Source of the DNA: Acinetobacter sp. SFB
Lineage (GTDB): Bacteria; Pseudomonadota; Gammaproteobacteria; Pseudomonadales; Moraxellaceae
Direction of reading: 5' to 3'
DNA length: 64,000 nucleotides
Assembly (NCBI RefSeq): GCF_001647545.1
Contig: NZ_LSZH01000012.1
Coordinates: 186,001 to 250,000, forward strand
Shown: positions 1 through 64,000 of the stretch, piece after piece
How the letters are laid out: each line of letters opens with the position of its first letter
How positions within the stretch are numbered: position 1 is the first letter of the stretch
Made by a program: the position numbers and the translations under genes
The notes under the pieces: generated by a model
Database searches by the model: none
What the model was told of the DNA's origin: nothing
The model's input: the letters and a program-made list of their open reading frames with translations, nothing else

Positions 1-110
1 CATTTGCCAGCGCAGACCATGCTATGCTGCATGAAGATGAAATTCAGGTTAAATTTGAAGGTTGTCGCGATGATTTACGTGAATATATGAATGCAACAAC
101 AGTCCACTAA
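1..110 (+). CDS. C-terminal fragment of an unrecognised protein
   Basis: The frame that begins at base 3 is open to a TAA at 108-110 and encodes the last 35 residues of a protein, ending in MNATTVH. The tail is acidic and mostly polar. A clear intrinsic terminator follows 23 bases later, which supports a real gene end here. I do not recognise the family from so short a tail, and the gene starts outside the window. Confidence 0.55.
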   Translation, partial: FASADHAMLHEDEIQVKFEGCRDDLREYMNATTVH

Positions 111-132
111 GGTTGAATGTTTTTCTTTTTAA

Positions 133-162
133 AAAAAGGGCAACATATAGGTTGCCTTTTTT
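133..162 (+). terminator. Intrinsic terminator after the partial first gene
   Basis: GGCAAC and GTTGCC pair around an ATATAG loop, with an A-run before and a T-run after. It lies just after the stop at 110 and separates that gene from acnB. Confidence 0.85.
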
Positions 163-407
163 ATGTATGAGTTTCAGTCAAAAGTTAATTATTATCATCC
201 TTAAAGGTGTACATTGGGGTGAACCTGCTGATTCATTGATCAATATGGGCATCATTTATTTAGAAAATAATGGGCATCACGAAGAAACACTGGTAGCGCA
301 TTAACTTTTAACTGGAATTTTAGTAAAATTTAGCAGTCCATATTATTTGTGAAGCTTTATACAAGCTGGAATTCACAGGTAATTTTTTAAAAAAGAGGAA
401 TAACACC
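163..407. other. Intergenic region upstream of acnB
   Basis: The stretch between the terminator and acnB holds no convincing gene. The last 40 codons of an open frame ending at 303 read like real protein (KGVHWGEPADSLINMG and onward), but there is no start or ribosome site. It could be a remnant of a C-terminus. The acnB promoter must lie in the AT-rich 300-390 stretch, where I could not pick a single good -35/-10 pair. Confidence 0.3.
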
Positions 408-3047
408 GTGCTAGAAGCTTACCGCCAACACGTTGCAGAACGTGCCGCACTCGGAGTCCCACCTAAGCCACTTGATGATGTTCAAACAGCTGACTTGGTT
501 GAGCTATTAAAAAATCCACCCGCTGGTGAAGAAGCATTTTTAGTTGATTTGCTAGAAAACCGTGTTCCTGCGGGTGTTGACCAAGCTGCTTATGTTAAAG
601 CTGCTTTCTTGGCTGCTTTAGCAAAAGGTGAAGCAAATTCTCCATTAATTTCTAAAGAACGTGCGGTTTACTTACTAGGTACTATGCTTGGTGGTTATAA
701 CGTAGCGCCTTTAGTTGCTCTTCTTGATGATGCTGAACTTTCTGAGCTTGCTGCTGAAGCGTTGAAAAAAACACTTCTAGTATTTGATGCGTTCCATGAC
801 GTTGCAGATAAAGCAAAAGCGGGTAATGCAAATGCACAAGCTGTTATGCAGTCTTGGGCTGATGCTGAATGGTTCACTACGCGTCCAGACGTTCCATCTG
901 AAATTAAATTGACAGTTTTCAAAGTCACTGGCGAAACAAATACAGATGACTTGTCTCCAGCTCAAGACGCTTGGAGCCGTCCAGACATCCCATTGCACGC
1001 AAATGCGATGTTGAAAAACGTACGTGATGGCATCAACCCAGAAGTTCCGGGTGAAGTAGGTCCACTGAATCAAATTAAAGAACTTATCGCGAAAGGCAAC
1101 CAAGTTGCTTACGTAGGTGACGTTGTTGGTACGGGCTCAAGCCGTAAGTCTGCAACTAACTCTGTACTTTGGTTCTTCGGCGATGACATTCCGCACATTC
1201 CGAACAAAAAAGACGGTGGTTACTGCCTAGGTTCTAAAATCGCTCCAATCTTCTTCAACACGATGGAAGATGCTGGTGCGTTACCGATCGAGATCGATGT
1301 TGGCAACATGAACATGGGCGACGAAATCGTTCTTAAAATTGATCATGCTGCTGCTAAAGTAACTGCGTTCAAAGATGGCGCACAAATCGCTGAAGCTGAT
1401 CTTAAAACGCCTGTACTTCTAGACGAAGCTCGTGCTGGCGGTCGTATTAACCTGATCGTTGGTCGTGGTTTGACAACTAAAGCGCGTGAAGCTTTAGGTC
1501 TTCCAGTATCTACTTTGTTTCGTGTTCCGGTTCAACCTGCTGCAACTGGCAAAGGTTTCACTCAAGCACAGAAAATGGTTGGTCGCGCTTGTGGTCTTCC
1601 TGAAGGTCAAGGTGTACTTCCAGGTACTTACTGTGAACCACGCATGACGACTGTAGGTTCGCAAGATACTACAGGTCCTATGACTCGTGACGAATTGAAA
1701 GACTTGGCTTGCCTCGGTTTCTCTGCTGACCTTGTGATGCAATCGTTCTGTCATACTGCTGCGTATCCAAAACCAATTGACGTTCAAATGCAACACTCGC
1801 TTCCTGATTTCATCATGAACCGCGGTGGTGTGTCTTTACGCCCAGGTGACGGTATTATTCACTCTTGGTTAAACCGTATGCTTCTTCCAGATACTGTTGG
1901 TACTGGTGGTGACTCGCATACTCGTTTCCCAATTGGTATTTCATTCCCAGCGGGTTCTGGTCTTGTAGCATTTGCTGCAGCAACTGGTGTTATGCCACTT
2001 GATATGCCTGAATCTGTTCTTGTTAAGTTCAAAGGTAAAATGCAGCCTGGTATCACTCTACGTGACCTTGTACATGCAATTCCTTACGTTGCGATTCAAC
2101 AAGGTGACTTAACTGTAGAGAAGAAAGGTAAGAAAAACATCTTCTCTGGTCGTATCCTTGAGATCGACTTAACAGAAATGGAAAATGACTTAACGGTTGA
2201 GCAAGCATTCGAACTTTCTGATGCTTCTGCTGAGCGTTCAGCTGCGGGTTGTTCTATCACTCTTTCTGAAGAGAAAGTTGCTGAATACCTGAAATCAAAC
2301 ATTACGATGTTGAAATGGATGATTTCTGAAGGTTATGGCGATGCGCGTACAATGGCTCGTCGTGTAGAAAACATGGAAAAATGGTTAGCGAACCCATCAC
2401 TTCTTAAAGCTGATGCTGACGCTGAATACACGAAAGTGTATGAAATTGACCTAGCAACAATTACTGAACCAGTTCTTTGCTGTCCAAACGATCCAGATGA
2501 TGCGAAATTATTGTCTGACGTTCAAGGCGTGAAAATTGACGAAGTATTTGTTGGTTCATGTATGACTAACATCGGTCACTTCCGCGCAACTGGTAAGTTG
2601 CTTGAGAAAGTTCCTGGTGGCGTATTGTCGACTCGTTTGTGGATTGCTCCGCCTACGCGTATGGACGAACGTCAATTGATGGAAGAAGGTTTCTACAACA
2701 TCTATGGTAAAGCTGGCGCGCGTACTGAAATGCCAGGTTGTTCATTGTGTATGGGTAACCAAGCACGTGTAGCTCCGAACACTACTTGTGTTTCGACTTC
2801 TACTCGTAACTTCCCGAACCGTTTAGGTCAAGGCGCTAATGTTTACTTGGCTTCTGCTGAACTTGCATCTGTTGCTGCTGTACTTGGTAAATTACCAAGC
2901 CCAGAAGAATACCAACAATATGCAGCTCAAATTGACAGCATGTCAGCTGACATCTATCAATACTTAAGCTTTGACAAAATGAGCGACTACACAGACGCTG
3001 CTGCGAATGTTGATACTAAGAAAATTGCTGCTGCTCAGTTGACTTAA
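408..3047 (+). CDS. acnB: Aconitate hydratase B (bifunctional aconitase / 2-methylisocitrate dehydratase)
   Basis: This is full-length AcnB of 879 residues, the cytosolic [4Fe-4S] enzyme that interconverts citrate and isocitrate in the TCA cycle. It shows the AcnB-specific order: an N-terminal HEAT-like domain (starts MLEAYRQHVAERAALG), then the swivel domain, then the three catalytic domains. VGTGGDSHTRFP lies near residue 500, and the iron-sulfur cysteines occur in FVGSCMTNIGHF and PGCSLCMGN near residues 715 and 775. The start is GTG at 408 behind AAGAGGA with good spacing. It is a single-gene unit, with a terminator upstream at 133 and another directly downstream at 3075. In family members the apo-protein also binds RNA, but nothing in this sequence shows that here. 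Confidence 0.98.
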   Translation: MLEAYRQHVAERAALGVPPKPLDDVQTADLVELLKNPPAGEEAFLVDLLENRVPAGVDQAAYVKAAFLAALAKGEANSPLISKERAVYLLGTMLGGYNVAPLVALLDDAELSELAAEALKKTLLVFDAFHDVADKAKAGNANAQAVMQSWADAEWFTTRPDVPSEIKLTVFKVTGETNTDDLSPAQDAWSRPDIPLHANAMLKNVRDGINPEVPGEVGPLNQIKELIAKGNQVAYVGDVVGTGSSRKSATNSVLWFFGDDIPHIPNKKDGGYCLGSKIAPIFFNTMEDAGALPIEIDVGNMNMGDEIVLKIDHAAAKVTAFKDGAQIAEADLKTPVLLDEARAGGRINLIVGRGLTTKAREALGLPVSTLFRVPVQPAATGKGFTQAQKMVGRACGLPEGQGVLPGTYCEPRMTTVGSQDTTGPMTRDELKDLACLGFSADLVMQSFCHTAAYPKPIDVQMQHSLPDFIMNRGGVSLRPGDGIIHSWLNRMLLPDTVGTGGDSHTRFPIGISFPAGSGLVAFAAATGVMPLDMPESVLVKFKGKMQPGITLRDLVHAIPYVAIQQGDLTVEKKGKKNIFSGRILEIDLTEMENDLTVEQAFELSDASAERSAAGCSITLSEEKVAEYLKSNITMLKWMISEGYGDARTMARRVENMEKWLANPSLLKADADAEYTKVYEIDLATITEPVLCCPNDPDDAKLLSDVQGVKIDEVFVGSCMTNIGHFRATGKLLEKVPGGVLSTRLWIAPPTRMDERQLMEEGFYNIYGKAGARTEMPGCSLCMGNQARVAPNTTCVSTSTRNFPNRLGQGANVYLASAELASVAAVLGKLPSPEEYQQYAAQIDSMSADIYQYLSFDKMSDYTDAAANVDTKKIAAAQLT

Positions 3048-3074
3048 TTGGTTGAAGTTGATGCAAAAATGAGT

Positions 3075-3107
3075 TAAAAAAGACCTCACAATAGTGGGGT
3101 CTTTTTT
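3075..3107 (+). terminator. Intrinsic terminator of acnB
   Basis: AAAAAGACCTCAC pairs with GTGGGGTCTTTTTT around an AATA loop, 28 bases after the acnB stop. The T-tract ends at the base before the ATG of the next gene. Confidence 0.9.
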
Positions 3108-5210
3108 ATGCAATCAAAAACAATAAGAGCAAGTTTACTGGGTGATCAAATTGCTGAAAATGATAAAGATAATTTGAAAGTAAATTTTATAGAAACTGCT
3201 GCATATAGGACATTAATAGAATCTAAAGATGCTACAGTGGTTATTGGTCGTCGTGGTACAGGTAAAAGTGCAATATTTTATAAGTTAAATGAAGTATGGA
3301 GAAATCAAAAAAATTACACAATATCGATATCCCCAGAAGATCAAGAGACGATTTTTTTTAGAAAAATATTCTCATTTTTTAATTCAAGTTATTCGACAGC
3401 TAGGGCCGCATCTAAATTATTTGTAAAGTATGGCTTCTATTTGGAAATATTAAATGCATTTGCAAGAGATTATAAATTAAAAGAAATCTGTAATAATGAT
3501 ATGGTTATTTTCAGAGAACTCAATGATTGGAACAAACTTCATCAATCAAGCTTTTTTATGAGACTTGCGTTAAAAATTAAAGAAGTAATAAAGCGTCATG
3601 AGGATCCTGATATAGCATTAGGTTATTTGAGCTTTGATTTAAAGTTACAAGATATTGAAAAATTTATTGATAAAAATTTACCGAAGAAAAGAGACAATAT
3701 TTATATATTGGTAGATAAATTAGATGAAGGTTATGAAAATGATGAAATAGGTGCAGCAATAGTTTCGGGGACAATATTATCTGGAGTGGAATTAAATAAA
3801 AAATTTGAAAAAATTAGAGTAGTTATTTTTCAACGAGATAATATCATAAGATCTGTTGCGAGATATGACGATGATTATACAAGAAATATTGAAGGGGAAT
3901 TAATTCGAATTCATTGGGATGTAAGGCAATTATTTAATTTAGTCACTAAGCGTATAAATTCAAGCTTAGAGCTGAAGTTGGAAAATTCAAGAAAAATATG
4001 GGAAAGGGTAACTGCTGATCAAGGTCTTGGAAACGAACTTAGAGGTGAAGATGGATTTAAAAAATGTCTACAATTTACTCTTTATAGACCAAGAGATATC
4101 ATCTCCTTACTAAATAAAGCCTTTTATCAAAGCTTGTCGGAAACAAGAGATACTTTAATAATGAGAGATATTGAAGCTGCTGCTAAAATGATCTCTAAAG
4201 CACGTTTAGATGATTTACAAAAAGAATATTATACAATTTTCCCCTCTATAAAACCGTCAGTTAACGCTTTTATGGGAACGACATCAAAAATGTCAGTTAG
4301 TGTTGTTTTAAATCATGTAGAAAAATATTTCACGACAATTAATAATTTAAATGAAAAAGAAAAAGTTGACTACGGTTTATTAGGTGCAGATGGGGTGCTG
4401 AGAGCTCTTTATAGTGTGGGGTTTGTAGGAATATATGATAAGCAAAGTAATATTTTTACATTTTGTCATGATGGGCGAAATCCAGATCGTGAGTTTAGAG
4501 AAAATGATAATGTACTAATACATCCTTGTTATTGGATAGCACTAAATTTGTCTAAAAATGCTTTATCTCCAGATGATGCAGAACAAATCAACGATGAATA
4601 TGAGATCCAAGTTACATCTCTTGCACCTGAATTAAGGTCACAGAAAATTGGACAATTAATCTCAGCTTTAGTTGAGATCGAGGACGGCAAGGATTGTGCC
4701 TCCGATTTTGAAAATTGGTGTTTTAATGTGCTAAAACTTATTTTTAGTTCTCATTTAGATAATTTTGAACTGCATCCAAACGGTTTTGCTACACAACGAA
4801 GAGATATTGTTGCAACAAATATTGAGGCTTCAGCTGTATGGAAAAGGATTAGAGCAGACTATGGAGTTAGGCAAGTTGTCTTTGAAGTAAAAAATTTTAA
4901 GGAGGTTAGTTCTGCTGAATATAGGCAAATGTCTACATATCTAGCAAGGAATTATGGAAGTTTAGGATTTATAATTTCTAAAAGTGAATTGAATGAACCT
5001 AAAAGTGGTGCTGAGTTGGATTGGTGCAAAGAAATATTTAATGAGCAGAAAAAATTAATTATAAAACTGAATGCGAAATTTTTGGCAAGTATGTTAAGTA
5101 AGTTAAGAACACCTGAGAAATATGATGTGATTGATAAAAATTTGGCTAAGCTCATTGATACGTATGAGAGGAATTATTTATCTCAGAAGTCGGGTAGAAA
5201 AACTAAATAA
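3108..5210 (+). CDS. P-loop NTPase with C-terminal nuclease-like domain (candidate defence protein)
   Basis: This 700-residue protein has a Walker A box GRRGTGKS at residues 47-54, preceded by a short N-terminal segment of the type seen in Sll1717-family P-loop ATPases. A Walker B-like stretch, YILVDKLDEGY, follows near residue 200. The last 150 residues look like a PD-(D/E)XK nuclease fold: RRDIVATN near 565, then VFEVKN near 590 (E-x-K), then a helix with SSAEYRQMSTYL. An NTPase joined to an Mrr-like nuclease is a common layout in antiphage genes, but that role is inference. Codon use is far more AT-rich than in acnB, which suggests transfer. The ATG touches the acnB terminator T-tract and has no Shine-Dalgarno of its own, so the true start or expression mode is uncertain. 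Confidence 0.75.
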   Translation: MQSKTIRASLLGDQIAENDKDNLKVNFIETAAYRTLIESKDATVVIGRRGTGKSAIFYKLNEVWRNQKNYTISISPEDQETIFFRKIFSFFNSSYSTARAASKLFVKYGFYLEILNAFARDYKLKEICNNDMVIFRELNDWNKLHQSSFFMRLALKIKEVIKRHEDPDIALGYLSFDLKLQDIEKFIDKNLPKKRDNIYILVDKLDEGYENDEIGAAIVSGTILSGVELNKKFEKIRVVIFQRDNIIRSVARYDDDYTRNIEGELIRIHWDVRQLFNLVTKRINSSLELKLENSRKIWERVTADQGLGNELRGEDGFKKCLQFTLYRPRDIISLLNKAFYQSLSETRDTLIMRDIEAAAKMISKARLDDLQKEYYTIFPSIKPSVNAFMGTTSKMSVSVVLNHVEKYFTTINNLNEKEKVDYGLLGADGVLRALYSVGFVGIYDKQSNIFTFCHDGRNPDREFRENDNVLIHPCYWIALNLSKNALSPDDAEQINDEYEIQVTSLAPELRSQKIGQLISALVEIEDGKDCASDFENWCFNVLKLIFSSHLDNFELHPNGFATQRRDIVATNIEASAVWKRIRADYGVRQVVFEVKNFKEVSSAEYRQMSTYLARNYGSLGFIISKSELNEPKSGAELDWCKEIFNEQKKLIIKLNAKFLASMLSKLRTPEKYDVIDKNLAKLIDTYERNYLSQKSGRKTK

Positions 5211-5376
5211 TTATTTATCTCTAAGATAATAACTAATGATTTATGAGTAAAAATAGTACGGGTTAGATATTGGACTTATGCACATTTTTATTTATGCAGA
5301 TTGTTCTACTTTACACTTCATCCAATAAATCGTTTAATCCCCATATTGTAAAATGATTTAAAAAGTTGATGTAACA

Positions 5377-5598
5377 ATGGCAAAACAATCCCGCTTCCTC
5401 TGTATTGGTGGTTTCCTCAATGGAACTCAAGTCAAAGACCAAGGCGATAGCTTTGTCTGTGTCGAAAAGTCAAAAAATGTGACTTACGTTAAGAAAGAAA
5501 TCTTCCATCAAGAGGCGTGGAATCATGACTACTATGTGTGTGAAACAACCACAGACAAAGAAGCTCGAAATTGGGTGTATGACATCAAATCTAACTAA
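5377..5598 (+). CDS. Small conserved hypothetical protein (73 aa)
   Basis: This is a 73-residue soluble protein with two glycines early (IGGFLNG) and many aromatic and charged residues, without signal peptide or membrane segment. Codon use resembles the host core genes rather than the AT-rich gene before it. There is no strong ribosome site directly before the ATG. It stands alone between the putative defence gene and a gene on the other strand. I do not recognise the family. Confidence 0.6.
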   Translation: MAKQSRFLCIGGFLNGTQVKDQGDSFVCVEKSKNVTYVKKEIFHQEAWNHDYYVCETTTDKEARNWVYDIKSN

Positions 5599-5762
5599 TC
5601 GTTTATTGAGTAAATATATCTTTAAAAACTATTATTAACGCGATTGGGGTTTAAATGACCATCGCATTTTTTGGTTAATCATCTATTTAAGATCCTTGCA
5701 TCTAGAAAAGGGTTGATATCATCGTCAGCCCATTTTTAATGTCTGTTGTAAAACATTCAGAC

Positions 5763-5788
5763 AATAAAAAGCCCCATGGTTAGGGGCT
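5763..5788 (-). terminator. Terminator of the 5885-6745 hydrolase gene
   Basis: AGCCCC and GGGGCT pair around a short loop. Read on the minus strand the stem is followed by TTTTTATT, which fits termination of the hydrolase gene that ends at 5885. Confidence 0.7.
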
Positions 5789-5884
5789 AGTCGTATACAG
5801 GTCAAGCCCATATACTGTAAGAGGCTCATCTCAAACTAAGTGTATTAGAACACAGCAGCCTTCAAATAACTATCTATATCTGAT

Positions 5885-6745
5885 CTAAACCACCAACTGC
5901 TGTGCAATTACCGGCCATAAGTTTTGATGCGATTTTTTAAACATCAACATATGACCAATGGCTTTATGCTCATAGTTTTTAGGCTTGAGTTCGATCATCT
6001 GGGTATTTGCATTCGGGTATAAACGCAGTAAATCTTTCACGTTTGCAAACGTGGCAATCTCATCGTCTGAAGACCAAAGCACAGTGATGGGACAATCAAT
6101 GTCAGCGTGATAATCTTCAAATACGGTTTTACCCATCGCATTCATGACATAACCCGGTTTGCTGCAAAATTGCGCCCATTGTTTAGCCACATCTTTAGGC
6201 AGGTTTTCACCCATACCCATGGCCTGGGTTGGACCATAGCCTTTGGTAATACGCGCCAGTGGGAAAATAATATTGAACATGACAGGGGCAAGCAATTTGG
6301 TTTTGCCTTTTAGATCCTTCACATGTCCGGTCGAGCCAGAAACTGCAATGACTTTGGCAACTTTTTGATAGTTTGGCACAATGCCTAAAAGCTGCCCGCC
6401 TGCACTATGACCCAATAAAATGACCTGTTCCGCTTGTGTCTTGCATAACAAGGTGTCTATTGCTGCAGGAATATCCAGTTGTCCCCAATCGACAATACTG
6501 GCCTCAGACTTACTTAAAGGGCCGTGTAGGGAGCGACCAATACCACGGAAATCAAAACTTAAAACATCATAACCTTGCATAGCCAGCCATTCTGCAAAAG
6601 CCTGATAGAAATGCTGGGTAATGCCAGTTGCAGGGCAAATTAAAACAGGATAATTATTTTGACTTGGATTTTGATTGGGGTAAAAACGTCCACTAAGCGA
6701 ATATCCATCTTTGCAGCTGATTTCTAATGTTTCAAAAATACTCAT
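5885..6745 (-). CDS. Alpha/beta hydrolase (S33-like serine hydrolase)
   Basis: This 286-residue protein has an alpha/beta hydrolase layout. The oxyanion region is followed by FDFRGIGRS near residue 65, and the nucleophile elbow is GHSAGG near residue 112. An acid residue lies in VLWSSDDE near 230 and the catalytic histidine probably in AIGHMLMF near 265. There is no signal peptide, so it should act in the cytoplasm. The substrate cannot be read from the sequence; esterase or thioesterase activity is likely. It is divergent from the membrane protein at 6863 and has its own terminator at 5763. Confidence 0.85.
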   Translation of the reverse strand: MSIFETLEISCKDGYSLSGRFYPNQNPSQNNYPVLICPATGITQHFYQAFAEWLAMQGYDVLSFDFRGIGRSLHGPLSKSEASIVDWGQLDIPAAIDTLLCKTQAEQVILLGHSAGGQLLGIVPNYQKVAKVIAVSGSTGHVKDLKGKTKLLAPVMFNIIFPLARITKGYGPTQAMGMGENLPKDVAKQWAQFCSKPGYVMNAMGKTVFEDYHADIDCPITVLWSSDDEIATFANVKDLLRLYPNANTQMIELKPKNYEHKAIGHMLMFKKSHQNLWPVIAQQLVV

Positions 6746-6862
6746 ATTGAGAACATTCTATAAATTTATCTTGCTAATACTGTACCCAAGTTCCAAAAAG
6801 AAACTTGCGCAAATGATGACTTTAAAGTCAGAATAGCATTCTAAAAATATGGATATAAATCA

Positions 6863-7327
6863 ATGGATATAGGAAGTTTAGATCAATCTGTTTCGCTTGC
6901 CATTATATTTAGCGGTATTTTTCTTTGGATTGGCATGCTGACTGGGGTATGGAAATATTACCAAATACGACATTCTGAACAGGCGCGTGCCCATTATTAT
7001 GTCGATATTGCGCATAGAAGCAGTTTGCTTTATGCGCCCTCCAGTTTAATTCTTGCGGTATTGGCATATTTTTCAGTCTGGTCTGAAGGGCTTAACTTAA
7101 TTTTCATACTGATTAATCTATTCTTTTTTAGTTTTTTAATTTTAAGTTATGTATTGCATGGCTGGCTTAAAGATACCAGTAACCAGTTTAAACAGCCGCA
7201 TCAAATGGGGCGTTGGCATTTGCCAAAATGGATGCTTAGCAGTGCAATGATTTTTTTGGTGGTTGGCGAATTGGGAGCGACAGCAGGGTTATTGCTTGGT
7301 GCAATAATGGGCTTGAATGGATTTTGA
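6863..7327 (+). CDS. Conserved integral membrane protein, four predicted helices
   Basis: This 154-residue protein has four hydrophobic segments at about residues 10-30, 55-72, 78-98 and 125-150. A polar loop rich in His, Arg and Gln lies between the first and second, and another before the fourth. No enzymatic motif is visible. It is divergent from the hydrolase at 5885 and followed by a hairpin terminator. The function is unknown to me, and the family may be restricted to Acinetobacter and relatives. Confidence 0.7.
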   Translation: MDIGSLDQSVSLAIIFSGIFLWIGMLTGVWKYYQIRHSEQARAHYYVDIAHRSSLLYAPSSLILAVLAYFSVWSEGLNLIFILINLFFFSFLILSYVLHGWLKDTSNQFKQPHQMGRWHLPKWMLSSAMIFLVVGELGATAGLLLGAIMGLNGF

Positions 7328-7375
7328 TTAAGAAGATTAACTAGATAATATTTATAATTTTTCTTGGCTTTTTTT

Positions 7376-7404
7376 AAGATGGGTGAGAGTCACCCATCTT
7401 TTAT
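7376..7404 (+). terminator. Hairpin terminator between convergent genes
   Basis: AAGATGGGTGA pairs with TCACCCATCTT around a 3-base GAG loop, followed by TTTATT. It lies between two convergent genes and touches the stop codon of the minus-strand gene. Confidence 0.7.
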
Positions 7405-7643
7405 TCGGTAGAATTAATTTGTTTCTGTTGACGATACTTTTGATCGACCACAGCCCAAATGTAAAAGGCAATCGAAACAATAAAAGCATACAAAAAGTAT
7501 TCAGGCTTTAAATTACCTTGAATTAAACCATGAATAATTAATGTCACGAGCAGAGCAACAGTCGTACTCAAATAGGTGACCATGTTCTTATTTGCTTTTA
7601 GAGCGTTAATGAAGATTTCTTTATTGAAATGTAATGATAACAT
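7401..7643 (-). CDS. Small two-helix membrane protein (80 aa)
   Basis: I place the start at the ATG whose A is base 7643. A strong AGGAGG (bases 7651-7656 read on the minus strand) lies 7 bases upstream, whereas the longer frame up to 7661 starts inside or before that site. The 80-residue product has a charged N-terminus and two hydrophobic segments at about residues 22-42 and 48-66. It ends in a basic, glutamine-rich tail. The topology resembles small YiaA/YiaB-like inner-membrane proteins, but I would not assign it to that family. Confidence 0.65.
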   Translation of the reverse strand: MLSLHFNKEIFINALKANKNMVTYLSTTVALLVTLIIHGLIQGNLKPEYFLYAFIVSIAFYIWAVVDQKYRQQKQINSTE

Positions 7644-7661
7644 CTCCACCCCTCCTGTCAT

Positions 7662-8130
7662 TTTTTGACCTAAACCTAATTGTTTTAGTCAGATTAGTAT
7701 CTATTGTTGTACTGGTTATTTAGCGGCATTTCAATAGCTATTGTCATTATTTTGTAATAAAACTATGTTAATGCATAAATTCATATACGGATTTTATTCA
7801 AAATGTACACATTAGCTATTTTTTAGTGCATAAAGCCACCAAATTTTATGGTATCTCTTTGCAATAAATAAGCTTTATTCAACAATAGGAGATAGATATA
7901 TAAGAAAGCAATATTGATGCCATTAGCTGAAAATACGGCATACTAAGTGAGGAGGTGTTGAGAAGAATAACGATTAATTATCGAGCATTATTAGAATGGT
8001 GTTTATACAGAAAACTGTGTATTCAGGGATGTAAACAATAAAACTCTATTTGGGTAAAACAGGATGTTTTATTGATCACGCTTAAAATCATGTTTGGGTA
8101 AAACTTGATTTTAATGACCTCAGTTTTCGG
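7662..8130. other. AT-rich intergenic region with a possible micro-ORF
   Basis: Between the small membrane gene and the end of brnQ I see no ordinary gene. A possible 27-codon ORF runs from a TTG at 7958 to a TAA at 8039-8041 behind a good GAGGAGG. An AT-rich hairpin at 8086-8112 (AAAATCA with TGATTTT, inner GTTT with AAAC) may help end brnQ transcription. TGGGTAAAAC occurs twice here, about 45 bases apart. Confidence 0.3.
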
Positions 8131-9417
8131 TTATTTTTTAACTTTGTCGATCACAATAGCAATAATCAGCACAACAGTTGACGGGATTAGCCATGCTAAA
8201 TTTTGTGCATTTAAAGGTAAATGTTGAACGATTTCAGGCAAGTTAAAATCTGCAACTTTAAGTCCATCCAGTATGCCAAATAAAAATGCAATCGCAGTTA
8301 CAGGTGCAACAACGTAAGTAGGTCTATTGAAAAACTTCCAGCAGAAGCTCAGTAGAATAACGACAATGGCTGGTGGATAAATTGCACTTAACACAGGTAC
8401 AGACACTGCAATAAGTTTGGTTAAACCTAAGTTTGAAATGATGAACGAGAAGCCAACCAAAACAAAAACCAAGATTTTATAAGGAATTTTAGTTAGTTCA
8501 GAGAAGTATTCTGCACATGCACAGGTTAAACCAATGGCGGTAACCATACAGGCAAGGAAAATCATTCCAGTTAAGAACAGAGAGCCAACATCACCAAACG
8601 CATGTTGCACATATGCATGCAGGATCACTGCACCATTTGCTGCATTTGGAGCAACTTCGTGACTGCCTAAACCTAATTTGAACAGACTTAAATAAACCAG
8701 CGTTAAACCGACACCAGAAATCAAGCTTGCGATCACTGCATATTTAGTCACCAGTTTTTTGTCAGTTACACCACGTGAATGAATCGCGTGAATAATGACA
8801 ATACCAAAGACCAATGCGCCTAAAGTGTCCATGGTTAAGTAACCATTCACGAAACCTTCAGAAACAGGAGCAGTCACATAGTTATCAATTGCAGGTGGAA
8901 TGAATCCAGCAGGAATTGCAAACGCAGCGATACCTAACACAGCTAAAGAAATGATCTTTAAGGGTGCAAGGAAGTGACCTACAGTGTCGAGCAGTTTATT
9001 TGGGTATAAAGATACAACAGTCACCACGGCAAAATAAATTGCACTGTAAATGAGCAGGCTGCTACTTTCTGTACCAAAATAAGAAGAAAAACCGATTTCA
9101 TAAGAAACGGTTGCTGTACGTGGAGTTGCAAATAAAGGACCAACCGCTAAGTAACACACGATAGTTAAAATCAGACTGGCGATTTTACCTAAAGGAGAAC
9201 TTAAATTCTGGATGGATCCTTCTACACGCGATAACGCCATAATGGTGATAACAGGCAGACCAACTGCAGTAATGAGAAAACCTAAAGCAGCTAACCATAC
9301 ATGTTCACCCGCTTGTTGAGCTACAATCGGAGGAAAGATAATATTGCCGGCACCAATAAAAAGTGCAAATGTCATGAAACCTAAGGCAATAATATCTCTT
9401 GTACGGAGACTTGTCAT
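8131..9417 (-). CDS. brnQ: Branched-chain amino acid transport carrier, LIVCS family
   Basis: This 428-residue polytopic protein has about twelve hydrophobic segments. It starts with the BrnQ-type signature: [20 protein letters not shown] at residues 6-25, followed by IIFPP. LIVCS carriers import leucine, isoleucine and valine with Na+ or H+ across the inner membrane. Length matches the family (about 430-440). The ATG at 9417 is preceded by GGAG-type bases on the minus strand. It stands alone, with long AT-rich spacers on both sides, so it probably has its own promoter. Confidence 0.93.
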
Positions 9418-9742
9418 AGAAGGGAGAGGAATTGATCAAAAAAGCGATTTTAGAGGATAGAAAAGCATTTTGGTAATTTATTTTATTCTGGTTATGGCTT
9501 TTATTTATATGCATATACAAAGCTATGAACCAATGGCTGAATTTAGGTTGATTTATATTGTTGATTATTGAATGGAAAATAAGAAAATAAGGAAAAATAG
9601 TCTTTTTTTTGAAAGCCTTGTGCTCTATTTAAATTTTTTGTAATGACAGTTTAAGTGTATAAAAATCAGTCATTAAAATCTTGCAAGATAATATCGTTTT
9701 TCCTTTATGCACTGTAATTAAACAAAAAATTAGCAAAAGGGC

Positions 9743-9748
9743 TATAAT
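9743..9748 (+). promoter_or_regulatory. Likely -10 box of the map promoter
   Basis: A perfect TATAAT lies 29 bases before the map start. The -35 region is poor (about TAAACA at 18 bases). This would give a leader of roughly 20-25 bases. Confidence 0.5.
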
Positions 9749-9776
9749 CATAAGCCTTATTTATGAGGATGATGCC

Positions 9777-10571
9777 ATGAAAGCTTCGACTATCACGATT
9801 AAAACTGAGCAAGATCTCGAGAAACTGCGTATTTCAGGGCGTTTGGCTGCTCAAGTTTTAGAAATGATAGGCAAGTATGTCAAGCCGGGCGTAAGTACAG
9901 AATATCTGGATGATATTTGTAATGATTTCATTGTAAATACTTTAAAAGTAATTCCTGCCAATGTTGGCTATTATGGTTATACCAAAACCACCTGTATTTC
10001 ACCCAATGAAGTGGTTTGTCACGGTATTCCATCGCCAACGACCATTTTGCAAGATGGCGATATTATCAATATTGACGTTGCAATTATTAAAGATGGTTAT
10101 TTTGGCGATACCAGTCGTATGTATTACGTCGGTACAGTGAAGCCTGAAGCTATAAAACTGGTTGAAACGACCTATGAAGCGATGGTAGCAGGTATTCATG
10201 CAGTGAAACCGGGTGCAACGCTCGGTGATATCGGTTTTGCGATTCAGTCGATTGCACATCGTGAAGGTTATAGCATTGTGCGTGAGTACTGCGGTCACGG
10301 CATTGGCAAGGTTTACCACGAACAACCGAATGTTCTGCATTATGGTCAACCGGGTCAGGGGCTTATACTTAAAAAAGGCATGGTATTTACCATTGAACCC
10401 ATGGTCAATGCGGGTAAGCCACGTGTAAAAGAGCTTAAAGATGGCTGGACCGTGGTTACAGCAGATCGCTCTTTGACTGCACAATGGGAACATATGGTTG
10501 CTGTGACTGATACCGGTTTTGAGCTGTTATCTCCTTGGCCAGAAGGTACAGGTTCATATCCTGAAATTTAA
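9777..10571 (+). CDS. map: Methionine aminopeptidase, type I
   Basis: This enzyme removes the initiator methionine from nascent proteins. From the ATG at 9777 the product has 264 residues, the usual type I length. A longer in-frame extension to 9681 lies upstream of the promoter and is not credible; GAGG eight bases before 9777 decides the start. The pita-bread metal ligands are visible: INIDVAIIKDGYFGDTSR (two aspartates), GHGIGKVYHEQPNVLHYG (histidine), FTIEPMV (glutamate) and the final glutamate in AQWEHMVAVT. The common SEC-type zinc-finger extension is absent, as expected for this class. It lies alone, well separated from its neighbours. Confidence 0.96.
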   Translation: MKASTITIKTEQDLEKLRISGRLAAQVLEMIGKYVKPGVSTEYLDDICNDFIVNTLKVIPANVGYYGYTKTTCISPNEVVCHGIPSPTTILQDGDIINIDVAIIKDGYFGDTSRMYYVGTVKPEAIKLVETTYEAMVAGIHAVKPGATLGDIGFAIQSIAHREGYSIVREYCGHGIGKVYHEQPNVLHYGQPGQGLILKKGMVFTIEPMVNAGKPRVKELKDGWTVVTADRSLTAQWEHMVAVTDTGFELLSPWPEGTGSYPEI

Positions 10572-10803
10572 TTGACAGTATTCAAATGAAATAGTCTGTT
10601 TTAATTTAAAATTGAAATAACTTTATTTCGTGTATTAATAAAGTTTTAAAAACGATGAGCTATAAAATTAAATTATTGTTTTAGTTTGATAAATATTTTT
10701 TTATTTTTTTTCATGATATTTATTAAATATTAGATTTTTCTGTATTTTGTTTGTACTATAGCCTTATAGATTCTAGCTGTAGTTTCTTTTTCAAAGTTTA
10801 TAG
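10572..10803. other. AT-rich spacer after map
   Basis: No gene is visible here. The stretch is mostly A and T with one TATAG-rich segment around 10757-10770 that could be a promoter for a short transcript ending at the terminator at 10804, but this is speculative. Confidence 0.3.
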
Positions 10804-10832
10804 GCTTGTCCACCTCGGATAAGCTTTTTTTT
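10804..10832 (+). terminator. Strong plus-strand intrinsic terminator
   Basis: GCTTGTCC pairs with GGATAAGC (one G-U) around ACCTC and is followed by eight Ts. It is 230 bases after map, so it may end a long map 3' region or an unrecognised small RNA. Confidence 0.75.
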
Positions 10833-10980
10833 GTCTAAAATTTTTCATTACATCAAGTGAAGTTTCAAATTTTGTTGATGAGCATCGTTGTATGTTTTGC
10901 CAATTGATGGCTGAAAACTGTAAGCAAGGTTGCTTGAAAGATTCAGCCATTATCACTTAATAGTTCAGCCATGAAAAAAA

Positions 10981-11880
10981 TTAATATTTACTGAGATGTT
11001 CTACTAAATAATCGATAAAGACACGTACAGCAGGCAGTAGTCCACGACGTGATGGATAAACAGCATGGAAAATACCATGCTGTGCTTTCCAGTTGGGGAG
11101 CACACGAACTAATTCACCGCTTTGGACGTAATCCTCCACAATCGTGTCAGGTAATAAGGCAATACCGCAATTTTGTCTTGTCAGTTGCGCAAGCATGATT
11201 AAATCAGATCCCATCACCATCGGGTTTACCTTGATTTTTTTTTGATTATTTTTCTCATCATGTACCACAATATGCTGATCGAGATGTTCATCTACCATAC
11301 TCAGGATGTGATGCTGGCTTAAATCTTCCGGTTGTTTTAATTCACCAAATTCATTTAGATAAGCCTGACTGGCAAATAAGTGTTGTTCGATGTTTTCGAA
11401 TTTGCGTATCACCAGACTTGGATCGTCATCTAAATTTGAGCGTACCCGTAATGCAACATCAATTCCTTCATTGATGATATCGACACGGCGATTACTGACA
11501 ATGAGCTGAATTTTGATTTCCGGATAGGTCTTGAGGAATTGAGGCAGAATTTTGGCAATTTCATTTTGCGCGATGGAGACAGGGAGGCTGACCTTAATCA
11601 CGCCACGCGGCTGGATACTGAGATGATCCACCAAGTCATGGGCCGCTTGGGCGGCATTCATCATGACTTGTGCGTGGCGATAAATATTCATGCCAATGTC
11701 CGTGACTGCAAAATGGCGCGAACTGCGTTGAATTAACCGAACCCCCAAATGCTCTTCCAGATTATAAACGCGACGACTTAATTTTGATTTGGGAATGTCG
11801 GTGGCGCGTTCTGCTGCACTAAATCCGCCATGTTCAACCACCAAGGCAAAGCAATAAAAATCATCAAGATCAGACAGCAT
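10981..11880 (-). CDS. LysR-family transcriptional regulator
   Basis: This 299-residue protein has an N-terminal winged helix (FYCFALVVEHGGFSAAERAT, then KSKLSRRVYNLEEHLGVRLIQRSSR) and a LysR effector-binding domain from about residue 90. The first residues and the SRRV-type recognition helix place it with the AaeR/PA0477-like group of LysR proteins that often control efflux or aromatic-acid genes, but no target is adjacent. It is divergent from another LysR gene at 12133, with 250 bases between them. The inducer is unknown. Confidence 0.88.
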   Translation of the reverse strand: MLSDLDDFYCFALVVEHGGFSAAERATDIPKSKLSRRVYNLEEHLGVRLIQRSSRHFAVTDIGMNIYRHAQVMMNAAQAAHDLVDHLSIQPRGVIKVSLPVSIAQNEIAKILPQFLKTYPEIKIQLIVSNRRVDIINEGIDVALRVRSNLDDDPSLVIRKFENIEQHLFASQAYLNEFGELKQPEDLSQHHILSMVDEHLDQHIVVHDEKNNQKKIKVNPMVMGSDLIMLAQLTRQNCGIALLPDTIVEDYVQSGELVRVLPNWKAQHGIFHAVYPSRRGLLPAVRVFIDYLVEHLSKY

Positions 11881-12132
11881 TTAAGAATTCCATTTATGCA
11901 ACAATATTCAAGATTAAAGGTTTATCGTTGCAGTTTGTCAACTTCAAATTTGTTTAATTTTTCAGATTTAAATTGGCTATCTTATTGAGATCGCAAGGCT
12001 AAAGTGGAATATCTATATAGAAGACTTTTCTTTAATTTGATGTGTGACTGCTTTGAGTTAAACAAGGTTGGATTTCTCCATTCGTATTATGACTTCTTAT
12101 CAATATATAGATTTGCATAAAGGAAAAATGTC

Positions 12133-13047
12133 ATGGAATTAAGACATTTACGCTATTTTGTTGCAGTGGTTGAGGAGCAGAGTTTTACCAAGGCTGCTGA
12201 AAAGTTATTTATTGCCCAGCCTCCTTTAAGTCGTCAAATTCAAAACCTTGAAACTGAGCTGGGGGCTTTGCTGTTTGAGCGTGGAAGTCGTCCATTAAAA
12301 CCTACTGCAATAGGACATTTTTTTTATCAGCAAGCAGTGAAACTGTTATCCAGTGCAGACCAGTTGAAGTCGATCACCATGCGGGAAGGCATTATCAAAA
12401 AAACGATTAGCATTGGTTTTGGTGGTTCATTGTTGTATGGATTATTGCCGCGAGTGGTTTATTTGTTTCGTCAGCAACAGCCGTATTTAAAAATTAAACT
12501 GGTTCAAATGAATGCAATGGAGCAAATAGACGCGCTTAAAGAAGGGCGTATTGATGCCAGTTTTGGTCGAGTACGGATTTCTGATCCTGCAATCAAGCGA
12601 ATTTTATTGCGTGAAGAGCCACTGATGGTGGCTGTGCATTCAAGTCATCCACTTACTGAAAATAAAAATGGGGTTAAACTCGAAGAAATTGTGAAGGAAC
12701 ATGTGTTGTTGTATCCCAATCAACCCAAACCGAGTTTTTCCACCCAAATGAAAGGTTTGTTTTCAGAGTATGGTTTAGAGCCGAAGAATTTAACCATGGT
12801 TGAAGATATTCAACTTGCTCTAGGTTTGGCGGCTGCGGGCGAAGGTCTGTGCATTGTTCCAGAAAGTGCTCAAACCATGCAGTTTAAACATCTGAATTAT
12901 ATTCCTATACTGGATGATGACGCCGTCAGTCCGGTCTTTATGATTATTCGGAATGCTGATAAAAGCGACTATATCCATTCATTATTAGACAGTGTGTATC
13001 AAGTCTATGACCTGGAAGCCATCAAGTATGACCGTCGGATTTTCTAA
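12133..13047 (+). CDS. LysR-family regulator, CatM/BenM-like
   Basis: This 304-residue regulator strongly resembles the Acinetobacter CatM/BenM group. It has the same opening MELRHLRYFVAVVEEQSFTK, the recognition helix AQPPLSRQIQNLE, and SLLYGLLPRVVYLFRQQQP near residue 98. The segment QLALGLAAAGEGLCIVPES lies near residue 230. CatM and BenM respond to cis,cis-muconate and benzoate, but no cat or ben genes lie here, so the ligand is open. The start follows AAGGAAA with suitable spacing. The gene is preceded by a divergent LysR gene and followed by a convergent hydrolase gene. Confidence 0.9.
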   Translation: MELRHLRYFVAVVEEQSFTKAAEKLFIAQPPLSRQIQNLETELGALLFERGSRPLKPTAIGHFFYQQAVKLLSSADQLKSITMREGIIKKTISIGFGGSLLYGLLPRVVYLFRQQQPYLKIKLVQMNAMEQIDALKEGRIDASFGRVRISDPAIKRILLREEPLMVAVHSSHPLTENKNGVKLEEIVKEHVLLYPNQPKPSFSTQMKGLFSEYGLEPKNLTMVEDIQLALGLAAAGEGLCIVPESAQTMQFKHLNYIPILDDDAVSPVFMIIRNADKSDYIHSLLDSVYQVYDLEAIKYDRRIF

Positions 13048-13108
13048 GATTGATGGCCATTTAATGACTTTATTTATTATTTAATTGTTCTGTTTAAGAA
13101 ATATGACT

Positions 13109-14008
13109 TTATTTTAGAAAATGGGCAATTTCGCGACCGAATTTGATCGGTTCACTGAGTAACGGCGTATGTCCAGATTTTTCAAAGATAATCTGTTTAG
13201 CGTTTTTTACGCTACTGGCAATCATTTTTTGCCCGGCTGCAGGATAAAGCCTGGATTTTTCGCCAATGAAAAAAGTACTTGGACAAGAAAGCTGTGCAAT
13301 GGCGTCACGATAGTCTTCGTTATGATGTAAATAATTATTGATATACCAGGCCAAATAATCCAAACGTTGCATGGGTAAAAGAAGGGACTGTAATTTTGGC
13401 TGTTTGAATGCGATGTTAAAAAATAAAGGTGTGAACTTATTACTGGCTTGCAGTTGAAGAAAGCCTAGCCATAATTCTAATAAATGTTGCCGGGATGTTG
13501 AATCCAGATCCGACAACAGTTTTGCATCGGATTTTAACGCCAGTAATTGTGAGATGTCTGCCAAGAGTTGTTTGAGTTTGGGTTGTTGCTGGCTCAATAA
13601 ACCGTATTGCCAAGTCTCATCGACCGAAATCTTGGGTGTTTGATCAATATGTAAATAGCGCGTTAATTTTGCATTTAAGTTGCTGTATTGCATACCATGC
13701 ATGGCCGTTGTTGCACCCATGGAATAAGCGATCACTGAAAATTGATCTAACTGGAGTTGTTCAATCAAGCTGTCTATATCGCGCCAGTGACTGGAAATGG
13801 CATCCATTTCAGGAATTTTGCAGCGTTGTGAGCCGCCAAAACCGCGCCAGTCGGGAATAATGAATTTATGATTCTTGGCTTGAGGATATAAGAACGGCAG
13901 CCATTGCCAACTTTGCATGCCTAAACCTGACAGAACCAATACAGGCTGTCCTTGTCCAAATTCGCGGACAAACAGTTGTTCGCCGTCTGGCATGCAGTAA
14001 TGTGGCAT
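13109..14008 (-). CDS. Alpha/beta hydrolase in the padR operon
   Basis: This 299-residue protein has an alpha/beta hydrolase fold: LVLSGLGMQSWQW near residue 27, DWRGFGGSQR near 53, a nucleophile in AYSMGA near 95 (Tyr replaces the more usual Gly or His two places before Ser), and the histidine in SGHTPLL near 282. It begins 18 bases after the padR stop behind AAAGGAAA, so the two genes form one transcription unit. The product may act on the same compound that releases PadR or is handled by the divergent fadH-type operon; that is inference. Confidence 0.85.
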   Translation of the reverse strand: MPHYCMPDGEQLFVREFGQGQPVLVLSGLGMQSWQWLPFLYPQAKNHKFIIPDWRGFGGSQRCKIPEMDAISSHWRDIDSLIEQLQLDQFSVIAYSMGATTAMHGMQYSNLNAKLTRYLHIDQTPKISVDETWQYGLLSQQQPKLKQLLADISQLLALKSDAKLLSDLDSTSRQHLLELWLGFLQLQASNKFTPLFFNIAFKQPKLQSLLLPMQRLDYLAWYINNYLHHNEDYRDAIAQLSCPSTFFIGEKSRLYPAAGQKMIASSVKNAKQIIFEKSGHTPLLSEPIKFGREIAHFLK

Positions 14009-14026
14009 GGTGATTTCCTTTATTTA

Positions 14027-14569
14027 TTATTGTTGATCGAATGCTTTTAATTGCGGGATCATGGTTTCCAGCCAATCAATCCAACCTACTTCTAAATCAA
14101 TTCCAAGTTGTAGAATCATTTTATGAATAAATTGGGTGCGATCTTGAGCTTGCCCATTGGCGAAATCTTTTGCAAAAATTGTTTGGTAAGTTTTTAAATT
14201 TTCTTTGTGTAAAATCAGATGCCGTTCCAGTTCAGGCAGTACAGTGTTACCGCCCAGTTGAGCTTCAGCACGTAGCCGTACCATCAATTCTTCACGTAAT
14301 TGGGCAGGCGGACTTTGTTTGACCATCCAGTCTGCTAATTCGGCCCGACCCATTTTTTCAACTTGATAGGTTTTTTTACGGCTCGTGGAGTTGCTGTCTT
14401 CTAGAGTGGAAATCCAGTTTTTCTGCTGCATTCCGCTCAGTTCACGGTAAATTTGCTGATGCGTTGCATTCCAGAAGAAGCCCATGGAGCGGTCAAAGCG
14501 ACGTGCTAAATCAATTCCCGTACTCGGTTTTTCAATTAAGCTGGTCAATAAAACATGGGCTAAAGACAT
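14027..14569 (-). CDS. PadR-family transcriptional regulator
   Basis: This 180-residue regulator starts SLAHVLLTSLIEKPSTGIDL, the winged-helix pattern of PadR proteins (helix 1, then G-x-D-L), followed by ATHQQIYRELSGMQ and KKTYQVEKMGRAEL. The C-terminal half is helical, as in PadR/AphA-like dimerisation domains. PadR repressors usually bind a palindrome near their own promoter; two such palindromes lie in the spacer with the fadH-type gene. It is the first gene of a two-gene unit with the hydrolase at 13109. Confidence 0.9.
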   Translation of the reverse strand: MSLAHVLLTSLIEKPSTGIDLARRFDRSMGFFWNATHQQIYRELSGMQQKNWISTLEDSNSTSRKKTYQVEKMGRAELADWMVKQSPPAQLREELMVRLRAEAQLGGNTVLPELERHLILHKENLKTYQTIFAKDFANGQAQDRTQFIHKMILQLGIDLEVGWIDWLETMIPQLKAFDQQ

Positions 14570-14602
14570 AAACGGCTCAGTCAGTAAAAATTTACCTAAA
14601 CA

Positions 14603-14622
14603 TTATGCAACATGTTGCATAA
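14603..14622. promoter_or_regulatory. Palindromic operator 1, probable PadR site
   Basis: TTATGCAACATGTTGCATAA is a perfect 20-base palindrome 34 bases upstream of the padR start. Its core ATGCAAC/GTTGCAT recurs in operator 2. Confidence 0.7.
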
Positions 14623-14645
14623 AAATCAAATCTAGAATATAAATT

Positions 14646-14661
14646 ATGCAACAAGTTGCAT
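14646..14661. promoter_or_regulatory. Palindromic operator 2, probable PadR site
   Basis: ATGCAACAAGTTGCAT repeats the arms of operator 1 with a two-base change in the middle. The two centres are 41 bases apart, close to four helical turns, so two dimers could sit on one face of the DNA and control both divergent units. Confidence 0.7.
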
Positions 14662-14664
14662 TAA

Positions 14665-16731
<2,067 letters not shown>

Positions 16732-16736
16732 TTTAT

Positions 16737-16764
16737 TGAGTCCTCTCCCTTTTGAGAGGACTCA
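16737..16764 (+). other. Perfect 11-bp hairpin between fadH-type gene and the next gene
   Basis: TGAGTCCTCTC pairs with GAGAGGACTCA around CCTTTT, just after the stop at 16731. There is no T-tract, so it is more likely an RNA-stabilising or processing hairpin, or a weak terminator within the operon. Confidence 0.5.
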
Positions 16765-16839
16765 CATAGGTTTTAGAGTAGAAAGAAAATACTCCCCTCT
16801 ATTTATGAAGTGAAATAATAAAATCATAAGGAAATAAAA

Positions 16840-17250
16840 ATGGCTTTAACAAATACTCAAGCATCGCTTCAGCGCTGGCATGAAATGCTTGAAACACGAG
16901 ATATGTCTATCTTGAATGATCTGCTTGCTGAAGATGTGGTGTTCCGTTCACCGGTGGCATTTAACCCTTATCCGGGTAAACAAGTGGTGTTTTTTATTTT
17001 GACCAATGTCATTCAGATCTTTGAAAACTTTACTTATCACCGTGAATTCTATACAGAAGACGGATTAAGCGTGGTACTGGAGTTTTCAGCCAATGTCGGT
17101 GAAAAGAAACTTAAAGGCATTGATATGATTCTTTTCAATGAACAAGGGCAAATTGTTGATTTTGAGGTGATGTTGCGTCCCAAGAGCGGTTTGGAAGCAT
17201 TGGCTGTACAAATGGGACAACGCATGGCTGCTTTTATGCCAAAAGCATAA
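16840..17250 (+). CDS. NTF2/SnoaL-like protein
   Basis: This 136-residue soluble protein has the cone-shaped NTF2-like pattern: an N-terminal helix (LQRWHEMLETRDMSILNDLL), the core strand with DVVFRSPVAFNPYPGK, and strands ending in LEFSANVGEKKLKGIDMILF. Such proteins are ligand-binding domains or small isomerases and hydrolases. AAGGAAA precedes the ATG. It lies between the enoate-reductase gene and a YheT-like hydrolase on the same strand, probably in one operon controlled by PadR. The ligand is unknown. Confidence 0.8.
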   Translation: MALTNTQASLQRWHEMLETRDMSILNDLLAEDVVFRSPVAFNPYPGKQVVFFILTNVIQIFENFTYHREFYTEDGLSVVLEFSANVGEKKLKGIDMILFNEQGQIVDFEVMLRPKSGLEALAVQMGQRMAAFMPKA

Positions 17251-17333
17251 AGAGTATAGTAAATAAATAAACTGTTAATGGAATGACATGTACTCAGTAT
17301 TTTAAGTTGCATCATTTTTAAGGTGGAGCAAAT

Positions 17334-18425
17334 ATGAGAATTTTAGTCAAAAAAATTAGTATGTTGGCACAAGAAATTGTTGATCAGATGACCGGTGCAG
17401 AATTGCCTACGCTGTATTTCAATCCACAAGGTGAAGCACGGCAAATGCTCGATGTTTTGCCTCAATTAAAGCAGAAATATCGTCCAACACCATGGTTGTC
17501 AAATACGCATTTGCATTTGATGTATTTTGACTTGATTAAAAAGAAAACCATTCAGCTTAAATATGATGCCCATGAACAGTTACAGATGTCGGATGGTGGT
17601 GTCACAGGTGTTGCATGGTATGGGCTTGATCTACCTGCCGATACCCCGACTATTATATTAATGCATACACTGACAGGCACACCTGAAAGTATGTCAGAAC
17701 TGGTGCGTGACTTACATCAACATACAGGTTGGCGTGTGGCATTGTGTTTGCGTCGTGGTCATGCCAACTTACCCATGCCGATACCGAAGATTTCTATATT
17801 CGGTTCAACGGATGATTTGCGTGAACAAATTCTGCATATTCAAACAAAGTTTCCAGATTCTCCTTTATATGCTGTAGGTTCATCTGCGGGGACTGGATTA
17901 TTGGTGCGCTATCTGGGTGAAGAAGGTGAGCAAACTCCATTTAAAGCCGCTTTTGCCCTTTGTCCAGGTTATGACACTGAAAATGGCTTTAAAAACGTCC
18001 ATCCTTTTTACAGTAAGGTGATGACCAAAAAGCTTTTTAAGTCTTTTATTTATCCTTATACGACAACTTGGGGACAAACGGCTTCTTTGTCGCAGGTGCT
18101 GGCCACTACAAGCCTATTAGAATTTCAATATCAGTGTTTTGAACTGGCAGGCTATAGCAGTTTTGAGGACTATAATCAGGCAACCAATCCGATCTTGGTA
18201 TTTGAAAATGTCAAAATCCCACTCATGATTTTAAATGCAGAGGATGATCCAGTATGCCATATTCGAAATTTTGATCCTTTTAAAGAAGCTATCCAACAGA
18301 TGTCAAATATTATGGTGGTAACCACAAAAAAAGGCAGCCATTGTGGTTTTTATGAGGGCTTAAATCACACGAAATCATGGTCAGCACGGTTGATTGCAGA
18401 CTATTTAATTGCGCAACACCAGTAA
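17334..18425 (+). CDS. YheT-like alpha/beta hydrolase
   Basis: This 363-residue protein resembles the YheT/EMB8 hydrolase family: an N-terminal segment with RPTPWLSNTHLHLMY, IILMHTLTGTPES near residue 115 (the HG-type oxyanion loop), and the nucleophile in VGSSAGTGLLVRYLGEEG near residue 180. An acid residue follows in LNAEDDPVC near 303 and the histidine in GSHCGFYEG near 336. AAGGTGGAG precedes the ATG. Family members act on ester substrates in the cytoplasm or at the membrane. It is the last gene of the likely PadR-controlled group. Confidence 0.85.
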   Translation: MRILVKKISMLAQEIVDQMTGAELPTLYFNPQGEARQMLDVLPQLKQKYRPTPWLSNTHLHLMYFDLIKKKTIQLKYDAHEQLQMSDGGVTGVAWYGLDLPADTPTIILMHTLTGTPESMSELVRDLHQHTGWRVALCLRRGHANLPMPIPKISIFGSTDDLREQILHIQTKFPDSPLYAVGSSAGTGLLVRYLGEEGEQTPFKAAFALCPGYDTENGFKNVHPFYSKVMTKKLFKSFIYPYTTTWGQTASLSQVLATTSLLEFQYQCFELAGYSSFEDYNQATNPILVFENVKIPLMILNAEDDPVCHIRNFDPFKEAIQQMSNIMVVTTKKGSHCGFYEGLNHTKSWSARLIADYLIAQHQ

Positions 18426-18679
18426 ATTTTAAAAGCTAGAAATTGCTTTGTAACGAACTCTTTGAAATGTTTTGATGCAATTACAATTGTTCCGTCTGGT
18501 AAATAATTGGCTTTTAAGTCAGTATCTCTGTTATAGTGACTCAACAATAAAAATGACATGAAAGTGTTCTTTTTTTAAATTGATATAAGTCTTATTAAAT
18601 CTGAGTTATCAAAGTTAAGGTCGTTATTTTGAAATGCCAATGGTGGCGTTTCTGTATGTGTTGAAAAAAATTGGTGTAA

Positions 18680-18910
18680 ATGTTGAATATAATTGAAAAT
18701 TTAGTAGCAAAATCTGTAAATGGTAGTGAAATTATTGTATCGCTGGTACCTTCAAAAAAAATGCAAAGTACTCGTGATGGGTTTAAATGGGTTGAAGTTG
18801 GAAAAAGAGTAATGCTTCAGTCTGGTGTTGAAATCGATTTGAACCTTGATGGTCGTAGCTTCTATACAGGTGTTAATGAAATGTTCCGATTCACCTCACG
18901 TGTGAATTAA
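18680..18910 (+). CDS. Small hypothetical protein (76 aa)
   Basis: This is a 76-residue protein with no signal peptide or membrane segment. It has a beta-rich pattern with SVNGSEIIVSLVPSKK and VEIDLNLDGRSFYTG. A clear intrinsic terminator follows, which supports a real gene. The ribosome site is weak. It opens a long AT-rich accessory stretch. I do not recognise the family. Confidence 0.55.
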   Translation: MLNIIENLVAKSVNGSEIIVSLVPSKKMQSTRDGFKWVEVGKRVMLQSGVEIDLNLDGRSFYTGVNEMFRFTSRVN

Positions 18911-18937
18911 ACATTTAAATACTCACTGATCTAAATT

Positions 18938-18963
18938 AAAAACCGCCTTGATGGCGGTTTTTT
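18938..18963 (+). terminator. Intrinsic terminator of the 76-aa gene
   Basis: AAAAACCGCC pairs with GGCGGTTTTTT around TTGAT; the T-tract follows at once. Confidence 0.9.
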
Positions 18964-19187
18964 GCTATCTGCTCATTCGTTTATAGTTAAAGTTTTATAT
19001 CAATGAGAATTCTCATTGATACAAATATTTTTATAATAAAAAATATGATTTAAGATGTGCAATGCTTGATCTGTTTTAGGAATTAAATAAATTAGGATTT
19101 TATCTAGAGCTATATTTGAAGAAATTAATTTTTACATTTTGTGTTTTTGTGAGCGTTTTATGTCACTTTTTGTCATTTATTGGTGAG

Positions 19188-19193
19188 TATAAT
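19188..19193 (+). promoter_or_regulatory. Likely -10 box for the 28-aa membrane peptide gene
   Basis: TATAAT lies 45 bases upstream of the micro-ORF at 19238, preceded by GGTGAG. The -35 region (about CTTTTT at 17 bases) is weak. Confidence 0.5.
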
Positions 19194-19237
19194 AAAGGTA
19201 TAAAAAGTAATCCACTTTATATAGGGGGTGGTAGATA

Positions 19238-19324
19238 ATGAGCACACTAGAATTATTAGTAACTTCCTCATCAGCTCTTATGCTCATGCTTGTTATTTAT
19301 GCTTTTGGACAAATGTTTAATTAG
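19238..19324 (+). CDS. 28-residue membrane micro-protein
   Basis: The ORF starts at ATG 19238 behind a strong AGGGGG and ends at TAG 19322-19324. The product MSTLELLVTSSSALMLMLVI plus YAFGQMFN has one hydrophobic segment and almost no charge, so it should sit in the inner membrane. A TATAAT box lies upstream and a strong terminator 16 bases downstream, so it is a complete, stand-alone gene unit. Possible roles are a regulatory membrane peptide or a type I toxin; nothing in the sequence decides. No antisense RNA could be identified. Confidence 0.6.
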   Translation: MSTLELLVTSSSALMLMLVIYAFGQMFN

Positions 19325-19340
19325 TCAAAATAGGTTATAT

Positions 19341-19366
19341 AAAAAAGCATCTTAGGGTGCTTTTTT
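19341..19366 (+). terminator. Terminator of the 28-residue gene
   Basis: AAAAAAGCATC pairs with GGTGCTTTTTT around TTAG with one G-U pair; a T-tract is part of the stem. Confidence 0.85.
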
Positions 19367-19439
19367 ATTGCTCTAAACTTTATCACCTTGATTTTATAAA
19401 ACCACTTTAAGCAATTTTAGGCCCGGTATGTATAGTGTA

Positions 19440-19870
19440 AATGAGTTCAGACAAATCCTAATCCAAGCTTTCTGCATACGTTAAATATTATTTCTTGGTC
19501 GCTTCATCCAAGTTTTGATCGCAATTAAGTAGCCATAGATATTTTAAGTCAACTTCACCGACCAGTACCATATATAATCAGCGTCAATTTTTAAAATCCA
19601 CTAATCACCTTGGCTAAATGGAATCCCGCGTAAACCTTCAGGTAGGAAATTCACTTCAAGTTGGCCTTTTGCTCCATCTACAATAGTGGCTTCCGCAATT
19701 CCTTCATCTAAAGCTTTGTCCTTATCTCAGCAGCGTTTCTGTGCCTGAACAATCTTCTGCTTGATGCTTCATCGGTAAGAGGGATATTTCATACCAAGTG
19801 CCAAGATAACGATTTAATTCAAAATTAGAAACTGAAGGAATTTTTTGACATATTTCTTTTCCTTATTCAT
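19440..19870 (-). pseudogene. Decayed bacterial lipocalin (Blc-type)
   Basis: On the minus strand the three frames together spell a lipocalin. First comes KKIPSVSNFELNRYLGTWYE and then I, the family's opening motif. Next, DEGIAEATIVDGAKGQLEVN continues to FLPEGLRGIPFSQGD, then a TAG where Y is expected, then WILKIDADY. After frameshifts come GEVDLKYLWLL, DEATKK, a stop, and YLTYAESLD. At least three frameshifts and several stops are needed, so the gene is dead. Blc proteins are outer-membrane lipoproteins; the signal and lipobox region upstream is no longer recognisable. Confidence 0.75.
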
Positions 19871-20272
19871 GTTTTCTTTAGTCCTTTAAGCAGTGTTACT
19901 GATAAATAAGATGTTGAATATATGGAATTTGTTGGGGTTTTGAATTTTATATGTTTTAAATAGTATATTTTTTAAACGTGATTTATATATTTATTTTAAA
20001 ATCGTGATTGAAAATATTATATATTCTTAAGAAATTAAATTATATTATATTATAAATATTTAATGTAGAAGTAATTAATTTTATAAATTTTTTTATTAAC
20101 TACTGGATTGTTTAATATTAATATTTAACTTTATAAATATACTTTTATTTCAGTATTATATTTTGATACATCATTGCTGTTTTTATTAAGTTAACTTGGG
20201 TATATGCTGATATTGTGATTAATAATTGGACTGATATTGTCGTTTAGTGCAATGGCCAGCAGGAATACTATT
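19871..20272. other. Very AT-rich spacer
   Basis: This stretch is almost entirely A and T (for example 19980-20110) and shows no gene. It contains the start region of the first Q/N-rich gene at its right end, including a GTCGT at 20239-20243 that partly matches the leader element of the other two copies. Confidence 0.4.
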
Positions 20273-20410
20273 ATGTCGAAATCTCAAAATCAACCAGAGT
20301 CTAATCAACGTAATCAACCTATAAAACAACCCCACCATCTACCAGAGCATGACCATAGGAATAATGAGAAAAGATCGCATGAAAAGCAGCCCGCACAGAG
20401 CGAAAAATAA
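20273..20410 (+). CDS. Q/N-rich micro-protein, copy 1 (45 aa)
   Basis: The ATG at 20273 follows AGGAA at 20261-20265. The 45-residue product is wholly polar, with repeated Asn-Gln pairs and a C-terminal half rich in His, Glu and Lys (HLPEHDHRNNEKRSHEKQP). It has no hydrophobic segment and should be disordered. It resembles the micro-proteins at 22791 and 32163 in size and composition but has diverged most. A perfect hairpin follows at 20436. Confidence 0.5.
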   Translation: MSKSQNQPESNQRNQPIKQPHHLPEHDHRNNEKRSHEKQPAQSEK

Positions 20411-20435
20411 AAACCAGCTCTTATGTCATTGCTGT

Positions 20436-20463
20436 GTTTAAAGGGGTTTAGGCCCCTTTAAAC
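20436..20463 (+). other. Perfect 11-bp hairpin without T-tract
   Basis: GTTTAAAGGGG pairs with CCCCTTTAAAC around TTTAGG. The next ribosome site starts only a few bases later, so this may be a weak terminator or an RNA-processing hairpin between copy 1 and the next small gene. Confidence 0.55.
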
Positions 20464-20482
20464 AAGACAAGAGGATTAAAGT

Positions 20483-20680
20483 ATGCATATGAAACCTGTG
20501 AAAGTTTATAAAATGAATAAGGATTTTAAAATTTCACCTAAACTTATTTATATGGGTGAGTATAATTTAATGAATGTGTATGATTCATTACAAGAAAAAT
20601 TAACCAGAATTATGGGGACTTATCAATGGATTCTAAATTCTACAGGGGAGGTTTTTTTTTATAGCAGAAGAGCTTCCTGA
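20483..20680 (+). CDS. Small hypothetical protein (65 aa)
   Basis: The ATG at 20483 follows AGAGGAT with good spacing. The 65-residue product is basic at the N-terminus (KPVKVYKMNKDFKISPKL), has no signal peptide, and contains GTYQWILNSTGEVFFYS near its end. It lies 26 bases before another small gene on the same strand. I do not recognise it. Confidence 0.4.
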   Translation: MHMKPVKVYKMNKDFKISPKLIYMGEYNLMNVYDSLQEKLTRIMGTYQWILNSTGEVFFYSRRAS

Positions 20681-20706
20681 TTTAACAAATTAAAGGTTTA
20701 TATAAA

Positions 20707-20916
20707 ATGAATATGACAACAACATATCCGCAAAAATTAGTCACATTTTATAAATTGGATAGTCCTGATATTCAGCGAGGTGTTTGGGCTAATTATGATA
20801 AAAATGGAAATTTTATAAATCTCACTAATTATTATGGTAAAAAATTAGAATTAACTGGACCTGATCGTGTTCGGATAGATGGGGAAGTATGGGTGTGTAA
20901 AGATCATTTTAAATAA
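20707..20916 (+). CDS. Small hypothetical protein (69 aa)
   Basis: This 69-residue product has a compact, beta-rich pattern (KLVTFYKLDSPDIQRGVWAN, then GPDRVRIDGEVWVCKDHF). An AAAGG precedes the ATG. It probably shares a transcript with the 65-residue gene before it. Function is unknown; the AT-rich codon use fits a transferred segment. Confidence 0.45.
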   Translation: MNMTTTYPQKLVTFYKLDSPDIQRGVWANYDKNGNFINLTNYYGKKLELTGPDRVRIDGEVWVCKDHFK

Positions 20917-21166
20917 ATTTTTATTATGTCATGTTTTAGATAATGATAATGATTAGAAATATGAAAACTTCATATATTAGTTAATAAAAAGAATTAATAT
21001 TATATTTCAAGATATCTAATTGTATATTTGAATTTTAAATAATTAAATAGTAGATTAAGAGATGTTGAATCTCTATAAAGTGAATAAGTATAAAGTCTTA
21101 AAGAAAATTTCTGAGGAATCGTATATATTTGTATTTCTTCTGAAAGCCGATATTGAGATTAAAAAC

Positions 21167-21424
21167 ATGCTATCAAAACAATTAAAAATACTTAGCTCTA
21201 TTCTCACCATTCTTGGTATCTGTGCATTTTTCGCATTTCAATATTTTTTACAATCTGATGAGCGTGGGGGCTTTAAAGAAGGAACTGAACAATACAATGG
21301 ATATCGCTATGCCCAAGACAATCAGCTAAAGTCTGTAGATGAGTGTAGTGATGGAAAGAATGATCCAGCAATGAATTTTAATCCTGATTTTTTGCAAGGG
21401 TGTCAGCATTACTTTAATCAATAG
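21167..21424 (+). CDS. Membrane-anchored small protein, paralogue A (85 aa)
   Basis: I start at ATG 21167, because the paralogue at 23051 begins at the matching point; the frame stays open upstream to 21062. The product has an N-terminal helix (about residues 8-26), then a soluble part with GGFKEGTEQYNGYRYAQD, KSVDECSDGKNDPAMNFN and a C-terminal QGCQHYF. The two cysteines are kept in the paralogue and may form a disulfide, since the N-terminal anchor would place the rest in the periplasm. Function is unknown. Confidence 0.6.
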   Translation: MLSKQLKILSSILTILGICAFFAFQYFLQSDERGGFKEGTEQYNGYRYAQDNQLKSVDECSDGKNDPAMNFNPDFLQGCQHYFNQ

Positions 21425-21491
21425 TATCGGCTAGTGTTTTCGCTTATGAAAGTTGCACAACAGTGGATTCGTCAAAAATATTCTACTACAG

Positions 21492-22118
21492 TCATTTTTT
21501 TGATGCCTGACGTTTTGGAGTTGCGACATATTCATCTTTCATTTCAAAGAAGAATTGATTTGCTTGCTTAGCATTGCAATTTAGCCAGTCCATTCTATTA
21601 TTTTCAGGTATCACAATAATGGAACGCTTTTCATCATTCGGCTTATGGAATTGCTTCATAAATGAATGATGATCTGCATTGATGGTTAATAAGCTCATTG
21701 ATCTGATAGGTTTGTTATTGATTACTGCGTCTTCATAGATCGCAGCAAGAGTGAAAGGCAGTCCATCTTCACGGGAAATTCCATACCAATGTGGCTTTCC
21801 ATCTATATATTTGGGTTCAAAAACCGTTTCCACAGGGACTAAGACAAATTGGCTTTTATGCCAGGCATATCGAAAGCTGGGCTTCTCAGCCACGCTTTCA
21901 GTTCTGGCGTTATAGGTATGACGACCAAATTTTAACTCTTTAGCCCAAAAAGGAATGAGCCCAAATTTGGCTAGATCCCATTCGGGTTGATCAATCCCAT
22001 GCATCAAAATTGGCGCATCGTATAAAGGAAAAATATCATCAGGAAATTCAAATGGAGGTTCTGGAAGGTCCAGAAGAAAGGCTCTATTTTTTTTGATAGC
22101 TTCAAAATTTGCACACAT
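21492..22118 (-). CDS. SRAP/YedK-family DNA-protein crosslink protein
   Basis: This 208-residue protein belongs to the SOS-response-associated peptidase family (HMCES/YedK), which covalently caps abasic sites in single-stranded DNA through Cys2. Seen here: Met-Cys at the start, FGLIPFWAK near residue 52, YNARTES with the active Asn70, Glu101 in VFEPKY, and His158 in FHKPNDEKRS. The usual GFYEW and H-x-R-M-P segments are altered (TVFEP, HKPNDEKR), which marks a divergent subfamily. No UmuDAb-like operator is visible upstream, so damage control is not shown by the sequence. Confidence 0.88.
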   Translation of the reverse strand: MCANFEAIKKNRAFLLDLPEPPFEFPDDIFPLYDAPILMHGIDQPEWDLAKFGLIPFWAKELKFGRHTYNARTESVAEKPSFRYAWHKSQFVLVPVETVFEPKYIDGKPHWYGISREDGLPFTLAAIYEDAVINNKPIRSMSLLTINADHHSFMKQFHKPNDEKRSIIVIPENNRMDWLNCNAKQANQFFFEMKDEYVATPKRQASKK

Positions 22119-22745
22119 CAGCAGTCTCTTTATTTTTATGAATATTTATTAAATCAAAAATAATCCACACAAATAATGAATCTTACAAATCTAGAACTAT
22201 TCCTATTAAAGCCAGTTATCTTAAGGACTGTAATTACATTGCTCGTATGTAAATTATAGGATTTGAGTGATGGAGATTTCAGACTGTAATGCCAAGGCGA
22301 GTTTTCGGATTGATCTTTACGGATGTGGGTAATAGTACGAAAAAGAACTTTATCTTTCCAGTTTTTAGTGGCCTTTGAGAACACTCTATAGATGAGTTTG
22401 ATAATGTAATCGTTTGTTGGGATTAATTTGCAGGATTAATTCATAGAAGGAATTTTTTGCAAATTAGTTTAATTCAGTAAATCTGGAAAATAACAAAGAG
22501 AAATTAGTTGAAATTTATATAATCTCAATCTGAAGTATATTTTGGTCAATAATACGGCAATTGAATTGAGCTTAAAAGTGGCTTGTTAATGAACATAATA
22601 TTTCTAACACTACTGGTAAATAATGTGAATTTAGGAACTAATATACTTGTGGCAGATCAATCATATAGATGAATCAAACTTACCTAGAAGAAAATTGAAA
22701 CAGATATAGTGTGGAATAATAAAATTTAAGGAGTAGATTAAAAAA
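22119..22745. other. AT-rich spacer with no convincing gene
   Basis: Open frames here are short and lack ribosome sites. The SRAP promoter must lie at the left end. I see no repeats or hairpins of note before the leader hairpin at 22746. Confidence 0.4.
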
Positions 22746-22762
22746 GTCGTTATGAGTACGGC
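22746..22762 (+). promoter_or_regulatory. Conserved leader hairpin before Q/N-rich copy 2
   Basis: GTCGT pairs with ACGGC (one G-U) around TATGAGT and is followed by ATAT. The same element with the same flanks lies 33 bases before Q/N-rich copy 3 at 32163. The spacing to the ATG is 28 bases here. Confidence 0.5.
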
Positions 22763-22790
22763 ATATTCCAGATGATAGGATGTAAATAAA

Positions 22791-22958
22791 ATGGCTAATC
22801 AACAACCCTTGCAGCAAAGTCAACATAATCAGCAGCCTGATCAACAAAACCAATCTAATCAGACACAGCCGGATCAGCAGAATCAACACATTCAGGAATC
22901 CAACCCACAAAAGCAGTCCAATGAGCAACCTGAACAACCACCAAAGCAACCGAAATAA
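22791..22958 (+). CDS. Q/N-rich micro-protein, copy 2 (55 aa)
   Basis: The ATG at 22791 is preceded by TAGGATG. The 55-residue product begins MANQQ, exactly like copy 3, and is almost only Gln, Asn, Pro, Ser, Lys and Glu, with repeats of the type PDQQNQ. No hydrophobic residues cluster, so it is probably disordered. A terminator follows at 22975, and membrane paralogue B starts 92 bases later. The function is unknown; desiccation or stress protection would fit such a composition but is only a guess. Confidence 0.6.
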   Translation: MANQQPLQQSQHNQQPDQQNQSNQTQPDQQNQHIQESNPQKQSNEQPEQPPKQPK

Positions 22959-22974
22959 AACTTTGTCTTATTCG

Positions 22975-23001
22975 CCTTGAATCTAAGTATTCAGGGTTTT
23001 T
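22975..23001 (+). terminator. Terminator after Q/N-rich copy 2
   Basis: CCTTGAAT pairs with ATTCAGGG around CTAAGT and is followed by TTTTT. Confidence 0.75.
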
Positions 23002-23050
23002 ATTATTTTAAAGTTTTATACATTTTAATTAAAGGCAAAGAATAAATAAA

Positions 23051-23305
23051 ATGAACTTAAAACTCTTCAAAATCATAAGCGCAGTTATAGCAATTATAGG
23101 CATTGCAGCCTTTCTATATTTTCAATATTCAATGAAACAAGACGAATTTGGTGGTTTTAAAGAAGGGACCGAGCAATACAATGGTTATCGCTATGCACAG
23201 GACACGCTTAAGTCTGTTGATCAATGTGATGATGATAAAGATGATCCAGCCATGAACTTTAATGAGGAATTTTTTGAAGGATGTAAAAAGTATTTTGAAA
23301 AATAA
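23051..23305 (+). CDS. Membrane-anchored small protein, paralogue B (84 aa)
   Basis: This 84-residue protein has a single N-terminal hydrophobic helix (about residues 8-26), then GGFKEGTEQYNGYRYAQD, which is identical over 18 residues to paralogue A at 21167. The rest also aligns: KSVDQCDDDKDDPAMNFNEE, then GCKKYF. The pair arose by duplication. The conserved acidic-tyrosine region and the two cysteines should face the periplasm. I know no function for the family. Confidence 0.65.
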   Translation: MNLKLFKIISAVIAIIGIAAFLYFQYSMKQDEFGGFKEGTEQYNGYRYAQDTLKSVDQCDDDKDDPAMNFNEEFFEGCKKYFEK

Positions 23306-23359
23306 AAGGAGGTGGCTAAGATAGAGTTGATTGTATAAGATCAATAATCACTGATGCAG

Positions 23360-23596
23360 TTATAATTTAAATAAAATAACCTCTGCACCCCTAAAAAATT
23401 CTCCGTAACGCTCTGCAATAAAGCTTTCAGCTTCTCTTTGACTGGTAAAAACTTTTGACCGATCTTCTTCAGTCGTCCAGTGCCATTGGTTAAACATTGA
23501 AAAATGCAACTCCGATATCTCGCAAGTATGTGAGTCATTGAATTGATCGCGATAAGTTAAAAAGTTCCTATCTTTTTTTATGCAATAGAGCGCCAT
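23360..23596 (-). CDS. Small hypothetical protein (78 aa)
   Basis: The ATG at 23596 follows GAGG on the minus strand with 8 bases spacing. The 78-residue product has a charged, globular look (HTCEISELHFSMFNQWHW, EEDRSKVFTSQREAESFIAE) and ends GAEVILFKL. A second, overlapping minus frame (23341-23538) looks like a shadow of it. I do not recognise the family. Confidence 0.55.
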   Translation of the reverse strand: MALYCIKKDRNFLTYRDQFNDSHTCEISELHFSMFNQWHWTTEEDRSKVFTSQREAESFIAERYGEFFRGAEVILFKL

Positions 23597-23784
23597 CAGT
23601 TTTGCCTCTATAGTGTAAAACTGAAATTGTAGATGAGCAGGAACACTTGAATATTGTTAAATTGTGACTTACAAAGAAAAGTATGTTTTCTACACAATTA
23701 AAGCTATGTTTTTGCATTGTTTATTCTATTTTTCTTCCCGATAAGCGGTAAATAACTGCGAATAATAGGTGAATTGAACAGAAC

Positions 23785-23806
23785 AAAGCCCTAATTAAAG
23801 GGCTTT
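23785..23806. terminator. Hairpin terminator after the 60-aa gene
   Basis: AAAGCCCT and AGGGCTTT form a stem with T-runs on both strands (longer on the plus strand). It lies 20 bases past the stop of the minus-strand gene at 23828. Confidence 0.65.
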
Positions 23807-23827
23807 TTCAGAATATAAAATATTCTT

Positions 23828-24010
23828 TTAATTTCTAATGGTGATGTCTTTTTTCTTGCCACCACCATCTTGCTTATTGACTGTAGCCCAAGCAATACGC
23901 TCTGCATCTTCTTCAGAAAGACTACGTTCTCTTTCACTGTCAAAAATATGTTTCGCCTGTCGCTTCTGCTTTTCTGTATACGCTGATTTATCACCTGCAC
24001 CTGTAGGCAT
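23828..24010 (-). CDS. Small conserved protein with WATVNKQDGGGKK motif (60 aa)
   Basis: This 60-residue basic protein begins MPTGAGDKSAYTEKQKRQAK and ends with ERIAWATVNKQDGGGKKK. That pattern is widespread in proteobacterial small proteins, often labelled plasmid stabilisation or stress-related without proof. The ATG at 24010 is preceded by a strong AGGAGGATAAAAATT. The product is soluble and helical. Its role is unknown. Confidence 0.75.
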   Translation of the reverse strand: MPTGAGDKSAYTEKQKRQAKHIFDSERERSLSEEDAERIAWATVNKQDGGGKKKDITIRN

Positions 24011-24271
24011 AATTTTTATCCTCCTACAAACATCAATAGATCTCTTTATAATTTTAAATCAAGTAAAGCAAACTTAACAGGTATAATTCATACGCAGGAT
24101 GTATCATAGATTGCTGAAAAAGAGTAATTTTTAATGTGTATACAAGTTTTGAAATAATTAAGTTTTAAAAAACTCTATCAAGTTGAACTGCTGCTGGATT
24201 TGTCTTAGATACAAGCCAATAGCACTCTTTTAATTTATTAACCCATTTAAAGTACATCTGTTTATAACCCT

Positions 24272-25429
24272 ATGTTCGCACTACCGATCCATCATAAACT
24301 GGCAGGATTTTACTTTTTCTACTATTCCATAGTAGGAACCTTCATGCCTTTTTGGAGCCTTTATCTTGAGGATCAGGGTTTTAATTATCAAGAGATTGGA
24401 CTTTTATCTTCCATAGCGATTGTGACACGTTTTTTTGCACCGTTTATTTGGGGATGGATTGCTGACAAGTCTGGTAAAAGAATGTTGTTGGTACGCATCG
24501 CAACATGGATGGAAGCCTGTATTTGGTTCATGATTTTTCTGATTCCAAATACTTTCCAGTCTGTTGCATTACTCATGCTTATTTTTAGTTTTTTTCAAAA
24601 TGCAATTTTAGCGCAATTTGAAGGGGTGACTTTATTTTGGTTGGGTGAAAAGCGGACTGAACTATATGGCAAAGTTAGAAAATGGGGTTCGATCGGTTTT
24701 ATTGTCGGTGTCTTCGGTATCGGCGCTTTATTGGAAATTGTTCGGATTTCAATGTTACCTGTTATGTTGCTGTGTATTGCATTTCTGGCTTTTATTTGGT
24801 CTTTCAGCATCAAAGAACCGAGTAGCGCACCGCGTTCACAAACGCAATTGGAACCACTATTACCGATATTAAAACGACCTGTTGTGGCTGCTTTTTTTGC
24901 AATTGAATTTGTCTTGTTATTTTCCCATGCGCCATTTTATAGTTTTTATAGCAATTACTTGCATCAAGTCGGTTTTAGCACAACAGAAATCGGTTTTTTA
25001 TGGTCAGTGGGCGTGATCGCTGAAATTATCATGTTTGCTTTTGCCCATATGTTTTTAACTCGGTTTTCTTGGCGTAGTCTGGTGAGCCTTTGTTTGATTC
25101 TGACCGGAGCAAGATGGATTGTTGTTGGCTTATTCCCCAACTTATTTATTGCGCAATTTTTAGCACAAACCATTCATGCCTTTAGTTTTGGCTTGTTTCA
25201 TATGATTGCCATGCGCATTATTTTTCAGAATTTCTCAATGGGTCAGCAAGGTCGTGGTCAAGCGATGTATAGCACCATGTGGGGCTTAGGTGTTGCTATA
25301 GGCAGTATCTTGGCAGGTAAATACTGGCAACTGATCTCTGGCGAGGTAATTTTTATCATTGCCGGGCTTTCAACGTTAGTAGGCTTGCTGTTTGTTCGAT
25401 GGCTACCGAAACAGATTCAACAAGCCTAA
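24272..25429 (+). CDS. MFS transporter, HcaT-like (PPP family)
   Basis: This 385-residue membrane protein has about twelve hydrophobic segments. It starts with HHKLAGFYFFYYSIVGTFMP and WSLYLEDQGFNYQEIGLLSS, features of the 3-phenylpropionate permease (HcaT)-like MFS branch. GWIADKSGKRMLLVR is the loop 2-3 signature. The substrate is not visible; aromatic acids or nucleosides are handled by relatives. It is convergent with the amidase gene at 25462, with only 32 bases between the stops. Confidence 0.85.
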   Translation: MFALPIHHKLAGFYFFYYSIVGTFMPFWSLYLEDQGFNYQEIGLLSSIAIVTRFFAPFIWGWIADKSGKRMLLVRIATWMEACIWFMIFLIPNTFQSVALLMLIFSFFQNAILAQFEGVTLFWLGEKRTELYGKVRKWGSIGFIVGVFGIGALLEIVRISMLPVMLLCIAFLAFIWSFSIKEPSSAPRSQTQLEPLLPILKRPVVAAFFAIEFVLLFSHAPFYSFYSNYLHQVGFSTTEIGFLWSVGVIAEIIMFAFAHMFLTRFSWRSLVSLCLILTGARWIVVGLFPNLFIAQFLAQTIHAFSFGLFHMIAMRIIFQNFSMGQQGRGQAMYSTMWGLGVAIGSILAGKYWQLISGEVIFIIAGLSTLVGLLFVRWLPKQIQQA

Positions 25430-25461
25430 ATCTGAAGTTGAATAATATTGAGAGCCTATTT

Positions 25462-26952
25462 TTATAGCTGGATTTCACTGTATCGCTTAAACCAGGGTTG
25501 TGCTTGCTCCAGTTGAGCCGCCAGTTGCAGTAACAAGTCTTCACGGGCAAAAGGTGCAATAAACTGGGAACCTAAAGGCAAATTGTCCTGATTCCAGTAC
25601 AGTGGAACAGACATCGCCGGAAGACCGGTAATATTGGCCAATTGGGTAAAAGGAACCCATTTTAAATTTTCTTTCACAATTTGATCGACCAATTTTCCTT
25701 GAGCCAGTAAATGGGCTTTTCGGAGTTTTAATAGACTTTTTAAAATCGGTTTTTGCCAGTTAGGTATTTTGATTTCACCATTTTTAGGTGCGACAGTAGC
25801 TGTTGCAGGGGTTAAATATAAGTCATAGCGATCAAAAAAATGATTCATTTTTGTGGCATAGATCCCCCAGTTATTCAGGTTGTGAATATACTCAATTGCC
25901 GTGGTTTGCCCACCGAAGGCAGCAAGTGCAAGTGAATCCAGTTCAAAGTCACTATCTTTTGCCTGATGTTGTTGTTTAATTTGCTCAAGCATATAAGAAA
26001 ACTGACTGAACCAAGTGGTAATAAAATCTTTGGCAAGTGTCATGCCATCAATCGGTGGCGTATCTTCCACTACCGTATGACCTAATGACTCCAATAATTG
26101 CGCCGTATGTTGAACCGCAGCAATCGCATCTTTAGAAACATGGGTGCCAATAGGGGAATGGGTACTAAAAGCAATTTTTAGTTTTTTAGGCGGATGTTGA
26201 ATGGCCTCTAAATAGCTATTTTGAGGAGGTTCAATTTTAAACAAGGAACTATGTTCAGCGCCGTGGGTTGCATCCAGCATTGCTGCGCTATCGCGTACTG
26301 TTTTGGCGAGGATGTGTTGAATAGCAGCTCCATGCATGGCCTCACTCATTTGTGGTCCCCACGGGGTACGTCCACGGCTCGGTTTTAATCCAAATAAGCC
26401 ACAGTAAGATGCTGGAATACGAATAGAACCACCACCATCGCCAGCGCCGGCAATCGGAACAATACCTGCTGCAACCGCAGATGCAGAACCTCCTGATGAT
26501 CCGCCACTATTATGTTTTAAATTCCAAGGGTTGTGGCAGGTTCCCCAAGCCTCAGGCTCGGTAATTCCTTTAATACCAAATTCTGGTGTGTTTGTACGTC
26601 CAAAGGTGACAATGCCGGAATTTTCCCAACGATTCACAATTTCAGAATTATGTTCAGAAATATGATTGATACGTTTTAAGCCTTTGCAGCCATAGGAAGT
26701 GGGATAGCCTGCATACTCTTGGAATAAATCCTTTACTAAAAATGGTACACCCGCAAAAGGACCGGTCAATTCTTGCTGAGTGCGTTTCTGTGCATAGTCA
26801 TGCATGGGAATAATAATGGCATTTAATTTTGGATTGGTATGAGTTGCGCGCTCTAATGCTAAATTTAGTAGTTCTGAAGATGAAACTTCTTTGTTGGCAA
26901 CTAATTTGGCCAATCCTAGGCCATCATATTGTAGATATTCAGAAAGATTCAT
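25462..26952 (-). CDS. Amidase signature enzyme
   Basis: I choose the ATG at 26952 (AGGA close upstream) over the longer frame to 27045. The product has 496 residues. The Ser-cisSer-Lys triad is visible: Lys in GVPFLVKDLFQ near 80, Ser in NSGGSSGGSASAVAAG near 155, and the nucleophile Ser in GDGGGSIRIPA near 180. Amidases of this family hydrolyse carboxamides; the substrate is unknown. It is not the GatA type, because no gatB or gatC lies nearby. It is convergent with the MFS gene. Confidence 0.92.
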   Translation of the reverse strand: MNLSEYLQYDGLGLAKLVANKEVSSSELLNLALERATHTNPKLNAIIIPMHDYAQKRTQQELTGPFAGVPFLVKDLFQEYAGYPTSYGCKGLKRINHISEHNSEIVNRWENSGIVTFGRTNTPEFGIKGITEPEAWGTCHNPWNLKHNSGGSSGGSASAVAAGIVPIAGAGDGGGSIRIPASYCGLFGLKPSRGRTPWGPQMSEAMHGAAIQHILAKTVRDSAAMLDATHGAEHSSLFKIEPPQNSYLEAIQHPPKKLKIAFSTHSPIGTHVSKDAIAAVQHTAQLLESLGHTVVEDTPPIDGMTLAKDFITTWFSQFSYMLEQIKQQHQAKDSDFELDSLALAAFGGQTTAIEYIHNLNNWGIYATKMNHFFDRYDLYLTPATATVAPKNGEIKIPNWQKPILKSLLKLRKAHLLAQGKLVDQIVKENLKWVPFTQLANITGLPAMSVPLYWNQDNLPLGSQFIAPFAREDLLLQLAAQLEQAQPWFKRYSEIQL

Positions 26953-27045
26953 TAAGATCCTGGTTTTATTTTTCATATGAACTTTAGTTGTTGTAATGGA
27001 TTTTATATGAAGAAGCAATACTGTCCTGATTTCACTTCGAAACAC

Positions 27046-27449
27046 CTGATTGGTAAAACGCTTGGTTAAAGTTTGAAAATCAGGAAGGCGTCGGCTTGTT
27101 GCTAAATAAAACGGGATTAGATTCCGATCCAGGTTTGCAAATGAAAAAACTTTATTAATATTCTAAAATATAGCCTAAGCATTAAAATTTACTCTAGTTA
27201 TATTTTACTCACAAAAATAGAATAGAAATCTTTGATTATTCGTAACAGCAGAGAGCACTCATGAAGGTCATATTAAGCGCATCTGTGTTATGCAGATTTA
27301 AAGAAAATAATTTAGTTATTTCAATCAAGTATCTTTTTATTTTTTAGCTTAATATGAGTAAAAATATTGTTGTAATATGGTGATAAATACTGGTTTTTCA
27401 TAAAAATATGCTAAGTTGTAGAGAGAGATTTTTAGCCTTGAACTTCTGT
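27046..27449. other. AT-rich spacer between amidase and exported protein genes
   Basis: No gene is visible. It must hold divergent promoters for the amidase and the exported protein, but I cannot single out boxes with confidence. Confidence 0.4.
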
Positions 27450-27932
27450 ATGAAAAACGCATATCTAACAATTTTACTTATATTCTGCTCATCGGTCGCA
27501 ATGGCAAATGATAATCAAGCCGTTGTAGCAACTGAAGATGACACAGCTGAAACAGACAGTTCAAATACTATTCGTGTCGTAACTCGTCCCGAAATTGTTG
27601 GCCTATGGGGAATGCAGGTTGCCAATAATAAAAAATGTATTGAATATTATAATTTTAAAAGTAATAACAATGTCATCATAAAGAGTGGGCAAGAGTGGTC
27701 ATCAGGTATTTATGATTATCAGCAGTCCCAAGAGGAACGTACTTTGTTACCTGCGCTGGTTTTGCAGGTAAAATATGACAATAATGAAAAAGATTGCTCA
27801 GGTCTGCAGGAAGATCAAACCGGCGAGATTTCTCAGTATTTTGTACAATGGAAAAATCCATCGACCATTAACTTTTGTAGTAATGAAAAAGCAGAACAAT
27901 GTTTTGCGACATTACGCCGTGTTTTACCTTAA
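27450..27932 (+). CDS. Exported protein of unknown function (160 aa)
   Basis: From ATG 27450 the product starts with a good signal peptide (MKNAYLTILLIFCSSVAMA, cut before Asn-Asp). The frame is open to 27408 but an earlier start would bury the signal peptide. The mature part has PEIVGLWGMQVANNKKCIEY, a pattern common in small periplasmic proteins, and four cysteines that may form disulfides. The ribosome site is weak for both starts. A terminator follows at 27965. Function is unknown. Confidence 0.7.
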   Translation: MKNAYLTILLIFCSSVAMANDNQAVVATEDDTAETDSSNTIRVVTRPEIVGLWGMQVANNKKCIEYYNFKSNNNVIIKSGQEWSSGIYDYQQSQEERTLLPALVLQVKYDNNEKDCSGLQEDQTGEISQYFVQWKNPSTINFCSNEKAEQCFATLRRVLP

Positions 27933-27964
27933 GCGCTAAAAACTAAGCTATAAAATTATAGATA

Positions 27965-27993
27965 TAAAAAACCGCTCATGAAGAGCGGTTTTT
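27965..27993. terminator. Bidirectional terminator between convergent genes
   Basis: ACCGCTC pairs with GAGCGGT, with an A-run before and a T-run after. It can serve both the exported-protein gene and the acc operon that ends at 28016. Confidence 0.85.
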
Positions 27994-28015
27994 ACATTTA
28001 AGACATCAATCAGTA

Positions 28016-29383
28016 TTAAGAAGCTTCTTTTTGCTGACCTTCTAATTTCTGAAGCAAATGCTTTTCAAGATAATGAATATCCATGGCTTGGGCACAGAAA
28101 TTTTCATCTTGTAAGATTAAGTCTTTATGCAAAGGAATATTGGTTTTAATTCCAGTTAAGATCATCTCTTCCAAGGCTTGTTTCATACGCGCAATACAAG
28201 TTTTACGATCTTTACCATGCGCAATGAGTTTAGCAATCATTGAGTCATAGTAAGGTGGAATGCTGTAGCCTTGGTAGATGTGCGAATCTAAACGAATACC
28301 TGCACCACCTGGCGCATAATAATGCTCAATTTTCCCAGGAGAGGGCATGAAGTTAGCTGGATCTTCCGCATTAATACGGCATTCCATCGCATGACCATGA
28401 CATTCAACATCGGCTTGTTCAATATCTAAACCAAGCCCGCCCGCAATACGCAGTTGTTGTTCAATAATGTCGATACCAGTGACCATTTCAGTGACTGGAT
28501 GCTCAACTTGAACACGGGTATTCATTTCAATGAAGAAGAACTCATCATCTTCAAATAAGAACTCGAATGTACCTGCACCACGGTATTGCATCATCTTACA
28601 AGCATTGACACATGCTTCTAAGATATCAGCGCGTGCCTGTTCCGGTAAGCCTGGAGCAGGTGCTTCTTCAAGCACTTTTTGATGGCGACGTTGTAAAGAA
28701 CAGTCACGGTCAAAAAGGTGAATAGCATGACCATTACCATCAGCTAAAATCTGTACTTCAACATGACGCGGCTTTTGCAAGAAGCGTTCCATGTAGACAG
28801 TATCATCACCAAACCACATTTCTGCATCACGCTGTGCTGCCTGAACAGACTCAAGTAGCGTATCTACACGTTCTACAATACGCATACCACGACCACCACC
28901 ACCTGACGCGGCTTTAACAATCAGTGGGAAGCCAATTTCTTTCGCCTCAGCCAGTGCATTATTGGTGGTTACTGCATGAGCCGAACCTGGAACTGTTGGA
29001 ACACCGGCTTTACGCATTGCAGTAATGGCAGAAACTTTGTTCCCCATCAAGCGAATATGTTCCGGACGTGGGCCAATGAAGATAAAACCTGAGTTTTCGA
29101 CAATTTCCGCAAACTCGGCATTTTCAGACAAGAAGCCATAACCTGGATGGATGGCATCTGCACCGGTAATTTCAGCAGCAGTAATAATTGCTGGAATATT
29201 CAAGTAGCTTTCACTACTCGCGCCCGGACCAATACACACCGCTTCATCAACAAAGCGTAGGTGCATGAGGTCTTTATCGGCATCGGAATAAATGCCAACG
29301 GTTTTAATTCCTAAAGTTTTGCAAGCGCGGGTAATGCGTAACGCAATTTCACCACGGTTTGCAATTAACACCTTTTGCAACAT
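28016..29383 (-). CDS. accC: Biotin carboxylase subunit of acetyl-CoA carboxylase
   Basis: This 455-residue ATP-grasp enzyme carboxylates the biotin on AccB, the first step of fatty-acid synthesis. It starts [20 protein letters not shown]. It carries the glycine-rich [14 protein letters not shown] near residue 160, then [27 protein letters not shown] near 287 and a C-terminal lid region. Length and motifs are canonical. It begins 18 bases after accB in the aroQ-accB-accC operon. Confidence 0.98.
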
Positions 29384-29401
29384 TTATAAATCCCCGTGGT
29401 T

Positions 29402-29818
29402 TTACGCGCGATAGCGGAAAAGTGCTTGACCGAATTGAATGACTTCACCATTTTTCACTAAAATTTCTTCAACGACACCGCTTTGAGTGGCTTCAATTGG
29501 GTTCATAATTTTCATGGCTTCAATGATGCCCAAAGTGTCGCCTGCAGAGATCGTTTGGCCCACTTTAACAAATGGTGGTTCACCAGGGCTTTGTGCAGCA
29601 TAGAACACGCCAACCATCGGTGAAGCTTCTACAGCACCACGTGGAGTTTTTGCAACAGGTGCCGCTGCTGGAGCTGCAGTCATGGTTGGAACGCCTGCCG
29701 CAACCACTGGATTGCGACGAGTTAAGGCGATGGATTGATCACCTTCTTTAACTTCTATCGCTTGTAAGTCAGATTCAATCATCAGGTCGATGAGTTTCTT
29801 GATTTTACGGATATCCAT
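29402..29818 (-). CDS. accB: Biotin carboxyl carrier protein of acetyl-CoA carboxylase
   Basis: This 138-residue carrier has an N-terminal helical region (MDIRKIKKLIDLMIESDLQ), a short Ala/Pro-rich linker around residues 38-58, and the biotinyl domain with EAMKIMNPIEA, whose lysine carries biotin. It lies between aroQ and accC with gaps of 16 and 18 bases, so it is expressed with both. Confidence 0.97.
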   Translation of the reverse strand: MDIRKIKKLIDLMIESDLQAIEVKEGDQSIALTRRNPVVAAGVPTMTAAPAAAPVAKTPRGAVEASPMVGVFYAAQSPGEPPFVKVGQTISAGDTLGIIEAMKIMNPIEATQSGVVEEILVKNGEVIQFGQALFRYRA

Positions 29819-29834
29819 GAGACAGTATTCCTAA

Positions 29835-30290
29835 TTATGATTGCGTAGAAAGTTGAATTTTTTCGATGGCATAATTCAGTGCAGCGGCATAGCCCTGAGC
29901 ACCTAAACCGCAAATTACGCCAACGGCTTTATCGGACAGATATGAATGATGTCTAAATGCTTCGCGAGCATGCACATTCGATAAATGAACCTCAATAAAC
30001 GGGATTGCGACACCTAGAAGGGCATCACGTACTGCAACAGAGGTATGGGTCAATGCAGCAGGGTTGATAATGATGAACTGAATGCCTTCTTGTTGGGCTT
30101 GATGAATTCGGTCCACAATTGCACCTTCCCAATTACTTTGGAACGTGTCTAATGAAAGAGATGAATTTTGAGCTTGAGCGATGAGCTTCTGATTAATATC
30201 TTCTAGGGTGAGATGCCCATAAACTTCAGGTTCTCGCTTTCCTAACAAATTTAGATTCGGTCCATGAATAACCAAAATGGTCGAGCTCAT
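29835..30290 (-). CDS. aroQ: 3-Dehydroquinate dehydratase, type II
   Basis: This 151-residue enzyme catalyses the third step of the shikimate pathway. It has the type II signatures: [18 protein letters not shown] near the start with the catalytic tyrosine region, [16 protein letters not shown] near 80, and [20 protein letters not shown] near 98-118, plus [11 protein letters not shown]. It is first in the conserved aroQ-accB-accC operon; its own promoter must lie in 30291-30526. Confidence 0.97.
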
Positions 30291-30526
30291 TCAGCTTGCT
30301 CCAATTATAAGTTTGCAAATCTACCTTGCAAGATGTCAGCAAAGTTTGCGTATTATGGCATGTATTTCCACATTTTTATTATGAACTGTTTTAATCAATG
30401 TGAAAGCTACGTGTCAAAACTGAGCTATATAATGAAAACTTTGCAAGGAATTGGCAATGTTAAAAAATGACATTTTTTATAATTATTACTATTTTTTACA
30501 TTGTAAACTGAATTGACCAAAACAGT

Positions 30527-31843
30527 TCATTTATTTTGTGTAACAGCTAGGCCTGAATCCGAGATAGTCAGAAGTTCTTGCCAGCAGGTGGTATAACGTG
30601 GAGATCGGTGGTGCTGTTTCATTTGCCATGCTGGGCTGGTGGAATGATAACCGACTTGTATACAATCTGAACCGTAACGTTGCTTCATTTTCAATAAAAT
30701 TTTCATCAAATCATCACGCTGTTGAATCAGTTGCAAGGGTTGCCATAAGTCATGCATATGCTGTTGCTTAGAAGACAGCGCCGTAAACATCACTTCAACT
30801 TTGACATATTTTTTATTTTCTTTAAATAAAACATTTACTTGCTTTAATGCTGTGTGATTTAAAGTCAGTAAATCATCGGTGGCATATTCAAGTCCTAGTG
30901 CATGGGAAGTACCCTTTTTATAGGGGGGATTAGGTATTTTTTCATACAGTGAAACATGCACACACGCGCAAAGTTGCTGCTGTGTAGTTAAGCGTTTATG
31001 AGTACGGTTTACATGAAAAGTAACGGCTTGCTTTAAGATGGACTTGTCGCTTAGATCTGAAGCAAAGCTGCGAGAGGAAAGTATCCTTTTTGAGGGGATT
31101 GCAGGGTCATCCAAGGCAATGCAGGATTGACCTTTTAGCTCACGAATAGTACGTGCAATGACCACCGAGAACTGCTTGGCAAGATGGTGTTCATTGGCAA
31201 AAGTTAAGTCATAGCTATTATAAATTTCATAATCTTCAAGTTGCTTGCTTATTTTGCGACCAATTCCCCAAACATCGGCTACAGGTGTTTCTTGAAGTAA
31301 GCTTTCATAACTGCAAAAATCTAAGTCAGGCAAGAAACAGAATGATTTAAAACCAGTTCTTTTTTTCGCAAAATGATTCGCCAGCTTGGCTTGAGTTTTA
31401 GTCGCGCCAATACCTATACAGCAGGGTAAGCCAATCCATTGATTAATGGTACTGATCAATTCCCGGCAATATTGTTCAATGTCGATGCTTTTTGCATAAG
31501 GCGTTAAGCGGATAAAACATTCATCAATCGAATAAGGCTCAAGATCATCTATATGGAAGTATTGCTGTAAGATTAAAAAGAAGCGCCGTGACATATCTCC
31601 ATATAACGCGTAATTGCTGGAAAATACTTTTACACCTGCCTGCATCGCCTCTTTTTCAATTTCATACCATGGAACAGCCATCCCGATGTTTAAAGTTTTG
31701 GCTTCATTACTGCGAGAGACTACACAACCATCGTTGTTGGAGAGTACAACCACTGGTTTGTCATTTAGCTGCGGATTAAATACGCGCTCACAACTGACAT
31801 AACAGTTATTAATATCTATTAAAGCAAACAGTTGTTCTTTCAT
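30527..31843 (-). CDS. umuC: Y-family DNA polymerase V catalytic subunit
   Basis: This 438-residue translesion polymerase has the Y-family motifs in order: FALIDINNCYVSCERVFNP near the start, SNNDGCVVSRSNEAK near 35, ANYG-type segment as YALYGDMS near 78, SIDECF near 105 (catalytic Asp-Glu), GIGATKTQAKLANHFAK near 146, and the helix-hairpin-helix VADVWGIGRKI near 188. A UmuDAb-type operator lies 12 bases before the start, so it should be DNA-damage-inducible. No umuD lies directly beside it; the UmuDAb gene is 0.6 kb away on the same strand, with a Q/N-rich gene between them on the other strand. Confidence 0.95.
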   Translation of the reverse strand: MKEQLFALIDINNCYVSCERVFNPQLNDKPVVVLSNNDGCVVSRSNEAKTLNIGMAVPWYEIEKEAMQAGVKVFSSNYALYGDMSRRFFLILQQYFHIDDLEPYSIDECFIRLTPYAKSIDIEQYCRELISTINQWIGLPCCIGIGATKTQAKLANHFAKKRTGFKSFCFLPDLDFCSYESLLQETPVADVWGIGRKISKQLEDYEIYNSYDLTFANEHHLAKQFSVVIARTIRELKGQSCIALDDPAIPSKRILSSRSFASDLSDKSILKQAVTFHVNRTHKRLTTQQQLCACVHVSLYEKIPNPPYKKGTSHALGLEYATDDLLTLNHTALKQVNVLFKENKKYVKVEVMFTALSSKQQHMHDLWQPLQLIQQRDDLMKILLKMKQRYGSDCIQVGYHSTSPAWQMKQHHRSPRYTTCWQELLTISDSGLAVTQNK

Positions 31844-31854
31844 TATTTTTAATC

Positions 31855-31875
31855 TTGATTTTGTAACATTATCAA
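31855..31875. promoter_or_regulatory. UmuDAb-type SOS operator before umuC
   Basis: The 21-base site reads TTGATTTTGTAAC followed by ATTATCAA, with TTGA and TCAA arms and the central GTAAC. It matches the operator used by the Acinetobacter repressor UmuDAb and lies 12 bases upstream of the umuC start. Confidence 0.8.
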
Positions 31876-32113
31876 GTTAAGAATAAAGAGATATTTAAAA
31901 AAACTCAAATTAAAAATTTGCGAATAATCAATAGGGCATTAGATGAGGAGGTTTAACCTCCTGTAAGCTTGAGTGTAATTACAGTTAATAGCGTAAAGTC
32001 AGGCGAGAGTTATTTGCTAGAAATCAATAAATTAATATTTTGAATATTACAATGAATTAAGTCGATACAGTTTGGAGGTTGGTGAACTGGAAATATCCGA
32101 TAGATTAGTAAGA

Positions 32114-32130
32114 GTCGTAATTAGTACGGC
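32114..32130 (+). promoter_or_regulatory. Conserved leader hairpin before Q/N-rich copy 3
   Basis: GTCGTA pairs with TACGGC (one G-U) around ATTAG and is followed by ATAT. It matches the element at 22746 in sequence and in distance to the start codon (32 bases here). Confidence 0.55.
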
Positions 32131-32162
32131 ATATCCCTAACAACTAAAGGATGGATATGGAA

Positions 32163-32318
32163 ATGGCTAATCAACAGCAACCGAATCAACAAAATGACAA
32201 TCAACGTCAACAACAGCAAAACAACCCACAAAGTGACAAGCAACAACAGCAACAAACGGGTAAACAACAACAGCAGCAACCCAATCAACAACAGCAAAAA
32301 AATCCTCAGCAACGCTAA
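32163..32318 (+). CDS. Q/N-rich micro-protein, copy 3 (51 aa)
   Basis: I start at ATG 32163, which gives MANQQQPNQQ and aligns with copy 2 (MANQQPLQQ). In-frame ATGs at 32151 and 32157 also exist, and AAAGG at 32146-32150 could serve 32157 or 32163. The 51-residue product is about half glutamine, with runs of five Q, and no hydrophobic segment. A strong terminator follows at 32329. It lies between umuC and umuDAb on the opposite strand. Function is unknown. Confidence 0.6.
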   Translation: MANQQQPNQQNDNQRQQQQNNPQSDKQQQQQTGKQQQQQPNQQQQKNPQQR

Positions 32319-32328
32319 GGGTTAAACA

Positions 32329-32357
32329 AAAAGCCTCAAGATGATCTTGAGGCTTTT
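32329..32357 (+). terminator. Terminator after Q/N-rich copy 3
   Basis: AAAAGCCTCAAGAT pairs with ATCTTGAGGCTTTT over a one-base loop; the stem is perfect. Confidence 0.85.
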
Positions 32358-32473
32358 GTCTAGCTATAGCTGCTTGATATTTTGCGGCAATAAGAAATTT
32401 ATTATTTTATATTTTAATAGAGTCTTTCTATTCATAACGAAAAGCCCCGTTTTATTGAACTTATATAATTTCA

Positions 32474-33082
32474 TTATCGTAATTTTTTTAAAATACAGGT
32501 CACAACTCCCCAAATAATCAACTCATCTTCACTACCTAAATAAATATCTGGATATTCCGGATTTTCTGCTTTTAACCAAATCTTAGGTTGACTATTGTTT
32601 TGCTTCTCTTTCATCAGTCGTTTTACCGTGAACTCATTATTGATTAAAGCTAAAACGATGTCACCGTGTTCTGCGTTTAAGCTCCGATCAACTAAAATCT
32701 GGTCATCTATATCTATCCCTGCATTTTTCATTGACAAAGAATTCACCCTCAATACAAATGTACTCAGTGGGTTATGGATCAAATATTCATTTAAGTCGAT
32801 AAAGTTTTCTGTGTAATCTTGAGCAGGAGAGGGAAAACCTGCAGCAACCGACTCCAGCGGATAAGCAATATCTATCTGGGTGCGAATTTGAATCGGGTGG
32901 AGTTCAATATTTTTAATGCGATCATCTTCAGGCTTTGGCAGTAACCAGGCTTTAATTTCTGCTACTTTGGACTCGGGAACACGGATAACCACCGTTTTTT
33001 CTTGATACTGGGTTTTTCGCCCTGCATTTCTACGTCTGCCGCCGTGGCTATGTGATGTTATGGTTGGATCTTTAGCTTTCAT
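32474..33082 (-). CDS. umuDAb: UmuDAb-type self-cleaving SOS regulator
   Basis: I start at ATG 33082, giving 202 residues, the size of UmuDAb, rather than the frame to 33121 that would overlap the operator. The N-terminal region (HSHGGRRRNAGRKTQYQEKT) binds DNA. The cleavage site is Ala81-Gly82 in ESVAAGFPSPAQDY; the catalytic Ser117 is in VNSLSMKNAG and Lys154 in FTVKRL. In Acinetobacter UmuDAb replaces LexA as repressor of part of the damage response and is inactivated by RecA-aided self-cleavage. A 21-base operator lies 9 bases before the start, so it controls itself. Confidence 0.9.
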   Translation of the reverse strand: MKAKDPTITSHSHGGRRRNAGRKTQYQEKTVVIRVPESKVAEIKAWLLPKPEDDRIKNIELHPIQIRTQIDIAYPLESVAAGFPSPAQDYTENFIDLNEYLIHNPLSTFVLRVNSLSMKNAGIDIDDQILVDRSLNAEHGDIVLALINNEFTVKRLMKEKQNNSQPKIWLKAENPEYPDIYLGSEDELIIWGVVTCILKKLR

Positions 33083-33091
33083 TATTGTTTC

Positions 33092-33112
33092 TTGAATTTG
33101 TAACTTTTTCAA
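33092..33112. promoter_or_regulatory. UmuDAb-type SOS operator before umuDAb
   Basis: The site reads TTGAATTTGTAAC followed by TTTTTCAA. It is the 21-base TTGA/TCAA operator with a central GTAAC, 9 bases before umuDAb, and may also influence the divergent gene at 33208. Confidence 0.85.
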
Positions 33113-33207
33113 GCTTAACAAAAAATACTGAAAATAAAAAGATTGCCTACATATTTATGATCTAGGATAAAATGCACTATTCAGCTCAATTTACCAAGGT
33201 ATAAGCC

Positions 33208-33564
33208 ATGAACCAGAAATCACCCTTAGAAGAATTAATCGCAGAACAAAAGCTATTGTGTGAAGAATTTGATTCTGCTTATATTAAAGTGAGCGGTGAT
33301 GATGTTATTGCAGTTGCGATAGATACATTAAATCAAGAACCGATTGTCGGGATTCGTAAAAAACCGGAAACAGAAGAAAATGTTGCTTGGTTTATCTATG
33401 GTGGAGAGCTAGGAGAGGGCGAAGATTTTTTTCAAACCATCACCGTTCGAGAGTTACAGGATATTTTGCCGGAAGTGCTTCCGTACTTGGCTTTGGCTGA
33501 AGGCTTCCGTTTTATGATTGATCGTGAAGATTATGAAGATGTATGGAAAGAAGGCCAAGATTAA
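33208..33564 (+). CDS. Acidic hypothetical protein divergent from umuDAb (118 aa)
   Basis: This 118-residue, very acidic protein has VAWFIYGGELGEGEDFFQ near residue 70 and LPEVLPYLALAEGFRFMID near 95. That pattern recalls small immunity-type or DUF2185-like proteins, but the match is weak. In several Acinetobacter species the gene divergent from umuDAb is ddrR (about 84 residues); this protein is longer and I cannot claim it is DdrR. It follows CAAGGT and has a terminator at 33597. Confidence 0.6.
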   Translation: MNQKSPLEELIAEQKLLCEEFDSAYIKVSGDDVIAVAIDTLNQEPIVGIRKKPETEENVAWFIYGGELGEGEDFFQTITVRELQDILPEVLPYLALAEGFRFMIDREDYEDVWKEGQD

Positions 33565-33596
33565 GTAAAAAGTAAGCTGTTCAAATTGATGATATG

Positions 33597-33619
33597 AGCC
33601 ACTAAATCAGTGGCTTTTA
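33597..33619 (+). terminator. Terminator of the 118-aa gene
   Basis: AGCCACT pairs with AGTGGCT around AAATC, followed by TTTTA. Confidence 0.75.
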
Positions 33620-33862
33620 CTTTTTAGCCTCTGGATTTGAAAGTAACAATTTTTTAAATAATGATTAAGGCGCTAAAAATAATTTCTTGAATAGTTAAAG
33701 CGATTCTAATAAGTTCCTTAATCGCTTGGAATGGAACAGCGTGGTTAAATTTTGAATCCATTAATCCACAGATTACATTTCTATGTTGGTGTATAAATAG
33801 ACAATTATTGGTACTATGTTAATATTAGATAGAAATATACCTTGTGTAACGGGAGTTGTTCG

Positions 33863-34120
33863 ATGACAGCTTATACCATCATGAAAGCAGGCAAATATGA
33901 GGATGACATGATTCCTAAACTTGCTATACATGCATTCCGTCATGCCTTTAACAAAGCATGCTCGGTAGCGACCGTCGTTTATGCAAAAGAACATCAGCTG
34001 CTACAACGCGAAGTTAATGGACATGAAACCGTGATTCGTGACTTGTCTAAGGCTTATGTCACAGTTGATCATTTTCCTAAAGTTCTAAAACGCAAGAGAA
34101 AACAACAGGCAGCTGTGTAA
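33863..34120 (+). CDS. Putative antitoxin of a zeta-kinase pair (85 aa)
   Basis: I start at ATG 33863 behind GGGAG, not at the TTG at 33842. The 85-residue product is basic and helical (PKLAIHAFRHAFNKACSVAT, ending KRKRKQQAAV). It lies 4 bases before a zeta-toxin-like kinase gene, the usual layout of a toxin-antitoxin pair. It is not a classical epsilon antitoxin; whether it neutralises by binding or also represses the promoter is not visible. Confidence 0.6.
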   Translation: MTAYTIMKAGKYEDDMIPKLAIHAFRHAFNKACSVATVVYAKEHQLLQREVNGHETVIRDLSKAYVTVDHFPKVLKRKRKQQAAV

Positions 34121-34124
34121 CTGA

Positions 34125-34877
34125 ATGCCTCAACCAAGAATAAGGATGTTTGCCGGTCCCAACGGATCAGGAAAGAGTACAGTCAAAGAATATCTATTGC
34201 CCCATCACATTGGGGCTTATTTAAATGCCGATGAATTAGAACAGAATCTTAACGCGAGTCATCAGCTAGATTTAACGACTTATCATACTGCTTTAAAAAC
34301 ACCAGATCTCATTAATTTCCTCAAACAGAAAAAACGTCCGAATGCTGGACTGTTGGTTGCTTTGCTAACAAGTGAGCCTATTCTATTAGATGATGGGAAC
34401 ATTCTGTTTGATCCCTCAGAAATAGATTCCTATCTCTGTGCACGTATTATTGATTATATTCGCCTGGAATTTTTACGCTTAAAGATCAGTTTTACTTTTG
34501 AAACGGTGATGTCTCATATTTCTAAAGTGGAATTTCTACAAGAAGCAAAGCGACAGGGTTTTAAAACTTATTTGTATTATGTATCGACTGTTGATCCGAT
34601 GATTAATATTGCCCGAGTTAAATATCGGGTCAGCGTAGGTGGACATCCTGTACCTGAACATAAGATTGTGGAACGCTATTACCGGAGTATGGATTTACTC
34701 ATGCAGGCGGTAGATGCGAGTGATCGAACCTATTTGTTTGATAACTCTTCTAATGGTGAAAAGGCTGCATTTATTGCAGAGATCCAATCTGCAGAAACTT
34801 TAAAAATGAATCCTGATGTTCAAAACTTGCCTTGGTGGTTTGCAGAAAAAGTTCTGAAAAATTTCACTGAAGAATAA
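34125..34877 (+). CDS. Zeta-toxin-like P-loop kinase
   Basis: This 250-residue protein begins with a Walker A box at residues 11-19 (GPNGSGKST) and then YLNADEL, a likely substrate-binding aspartate. Near residue 170 it has KYRVSVGGHPVPEHKIVERY, the GH-x-VP-x(4)-RY pattern typical of zeta toxins and their chromosomal relatives. Classical zeta toxins phosphorylate the peptidoglycan precursor UDP-GlcNAc; whether this branch does is unknown. The start is 4 bases after the putative antitoxin stop, so the two are translated together. Confidence 0.8.
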   Translation: MPQPRIRMFAGPNGSGKSTVKEYLLPHHIGAYLNADELEQNLNASHQLDLTTYHTALKTPDLINFLKQKKRPNAGLLVALLTSEPILLDDGNILFDPSEIDSYLCARIIDYIRLEFLRLKISFTFETVMSHISKVEFLQEAKRQGFKTYLYYVSTVDPMINIARVKYRVSVGGHPVPEHKIVERYYRSMDLLMQAVDASDRTYLFDNSSNGEKAAFIAEIQSAETLKMNPDVQNLPWWFAEKVLKNFTEE

Positions 34878-35312
34878 AAGATTGTATATATCTAACAACA
34901 AGCCCTTGAGTAAGACCAGCAAGAAATTGATTAACTACAGGTCTGACAAGTCATATGATCCCAAGAGATATAATAAATTAGGGGATTAATGAGCTTAGGG
35001 AGTCTACTCGTGGAGTATAGCGGAGCTGCTAAAAAAATAATTTGAAATAGATCAAAGGATATCTCATAGTGCATACGCCGTGGATTAGGTAGAATAATTC
35101 AGTATAAAAATGTTGGTCGATCGAGGCTCTTTAATGTCTAAAAGACTACTGTGAAAATTAACTGCATTGTTAAATTATCTCCATAAAATAAGTCTTTTAT
35201 CTGTCGTGGAATATTTGTATGTCAGTGGTCATTGCCTAGATATTAAACCCTTAAACCTTATTTAAAACCCCTGCATTATGATTTTTATTAGGATTGTTTG
35301 TCATACCATTTT
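34878..35312. other. Spacer with no clear gene
   Basis: No open frame of note is visible. Much of the right part may be the decayed upstream part of the sulfur-related operon that follows. Confidence 0.3.
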
Positions 35313-35546
35313 TCTAGGGCATGGTGCAAACGCCATATATTGAATTAAATGCGAGTCCATTGATGATGATTATTGCAGGACTATAAGTGGGTTTTGGTAC
35401 CCGAATGGCATTCTGGCTGTACCAGGGGGCATAGCATTTGTGGCATAAGCCGGTTGTCTAAACGCTCAATTATTGCAACATTAGCGTTTATATTTGCAGG
35501 TTTTGTTACTGTGTACGTAATCCTCCATATTACTGGAGCGTTCTAA
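35313..35546 (+). pseudogene. Decayed YeeE/YedE-family transporter, copy 1
   Basis: The frames spell YIELNASPLMMIIAGL, a stop, VGFGTR, a garbled stretch where the family has the GCTSGHG-type motif, and ISRLSKRSIIATLAFIFAG. A stop and frameshifts remove function. YeeE/YedE proteins carry thiosulfate or similar sulfur species. A second family copy follows directly, as is usual. Confidence 0.65.
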
Positions 35547-35547
35547 C

Positions 35548-35930
35548 ATGAAAAACATATGGGCTTTTGTATTTGGTGGATTGTTTTCAGTCGGTTTAAT
35601 GCTTTACGGCATGCCCAATTCTATATTAGGTCAATGGGATGCGAGTCTTGCATTTGTTATGCTAGGAGCAATCGCGGTGGCATTTATTCCTTTTCAAAAA
35701 GCAGTGCATAATCATGCTCCCAAAACAGTGTAGGGTGATTCTAATGATTTACCTAAAAATAATTAGATAGATTCTAAGTTACTGATAGGGAGCCTAATTT
35801 TCGGAATCGGTTGGGGGGTTACAGGTATTTGTCCTGCACCAAGCCTGACTTTAATCGTCTTAGGATACTACCAAGCGATTTACTTTATTGCTGCCATGTT
35901 TATCAGTATGTTGATTTAGCGCCAATTGAT
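35548..35930 (+). pseudogene. Decayed YeeE/YedE-family transporter, copy 2
   Basis: The first 61 codons are intact (MKNIWAFVFGGLFSVGLMLY and onward to PKTV). After a stop and frameshift the reading resumes as [20 protein letters not shown] and then [20 protein letters not shown]. The TGICPAP block matches the GxCPGP signature of the second YeeE copy in such operons. The gene is broken. Confidence 0.7.
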
Positions 35931-35942
35931 GGGAAGACGTTT

Positions 35943-36794
35943 ATGATGCAACATTCACAATGTGTAGCATTTTTTTTGATCAGCAGACCAATACCTTTAG
36001 TTATGTCGTGACAGATCCTTATAAGTCAGCGCTGTGCAATTATCGATAGCATTTTAGATTACGATGCGCCGTCTGCGACAACTAACATCACACAGGCCGA
36101 AAATAGCCTAAGTGTAGAATTGGTTTTAGAAACACATCTTCATGCAGACCATCTCACTGCATCACAATATCTAAAAGAACAATAGGGCGGCACAATCGCC
36201 AAGAGCAAAAAGATTACGATTGTAGAGGAAACTTTTAGTGCAATTTATAATCTAGACAGCAAGCACTTTAATACTAACAAAACATTTGATCATCTACTTG
36301 AACATGGGAAGCAGTTCAAAATTGGTGAAGTGGCAGCCTATAGCATCCCGACACCAGGACATACGCCTGCATGTTTAAGCTAGGTCATTGGAGATGCTGT
36401 ATTTGTAGGAGATACTTTATTTATGCCAGATTATGGTACGGCACGTTTTGATTTTCCTAAGGGCAGTACAGCGACTTTATTTGATTCTGTCAAAAAAACT
36501 ATATCAATTAGATGAAAATTTGCGAATTTTTCTCTGTCCTGATTATTTGTCCGAAGGTCGGCTTGAATACAATTCTCAAAGCAGTATTCAAACGCAAAAG
36601 AGCACCAATATTCATATTAATGTTCAAACAATAAAAGCTGAATTGGTAGAGATGCGAAACCGCCGTGATGCAACATTGTCTATGCCTAAAATAATATTAC
36701 CGGCAATTCAGATCAATATGGATGGGGCAGATTTCCTGAACCTGAAGCAAACGGAATTCATTATTTAAAATTACCACTCAACTATTTTAAATAA
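35943..36794 (+). pseudogene. Decayed MBL-fold hydrolase (persulfide dioxygenase-like)
   Basis: Across frames the product reads FFDQQTNTFSYVVTDPYKS, then CAIIDSILDYDAPSA, then the zinc motif THLHADHLTASQYLKEQ. A stop follows, then IPTPGHTPACLS, another stop, and [20 protein letters not shown]. It ends with GIHYLKLPLNYFK. At least two stops and three frameshifts are present. The family includes persulfide dioxygenases and Blh-type enzymes that work with YeeE transporters in sulfide or thiosulfate handling. Confidence 0.75.
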
Positions 36795-36877
36795 GATGAG
36801 CGATAGAGCAGAGGCTTAACAATCAAGCGCCATTCATAGTGTCTAAGACGATATTAAAAATAAACCTTATGACTTTT

Positions 36878-36903
36878 GATCTATTTTTTTAAATAGATCT
36901 TTT
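36878..36903 (+). terminator. AT-rich hairpin, possible terminator of the decayed operon
   Basis: GATCTATTT pairs with AAATAGATC around TTTT, followed by TTTTG. It lies about 85 bases after the end of the decayed hydrolase gene. The remaining bases to 37082 show no gene. Confidence 0.45.
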
Positions 36904-37082
36904 GTTTCCATATAAATGGGGCATTTTAAACTACCACTAGAGGCATCAAAATAAAATAAAGAGTCCGGAATTACCTATCTTAAAATAGCCTAAGCAAAAA
37001 ATTACACGTTTAAAATAGCAATTGATTAAATCCCTATTATCATCAAAAATAACTCAACCAAATATTGTAATCAAAAAAATTT

Positions 37083-37853
37083 ATGATTTTAAATTATCAA
37101 ATTCATCTTAATGAAATCGCTTCCGAAAACACACCTCTCATATTTATTCATGGTTTATTTGGGAGTTTAAGTAATCTCGGCATGTTAGCGCGTGCATTTT
37201 ATCAATCACATTCGGTAATTCAAATTGATGTACGTAATCATGGGCATTCACCCCATTCGGCTGAAATGAATTATGCAGTCATGGCAATGGATATTTTAGA
37301 AACAATGGATGCTTTGAATATTCAAAAATTCTCTGTGATTGGCCACTCTATGGGTGGGAAAATTGCCATGCAATTGGCAAATAGTGCAGGGGAGCGCCTA
37401 GAACAATTGGTCGTTCTGGATATGACTCCATTTGCATATAAAGAAAGTCATCATGATCAAATTTTTAAAGCCTTATTTGCTGTACAAAATGCTCATGTTA
37501 AACACCGAGAACAAGCAACTCAAATCATGCGTGAACATTTAAATGAAGAAATGGTGATCCAGTTTTTAATGAAGTCATTTAGCCAAGGGCAGTGGCTCTT
37601 TAATGTCGATGCATTATTTAATCATTACCCAGATATTATCAATTGGACTGCGATTCAGCCTTGGCAAAAAGAAGCCCTATTTATTCGTGGCGGTAAATCT
37701 GCATATATAAGTAAAGATGAGCATTTTGATGCAATCAAAAAGCAATTTCCTAATGCCAATCTTAAAGTGATAGAAGATGCAGGACATTGGTTACATGCAG
37801 AAAAGACCCAACTAGTTGTGGATGAAATTAATCAATATTTAAAGTTAAATTAA
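37083..37853 (+). CDS. Alpha/beta hydrolase, YbfF-like esterase
   Basis: This 256-residue protein has the YbfF-like pattern: LIFIHGLFGSLSNLGMLAR near residue 20, IQIDVRNHGHSPHS near 48, the nucleophile in VIGHSMGGKIAMQLA near 87, and the histidine in EDAGHWLHAEKT near 237. Length matches YbfF (about 255). Such enzymes hydrolyse short acyl esters, including palmitoyl- and malonyl-CoA in E. coli tests. It is convergent with the tagX end of the type VI cluster. Confidence 0.87.
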   Translation: MILNYQIHLNEIASENTPLIFIHGLFGSLSNLGMLARAFYQSHSVIQIDVRNHGHSPHSAEMNYAVMAMDILETMDALNIQKFSVIGHSMGGKIAMQLANSAGERLEQLVVLDMTPFAYKESHHDQIFKALFAVQNAHVKHREQATQIMREHLNEEMVIQFLMKSFSQGQWLFNVDALFNHYPDIINWTAIQPWQKEALFIRGGKSAYISKDEHFDAIKKQFPNANLKVIEDAGHWLHAEKTQLVVDEINQYLKLN

Positions 37854-37900
37854 AGTATTAAGTAGAAGCTCAATGAAAATAGGGCAACTAATGTAGAAAA

Positions 37901-38854
37901 TTAATTTATATTATTTACCAATAACTGTCCTTCAGAAGTTAATTGCGTAGCCATTTCAGCAGTTTTTTTGAGCCCCGGCATACGATACTCTGTATGCCCA
38001 TAATCCTGAATCGACTTCCAACGACCGCCCCAAGTTAAGCCAAATGATTCTGCGACTTCCCCATATAATTGATAGCCTTGCATTGCCCATGGATCACGTT
38101 CAGAAATAATAACTTTGCCATTTTTCTTAAATGCAACATCGGCAGCCAAACCAAATTGGTGATAACTTTGAAAACCTCTGGCACGGGTAATATTACTATT
38201 TTCAGCCAAAGTGTTCTGACGTTCTGGACTGCGATAGCCCTCTAATAAAATCATTTCATAACCATGACGTTCTTGCATGATTTTAAATACCATCAGTAAA
38301 CGCTGTTTATAACGCGGATTTATTTTATGCCATTTACGATCAGCCGATGCAAAATCTGCATGTGAGTATTGCATCGACAGATCTGCAGCATTTGGCTTAA
38401 ATACCTCTGCCTGAATATTTGGCTGAGTAGATTCTATATTTGTCGCAGTAATAATAGCTTCTTCGATCAATGATTCTTCCACTTCTTGTGGTGGGGAAAG
38501 CATTTGTCCCTCTAGCAAAGCATAAATTTGAGGATCTACTTCTCTTAAATAATCTGCTTCAATCATGCTGGGATTAATAGGTCTTGTAAAAGTGAAAATC
38601 AATATGCTGGCAAACAGAAAAAAACCGGCAACCAAAATCCACCATTGTTGCAAATGCCAATGCGACTGGACCTGTTCAGGCGAAGCAGCATGATTCAACT
38701 GTAGAGCAAATTTCTTGGCAGAATCAAATTGTTTTTTACCTTGAGGAATAACACCTAAGAAAAATTGTTGTGTTTTATCCCGAAACTCATAAGAAGATAG
38801 CAGTGCTAGGCTACAGGAAACCAAGATAAAACCAATAAAAATAGCAATGATCAT
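37901..38854 (-). CDS. tagX: TagX, membrane-anchored M15-type peptidoglycan endopeptidase of T6SS
   Basis: This 317-residue protein has hydrophobic segments near residues 3-22 and 72-90. Its C-terminal M15 peptidase domain holds LLEGYRSPERQNTLAEN, then SYHQFGLAADVAF (zinc ligands His and Asp), then GRWKSIQDYGHTEY. In Acinetobacter TagX is an L,D-endopeptidase that opens peptidoglycan so that the T6SS can assemble. It is the last gene of the tssH-tssA-tssK-tssL-asaE-tagX block and overlaps asaE by 4 bases. Confidence 0.9.
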   Translation of the reverse strand: MIIAIFIGFILVSCSLALLSSYEFRDKTQQFFLGVIPQGKKQFDSAKKFALQLNHAASPEQVQSHWHLQQWWILVAGFFLFASILIFTFTRPINPSMIEADYLREVDPQIYALLEGQMLSPPQEVEESLIEEAIITATNIESTQPNIQAEVFKPNAADLSMQYSHADFASADRKWHKINPRYKQRLLMVFKIMQERHGYEMILLEGYRSPERQNTLAENSNITRARGFQSYHQFGLAADVAFKKNGKVIISERDPWAMQGYQLYGEVAESFGLTWGGRWKSIQDYGHTEYRMPGLKKTAEMATQLTSEGQLLVNNIN

Positions 38855-39279
38855 GGAGACACGGCGGTTTCTTTGGTTACTATGATCGTTTTATTTAGGC
38901 TTTTTGCCCTAGGTTCAGATTGATCCTGATGTAGAAGTATCTTGCTTAAATCATCATTTTTGGATGGGAGGAGCTCAACTCGATGTTCTTCATCTTGTAC
39001 AAATTGATTGGTTTGAATATCGGGCTGAATGAAACGAGTTTCTAACTCTAAAACTTCCTGCTTTTTTTCTAAAAAACCTGGTTCAGTCTGGCTTATATTT
39101 GCAGATACCAAATTACGCATAATTGCATTGTGAATTAAAGTATTTAAATAAATATAGCTCACCATAGAGCTAAAAATAACTCCAGTACAAAAGCCTAAAA
39201 TCCCATAGAATGCCGCTGGATGATGTATTTTTTTTGAAGGCTTTAAGATTCTTAAAGAAGTCTGTTTTTCGTTCGCCAT
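38851..39279 (-). CDS. asaE: AsaE-like Acinetobacter T6SS accessory protein
   Basis: This 142-residue protein has one membrane segment at about residues 24-44 (PAAFYGILGFCTGVIFSSMV) and a short soluble tail without known motifs. By position between tssL and tagX it corresponds to the Acinetobacter-specific accessory gene asaE. Its stop overlaps the tagX start (ATGA), and it starts 11 bases after tssL, so it is co-translated. The role is not known to me. Confidence 0.75.
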   Translation of the reverse strand: MANEKQTSLRILKPSKKIHHPAAFYGILGFCTGVIFSSMVSYIYLNTLIHNAIMRNLVSANISQTEPGFLEKKQEVLELETRFIQPDIQTNQFVQDEEHRVELLPSKNDDLSKILLHQDQSEPRAKSLNKTIIVTKETAVSP

Positions 39280-39290
39280 TTTTTATTTTC

Positions 39291-40097
39291 TTATGGTAAA
39301 TGGATGATGAGATATGCCTGCTCAGCAGGTGGACTAATAATGTTTTGGTAAGCTGTTAAGGATTTATTATTTTGATTTGAAAGCATGAAATGTAAACCAA
39401 TGAATGACAATAAGGCAAAACTTGCTAAGAAGATTAAAATCCAGAAAAATGGTAGTTCACGGTGAATAATATGTTTAATCTGATCGGGCAAGGCTGCAAA
39501 TGGAGAAAAAGAGGTTTTTTTACCTTTTAAGAAATCAATTTCATCTCCAACACGTGCCACCAGATGAGTTAAATTCTGTATAGACTCAATCCTGAATTTT
39601 CCATGAAAACCCAACAGCATACAATAATGAAAGACTTCCAGTGCGGCGAGTCGTTCTTTACCGTGCATACGAAGGGATTCTAAAATTTCAAAAAAACGAT
39701 AGCCCGCAAGTTGCGAACCAAAAAGGCTTAATTGTAATGGACTAATTATCCAGTGATTCTGCAACTCGAAAAACTGTGCATCTTGTTGTGTGACAATGGT
39801 TTCATCCAGTAATGCACAATAAGCATATTTGGCATCATCAATATCATTTGCTGAAAATTGAAGTTTTAGCGCCTGATTTTCAAAGTCGTTTAACAAATTC
39901 AATATTTTGTCACGAAATTCATCTGCATTGGCTGGGACATATTGGTTCTTTAATAGAAATACAATATAAAAACCGTAATGTAGTAAATCGACAAGATTCG
40001 TTGCACTGATGGCTTTAGCGTGAGTTGCAGTTGGGTTCAAACCCATCCCAATTTGGCCATCCTCAAAGAGTGAAGGGGTAGGATTATTTATAGTCAT
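39291..40097 (-). CDS. tssL: T6SS membrane-complex protein TssL (DotU-like)
   Basis: This 268-residue protein has the DotU domain (LVDLLHYGFYIVFLLKNQYV, then YCALLDETIVTQ, then FFEILESLRMHGKERLAALE) and a single C-terminal membrane helix at about residues 218-240. There is no peptidoglycan-binding extension. TssL joins TssM in the inner membrane and links it to the baseplate. It starts 15 bases after tssK. Confidence 0.92.
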   Translation of the reverse strand: MTINNPTPSLFEDGQIGMGLNPTATHAKAISATNLVDLLHYGFYIVFLLKNQYVPANADEFRDKILNLLNDFENQALKLQFSANDIDDAKYAYCALLDETIVTQQDAQFFELQNHWIISPLQLSLFGSQLAGYRFFEILESLRMHGKERLAALEVFHYCMLLGFHGKFRIESIQNLTHLVARVGDEIDFLKGKKTSFSPFAALPDQIKHIIHRELPFFWILIFLASFALLSFIGLHFMLSNQNNKSLTAYQNIISPPAEQAYLIIHLP

Positions 40098-40112
40098 TGT
40101 AATGATCCTTCA

Positions 40113-41474
40113 CTATTTCATTACCGCAATCATTTCAATAGAAATATCCTGAAAACCGGCTGGAATATAAATACAAATCGATTCCGCTTCTAGCATCCGT
40201 TGATACAAATCATTGTTCGGTTCAATCTCAAAATAACTGACACCGGAACGCACTGGAATTGCAGTCGGCACCTGTATTAAATGATGTAAAGGAATGACCG
40301 GAAGGGCTGCAACTACACGTTGTTCAACATCGACAGAATTGCCGACTTTAAAACGCAGCGGCACCAACTGAACAAGTTCATGGGTTTGCATCATGCCACT
40401 TGAAACTGCAATATAAAGTCGCGTATCACGGGTAATTTTGTCCGACTCCAGACTTCCAAGCCAATAAGATGGCCGGACTTCTTTTAAAGCAATACTAATA
40501 TAGCGATTGGAAATAATCGTATCGAGTAGATCTCGTAAGATTAAATCAATCTGTAAAAAACTATCCTGTAAATGATGATGTTTATACTGCGGTAACTGAT
40601 CAACTTCATAGGCTGTAGAGAAAGTTAGTAATGATCCAGTTAAGCGCAATAACTCAAAGAATAGTCGTTCCGGATGAATATGCGGATACTGCAACAGATG
40701 ATTTAGCGTAGCATGTGCAGTATTCAGGGCATTGACTAACCAAAAGGAAACAATATCTCCTGAACGGAATTCAATCAGTTTTTGCTCATTTTCACGATTG
40801 TTGCTTTGAATGGTTTTAATCTTGGCCCTAATCATATTTAAGGTACGTTTTAACCCGGAAATCAGCGTTTCGCATGCTTCTATATGCAAGATCGGAGCAA
40901 TAAACTTAGGATCGAATTCAAAATTTCCAGAACTTTGACGTTTAACTTTTGCTACAGGTAAATATAAGAAGCCATCCAGTTCATGGTTGGGTTCAATATT
41001 CGATTCAAATAATTTAAATTCGGCACGGCGTCTTAATAAAGTAATATCTGCTGCAGTAGCATCGGTGAACAAATCATGTGTTTCAGTTAGGTGGGAATGA
41101 TAACGGCTAGGCTGGGTACTTGCTTCAAATGCTACATTACGTTTATTCGGCTGAATCATTGGTAATGCCAAATAAACCATTATTTCACCACGTAAATTTA
41201 ACTCATCCAGTTGAACCGGTTGTGGCAATAAGTCACGAGCAGGTGCCTGGTAAATATCACCATCTTGCCAAATCATTTCCACTTTTTCTAAAGCTAGAAC
41301 ATGCATGTCCAATTGCAATTCATCAAACTGGAGGGATTGCACACCATATGAAAATGGAATGGTCGCACGAATGGTATGATTCAATCGCTGTTCATGATAG
41401 GCATCCTGTAATTGAAAGTGTTGTGGACGTAAAAATAAGCCTTCGCCCCAAAGAATTTTTTCAGCTTTAAACAT
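40113..41474 (-). CDS. tssK: T6SS baseplate protein TssK
   Basis: I start at ATG 41474; the frame continues to a TTG at 41486 with no better ribosome site. The 453-residue product begins FKAEKILWGEGLFLRPQHFQ, the canonical TssK opening, and is family length. TssK trimers tie the baseplate (TssF, TssG, TssE) to the TssL-TssM membrane complex. It begins 5 bases after tssA. Confidence 0.94.
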   Translation of the reverse strand: MFKAEKILWGEGLFLRPQHFQLQDAYHEQRLNHTIRATIPFSYGVQSLQFDELQLDMHVLALEKVEMIWQDGDIYQAPARDLLPQPVQLDELNLRGEIMVYLALPMIQPNKRNVAFEASTQPSRYHSHLTETHDLFTDATAADITLLRRRAEFKLFESNIEPNHELDGFLYLPVAKVKRQSSGNFEFDPKFIAPILHIEACETLISGLKRTLNMIRAKIKTIQSNNRENEQKLIEFRSGDIVSFWLVNALNTAHATLNHLLQYPHIHPERLFFELLRLTGSLLTFSTAYEVDQLPQYKHHHLQDSFLQIDLILRDLLDTIISNRYISIALKEVRPSYWLGSLESDKITRDTRLYIAVSSGMMQTHELVQLVPLRFKVGNSVDVEQRVVAALPVIPLHHLIQVPTAIPVRSGVSYFEIEPNNDLYQRMLEAESICIYIPAGFQDISIEMIAVMK

Positions 41475-41479
41475 GTAAT

Positions 41480-42607
41480 TTACCAATCGTTATTTGTGTC
41501 ATGATTATTTTTTTGTACACCTAAAAGATCATGTACGGTTTCTAATGGATTTTCATTTTTTATGACTTGGCTTAACCATTCATGTAACGGCATCTGGCTC
41601 CATTTAATGGTCTTTTGCAGCATATAGCTGACTGGACTATGCGGTTCATTGGCCTGAAAATAATTGGCCATGTCTTGAAGAACTTGCATGGCCTGTTCAC
41701 GATTTGCCACATGATTTTGAATTTGCGGTTGAAATACTTGTTGATTCATTGTTGTCAAAGTTGAGGAAATTTCAATTGGGGAATGAATAGCTTCAGGCGA
41801 AATGCTTAGTCCAGCTTTAGTATTCCGATGACCTGTTACTACAGCTTGTGATTCAAAGGCATCAGTTTTATATATTTTTTTTAGATTGTTATGAATGGAT
41901 TCAAGTTGAGAATCGATCGATGCAAAACTTGGAGCATCCAGACCCATTAAGCCATCCAGTACATCTTTTAAAATATTCCACTGATTTAAAATTTCTAAAA
42001 ATTCTTGATAATTTTGATATTGAAAAGATTTAGAGAGGTTAGAGAGTGCTTGTTCAAATTGCTCAAGTAACAAGTTGGCTTCTACCTGATCATTGTCTTG
42101 AGCATGTTTACGGCGCACATTCTGTTGGTGCAATAAGCCCTCATACTCAATTAAAGAATAAAAAGGTGAAGCATTTATAATTGGAATATTTTTAACTAGC
42201 GAGGGTAATTGATTAATCAGTCCTTGCAGCAAACCAAGACGTTGATCCAAATCATCACCATCAATTTTTGGATGCAATAACATCCAGAAATCACTTAAGC
42301 TACGTTGTGTCAACTCTAAACCTTTGGCTACACCTTCAAAACCATACAGGTTTGACCAGGCTTTAATTAACCCGCTATATAACCGGATATCTTTCGTTTT
42401 CTCAGTCAGCAATTCAGTCGACTTGGCACTTACAAAGTTCCAGTCGGCCTGCTTAAGTTCAGCAATCCAGTCACCCTGATCTAATAGTGGATCATCCTGA
42501 GTTTTTGCTTGCTTAATGGCATGAAACTCATTTGAAAATGAACAATCTATCCCGCAAGGGGCTTCATCTGAAATTACTTTTAATAATGCTTCGAGTTCTA
42601 AACTCAT
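41480..42607 (-). CDS. tssA: T6SS protein TssA
   Basis: This 375-residue protein has the ImpA-type N-terminal domain: EAPCGIDCSFSNEFHAIKQA near residue 15, VSAKSTELLTEKTKDIRLYS near 57, and FWMLLHPKIDGDDLDQRLG near 105. The C-terminal half ends in helical segments (MLQKTIKWSQMPLHEWL). TssA caps or primes the growing sheath-tube. It lies between tssH and tssK in the minus-strand block. Confidence 0.92.
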   Translation of the reverse strand: MSLELEALLKVISDEAPCGIDCSFSNEFHAIKQAKTQDDPLLDQGDWIAELKQADWNFVSAKSTELLTEKTKDIRLYSGLIKAWSNLYGFEGVAKGLELTQRSLSDFWMLLHPKIDGDDLDQRLGLLQGLINQLPSLVKNIPIINASPFYSLIEYEGLLHQQNVRRKHAQDNDQVEANLLLEQFEQALSNLSKSFQYQNYQEFLEILNQWNILKDVLDGLMGLDAPSFASIDSQLESIHNNLKKIYKTDAFESQAVVTGHRNTKAGLSISPEAIHSPIEISSTLTTMNQQVFQPQIQNHVANREQAMQVLQDMANYFQANEPHSPVSYMLQKTIKWSQMPLHEWLSQVIKNENPLETVHDLLGVQKNNHDTNNDW

Positions 42608-42646
42608 GTTAGACCTTTCTCATGTTTTTTATAATATTTTTTAAAA

Positions 42647-45325
42647 TTATGCTTGGGTAACTTTGATATTTTTAATAGGTTTTTTTGTGGTTTTTGCAAC
42701 AGGGTCAAGTTGATAAAGAATTTCACCACCCTGTACGTCAATATAGATTTGCTTCGGTAATTTTTGTTCTGCTAAGCTAACTAAAATTTGTGTGGCTAAA
42801 GCCGGCAATACCGATGAATTAAGGATGTTATCTATATTACGTGCGCCACTATCCACTTCGGTGCACCGACTGAGTACTAATTCAATTAAATCTTCACTAT
42901 AAGAAACTTTGCTTGAATATTGTTGTTCTAAACGTGCCGTAATTTTATTTAATTTATGTTTAATGATACGTAACAGTAATTCATCAGGCAAAGGGAAATA
43001 AGGCACAACACGCATACGACCTAAAAATGCCGGTTTAAACTGTTGATATAAACTTGGCTTCAAATGATCGATTAATTCTTCTGCAGTTGGCCATTTCTCA
43101 ACAGACAAGTTCAAGCAGGCTTTCATGATGTCACTCGAGCCGGCATTAGACGTCAACAGGATGGTGGTATTTTTAAAATCAATTAAACGACCTTCACCGT
43201 CTTCAAACATGCCCTTGTCAAAAACCTGATAAAACAATTCCTGAACATCACTATGTGCTTTTTCAATTTCATCCAACAAGACGACACTATATGGATTACG
43301 CCGAACTGCTTCAGTCAAAACACCACCTTGACCATAGCCGATATAGCCAGGAGGAGCACCTTTCAAAGATGAAATAGTATGCGCTTCCTGATATTCAGAC
43401 ATATTGATCGTAATCAGATGCGATTCGCCCCCATATAATTCATGAGCAAGTGCTAGCGCAGTTTCTGTTTTACCTACCCCACTTGGTCCGACCAATAAAA
43501 ATACACCTTGTGGTTTATCTGGATCTTCAAGTTTTGCTTTAGAGGTTTTAATGCCTTGAACAAGTTGCTGTAAGGCATAGTCTTGTCCCATGACGCGTTC
43601 AGCAAGTTTATCTTCTAAAGTCAGAATCTGTTTAATTTCATCACTGACCATTTTACCTACAGGAATACCGGTCCAGTCCGAAATAATTTCATTAATCATT
43701 TGTGCATTTACGCGTTCATAAACCAAGGGGGATACTCCTTGGATCTCAGCCAATTGCTGACGAAGAGCGGAAATCATGTGATTATCTTGATCTGAATGTT
43801 CAGCTAGCTGATCTTTGTGTTCAAGCACTTGAATTTTTTCAACAAGTTTAAGTTCAGATTGCCATTGTTGTTCTGTAGCTATAATTTCAGATTCAAGTAA
43901 TTTAATTTTCTGACCTAAGGTTTCTAAACGCTCATGATGAATAGGTAGATTTTTATTTTCGTTTTCTAAAATATCATGTTCCAGCTGTAAATTATAAAGT
44001 TGAGCTTCGAGTTGATCTAGCTTGACTGGTTGAGCATTCTGTGTGAGTGCCACACGCGCAGCTGCCGTATCAAGTACGCTAATGGCTTTATCGGGAAGTT
44101 GACGTCCACTGATATAACGATGTGAAGAGTGTACTGCGGTAACAATCGCTTCATCATCAATCTGTAAATTAAAATGCTTTGCCATTACAGGAATCATGGC
44201 ACGAAGCATATCTATTGCGACAGCTTCCGTTGGCTCTTCAACTTTTATTACCTGAAAACGACGACTTAATGCAGCATCCTTTTCAAAATACTGCTTATAT
44301 TCCGCCCAAGTGGTTGCCGCAATAGTGCGTAATTCACCGCGCGCCAAAGCAGGTTTAAGTAAGTTTGCAGCATCATTTTGACCCGCCTGACCCCCCGCAC
44401 CAATTAAGGTATGTGCTTCATCAATAAATAGAATAATTGGATAGCTTGAGCATTGAACTTCCTGAATGACCTGTTTTAAACGGTTTTCAAATTCACCTTT
44501 AACACTGGCACCTGCCTGTAACTGCCCCATATCAAGTGTGTGTAGATGTACATTTTTTAGGACATCAGGAACTTGATTATTGGCTATTTTAAGGGCTAAA
44601 CCTTCAACGACAGCGGTTTTGCCGACACCAGGTTCACCCGTTAAAATCGGGTTGTTCTGACGACGGCGCATTAAAATATCAAGCATCAAGCGAATTTCAA
44701 ATTCACGACCAATCACGGGATCAATCGCACCATTTTTTGCTTTTTCAGTTAAGTTGATAGTGTATTGATCTAAAGCAGGTGTTTTTAATCTTTGCTCGAA
44801 CTCTTGCTTCATTTTTATTACATCTTGATGATTTTCACTTTGTTCATATTCCTGTTCAATACTGTGTGAACATAGATCTAAAACCCTGTGTTTCATGCTA
44901 TCCACAGGAAAAAATTCAAATAAACTGGAAGCGCGGATTGCAATTTGATAAAGATCAGACCCAGTTAATAATGCAACCAATAAATGCCCACTTCGAATTA
45001 ATGGTTCTTGTTCTCTAGAAGCCACCAGCCAGGCTTGTTCTAATAGACGTATAATTGATTTTGCAAAAATAGGGGTTCGTGCATTGCCTTTAGGTAATTG
45101 TAAAATACTTTTTTTTAAATCATTAATTAAAGCATCAGTCGAAATTTTGTATTTTTCTAATAACAGCTGTAAATCATTTTTTGCAGCATTCTGTAGAAGT
45201 TCTAAAAAGAAATGTTCAATTTCTATTTCATAATTTTGTTGAGAAATACATGTATTGGCTGATTTTTCCAGTGCTAAACGGGCACAGGAAGATAATTTTG
45301 TGATCAAAATTTTTAAATTATTCAT
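42647..45325 (-). CDS. tssH: T6SS sheath-disassembly ATPase ClpV (TssH)
   Basis: This 892-residue AAA+ protein has an N-terminal Clp-N domain, a first ATPase module with GEPGVGKTAVVEGLA near residue 213, a coiled-coil middle region near 415-520, and a second module with GPSGVGKTETALALAHELYG near 610. The central segment SDWTGIPVGKM is typical of the ClpB/ClpV group. ClpV recycles contracted TssB-TssC sheath. It is the first gene of the minus block and divergent from asaA. Confidence 0.95.
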   Translation of the reverse strand: MNNLKILITKLSSCARLALEKSANTCISQQNYEIEIEHFFLELLQNAAKNDLQLLLEKYKISTDALINDLKKSILQLPKGNARTPIFAKSIIRLLEQAWLVASREQEPLIRSGHLLVALLTGSDLYQIAIRASSLFEFFPVDSMKHRVLDLCSHSIEQEYEQSENHQDVIKMKQEFEQRLKTPALDQYTINLTEKAKNGAIDPVIGREFEIRLMLDILMRRRQNNPILTGEPGVGKTAVVEGLALKIANNQVPDVLKNVHLHTLDMGQLQAGASVKGEFENRLKQVIQEVQCSSYPIILFIDEAHTLIGAGGQAGQNDAANLLKPALARGELRTIAATTWAEYKQYFEKDAALSRRFQVIKVEEPTEAVAIDMLRAMIPVMAKHFNLQIDDEAIVTAVHSSHRYISGRQLPDKAISVLDTAAARVALTQNAQPVKLDQLEAQLYNLQLEHDILENENKNLPIHHERLETLGQKIKLLESEIIATEQQWQSELKLVEKIQVLEHKDQLAEHSDQDNHMISALRQQLAEIQGVSPLVYERVNAQMINEIISDWTGIPVGKMVSDEIKQILTLEDKLAERVMGQDYALQQLVQGIKTSKAKLEDPDKPQGVFLLVGPSGVGKTETALALAHELYGGESHLITINMSEYQEAHTISSLKGAPPGYIGYGQGGVLTEAVRRNPYSVVLLDEIEKAHSDVQELFYQVFDKGMFEDGEGRLIDFKNTTILLTSNAGSSDIMKACLNLSVEKWPTAEELIDHLKPSLYQQFKPAFLGRMRVVPYFPLPDELLLRIIKHKLNKITARLEQQYSSKVSYSEDLIELVLSRCTEVDSGARNIDNILNSSVLPALATQILVSLAEQKLPKQIYIDVQGGEILYQLDPVAKTTKKPIKNIKVTQA

Positions 45326-45693
45326 ATGTTACTCAACGTTCTAAAAGAACAATCAGGTTTTATTTTTATTTCAATGCTAAATGATTTTATTTTATATTGT
45401 TATTAAAAACAAAGCCTTATGTTTTTATGTGTTCAGGCTTTTGGCACACTATACACATTTCTTTCGAAATATTAAAAAATATTTGATCAAAATTAGGGGG
45501 TTTTACATAAATAAACAATAAATAATGACAAATAGTGCAGGTTACTGTTAATTTCCTGTTGACTTGATGTGGTTATTTTTTGTTAAATTCGCAACGTTGA
45601 TTTGAACTTATAAAAATTAAACTAAATTGAGAAAATCACGGAATGTGATTTAACTCAGATAAACAATAAAATTAAAATAATTAGAGGCATCTT
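45326..45693. other. Divergent promoter region of the T6SS cluster
   Basis: This 368-base spacer separates the two T6SS blocks. A promoter for the plus block is listed separately. A TTTGATCAAA palindrome lies near 45480, in an AT-rich stretch that could bind H-NS-like or other silencers. I found no clear box for tssH. Confidence 0.45.
45559..45588 (+). promoter_or_regulatory. Candidate promoter of the asaA-tagN block
   Basis: TTGACT (45559-45564) and TTAAAT (45583-45588) are separated by 18 bases. This would give a leader of about 100 bases before asaA. Confidence 0.5.
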
Positions 45694-46395
45694 TTGAATA
45701 AAAATATATTTTTTATCCCCATGATTGTAATAATCTTGGTGAGTCAAATAACTTTTGCTGATGAAAAGCCAGTCGAACTAAAAAAAGGATGTATGAAAGA
45801 ATATCCTTTAGTTTCTGGCGAAACTGACCAAGACTTACTCAACATTTATAGCCAGATATGCGATAAAAAGAATAAGAAAAATATTGCCTTGCAAAATGAA
45901 TTATTGATGCAAGCTGCAAAAAAATATCAACAACTTGGGAAGAATCTGAAAGCGTTACAGCTGGTGGAAAACTTACATCAACAAAATGTTCAACGTACTG
46001 CTCTTACGGATGTTGCTTTTCTTGCTGGGGTAGGGATTGCCGAGAGTTCTTTGCAGTATATGCGTTCTTATGAAATGCGTTATTTAAGTGCGCAAACGAC
46101 TTATCCTGCAGCTAAAAAACTATCGGAATATATTCAAAGCTCACTACCTGAACCAGATACATCCAAGGCACAGACCATTACCGAAGCATCAATTAAACAA
46201 AAAAAATCAACTAAAACGACTTCATTGAAGTATTCAGGCAATAAGGCAAGACGAATAGACCAAACAAAAAATATGAGTGCTCATCAAACAACAGTAAAAG
46301 CAAGCACACGAAATACGACAGTAATGACGAAATCACAAAGCGGCAATACAGCAACTGCTGGTTCAAGTCCTTTTGTTTCTTTTAATAAAAATTAA
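45694..46395 (+). CDS. asaA: AsaA-like exported T6SS accessory protein
   Basis: This 233-residue protein starts at TTG 45694 behind AGAGG. It has a signal peptide (NKNIFFIPMIVIILVSQITF, cut after Ala) and a helical mature part with KKYQQLGKNLKALQLVENLH. The tail is rich in Ser, Thr and Lys and probably disordered. By position before tssB it matches asaA of Acinetobacter, which is reported to help build the T6SS in the periplasm. No TssJ lipoprotein gene is visible in the cluster. Confidence 0.8.
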   Translation: MNKNIFFIPMIVIILVSQITFADEKPVELKKGCMKEYPLVSGETDQDLLNIYSQICDKKNKKNIALQNELLMQAAKKYQQLGKNLKALQLVENLHQQNVQRTALTDVAFLAGVGIAESSLQYMRSYEMRYLSAQTTYPAAKKLSEYIQSSLPEPDTSKAQTITEASIKQKKSTKTTSLKYSGNKARRIDQTKNMSAHQTTVKASTRNTTVMTKSQSGNTATAGSSPFVSFNKN

Positions 46396-46410
46396 AATAG
46401 GACAACATTC

Positions 46411-46914
46411 ATGGCAAAACGCGAAAGTGTGCAAAAAAAATTACAACGGATTCGTCCACCCCGTGTACAACTGACCTACGATATAGAGGTAGGTGAGGGT
46501 AAAGAAATAAAAGAATTACCCTTTGTTATTGGAGTATTAGGTGATTTTTCAGCAGCTTCAGAATTAGAAAAAACAAAGTTAAAAGATAAAAAATTTATCA
46601 ATGTTGATTTGGATAATATTGATGAGGTCATGCAATCACTTGCGCCACGTGTAACTTTTCAGGTCGAAAACACTTTAACTGAAGAAGGCGGCCGTATGTC
46701 AGTCGACTTAACTTTTAACTCAATGCAAGATTTCCGTCCAGAAAATATAGTACAGCAGGTTGATCCTTTACGTAAATTGGTTGAAGCACGCGAGCGTTTA
46801 ACCGATTTACGCAACAAAATTTCGAATAATGAACGGCTTGAAGATTTACTAGATGAAGTTTTACAAAATACCGATCACGTTTGTAGGCTAAGTGCAGAGG
46901 CAGAGTATGAATAA
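46411..46914 (+). CDS. tssB: T6SS contractile sheath small subunit TssB (VipA)
   Basis: This 167-residue protein has the VipA pattern: ESVQKKLQRIRPPRVQLTYD near the start, LPFVIGVLGDFSAASELEKT near 30, and FINVDLDNIDEVMQSLAPRV near 55. With TssC it forms the contractile sheath. It overlaps tssC by 8 bases. Confidence 0.96.
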   Translation: MAKRESVQKKLQRIRPPRVQLTYDIEVGEGKEIKELPFVIGVLGDFSAASELEKTKLKDKKFINVDLDNIDEVMQSLAPRVTFQVENTLTEEGGRMSVDLTFNSMQDFRPENIVQQVDPLRKLVEARERLTDLRNKISNNERLEDLLDEVLQNTDHVCRLSAEAEYE

Positions 46915-48388
46915 TTTACAAACTGCTCATGCGACTCATACAGATGTTGAAGAATTTACTTTACTGGGCTCTATTGTGGAGCAAAGCCGTATTGCCCGTA
47001 ATGCTGAAGAGCATAACCGTGCAAAAAGTTTAATTGGTGAATTGGCCAAAGAAGTCATGGCAGGAACTATTACAGTTTCTGAAAACATGACTTTGTCGCT
47101 TGATAAACGAATTGTAGAAATTGATGCCTTAATTTCAAACCAGTTAAGTAAAATTATTCATCATGAACAATTTCAAAAAATCGAATCAACATGGCGTGGT
47201 ATATATTATTTCTGCCAAGAAACACCTTCACATTCTCTAATCAAAATTCGTATGCTCAATACGACTAAAAAACAACTGACGAAAGATTTTCAGGGTGCGA
47301 CAGATTTTGACCAAAGCACATTGTTTAAAAAAATTTATGAAGAAGAATATGGTTCATTTGGGGGTGCACCCTATGCAACTTTAATTGGTGATTTTGAATT
47401 TGATCGCACGCCATCAGATATGTATTTGTTAGAGCAAATTTCTCATGTTGCAGCTGCGGCACATGCACCATTTATTTCAGCAGCAAGTCCCAACCTGCTT
47501 GGAATTGAATCGTTTACTGACATTGATCGGCCACGTGATGTTTCTAAAATTTTTGAAACAGCTGAATATGTACAATGGCGTTCATTCCGTGAAAGTGATG
47601 ATGCACGCTATGTCGCATTAACCATGCCACGAGTATTAGGTCGTCTACCATATCATCCTAAAGAAGGTACGGTGACCGAAGGATTTAACTTTATAGAAGA
47701 AGTTTCGGGCCAAACTCATGAAGAATATTTATGGATGAATGCGGCTTATGCATTTGCAACGCGTTTAACCAATGCCTTTGATATGCATGGCTGGTGTGCA
47801 GCTATTCGTGGTGTTGAAGGTGGGGGCTTGGTTGAAGGTTTACCGGTGCATACTTTTAAGACCCAGGATGGTGAAGTTGTTTTTAAATGTCCAACTGAAA
47901 TTGCCATTACCGACCGTCGTGAAAAAGAACTCAGTGATTTAGGCTTTATTCCGCTGGTGCATAGTAAAAATACAGATTATGCAGCTTTCTTCGGCGCACA
48001 ATCGACTCAAAAACCGAAGAAATATGATAGTGATACAGCAAATGCCAATTCTGCTTTATCCAGTCAGATTCAATATATTATGGCTGTTTCTCGTATTGCC
48101 CATTATTTAAAAGCCATGATGCGTGACAAAGTCGGTAGTTTTACCTCTTCGGGAAATGTTGAGGCATTTTTAAATGAATGGTTATCGCGATACGTTTTGT
48201 TAGACGATGGAGCCTCGCAAGAAGCGAAAGCACAATATCCGCTTCGTGAAGCTTCAGTCAAAGTTGTAGAGAACCCCGCTCAACCTGGACACTACAAGTC
48301 TGTGGTTTTTTTAAGACCGCATTTTCAATTGGATGAGTTGTCAGTCTCTTTACGACTTGTTACTGAGTTACCTCAGACCTCTCATTAA
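46907..48388 (+). CDS. tssC: T6SS contractile sheath large subunit TssC (VipB)
   Basis: I start at ATG 46907 behind AGAGG rather than the GTG at 46892. The 493-residue product has the VipB pattern: IDALISNQLSKIIHHEQFQK near 60, ESTWRGIYYFCQETP, LIGDFEFDRTPSDMYLL near 155, and MHGWCAAIRGVEGGGLVEGL near 290. It is the main sheath subunit and pairs with TssB. A 52-base gap separates it from hcp. Confidence 0.96.
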   Translation: MNNLQTAHATHTDVEEFTLLGSIVEQSRIARNAEEHNRAKSLIGELAKEVMAGTITVSENMTLSLDKRIVEIDALISNQLSKIIHHEQFQKIESTWRGIYYFCQETPSHSLIKIRMLNTTKKQLTKDFQGATDFDQSTLFKKIYEEEYGSFGGAPYATLIGDFEFDRTPSDMYLLEQISHVAAAAHAPFISAASPNLLGIESFTDIDRPRDVSKIFETAEYVQWRSFRESDDARYVALTMPRVLGRLPYHPKEGTVTEGFNFIEEVSGQTHEEYLWMNAAYAFATRLTNAFDMHGWCAAIRGVEGGGLVEGLPVHTFKTQDGEVVFKCPTEIAITDRREKELSDLGFIPLVHSKNTDYAAFFGAQSTQKPKKYDSDTANANSALSSQIQYIMAVSRIAHYLKAMMRDKVGSFTSSGNVEAFLNEWLSRYVLLDDGASQEAKAQYPLREASVKVVENPAQPGHYKSVVFLRPHFQLDELSVSLRLVTELPQTSH

Positions 48389-48440
48389 TCAGAGTGCAAT
48401 TTTATAATAACTTAAAATTAAAATAGGAAAATTTATAAAA

Positions 48441-48944
48441 ATGAAAGATATATACGTACAATTTCGTGGGAAATATAAAGTTGACGGCGAATCCCGTGAT
48501 TCAGAACATAAAGATTGGCTAGAAGTGAACTCTTGGTCGCATAATATCCGCCAACCAAAATCTGCAACATCTTCAAGTGTTGGTGGCCATACTGCTGAAC
48601 GTGTTGAACATTCCGATATGCTGTTTATTAAAGATCTGGATGCAACCAGTCCAAAACTTTGGGAAGCTTGTTCAGCCGGTTATACCTTTGATGAAATTCA
48701 AATCGATTTTTATCGTGCCAATGGTGATAAACGTATTAAATATCTTCAAATAAAACTAAAACATGTTCTGGTATCAAGCGTAACGCCAAACGTAAATGAA
48801 GAAGGTGTCCCTACTGAATCATTCGGTTTGAAATATGCAGCGGTAGAGTGGACTTATAACCAACAAGATATTAACGGCACACAAAAAGGTGCTGTAACCA
48901 AGAAATGGTCACTTTCAAATAATACAGCATCTTACGCTGCATAA
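48441..48944 (+). CDS. hcp: T6SS inner-tube protein Hcp
   Basis: This 167-residue protein has the Hcp fold: DIYVQFRGKYKVDGESRDSE at the start, then SWSHNIRQPKSATSSSVGGH, then DLDATSPKLWEACSAGYTF. Hcp hexamers stack into the tube that carries effectors and is a secreted marker of an active T6SS. AGGAAAATT precedes the ATG. Confidence 0.96.
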   Translation: MKDIYVQFRGKYKVDGESRDSEHKDWLEVNSWSHNIRQPKSATSSSVGGHTAERVEHSDMLFIKDLDATSPKLWEACSAGYTFDEIQIDFYRANGDKRIKYLQIKLKHVLVSSVTPNVNEEGVPTESFGLKYAAVEWTYNQQDINGTQKGAVTKKWSLSNNTASYAA

Positions 48945-49019
48945 TTTAATGATAAAAATAGTGGCTAACCTATGTTGGCCTCTATTTCTTTATCAATTAC
49001 ATGAATAAATAAGAAAAAT

Positions 49020-49496
49020 ATGAATCTAGATCAACTCTATCCATATGGTTTTAGAACAACGTTATTTGACCGTTTATTGCCTGAAACCGAGCAAAATTAT
49101 CAGGGAATAACGCTTCAACAACTACGGGAATCTGTTGCCTCTGATCTCGAGGATTTGCTTAATAGCCGCATGGCTAAATTGGATGATTTAATTGATGATT
49201 TTCCTTTAGCGAAACAATCTATTTTGCAATTTGGGATTATCGATTTTGTTGGTTTATCGACCGCTAATCCAGCAGATCGGGACAAAATTTGTCAATCGAT
49301 TGAGCAGTCTATTGCGGCTCATGAGCCCAGGTTAAGACAAATTAAAGTAGAGATGTTACTTGATGGTCATAATATGGGAGCTTTATGTTTAAGCATTCAA
49401 GCCTATTTAAATATTCATCCTATATTTGAACCGGTTATTTTTGATGCGTTATTAAAACCAACAACACAACAATATGTTATTTCTGCACGATCTTAA
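49020..49496 (+). CDS. tssE: T6SS baseplate protein TssE (gp25-like)
   Basis: This 158-residue protein has the gp25-like pattern: LRESVASDLEDLLNSR near 37-52, SILQFGIIDFVGLSTAN near 72, and then IEQSIAAHEPRLRQIKVEM. It is a wedge component of the baseplate. It lies 75 bases after hcp and 11 before tssF. Confidence 0.93.
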   Translation: MNLDQLYPYGFRTTLFDRLLPETEQNYQGITLQQLRESVASDLEDLLNSRMAKLDDLIDDFPLAKQSILQFGIIDFVGLSTANPADRDKICQSIEQSIAAHEPRLRQIKVEMLLDGHNMGALCLSIQAYLNIHPIFEPVIFDALLKPTTQQYVISARS

Positions 49497-49507
49497 GTGG
49501 GTTTTCT

Positions 49508-51319
49508 GTGATTGAAGAACTGTTACCTTATTATGAAAAGCAATTACAAGAATTTGGGCAACAATCGCGTGAATTCGCACAAAAATATCCAAAAATTGCT
49601 CAGCGCTTATCGCTCAATCAGGAACAAATTGATGATCCGCATATTGAGCGTTTGATTCAGGCTTTTTCATTGGTTGCTGCGCGTATTGATAAAAAACTGG
49701 CGGACAGTTATGACATTTTTACCCGTTCATTATTCGAGGTGATGTTTCCTCAATACCTTAAACCTTTCCCTGCATGTTCAGTGGTGAGTTTTGAGGATAT
49801 CAGCAAGGTCAAACAACTGACTGAAGCACATGAAATTCCTAAATCTACCCCATTAAAGTCGCGTAGTTTTAAAGGTGTGCAGTGTGAATTTACCACAACA
49901 AGGTTAGTTAGATTACTGCCTATTTCATTGAATCATTTAAACTTTAAGACTAGTCCAAGTGCGCATATGCATTTAAATCAAAATGCGACCTTGAGTTTCA
50001 ATTTTGAAATTTTCAATCAAAGTACAAAACAGTTAATGAATGAAAAATTACCGATTTATTTGGATGCAATTTCTAATTTTCCATTACAGGTTTTAGATAA
50101 CATATTCAATAAAAGTACTGGATTTTCATTAAAAATAGGAAATGAGTTTATTGAAATCAGCAATCCATTTGAAGTGGTGGGTTTTGATGAAACAGAAAGT
50201 TTATTACCTGTCGATCAGCATACTCATCATGCTTATCGTTTGTTGATGGAATATTTCTGCTTTCCTGAAAAATTTAACTATATTAATCTGGATTTAAATT
50301 TCTTAAAGCATTTACCCGCTGAGCAAAACGAATTTGAAGTACGGATTCATTTAAAGTTAAATCTGAATGATCAGGCCTGTATTCGAAATTATACTGAATT
50401 AAATGTCGCTAACTTTAAATTGTTTTCAGTGCCAGTGGTGAATCTATTTAATAAGCAAGCAGAACCCCAGAAAATCAATCATAAACAACTGGAATATTCC
50501 TTGGTGACAGATGCTCATCATCCCGAATTCTATCAAGTTTATTCAATCCTTGAGATGAATATGATTCGGGAAAAAAGTAGTCAAGATCAGAGCACTTTTC
50601 CTGTTTTTCCATTTTTCGCCATGAGCCATTATCATCAGGATGATGCTCAATTTTTCTATAGTCTCAGTCCAACTAAATTACAAAATAAATCTATTGGAAC
50701 AGGCTATTCTATTATTTCAAAACACTTATCGCCATATAACACAAAGTCTGACTTTATCAGTACTAAATTATTGTGTTGCAATCGAGATTTGCCGCATGAG
50801 GCTTTAAGTCAGGTCAATAATGTCCTGACTTTGAATGATAGTAACTTGACACGGCGCGCACTTGTATTAAAGCGACCCAGTAAGCCCTATTATTTTGAGC
50901 AAAATAAAAAAGAACAGTGGCGCATTATTTCTCATCTTTCTTTAAACACATTGTCATTCATGAAAGGCGATGCGATTAGTCATATGAAGGAACTTTTGGA
51001 GTTGTATAATTTACCTCAGTTAAAAGAAAATCATCTGATGATTGATTCCATTAAAAATATTGATTTTTCTTTAACGCAAAAACTCATTCAAGCTAAGCCA
51101 TTTCCTTTATTTGTTCGGGGTATCAAAGTCAATTTGGCCATTGATGCACAAGTTTTTAGAGGGCATAGCCTATATATATTTACTCAGCTTTTAAGTCATG
51201 TTTTTAATTTAAAAGTTCAGATGAATAGTTATGTAGATGTCATTATCAGTGATTCAAATAACCAGCAGGAGTTATACCAATGCGTGCAGCAGAACGTTGG
51301 TGGCAAGAAGCTTCTGTAA
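49508..51319 (+). CDS. tssF: T6SS baseplate protein TssF
   Basis: This 603-residue protein starts at GTG 49508. Its opening is canonical: LLPYYEKQLQEFGQQSREFA, then RLIQAFSLVAARIDKKLAD, then LFEVMFPQYLKPFPACSV. TssF with TssG and TssE forms the baseplate wedge. It overlaps tssG by 40 bases, which fits translational coupling. Confidence 0.94.
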   Translation: MIEELLPYYEKQLQEFGQQSREFAQKYPKIAQRLSLNQEQIDDPHIERLIQAFSLVAARIDKKLADSYDIFTRSLFEVMFPQYLKPFPACSVVSFEDISKVKQLTEAHEIPKSTPLKSRSFKGVQCEFTTTRLVRLLPISLNHLNFKTSPSAHMHLNQNATLSFNFEIFNQSTKQLMNEKLPIYLDAISNFPLQVLDNIFNKSTGFSLKIGNEFIEISNPFEVVGFDETESLLPVDQHTHHAYRLLMEYFCFPEKFNYINLDLNFLKHLPAEQNEFEVRIHLKLNLNDQACIRNYTELNVANFKLFSVPVVNLFNKQAEPQKINHKQLEYSLVTDAHHPEFYQVYSILEMNMIREKSSQDQSTFPVFPFFAMSHYHQDDAQFFYSLSPTKLQNKSIGTGYSIISKHLSPYNTKSDFISTKLLCCNRDLPHEALSQVNNVLTLNDSNLTRRALVLKRPSKPYYFEQNKKEQWRIISHLSLNTLSFMKGDAISHMKELLELYNLPQLKENHLMIDSIKNIDFSLTQKLIQAKPFPLFVRGIKVNLAIDAQVFRGHSLYIFTQLLSHVFNLKVQMNSYVDVIISDSNNQQELYQCVQQNVGGKKLL

Positions 51320-52275
51320 TTGATGATCTGATGACCACACCTACAGCTTATGAGTTTATTCAGGCGATACGTTTGTTGCGACACGAGCCTGATTCATTCA
51401 AAACTCAGTATTGGGCGAATGACTTTAAATTTCACAGTTCTTTAAATCTTAATTTTCCGGTTTCTGAAATTGAAACCTTAAAGCTAGAGAATAAATATAT
51501 TCATTTTACCAACCTGATTGTCGGCTTAACCGGTATGCAAGGAGCTTTACCTTATACCTATAGTCATAAAATTAAACACGGTAGTCGTCAGCAGAAAGTA
51601 GAAACTATTAACTTTCTGGGTTTGTTCAATCATAAGCTCACAGCACAATATGTAGATGCAAGCTTAACCTATCATTTGCCGGTACGTTATGAAATTGAAC
51701 AAGAAAATGATTATCTGGATATTCTGCATGCGTTAAATGGTTATGTCAGTTCACAACAAGATCAAGCTGAATTAGATGATTATTTCGCTGAATTTTCAGG
51801 TTTAATGCAGGGGCAAAATAATACGACTTATGCTTTAAGGACAATGCTGGAATGTATCTTTAAAAATGATTTTGACATTAAAGAATTTATCGAAGAAAAA
51901 TTTAAATTAACAGATGAACAAAAGACAACTTTAGGTGGCTTAAGCACAAGTTTATTAGGTGTGAATACCTTTTGTGGTGAAAATATTCGACAAATCGACG
52001 AGAAAATAGAAATCCAGATTGGCCCATTGTCCAAAACAGATTATCTGAGCTTTTTACCGCAGCAAAAAATGAGTGAAAAACTAAAAAAAATCCTCACTAT
52101 CTGGTGTAGTCCAAGCTTAATGGTAGATTTACGTTTAATGCTAAAAAAAGAAGATATACAACCTCTTTGCTTAAATTCTAGCTCACAGTTTGGCTTGGCA
52201 CAGGGGGCATTTTTAATGCCTAAACTTGCTGAATATAATTCAGAAACCTGTTATGCATTATTGAGAGATATATAA
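51280..52275 (+). CDS. tssG: T6SS baseplate protein TssG
   Basis: This 331-residue protein begins MRAAERWWQEASVIDDLM and has TAYEFIQAIRLLRHEPD near 27, which is the family's FEFFQAVRLL motif, and LTGMQGALPYTYS near 85. It interlocks with TssF in the wedge. Its stop overlaps the asaB start by one base (TAATG). Confidence 0.93.
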   Translation: MRAAERWWQEASVIDDLMTTPTAYEFIQAIRLLRHEPDSFKTQYWANDFKFHSSLNLNFPVSEIETLKLENKYIHFTNLIVGLTGMQGALPYTYSHKIKHGSRQQKVETINFLGLFNHKLTAQYVDASLTYHLPVRYEIEQENDYLDILHALNGYVSSQQDQAELDDYFAEFSGLMQGQNNTTYALRTMLECIFKNDFDIKEFIEEKFKLTDEQKTTLGGLSTSLLGVNTFCGENIRQIDEKIEIQIGPLSKTDYLSFLPQQKMSEKLKKILTIWCSPSLMVDLRLMLKKEDIQPLCLNSSSQFGLAQGAFLMPKLAEYNSETCYALLRDI

Positions 52276-53708
52276 TGATTAAACTCATTCTGGGAACGTT
52301 TACCAGTATTTTTCTAATGGTCAGCATAGCGATTATTTATTATTGGCGTGACATCCAATACGATCCATCTAGTATGGATTTATTGTCATATTTCATTGTT
52401 ATACCTTTAGTTTTGTCTTTAATTCTGCTTTCGCCATATTTAATTTATCAAGCTTACCATGCATATAAAAAGCGTAAACTGCAACGAAAAACAGCTTTAT
52501 TAGAACAACCGAATGAAAAAACACCAGAAACGAATAAGAAATTTGAAGAGTTTAAATTTCTGAATTTAAACATTTTTTCATCAAACGTATTTAGTTCATT
52601 TGGTGAAAATGAAAGTATTATTGATGCATTAAAAAAATTTAGAAGTCCTGAATTGGATCAGCACTTAACCGATGGTTATGGCTTACCAGTTTTGTCGTAC
52701 AGAATTAAGTACTTGGATGATGTGATGGCACAACAAGACGATGATTCAGATATAAAAGAGAAGCAGGGGCGCTTGCAACGAATCCAAGCCCTAATTCAAT
52801 ATCAGTTAGAGCAGCAGAGTGAAATTCTATCGCAGTTGGCAGCACACTTAAAACAGTCTGCATTTTTCTATGATAGTGAACTGGCATACCAGTATCGCAT
52901 GCATCCTGCATGGATTGACCCAGATTATCAAGCACATCATGAAGATGACCGATACTTTCAGGTTGAACCAGTACCACGTCTAAATCGACTGAATATTCAT
53001 ATTTTATTATCAGACAACGTATTGCATGTTTGGGATGAGCATTTCAGTCAAGAAATACTGCTCAATTTTGTGCAGTCATTAGGTATCATTTCGCAGCAAA
53101 TACATATCCAACATCATTTTATTGGTCAGCGAAGTTCCTATAAATACTGGCTGAATTTACTCAGTCAAATATCAACACAATCACATGAAGTTTCATTGGT
53201 AATCAATGTAGATTCTGAAATTGATCAAGAAGTGCTGGATGACAAAATGTGGTTGTCTAATGATTATTTGGCAGCAGAATTTGCATCTAGCTGGTGCGTA
53301 GCGGCTCATGACGTAAATATTAATCAGCTTCATGTCATCAAGTCACTTAAAATTGCACTGAATGTCCACGATCTAGCGAATTGTCTAAAGGAAACTGTGC
53401 CTAATTACACTGAACAGATCCAGCAGGAACAGCCTTTTGTAGTGATTTTAGATGATGCAACTGATATCAACGTGATTAAAAATACCAACGAAATTTTTGT
53501 ACCGACTTTAATAGGAACACATCATTCTTTATATATAAAACAAAGTCTGGGTCATACACAAACCCTCTCAAAAATTTTTGGATTTATGCTGGGCGTGCAT
53601 TTTCCAGAGGAACTTACAGCAATGATCTACAGTACGGATCAAGCTTTCACCCATGCTTTTTTTCAAACGGTTGCTGAATCAAATCAGTTCGAAAAACAGG
53701 TCATTTAA
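52275..53708 (+). CDS. asaB: AsaB-like Acinetobacter T6SS membrane protein
   Basis: This 477-residue protein has two N-terminal membrane helices (about residues 3-22 and 36-62), then a basic stretch (AYHAYKKRKLQRKTAL) and a large soluble part of unknown fold. By position between tssG and tssM it matches the Acinetobacter accessory gene asaB. It has no Walker motif, so it is not a second TssM. The role is not established to my knowledge. Confidence 0.8.
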   Translation: MIKLILGTFTSIFLMVSIAIIYYWRDIQYDPSSMDLLSYFIVIPLVLSLILLSPYLIYQAYHAYKKRKLQRKTALLEQPNEKTPETNKKFEEFKFLNLNIFSSNVFSSFGENESIIDALKKFRSPELDQHLTDGYGLPVLSYRIKYLDDVMAQQDDDSDIKEKQGRLQRIQALIQYQLEQQSEILSQLAAHLKQSAFFYDSELAYQYRMHPAWIDPDYQAHHEDDRYFQVEPVPRLNRLNIHILLSDNVLHVWDEHFSQEILLNFVQSLGIISQQIHIQHHFIGQRSSYKYWLNLLSQISTQSHEVSLVINVDSEIDQEVLDDKMWLSNDYLAAEFASSWCVAAHDVNINQLHVIKSLKIALNVHDLANCLKETVPNYTEQIQQEQPFVVILDDATDINVIKNTNEIFVPTLIGTHHSLYIKQSLGHTQTLSKIFGFMLGVHFPEELTAMIYSTDQAFTHAFFQTVAESNQFEKQVI

Positions 53709-53744
53709 ATATTAATAAAAATTAAAATAATAACGAGAATCCGC

Positions 53745-56700
53745 ATGTTTTATACCATTCTAGGTTATGTTTGGCAGTATATAACCCATCCTAAAGCCAT
53801 CATAGCACTATCATTTTTAGTGGCATTGATTTCTTCATATAATGTCATTCCCCGAAATATTTTTTGGGCGTTGCTGGCAGCCTATGTTTTGGCACTCATC
53901 GGCTATGGCATATATTGGCTGATTCAAAAATATCGTTATGCTCAACAAGGAGAATTCTTTGCTGAAGCCATTCAACAGGATACCCAAGCTGAATATGGCA
54001 AACAGAAAAATAAAGATGAATTACTGCTGATCAATCAGCAAATGAAGGAATCGATCCAGTTGATTCGTAAGTCAAAGCTGGGAGACAAGAAGGGCAATGC
54101 AGCTTTATATGAATTACCTTGGTATATGGTAATTGGTAATCCGGCGGCAGGTAAAAGTTCGGCAATTTATCATTCAGGGCTGAAATTCCCCTTTGAAACC
54201 TCACATCAAAAAATGGTTTCATCTGGCTTAAGTGGGACACAAAACTGTAACTGGTTTTTCTCAACGCAAGGGCTGTTACTCGATACGGCGGGGCGTTATT
54301 CGGTTTATGCTGAAGATCATTCTGAATGGGTAGGCTTTTTGAGTTTATTAAAGAAAAGTCGCTCTAAGGCACCGATTAACGGATTGATCGTAATAGTGAG
54401 TATTGCAGAGCTAATAAGCCAAAGTCCTGAAAAATCAATCAAACTGGCTAAAAATTTAAGAGCACGGATTCAAGATTTAACTGAACGTTTAGAAGTTTTT
54501 GCACCGGTATATTTAGTATTTTCAAAAATGGATTTGATTGCAGGATTTACCGAGTTTTTTGAATGTTATGAAGTCAATGAATTTGATCAGGTATGGGGTG
54601 CAACCTTAAAGTATGAATTGAATTCTGCAAATAATGCGGTTGAGCTTTTTGAGCAACACTATTCTGTTTTATATGATGGTTTAAAAGGACTGAGTACCAC
54701 GCATCTCAGTCGTCGTCATGCGCAAAATATCTCACCGAGTGTAATGACATTTCCTTTGGAGTTTAAGAGCCTAAAACCCGTCCTAAAAACTTTTATTGGC
54801 ACTTTATTTGAAGAAAATCCCTACCAGTTTAAACCGGTCTTCCGTGGCTTTTATTTCACCAGTGCTTTGCAAAAAGGCGTGATTGAAAGTCCAATGACCG
54901 AACAGCTAGCACAGGATTTTAATTTATCTAAAAGCGCAAATAGGGAAAAGGGCATACCGAACAATTCGATTGCCCAAAATCATGGTTACTTTCTGAAAGG
55001 TTTATTTTCGGAGGTGATTTTGAAAGACAAGAATCTGGTTAAACAGCATATTAATCCAGGACGTAAGAAACAGCGTTACCTTGCATTTATTGCCGTGTTA
55101 TTGGGTGTGTCTATTATTCTCAGCTTATGGGTATGGTCATATCGTAATAATCAACAGCTGATTGCTGATGTACAAGCAGATTTAGACAAAGTCGTACAAT
55201 TAGAAAAACAATCGGGACAAGAGCTATTCACCCAATTGAACGCTTTGTTGATTTTACAAGATCGCTTGCAACAACTGGATCAGTTTGATCAAGATCGACC
55301 CATTAAATTTGGCTTTGGTTTGTATCAAGGCCAAGAACTGCGCAACAAGCTAAAAGCGGAATATTTAAAAGGTGTGAAGCAAATTGTTTTACAGCCGACC
55401 CAGCAAAATATTGTCCAGTATTTACAACGGGTAAAAAGCAACGAAACGACTTTAAAGGCCAATCATGTCAATGGGAAAATAAAACAAATTGCTAAAAATC
55501 AACAATATTTAGAGTCATCTGAAACCAATCCTCAAGATGCTTATAATGCATTAAAAGCCTATTTAATGATGAGCAATCCGCGATATATGGATGCAAGTCA
55601 TTTAAGTGATCAAGTCACACGTTTCTGGCGCTCGTGGTTAGATTCCAATCAGGGTCAAATTCCGCGTGGAGAAATGATTCAAAAAGCGGAGCAAATTTTA
55701 TCCTACAGCATGACCCTAACGAATGAGCAAACATTTCCTGTTCTTGAATCGGATCCCTTGGTGGTTGATCAAGCTCGCCAAGTTTTATTGTCCGTGATTC
55801 GTGGTATGCCTGCACGTGATCGTGTCTATAACGAAATTAAAATGCGTGCAGCAGTTCGTTATCCCGCTATTACTGTGAAGCAGTTGATGAATACAGATAG
55901 CCAAAATACAGTACTAGGCAGTTATGCATTACCGGGCATATTTACCTATAAAGCATGGTCGGATTATATAGAAAAAGCGATTGATGACGCAGCAAACCGG
56001 CCAACAGAGAGTAAGGATTGGGTGTTAAACAGCACACAGTCGGATGACCTGACTTTTAGTGGAAGTCCGAATCAGATTCGCCAGCAGTTAACTGCATTAT
56101 ATAAAGAGCAATATATTGCTGAATGGCGTAAATTCCTGAACGGCATTCACTATGCTAAAAACAATGATTTTAAACAACAAGCTAAAAATATTGAAATATT
56201 GGGTGAGCCTGAAAATTCACCCATTCGTATTCTTGTGAATCATATTGCCGAAGAAACCAGTTGGGACAATCCAATTGTGCAAGCAGAACTCGCTGCACTA
56301 CAAACAGGTTTTTTGACTTGGTTTAAAGATAAATTTTTAAAGAAAGATCAAGCTAAAAGTACACAACAGGCATTGAATCAAGGGCATGGCGTAATTTCAA
56401 AAGAATTCCAAGTATTTTATAAAATTGTGCGTAAGCGTGATGATCAGCAAAACAAATCACTTTTGGATGAATACATGCAATCACTTGCCCAAGTTCGTAG
56501 CAAGTTTAATGATCTAAAAAGTGCAGGGGATATTGGTCCTTTTGCCATGAATTTGGTCAAAAAAACCATTAATGATCAAAATTCAGTCTTTAACAGTACC
56601 CAAAAAATTATTGATGAAAAAATGTCCACTGGACTAAATGAACAGGATCAACAAGTTTTGCAAAAATTATTGATGCGTCCATTATCACAGTCATTTGAGA

Positions 56701-57566
56701 GTTTATTGATTCCTGCTCAGGATGAAATTAACAAGTTATGGATAATACAAGCCAGTCAACCATTTAAAGCAAATTTAAGTCAGAAATATCCGTTTAATTC
56801 TTCGGCAACATTACAAGCCACCAGTAATGAAATTAGCCAAATCTTTGGTGAAAATGGGAGTATTGCGCGCTTCGTGAAAGACAATCTGGATCCGTTGGTG
56901 ATCCGACGAGGTTATAGTTTAACGTCAAAAACATGGAAAGATTTAGGTGTCAGCTTAAACCCACAGTTTGTTATGAATTTTCATAGCTATGTTGCACCGA
57001 GTCATGGCATGGCGACAGGAGAGTTAAAATCAGTATCAACTGCAACGAATCAATCCAACTTTCAATTCTACCCACTTGAAAATGCGCAACTACTTTCTTA
57101 TACCATTGATATTGATGGTCAGAGAATGGTCTATGAAAATGGTATTCAGCAATGGGTGAATTTTGTCTGGCCAAATCAAGGTGCTATTGCTGGTGCACGT
57201 ATTACAGCTGTAGATCTGGAAGGGCAGACTCATACTATTTTTGATGAGCCGGGGGAATATGGAATTAACCGCTTAATTGATAGTGCGCAGCGCACTCAAC
57301 ATCAAGACAGTGGCAATTTTGAAATGATTTGGAAAAATCAACAAAATCCGAACTTGGCTGTGAAAGTGAACTTTCGCTTGATTAGTGGCAATTCAGGACA
57401 GATTGGTTCAAGTCGCGGTTATGCAGGCATGCAACTGGTTGATCAGGTGGTAAATCATAAGTCCGTGCATGTCGTTGCTGCGCAAGCAGCCCCCATATCT
57501 GTTGTTGTAGTCAAAGCCAATACAACATCTCCATCATCGGGCTTTAATGGAGCACACTATGAGTAA
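53745..57566 (+). CDS. tssM: T6SS membrane-complex protein TssM (IcmF-like)
   Basis: This 1273-residue protein has two N-terminal helices (about 15-60), a cytoplasmic GTPase-like domain with Walker A GNPAAGKSSA near residue 132 and LLDTAGRYSVY near 178, a third helix near 445-465, and a long periplasmic part. The periplasmic part ends with the TssM-C domain (KVNFRLISGNSGQIG and onward). It forms the envelope-spanning channel with TssL. The tail overlaps the 30-codon ORF at 57559. Confidence 0.95.
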   Translation: MFYTILGYVWQYITHPKAIIALSFLVALISSYNVIPRNIFWALLAAYVLALIGYGIYWLIQKYRYAQQGEFFAEAIQQDTQAEYGKQKNKDELLLINQQMKESIQLIRKSKLGDKKGNAALYELPWYMVIGNPAAGKSSAIYHSGLKFPFETSHQKMVSSGLSGTQNCNWFFSTQGLLLDTAGRYSVYAEDHSEWVGFLSLLKKSRSKAPINGLIVIVSIAELISQSPEKSIKLAKNLRARIQDLTERLEVFAPVYLVFSKMDLIAGFTEFFECYEVNEFDQVWGATLKYELNSANNAVELFEQHYSVLYDGLKGLSTTHLSRRHAQNISPSVMTFPLEFKSLKPVLKTFIGTLFEENPYQFKPVFRGFYFTSALQKGVIESPMTEQLAQDFNLSKSANREKGIPNNSIAQNHGYFLKGLFSEVILKDKNLVKQHINPGRKKQRYLAFIAVLLGVSIILSLWVWSYRNNQQLIADVQADLDKVVQLEKQSGQELFTQLNALLILQDRLQQLDQFDQDRPIKFGFGLYQGQELRNKLKAEYLKGVKQIVLQPTQQNIVQYLQRVKSNETTLKANHVNGKIKQIAKNQQYLESSETNPQDAYNALKAYLMMSNPRYMDASHLSDQVTRFWRSWLDSNQGQIPRGEMIQKAEQILSYSMTLTNEQTFPVLESDPLVVDQARQVLLSVIRGMPARDRVYNEIKMRAAVRYPAITVKQLMNTDSQNTVLGSYALPGIFTYKAWSDYIEKAIDDAANRPTESKDWVLNSTQSDDLTFSGSPNQIRQQLTALYKEQYIAEWRKFLNGIHYAKNNDFKQQAKNIEILGEPENSPIRILVNHIAEETSWDNPIVQAELAALQTGFLTWFKDKFLKKDQAKSTQQALNQGHGVISKEFQVFYKIVRKRDDQQNKSLLDEYMQSLAQVRSKFNDLKSAGDIGPFAMNLVKKTINDQNSVFNSTQKIIDEKMSTGLNEQDQQVLQKLLMRPLSQSFESLLIPAQDEINKLWIIQASQPFKANLSQKYPFNSSATLQATSNEISQIFGENGSIARFVKDNLDPLVIRRGYSLTSKTWKDLGVSLNPQFVMNFHSYVAPSHGMATGELKSVSTATNQSNFQFYPLENAQLLSYTIDIDGQRMVYENGIQQWVNFVWPNQGAIAGARITAVDLEGQTHTIFDEPGEYGINRLIDSAQRTQHQDSGNFEMIWKNQQNPNLAVKVNFRLISGNSGQIGSSRGYAGMQLVDQVVNHKSVHVVAAQAAPISVVVVKANTTSPSSGFNGAHYE

Positions 57567-57651
57567 TAAAAAATTAATCATTAAAAGTGAGCCTCAACTG
57601 ACTTTAAGCCAAAGTATGGAATTATTTAAAAAAACATTTACTAATGAATAA
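57559..57651 (+). CDS. 30-codon ORF between tssM and tagN
   Basis: An ATG at 57559 overlaps the tssM stop (ATGAGTAA) and the frame runs 30 codons to a TAA, 5 bases before tagN. The product is SNKKLIIKSEPQLTLSQSME followed by LFKKTFTNE. It may only serve to couple tssM and tagN translation, or be the remnant of a gene lost from this place. The overlap geometry argues that ribosomes pass through it. Confidence 0.4.
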   Translation: MSNKKLIIKSEPQLTLSQSMELFKKTFTNE

Positions 57652-57656
57652 AAATT

Positions 57657-58418
57657 ATGAAAAAACAAAGAATTATAAATATTTTTAAGGCTGCTTTCTT
57701 TATGTCCAGTGCTGCAGTCGTTGCTCATGCAGACCCGATTGTAATTGAAGGTGCTGTACCCAATGAAACGAGTAAACAAGCGATTTTAAATAAAATGCAT
57801 GCTGTTTATGGTTCTGATCAAGTGATTGATAAAATTAAAGTTCGTGCTGTATCTGCACCAAATGGTTGGAGTGATTCAGTTACTGAAGTCATTACACCAG
57901 ATTTAAAAAAAGTTAAACAAGGAAAATTAACTGTACATGGTACACAGATGGATTTGGCTGGGAAAATGTCAAATCAGAATGATATTCAGCCAATTTCATT
58001 AAATTTTCATAGCTTAGTTCAAGCACCGTATCGTTTGAATACGCGATTAACAGTAAATCACGCAGAACAGAAAATTATTGATCAGGCTTTAAAAAATCGA
58101 ATTATTGAGTTTGAATCTGGAAGTGCTGTATTAGCAGCTTCAGGGAGACAAATTTTAGATGAGATGGCGATCGTCTTAAATAAGGTTGGTGGCAAAAAAG
58201 TAAAGATTATTGGCCATACAGATAATTCAGGCGATTCAGGGAAAAATTTAACTTTGAGCCAACAACGTGCGACAGCAGTTAAGAATTACTTAATGGGAAA
58301 AAATATTCCTACAAATAGTTTAAGTGTTGAAGGTTTAGGTTCAACTAAACCAGTTGCTGATAATACAACAGTTGAAGGTCGTAAGAAAAACCGTCGAATT
58401 GAATTCGAAGTTTTATAA
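57657..58418 (+). CDS. tagN: TagN, exported OmpA-like peptidoglycan-binding protein of T6SS
   Basis: This 253-residue protein has a signal peptide (about 25 residues, ending VVAHA) and a C-terminal OmpA-like domain. The latter holds IEFESGSAVLAASGRQILDE, KIIGHTDNSGDSGKNLTLSQ and then QRATAVKNYL, plus GRKKNRRIEF with the peptidoglycan-binding Asp and Arg. It anchors the apparatus to the cell wall. It ends the plus block, and a terminator follows at 58430. Confidence 0.9.
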   Translation: MKKQRIINIFKAAFFMSSAAVVAHADPIVIEGAVPNETSKQAILNKMHAVYGSDQVIDKIKVRAVSAPNGWSDSVTEVITPDLKKVKQGKLTVHGTQMDLAGKMSNQNDIQPISLNFHSLVQAPYRLNTRLTVNHAEQKIIDQALKNRIIEFESGSAVLAASGRQILDEMAIVLNKVGGKKVKIIGHTDNSGDSGKNLTLSQQRATAVKNYLMGKNIPTNSLSVEGLGSTKPVADNTTVEGRKKNRRIEFEVL

Positions 58419-58429
58419 GTTATCTATAA

Positions 58430-58455
58430 AGAGTCACATAATTTTATGTGACTCT
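58430..58455 (+). terminator. Terminator of the T6SS plus block
   Basis: AGAGTCACATA pairs with TATGTGACTCT around ATTT. The next base begins the dif site. Confidence 0.8.
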
Positions 58456-58483
58456 ATTTCGTATAATGTATATTATGTTAAAT
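58456..58483 (+). other. dif: Chromosome dimer resolution site dif
   Basis: The XerC arm is ATTTCGTATAA (58456-58466), the centre TGTATA, and the XerD arm TTATGTTAAAT (58473-58483). The last 21 of 28 bases equal those of E. coli dif. XerC and XerD act here with FtsK to resolve chromosome dimers, so this is probably the terminus of replication. A second dif-like site lies inverted 75 bases away. Confidence 0.9.
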
Positions 58484-58558
58484 AGAATATCCAAGACTGT
58501 GGTCTATACACAACCTTAGTTGTAGCCACAGCGCCAGATCGTGAATCTGGAGTAAGCT
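58484..58558. other. Structured 75-base interval between inverted dif-like sites
   Basis: The interval has two hairpins. The first pairs CTGTGG with CCACAG, with inner ACAAC and GTTGT. The second pairs CCAGAT with ATCTGG around CGTGA. Together with the flanking inverted sites this single strand can fold into a cross-like structure. No ORF is present. Confidence 0.7.
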
Positions 58559-58586
58559 AAGTAACATAATATACGTTATGCCGAAA
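58559..58586 (-). other. Second dif-like Xer site, inverted
   Basis: On the minus strand the site reads TTTCGGCATAA, centre CGTATA, then TTATGTTACTT. The XerD arm matches dif at 9 of 11 bases and the XerC arm end (GGCATAA) is close to the E. coli GCATAA. It points opposite to the dif at 58456. The pair recalls attP1 and attP2 of CTX-type phages and the inverted pdif pairs of Acinetobacter plasmids. Confidence 0.75.
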
Positions 58587-58640
58587 TCTAAGCGTCTTAC
58601 ATTTTAAAATCTATTATTCTCAAAATATGAGCTTTATGTT

Positions 58641-58790
58641 TTATAAAAACTCTCTTTTTAATTCTTGATGACGCTCTTTAGTGACATAAATATTTTTATG
58701 TGGGTATAAATGCCCCGATTCTATTCTTACTCGTTTAGGTTTATTGATTCTACAAACAATAGAATCAATTAAAGAAAATAAAATATTTGA
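58641..58790 (-). pseudogene. Fragment of an unrecognised ORF next to the Xer sites
   Basis: An open frame without a start codon runs between stops and reads NKPKRVRIESGHLYPHKNIY and then VTKERHQELKREFL before its stop. The sequence looks like real protein with basic and aromatic residues. It may be the end of a gene from an inserted element. I do not recognise it. Confidence 0.3.
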
Positions 58791-58842
58791 TCAAATTTGA
58801 AGTTATAAAATACAGACACGATGTTCGAGGGAAAGATGAATA

Positions 58843-59047
58843 ATGGGAATTGCTATTTTCTGTCTGATTTTTGGCTTTATTGCTGGGTACTTTCAAAGAT
58901 ACTCAACATAAAAAAGAAGTGCCTAAAGTAAAGACAAAGCCAAATAGAAATGTATATTTAAGCTACAAAGAGAGACAGCGGGCAAAAATATGTTATTTAA
59001 ATGATGTAGATAGAATCAGAGAGTTAAATTTACTTTCCCATAATTAG
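58843..59047 (+). pseudogene. Small ORF with an apparent frameshift
   Basis: One frame starts MGIAIFCLIFGFIAGYFQ (a membrane helix) and stops after 22 codons. The adjacent frame continues with TQHKKEVPKVKTKPNRNVYL and ends ...RIRELNLLSHN. Joined, they would give a membrane-anchored protein of about 70 residues that ends 9 bases before the next gene. A start at 58836 in a third frame has a better ribosome site but gives an odd product. Confidence 0.35.
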
Positions 59048-59056
59048 AGTAAGTTT

Positions 59057-59290
59057 ATGCGCTTACTACAACACCAATTTTTAGAACATAAATTAATAGT
59101 CAAAGATAGACGTTTTTATATAGCAGATCAGGACAACTACCCCATTGCTATATTTGAATACAGAGATGGCACAAAAGAATTAAAACTCAAAGATAAAGAA
59201 GATGGATTACCTTTATTTCTATACAAAGCAATTCTTTCAAGTGATGCAATTGCAGAAGATAAAATGGCACTGAACTCGAATCTAGCTTAA
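59057..59290 (+). CDS. Small hypothetical protein (77 aa)
   Basis: This 77-residue soluble protein has KDRRFYIADQDNYPIAIFEY and LKLKDKEDGLPLFLYKAILS. It follows 9 bases after the broken ORF before it and probably belonged to the same unit. It lies 570 bases from dif. I do not recognise the family. Confidence 0.5.
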   Translation: MRLLQHQFLEHKLIVKDRRFYIADQDNYPIAIFEYRDGTKELKLKDKEDGLPLFLYKAILSSDAIAEDKMALNSNLA

Positions 59291-59481
59291 TTAATGATAC
59301 GTCCTAATCATTAAATTTAATTCATACTTGATTCAGCTAAATCAATACTCTGTCTTTATTCAAGGCCTTATGCTGATTCGAATCAAAGATTTCAAAGTTT
59401 AACAATACAATATTAAAAATTCATATATTTCATTAACTTAATCAACATATATTTTTCATGTGGATATTTATACGAAAAAAA

Positions 59482-59516
59482 AACCAGCCAAATGATTTCA
59501 AATCATTTGGCTGGTT
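59482..59516 (-). terminator. Terminator of the OsmC-YcaO gene
   Basis: AACCAGCCAAATGATT pairs perfectly with AATCATTTGGCTGGTT around TCA; on the minus strand a run of T follows. It lies about 100 bases past the stop at 59618. Another inverted repeat, GGAGCAAC with GTTGCTCC (59566-59596), lies between them. The rest of 59291-59617 shows no gene. Confidence 0.85.
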
Positions 59517-59617
59517 GCTTAGGCTTAAGCATTTAGAAATATACTTATTTCACCTAAAAAGCTTAGGAGCAACTTCCTAGTGGCAGTGGTTGCTCCCTCC
59601 CCGCTATGGCAGTATTC

Positions 59618-61822
59618 CTATTTTGATAAAGCTGCAAACTTAGCACGTGCTGCATGAAGTTTTTTATAGCTCTCGATCAGACGTAAATGCCGCTCTAAGC
59701 CTTCCAGTTTCATACTGGTTTCAGTTAAGCCATAGAAGCGGATACTTCCATCCATAGAACCTATCACGGCATCCATACGTTCATCACCAAACATACGGCG
59801 GAAATTGGCTTCATAATCATCCAAATCCATGTCGTCATCCAGTTCAACTTCAAGTACAACATTTAGGCATTGGTAGAATAAACCGCGTTCAACCGTATTG
59901 GTGTTGTATTGCAGGAATTGTTCAACTAAATCTTTCGCTTCTTCAAATTGCTGTAAAGCAATATAAATGAGTAGCTTAAGTTCCAGAATAGTAAGCTGCC
60001 CCCAAACGGTATTATCATCAAATTCAATCCCGATTAAGGTCACGATATCGGTGTAATCATCAGATTCACATTCTTCTAGACGCTCAACCAAGGCTTCAAG
60101 CTGCTCATCATCCAAACGGTGGATATTCAAAATATCTTCGCGGAACTGAAGTGCTTTATTGGTATTGTCCCAAATTAAATCTTCAACCAGATAGATTTCA
60201 GAATAACCTGGTACCAAAATACGGCAAGCCGTCGCACCTAAATGCTGATACACCGCCATATACACTTCTTTGCCCATTTGTTCGAGAATACCGAACATGG
60301 TTGCAGCTTCTTCTACATTGGCATTTTCGCCCTCGGACGTGAAATCCCACTCCACAAACTCATAAGCAGATTTTGAGCTGAAGAAACGCCAAGACACCAG
60401 ACCGCTTGAATCGATAAAATGTTCTACGAAGTTGTTTGGTTCAGTCACTGCATTGCTGCTAAATGTTGGTTTTGGTAAATCGTTTAGACCTTCAAAACTA
60501 CGACCTTGCAATAGTTCAGTTAAACTACGCTCTAAAGCCACTTCCAGCTTTGGATGCGCGCCGAAAGAGGCAAATACGCCACCAGTACGTGGATTCATTA
60601 AGGTCACGCACATCACCGGGAATTGACCGCCCAATGAAGCATCTTTCACCAGAACCGGAAAACCTTGTTCTTCCAGTCCTTTGATACCTGCCACAATGCC
60701 TGGATATTTCGCCAAGACCTCTTCTGGCACATCTGGAAGCGCAATCTCACCTTCTAGAATTTCACGTTTCACCGCACGTTCAAAAATTTCAGACAAACAC
60801 TGTACTTGTGCTTCGGCCAAAGTATTACCGGCACTCATTCCGTTACTTAAATACAAGTTTTCAATCAGGTTTGATGGAAAATAAACCACTTTATCATCAG
60901 ACTGACGCACGAATGGCAATGAACAGATTCCGCGCTCAATATTGCCTGAGTTGGTGTCATACAAATGCGTACCGAGAAGCTCATCTTCAGGGTTGTATAT
61001 CTCTAAAGTATATTCATCCAGAATTTCTTTTGGTAACTCACCTTCTGAACCCGGCTTAAACCATTTTTCATCTGGGTAATGTACAAATTCAGCATTGGCA
61101 ATATCTTCACCCCAAAACTGATCGTTGTAGAAGAAGTTACAGTTGAGACGTTCAATGAACTCCCCTAAGGCCGAGGCCAACGCACTTTCTTTGGTTGAAC
61201 CTTTACCGTTGGTAAAACACATAGGTGATTGTGCATCACGAACATGTAATGACCAGACATTAGGCACAATATTACGCCATGACGCAATTTCAATCTTCAT
61301 ACCGAGGCCAGCCAAAATACCTGACATATTGGCAATGGTTTCTTCTAGAGGGAGATCTTTACCCGGAATAAAGGTACTGCTGTCTGAAGCTAGACTCGGC
61401 ATCAATAAAGCTTGTGCATCGGCATCAATGCTTTCCACTTGCTCAATGATAAATTCAGGACCGGTTTGGATCACTTTTTTAACCGTACAACGGTCGATTG
61501 AACGCAAAATACCTTGGCGGTCTTTATCAGAAATGTCAGATGGCAATTCCACCTGAATTTTAAAAATCTGTTTGTAACGGTTTTCTGGATCTACAATGTT
61601 GTTCTGCGACAAACGAATATTATCAGTCGGGATATCACGTGCTGCACAATATACTTTTACAAAGTAGGCTGCACACAAAGCAGAAGATGCAAGAAAATAA
61701 TCGAATGGCCCTGGTGCTGAACCGTCACCTTTATAACGAATCGGTTGGTCGGCAATTACCGAAAAATCATCGAACTTGGCTTCTTGTCGAAGGTTGTCGA
61801 GATAATTAACCTTGATTTCCAT
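59618..61822 (-). CDS. OsmC-YcaO fusion protein
   Basis: This 734-residue protein has an N-terminal OsmC-like domain (about 1-130; APGPFDYFLASSALCAAYFV near 37-56 and CTVKKVIQTGPEFIIEQ near 112). A full YcaO domain follows (TNGKGSTKESALASALGEFI and ERLNCNF near 215, then NGMSAGNTLAEAQVQCLSEI and FERAVKRE near 330). The C-terminal region is acidic and helical. YcaO domains use ATP to activate amide backbones; in E. coli YcaO with this extension has been linked to ribosomal protein S12 methylthiolation. No partner or precursor peptide gene is adjacent. Confidence 0.92.
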   Translation of the reverse strand: MEIKVNYLDNLRQEAKFDDFSVIADQPIRYKGDGSAPGPFDYFLASSALCAAYFVKVYCAARDIPTDNIRLSQNNIVDPENRYKQIFKIQVELPSDISDKDRQGILRSIDRCTVKKVIQTGPEFIIEQVESIDADAQALLMPSLASDSSTFIPGKDLPLEETIANMSGILAGLGMKIEIASWRNIVPNVWSLHVRDAQSPMCFTNGKGSTKESALASALGEFIERLNCNFFYNDQFWGEDIANAEFVHYPDEKWFKPGSEGELPKEILDEYTLEIYNPEDELLGTHLYDTNSGNIERGICSLPFVRQSDDKVVYFPSNLIENLYLSNGMSAGNTLAEAQVQCLSEIFERAVKREILEGEIALPDVPEEVLAKYPGIVAGIKGLEEQGFPVLVKDASLGGQFPVMCVTLMNPRTGGVFASFGAHPKLEVALERSLTELLQGRSFEGLNDLPKPTFSSNAVTEPNNFVEHFIDSSGLVSWRFFSSKSAYEFVEWDFTSEGENANVEEAATMFGILEQMGKEVYMAVYQHLGATACRILVPGYSEIYLVEDLIWDNTNKALQFREDILNIHRLDDEQLEALVERLEECESDDYTDIVTLIGIEFDDNTVWGQLTILELKLLIYIALQQFEEAKDLVEQFLQYNTNTVERGLFYQCLNVVLEVELDDDMDLDDYEANFRRMFGDERMDAVIGSMDGSIRFYGLTETSMKLEGLERHLRLIESYKKLHAARAKFAALSK

Positions 61823-62270
61823 GCTGCTGGCACCTAACTATTCTTATGTGCCACTATGGCCCTATAAGATTCTAAATATTGAAACATAAGCCGAATCACG
61901 GAAAAGAAATTGACTTAAAAAAGAGAGTAACTAGCGTCATCCGTTTAGTGAGTACACCGAACGTCCAACATTTGCAATAATGGGCAATATTATAGAGGGA
62001 TTTGGTTTAATTGATAACTTTTCTCTGTCTTTAAAGATTAATTATAAAAAATCCTTAACATAATAATAACTTAGAAAATATTTGCATAATCTCAACTCAT
62101 GTATTTCAAAATACGAGAATAAATATTATAAGCAAGGACGCTCTAGCGCTCTATCATTATCTTTAAGTATTGCCCTGATTCAATCTCATATACGTTTTAG
62201 AATATATAGGATGCCATACATTAAATTTCTGTTGTTGATTCATTCTATTTCTTAGGCCAGCTATTCCAGC
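61823..62270. other. Spacer with no visible gene
   Basis: I see no ORF with a ribosome site. The OsmC-YcaO promoter must lie near 61850-61990. No repeats or hairpins of note were found. Confidence 0.4.
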
Positions 62271-62828
62271 TTACGCTTGGCTATTTTCCTGAATAAATGC
62301 ATTAAATTTATCTTTTAATTCTAGATACTTAGAATTTAATTTGGCTTGATCCCATTTCTTCTTAAAAATTCGTGCTGCAGCAGCTTTAACAGGATCTTCT
62401 ACACTGCGTGCTAACTCTGGCCGACCATGTGCCCCACTCAAACCTTTCTTGTCTTCAGGCACTGAACCCTTATATTTCTTGCCGCCTTTATGATTGGCAT
62501 AGCGACGTGCGCGGGTATAACCCATTTGTAAAAATTTTCTGGCCATATCCGCACCAATAAAATCATCTTGTTCTAAATACCCTAAAAATAACGCATAGAT
62601 TTTTTCGCTACTGCGTAAAGCCTTATCTTGATCGGCAAATTGCCAATGCGGCAGTATTTCTGATTTATAGGGTTCTACCAGCAGTACCCCTTGTTCACCC
62701 CGGCCGATACGATACAGCTCGGGTCTTTTTCTAAAATTAATATTTTTAAAATCCAAGGAATAATCAAAACTTTTTGAAAAAACGCGAAATTCTCGCTTGG
62801 GTATATCCTGTTGCCGATCTGGATTCAC
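62271..62828 (-). CDS. DUF4385-type conserved protein
   Basis: This 185-residue protein starts at GTG 62828 behind GGAG. It is basic, with FSKSFDYSLDFKNINFRKRP near the start and MGYTRARRYANHKGGKKYKG near 110. The latter, with the KGGKKY pattern, matches the DUF4385 family. It has no signal peptide. The function is unknown in my knowledge. Confidence 0.8.
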   Translation of the reverse strand: MNPDRQQDIPKREFRVFSKSFDYSLDFKNINFRKRPELYRIGRGEQGVLLVEPYKSEILPHWQFADQDKALRSSEKIYALFLGYLEQDDFIGADMARKFLQMGYTRARRYANHKGGKKYKGSVPEDKKGLSGAHGRPELARSVEDPVKAAAARIFKKKWDQAKLNSKYLELKDKFNAFIQENSQA

Positions 62829-63020
62829 TGTGAGAACTCCATGAATATTGCGCAGAAACTTGATTGCTGCCTATAACATCATGGCGGATTGAATTGAAAA
62901 TTTGCAGAGGATTTTTGCAATCAGATATTATTGTTATTAAATAAAGCTTTCAGATATGAATATTATAGAGAAACGAATAAAACATAGCTTAAATGAATTA
63001 AATACATTGTCTATAGACAA

Positions 63021-63049
63021 AAAAAAAGCCGAGATCCTCGGCTTTTTTT
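63021..63049. terminator. Bidirectional terminator after csp
   Basis: AAAAAAAGCCGAG pairs with CTCGGCTTTTTTT around ATC, between the csp stop (63122) and the DUF4385 gene. Confidence 0.9.
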
Positions 63050-63121
63050 GGTATACAAAAATAAAATAATTGGTAATTTACATTACTTTTAATTTATCTG
63101 ATTTTTGTATTTTAATATCTG

Positions 63122-63337
63122 TTAGATAGCAACGATATTTACTGCATTTGGGCCTTTTTGACCTTGTGCAACGCTGAATTCAACTTGCTGGCCTTCCATT
63201 AAGGTTTTGAAGCCTGAACTAGCAATTTCGCTGAAATGAGCAAAAACGTCTGGACCATTTTCTTGTTGAATGAAACCAAAACCTTTAGTTTCGTTGAACC
63301 ACTTAACAGTACCTTTAACAACATTTGAGTTAGACAT
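63122..63337 (-). CDS. Cold-shock-domain protein
   Basis: This 71-residue protein is a single cold-shock domain. It has [19 protein letters not shown] (RNP1 KGFGFI) and DVFAHFSEI (RNP2), then ends [10 protein letters not shown]. It binds single-stranded RNA or DNA and melts RNA structure. AGGA precedes the ATG. The long AT-rich region upstream (63338-63500) fits the long leaders of csp genes. Confidence 0.95.
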
Positions 63338-63903
63338 AATAAATCCTACTGATTTTTAATAATTTTTAGTCATTTTACTGACCGAGTATAACTTGGAAAA
63401 TAATAAAGAATGAAACTTAAAATCTGAAAAAACGAAGGATTATGACTAAAACTGCGATACTTAAAGAAGATTTACCGAAACAAGACTTTTTTTCTAGTTG
63501 AGTTAATAATACATGAATTAAATGAATATTCAAGTTTTTTTATAATTATTATTTATTATGCTGATAAAAAACATGTATGCAAATGAAAATGATCAATTTT
63601 CTAAAATTTAACGAGGCTGGAATTTATTTTAGATTTCATTCAAGCACTAAAAAAAGCACTTTTAAAGTGGTATACGATTTTAATATGCAGCAGAAATCTC
63701 TTGTCATTTTGCCTATCGTTATCTACCTAAATAGATACCCTTCTTTGTTAAGATTAAATTCACTAAAAAAATCAAAGAGCTAAAGCTGCAATCAAAACTG
63801 ATATGTTATTCTGAGATGGATCTTCATATTTTTTTTCATCTGCCTAAGGCGGACTTTAATGTATAAAAGATTGAAGATCAAAATTAAAGCAGGTTCTTAT
63901 TCA
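63338..63903. other. AT-rich region with no convincing gene
   Basis: The csp leader and promoter lie at the left end. An open frame at 63577-63783 (68 codons) has no ribosome site and no protein-like pattern. No other signal was found. Confidence 0.4.
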
Positions 63904-64000
63904 ATGCCAGTCAAAACACATAACATAATCATAATTGCCGCATTAGCCCTGCTATCCATCTCGCCCCCTTAACTACACATATGATTTGCCTGCCTGCTTT
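63904..64000 (+). pseudogene. Start of a TonB-receptor-like gene, apparently frameshifted
   Basis: From ATG 63904 the frame gives MPVKTHNIIIIAALALLSIS, a signal peptide, but stops after two prolines at 63970. If one C of the run of five at 63964-63968 is skipped, it continues LNYTYDLPACF. YDLPA is the usual start of the STN domain of FecA-type TonB-dependent receptors. The window ends here, so the gene state cannot be judged. Confidence 0.4.

Follow-up and report, generated by a model that had tools for sequence, protein, structure and literature searches.

A probable phage relic at dif and a family of putative folded attachment sites in Acinetobacter

The sequence block that follows the chromosomal dif in the window, as the whole stretch of 64,000 nucleotides analysed here is called, is probably a relic: the left junction of an integrated and since worn filamentous phage or satellite, with its folded single-strand attachment site. 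The block belongs to a family of elements of about 150 nt, arranged as attP1 - hairpin A - hairpin B - inverted attP2, in which the hairpins are conserved by compensatory change across the aligned sequences. On the evidence of sequence comparison, the element serves filamentous phages of Acinetobacter (Rep, Zot), and also satellites, as their attachment site. The end products found at the insertion borders are most simply read as those of a XerD-mediated integration of ssDNA, the mirror image of that of CTXphi.

The block at dif and its predicted fold

A sequence-only reading of the region had described a dif and, 75 bases further on, an inverted dif-like site, the XerD arms facing inward. Both sites were confirmed by scanning the window with four dif/pdif/attP2 patterns, allowing up to 6 mismatches, and no others were returned; the 28-base attP2 pattern used in this site scan derives from the window site at 58559-58586 itself. 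The features of the block are the following.

58456-58483, + strand: chromosomal dif, ATTTCGTATAATGTATATTATGTTAAAT, 0 mismatches to the canonical pattern; a plain dif in genome G126
58484-58489, + strand: 5' half of the outer stem, AGAATA; varies with some compensation in relatives
58497-58531, + strand: hairpin A, CTGTGG (58497-58502) with CCACAG (58526-58531); compensatory changes in relatives
58534-58550, + strand: hairpin B, CCAGAT (58534-58539) with ATCTGG (58545-58550); shortened
58553-58558, + strand: 3' half of the outer stem, TAAGCT
58559-58586, - strand: attP2, the inverted dif-like site, TTTCGGCATAACGTATATTATGTTACTT, central region CGTATA

The XerC arm and the central region TGTATA of the dif at the window come from the host, and its XerD arm is common to the phage site. 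When folded as ssDNA, the block reaches -25.2 kcal/mol against a mean of -8.92 (sd 2.29) for shuffled sequences, corresponding to a z of -7.11, with 0 of 200 shuffles equally good. The predicted DNA fold includes the 13-bp inner pairing of the two sites that had been noticed from the letters. The two hairpins proposed between the sites both form as well, hairpin A with the inner stem ACAAC/GTTGT; hairpin B, however, is in the window a truncated remnant of what is in relatives a 15-bp stem. The 131-base block, as originally delimited, is real but too short a description, since the feature extends beyond 58586 and ends, in worn form, only near 59306.

Distribution of the element

In 169 of 175 genomes of the genus the block is matched over the length of dif or more, the hairpins being present in some of them only. 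A covariance model built from relatives matches 80 of the 175 genomes (78 of the 169 good ones); the model is palindromic and the per-genome match counts, which include reverse-strand matches, were not used. Matches were obtained in 38 of 249 sampled genomes of the family, all within 1 of 16 genera, and in 1 of 143 sampled genomes of the class, namely the window's own. An exact search for the attP2 pattern across 84,980 species genomes returned 32 stretches, all from Acinetobacter. Within the collections scanned, where strict filters were applied to the large genome sets and family and class were represented by samples, the element was found only in Acinetobacter. The elements were gathered from seeds related to the window; divergent forms are under-sampled, and related sequences do not count as independent events.

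The nearest relatives, as judged by the YcaO protein (95-97% identity), are G127, G160, G161 and G126. They match the block over 28-35 bases only, and none of the four is among the 80 genomes matched by the covariance model. A plain dif, followed by similar ordinary sequence and then by the VF530 gene, is found in G126, G127 and G043, although in G043 the element is present further on; in G160 other DNA lies behind dif. The comparison across Acinetobacter genomes that had been suggested thus finds the element missing in some strains, including the four nearest relatives. With 80 of 175 genomes carrying it, the block is not the fixed part of the terminus that its presence in all related genomes would have indicated.

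Conservation of the fold

From a set of 78 distinct full-length elements, 68 were aligned without reference to structure (alignment A1); the ten left out were the window copy, which bears a deletion, five near-duplicates and four divergent sequences. RNAalifold, run on the 68 elements, predicts hairpins A and B, for a total of 22 pairs, 18 of which show compensatory changes. In a named structure of 39 pairs, obtained by adding the outer stem and the XerD arms, 22 pairs change on both sides, and double-changed cells number 197, compared with a mean of 49.9 after shuffling and with 9-30 in slid controls. The XerD-arm pairs, none of which shows a double change and three of which are often unpaired, say little: the covariation signal comes from the hairpins and partly from the outer stem.

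Wobble pairs are unevenly distributed between the strands. On the strand read here, 35 A.C and 6 G.T cells occur in hairpins A and B, or 26 and 6, respectively, when 40 distinct stems are considered. An A.C on this strand corresponds to a G.T on the other, and the fold is therefore tolerant as if formed on the phage coding strand. The asymmetry is suggestive of that strand, its weight being reduced by the relatedness of the sequences; the orientation of the phage genes is the other ground for assigning the fold to it. In filamentous phages the virion (+) strand is taken as the coding strand.

Phages and satellites carrying the element

A circular record of 6,400 bp from A. johnsonii XY27, filed as a plasmid, contains Rep, capsid, TspB-like and Zot genes and a single place matching the element. 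For the attP of this circular phage a forked hairpin is predicted (-38.1 kcal/mol, z -8.34), with unpaired bases where the central region adjoins the XerD arm. In 5 plasmid records, and in none of the phage records, 80% of the block is covered by a single place. L054 (NZ_CP070869.1), deposited as plasmid plas3, is apparently the circular genome of a filamentous phage, and a similar match was given by NZ_CP070868.1 (6,689 bases) in the plasmid search.

In IMG/VR, attP2 is carried by 31 stretches, from 30 contigs. When the element is read from dif to attP2, Rep, Zot or satellite genes are located on the opposite strand in 29 of the 31, the exceptions being L132 and L134; Rep and Zot on the same strand as the element occur on the dif side only (L116, L124, L128, L129, L134, L138). 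Zot and Rep_trans were matched in L036 with values of 7.6e-17 and 7.2e-22, and Zot/Rep also appear in the annotation of L054. Zot and a rolling-circle Rep occur together with the element in relatives and in most IMG/VR stretches, not in the window's genome. The circular forms and filamentous-phage genes that the sequence-only reading had proposed to look for therefore exist, as a free circular 6.4-kb phage with one element and as Rep/Zot phages and satellites.

Copies of the element recur in arrays, often of one orientation and often starting at dif. Satellites of 2,004 bp are repeated in tandem in G083, a 6.6-kb phage (Rep, coat, TspB-like, DUF2523, Zot) lies beside a satellite in G029, and a satellite is found at dif in A. 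baylyi DSM 14961. The element is preserved in full in satellites that lack Rep and Zot, and at least one array at dif carries AbiTii and TIR-WD40 genes.

Some further observations concern the content and the surroundings of the arrays. The satellites of 2.0-2.5 kb in L037, L036, L106 and L042 have two small genes in common (phrog_20873 and a gene of 145 aa) and differ in cargo, which in L037, for example, includes a YfbU-domain gene. Genes for AbiTii (two copies), TIR-WD40 and trypsin-like/TPR-S proteins, with a weak match to an alpha/beta-hydrolase, form a defence-like cargo in the DNA between elements at L049:1303-9235. In A. gerneri (L036:14018-14602), a toxin-antitoxin-like pair with Gp49 and HI1420-type antidote domains lies on the opposite side of dif, where dif-like sites flank it. 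In L184 (A. baylyi), L116 and L138, phages with a different, RepJ-like type of Rep end on the XerC-arm side of dif, and folded-attP elements occupy the XerD-arm side. VF530, which is often the right neighbour of dif, was considered as cassette cargo and rejected.

Junctions and central regions

The left ends of the 78 elements were sorted by arm and central region. A host-like XerC arm is present in 40, all with a 6-bp central region, and the usual phage arm, [AT]GTCGCATAA, in 26, all with a central region of 7-8 bp. Two have atypical arms with a 7-bp central region and are not typable, while the remaining 10, of the D1b kind, have their junction inside the XerD arm and fall outside the simple model. 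A host XerC arm followed by a phage central region is seen at none of the 66 left ends that could be clearly typed, and the exact XerD arm TTATGTTAAAT is kept at the left end in 68 of the 78 elements. Two plasmid targets keep their own central regions, GCTCTA and TATAGA, and in G001, G002 and G103 insertions end on the right with an attP1 lacking hairpins. According to left-end types, plasmid targets and right-end attP1 combined, the crossover lies where the central region meets the XerD arm, or to the right of this border.

The D1b half-site (..GGTGAACATAAGTTAAAT) stands before 10 of the 78 elements, at loci including L069, L085, L044, L039 and L040, and is also seen without hairpins about 200-280 bp to the right of VF530 in some genomes; it may be either a second target or an old right end.

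In attP2, of which one copy in 78 was left unparsed, the central region reads ATA beside the XerD arm, as in dif, in 74 of 77 cases, and beside the XerC arm has C where dif has T, again in 74 of 77. The commonest attP1 strand has AAT beside the XerD arm and mismatches dif there, so that good pairing would be expected at just one of the two joints. The three central bases on the XerC side agree between attP1 and attP2 of the same element in 25 of 28 cases, and between neighbouring cassettes in 19 of the 20 that are readable among 29 pairs, many of them related. As a weaker line, this agreement supports the pairing of the two sites with each other. Most arrays are uniform, and pairing between neighbours is hardly told apart from pairing within an element; two cases in L036 favour the former, as the model wants, and one in L049 opposes it.

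The window copy and its flanks

The following features surround the block in the window.

57657-58418, + strand: OmpA-domain gene, left chromosomal flank of dif (Pfam OmpA 3.5e-23)
58843-59290, + strand: broken phage accessory gene, phrog_23897 (PHROG E 1.8e-35; reading frames compared)
about 59277-59306, + strand: worn sequence resembling attP1, taken on this resemblance alone as the right end of the insertion
59618-61822, - strand: YcaO-family gene, right chromosomal flank (Pfam YcaO 2.4e-64); to the right of dif in G126 too

The OmpA-domain gene, assigned to a T6SS in the sequence-only reading, is identified here by its OmpA domain. A homologue of this gene is located to the left of dif also in G126, G108 and G160, and nucleotide homology to G126 starts again at 59423 and continues through YcaO. 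The phrog_23897 gene, which in the phage contigs L113 and L122 is a continuous ORF running into attP1, is split in the window by a frameshift and an in-frame stop, its readable part of 77 aa spanning 59057-59290. The same gene lies behind elements in G002, in G103, where the element is partial, and in the 7-kb tandem phages of G079. A search for Zot in the window's genome gave no match; XerD scored above its family cut-off there, and another Xer-like gene fell short of the cut-off.

The phage origin of the window copy, with hairpin B shortened and the right end worn, rests on homology. No phage core is left: the junction, the broken accessory gene and the worn right end are what remains, and dif is still intact, presumably since the host needs it. 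Between the relic and the active landing site that had both been envisaged, the truncated hairpin B, the broken gene, the worn attP1 and the missing Zot speak for the relic, and against a free attP or a working module.

The window's genome is assembled in 18 contigs. VF530, single-copy in this genome, is located on contig C16, as is the right half of the former dif flank, and the sequence before this half resembles the end of phage M02. The terminus has thus been rearranged, because the VF530 half of the old dif locus is on another contig, beside a different phage end. A second dif-like site, with the central region TATAGA, was observed at G000:C16:1-1413 (L035) together with VF530 and the right flank that dif originally had; by eye, the sequence preceding this site looks like the end of the filamentous phage M02.

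Proposed integration and alternative explanations

In the proposed integration, attP2 and attP1 on the virion (+) strand would pair into a dif-like duplex closing the forked hairpin, and XerC and XerD would bind both this folded duplex and the chromosomal dif. XerD would then catalyse the exchange of one strand, acting on the attP1 strand where the central region meets the XerD arm, and replication would complete the integration. The outcome would be a dif regenerated on the left, with the phage XerC arm and central region left at the right end. A fourth class of Xer-exploiting elements, in which a folded single-stranded attP is integrated by XerD-catalysed exchange, a combination missing from the published scheme, is accordingly proposed with slight preference; in the same reading, Acinetobacter phages and presumably helper-dependent satellites would build integron-like cassette arrays at dif. 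The CTX-type folded attP used through XerC/XerD, as first suggested, is in this respect borne out by the circular phage, by Rep/Zot, by covariation and by the absence in relatives, and has to be modified as to polarity, which looks like that of XerD.

The elements share with an ordinary CTXphi-type attP two inverted dif-like sites, a forked hairpin of about 150 nt, an overlong central region in one site, a filamentous phage and arrays, and neither the two atypical left arms nor the ten D1b ends can be assigned to a type. It is nonetheless unlikely that they represent such an attP, with XerC-catalysed exchange, in merely a new host genus: the phage central region would be expected beside the host XerC arm, as seen in 0 of the 66 clearly typed left ends, and attP2 mismatches dif on the XerC side and matches it on the XerD side (74 of 77 in each case), the reverse of the table given for CTX in PMC3089051. 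A double-stranded replicative form recombining at attP1, as in VGJ or TLC, would reduce the hairpins to, say, an origin or a packaging signal. Such a signal would be kept whole by satellites without Rep or Zot, as the element is, and a packaging hairpin on the (+) strand would fit the wobble polarity; this explanation is rather improbable, since attP1 with the usual phage arm has a central region of 7-8 bp in 26 of 26 cases, its homology to dif beside the XerD arm is mostly poor, and attP2 forms the base of the fold, its XerC-side bases tracking those of attP1 (25 of 28 within the element, 19 of 20 between neighbours).

A gene-less inverted pdif module, which the block had been said to resemble, or a fixed structure of the terminus would account for inverted Xer sites beside dif, and pdif modules are common in Acinetobacter plasmids, a hairpin pathway being among the proposals made for them in PMC7399989. 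Both are very improbable, given that the element is present in 80 of 175 genomes and in none of the four nearest relatives, and that the interval covaries and the unit goes with phages and satellites. Equally remote is a structured RNA or terminator of the phage in place of a DNA site. The wobbles point to the coding strand, whose polarity transcripts of the phage would have as well; the base of the fold, however, is made of XerC/XerD sites, to one of which the junctions map, and no Rfam match at gathering score was found in 58300-58800, where three matches were obtained, all far below that score.

XerD-catalysed integration of a folded attP suggests a chromosomal entry route for a large, little-studied group of Acinetobacter filamentous phages and satellites, and would account for the variable gene arrays adjoining dif. 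As a natural mirror image of CTXphi, it lets one ask what sets a XerC or a XerD start of recombination. A paper on A. baumannii filamentous phages considers that some groups probably use host machinery, by comparison with CTXphi and Ypf at dif (PMC11209303); the word attP is absent from its main text. A literature search, with subscription journals and preprints mostly outside its reach, returned neither a folded attP in Acinetobacter phages nor a ssDNA/XerD class.

Comparison with known systems

In the scheme outlined in PMC4246890, CTX is integrated as ssDNA by XerC, VGJ as dsDNA by XerC and TLC as dsDNA by XerD. The closest likeness is to CTXphi attP(+), Ypf and CUS-1. It comprises an inverted pair of dif-like sites, separated by about 90 nt in CTX and by 75 in the window, a forked hairpin of about 150 nt, a filamentous phage that has no integrase of its own, arrays at dif and the regeneration of one dif, and extends to the overlong central region of attP1, of 7-8 bp here (26 of 26, the window attP1 being worn) and of 12 bp in CTX (PMC4246890). 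The differences concern polarity: the junction lies at the border between central region and XerD arm here and on the XerC side in CTX; identity with dif is found in the XerD arm here and in the XerC arm in CTX; and homology is found beside XerD here and beside XerC in CTX, where the TGT of attP1 matches dif1 on the XerC side (PMC3089051). In addition, attP2 comes first on the coding strand in the Acinetobacter elements. The XerC-side strand exchange typical of CTXphi thus does not appear to apply to them.

TLCphi resembles the elements in the XerD-first exchange suggested here and in the presence of satellites, but uses one double-stranded site, whose XerD arm is degenerate (PMC4246890), as opposed to two inverted sites and a conserved fold. 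Phages of the VGJphi type, to which phage M02 may belong in Acinetobacter, are likewise filamentous and have a dif-like site; theirs is a single 29-bp attP without a fold, whereas the Acinetobacter elements have two sites and a fold. The match of M02 to the element model is confined to positions 3-39, and therefore no hairpins follow its dif-like site. The pdif modules of Acinetobacter plasmids share the inverted XerC/XerD sites, but flank genes, while the 75-bp interval holds hairpins only. Integron attC sites are similar in outline, as folded single-strand sites with arrays growing from one fixed site; in Acinetobacter the sites are of the XerC/XerD type, and the cassettes are phages and satellites.
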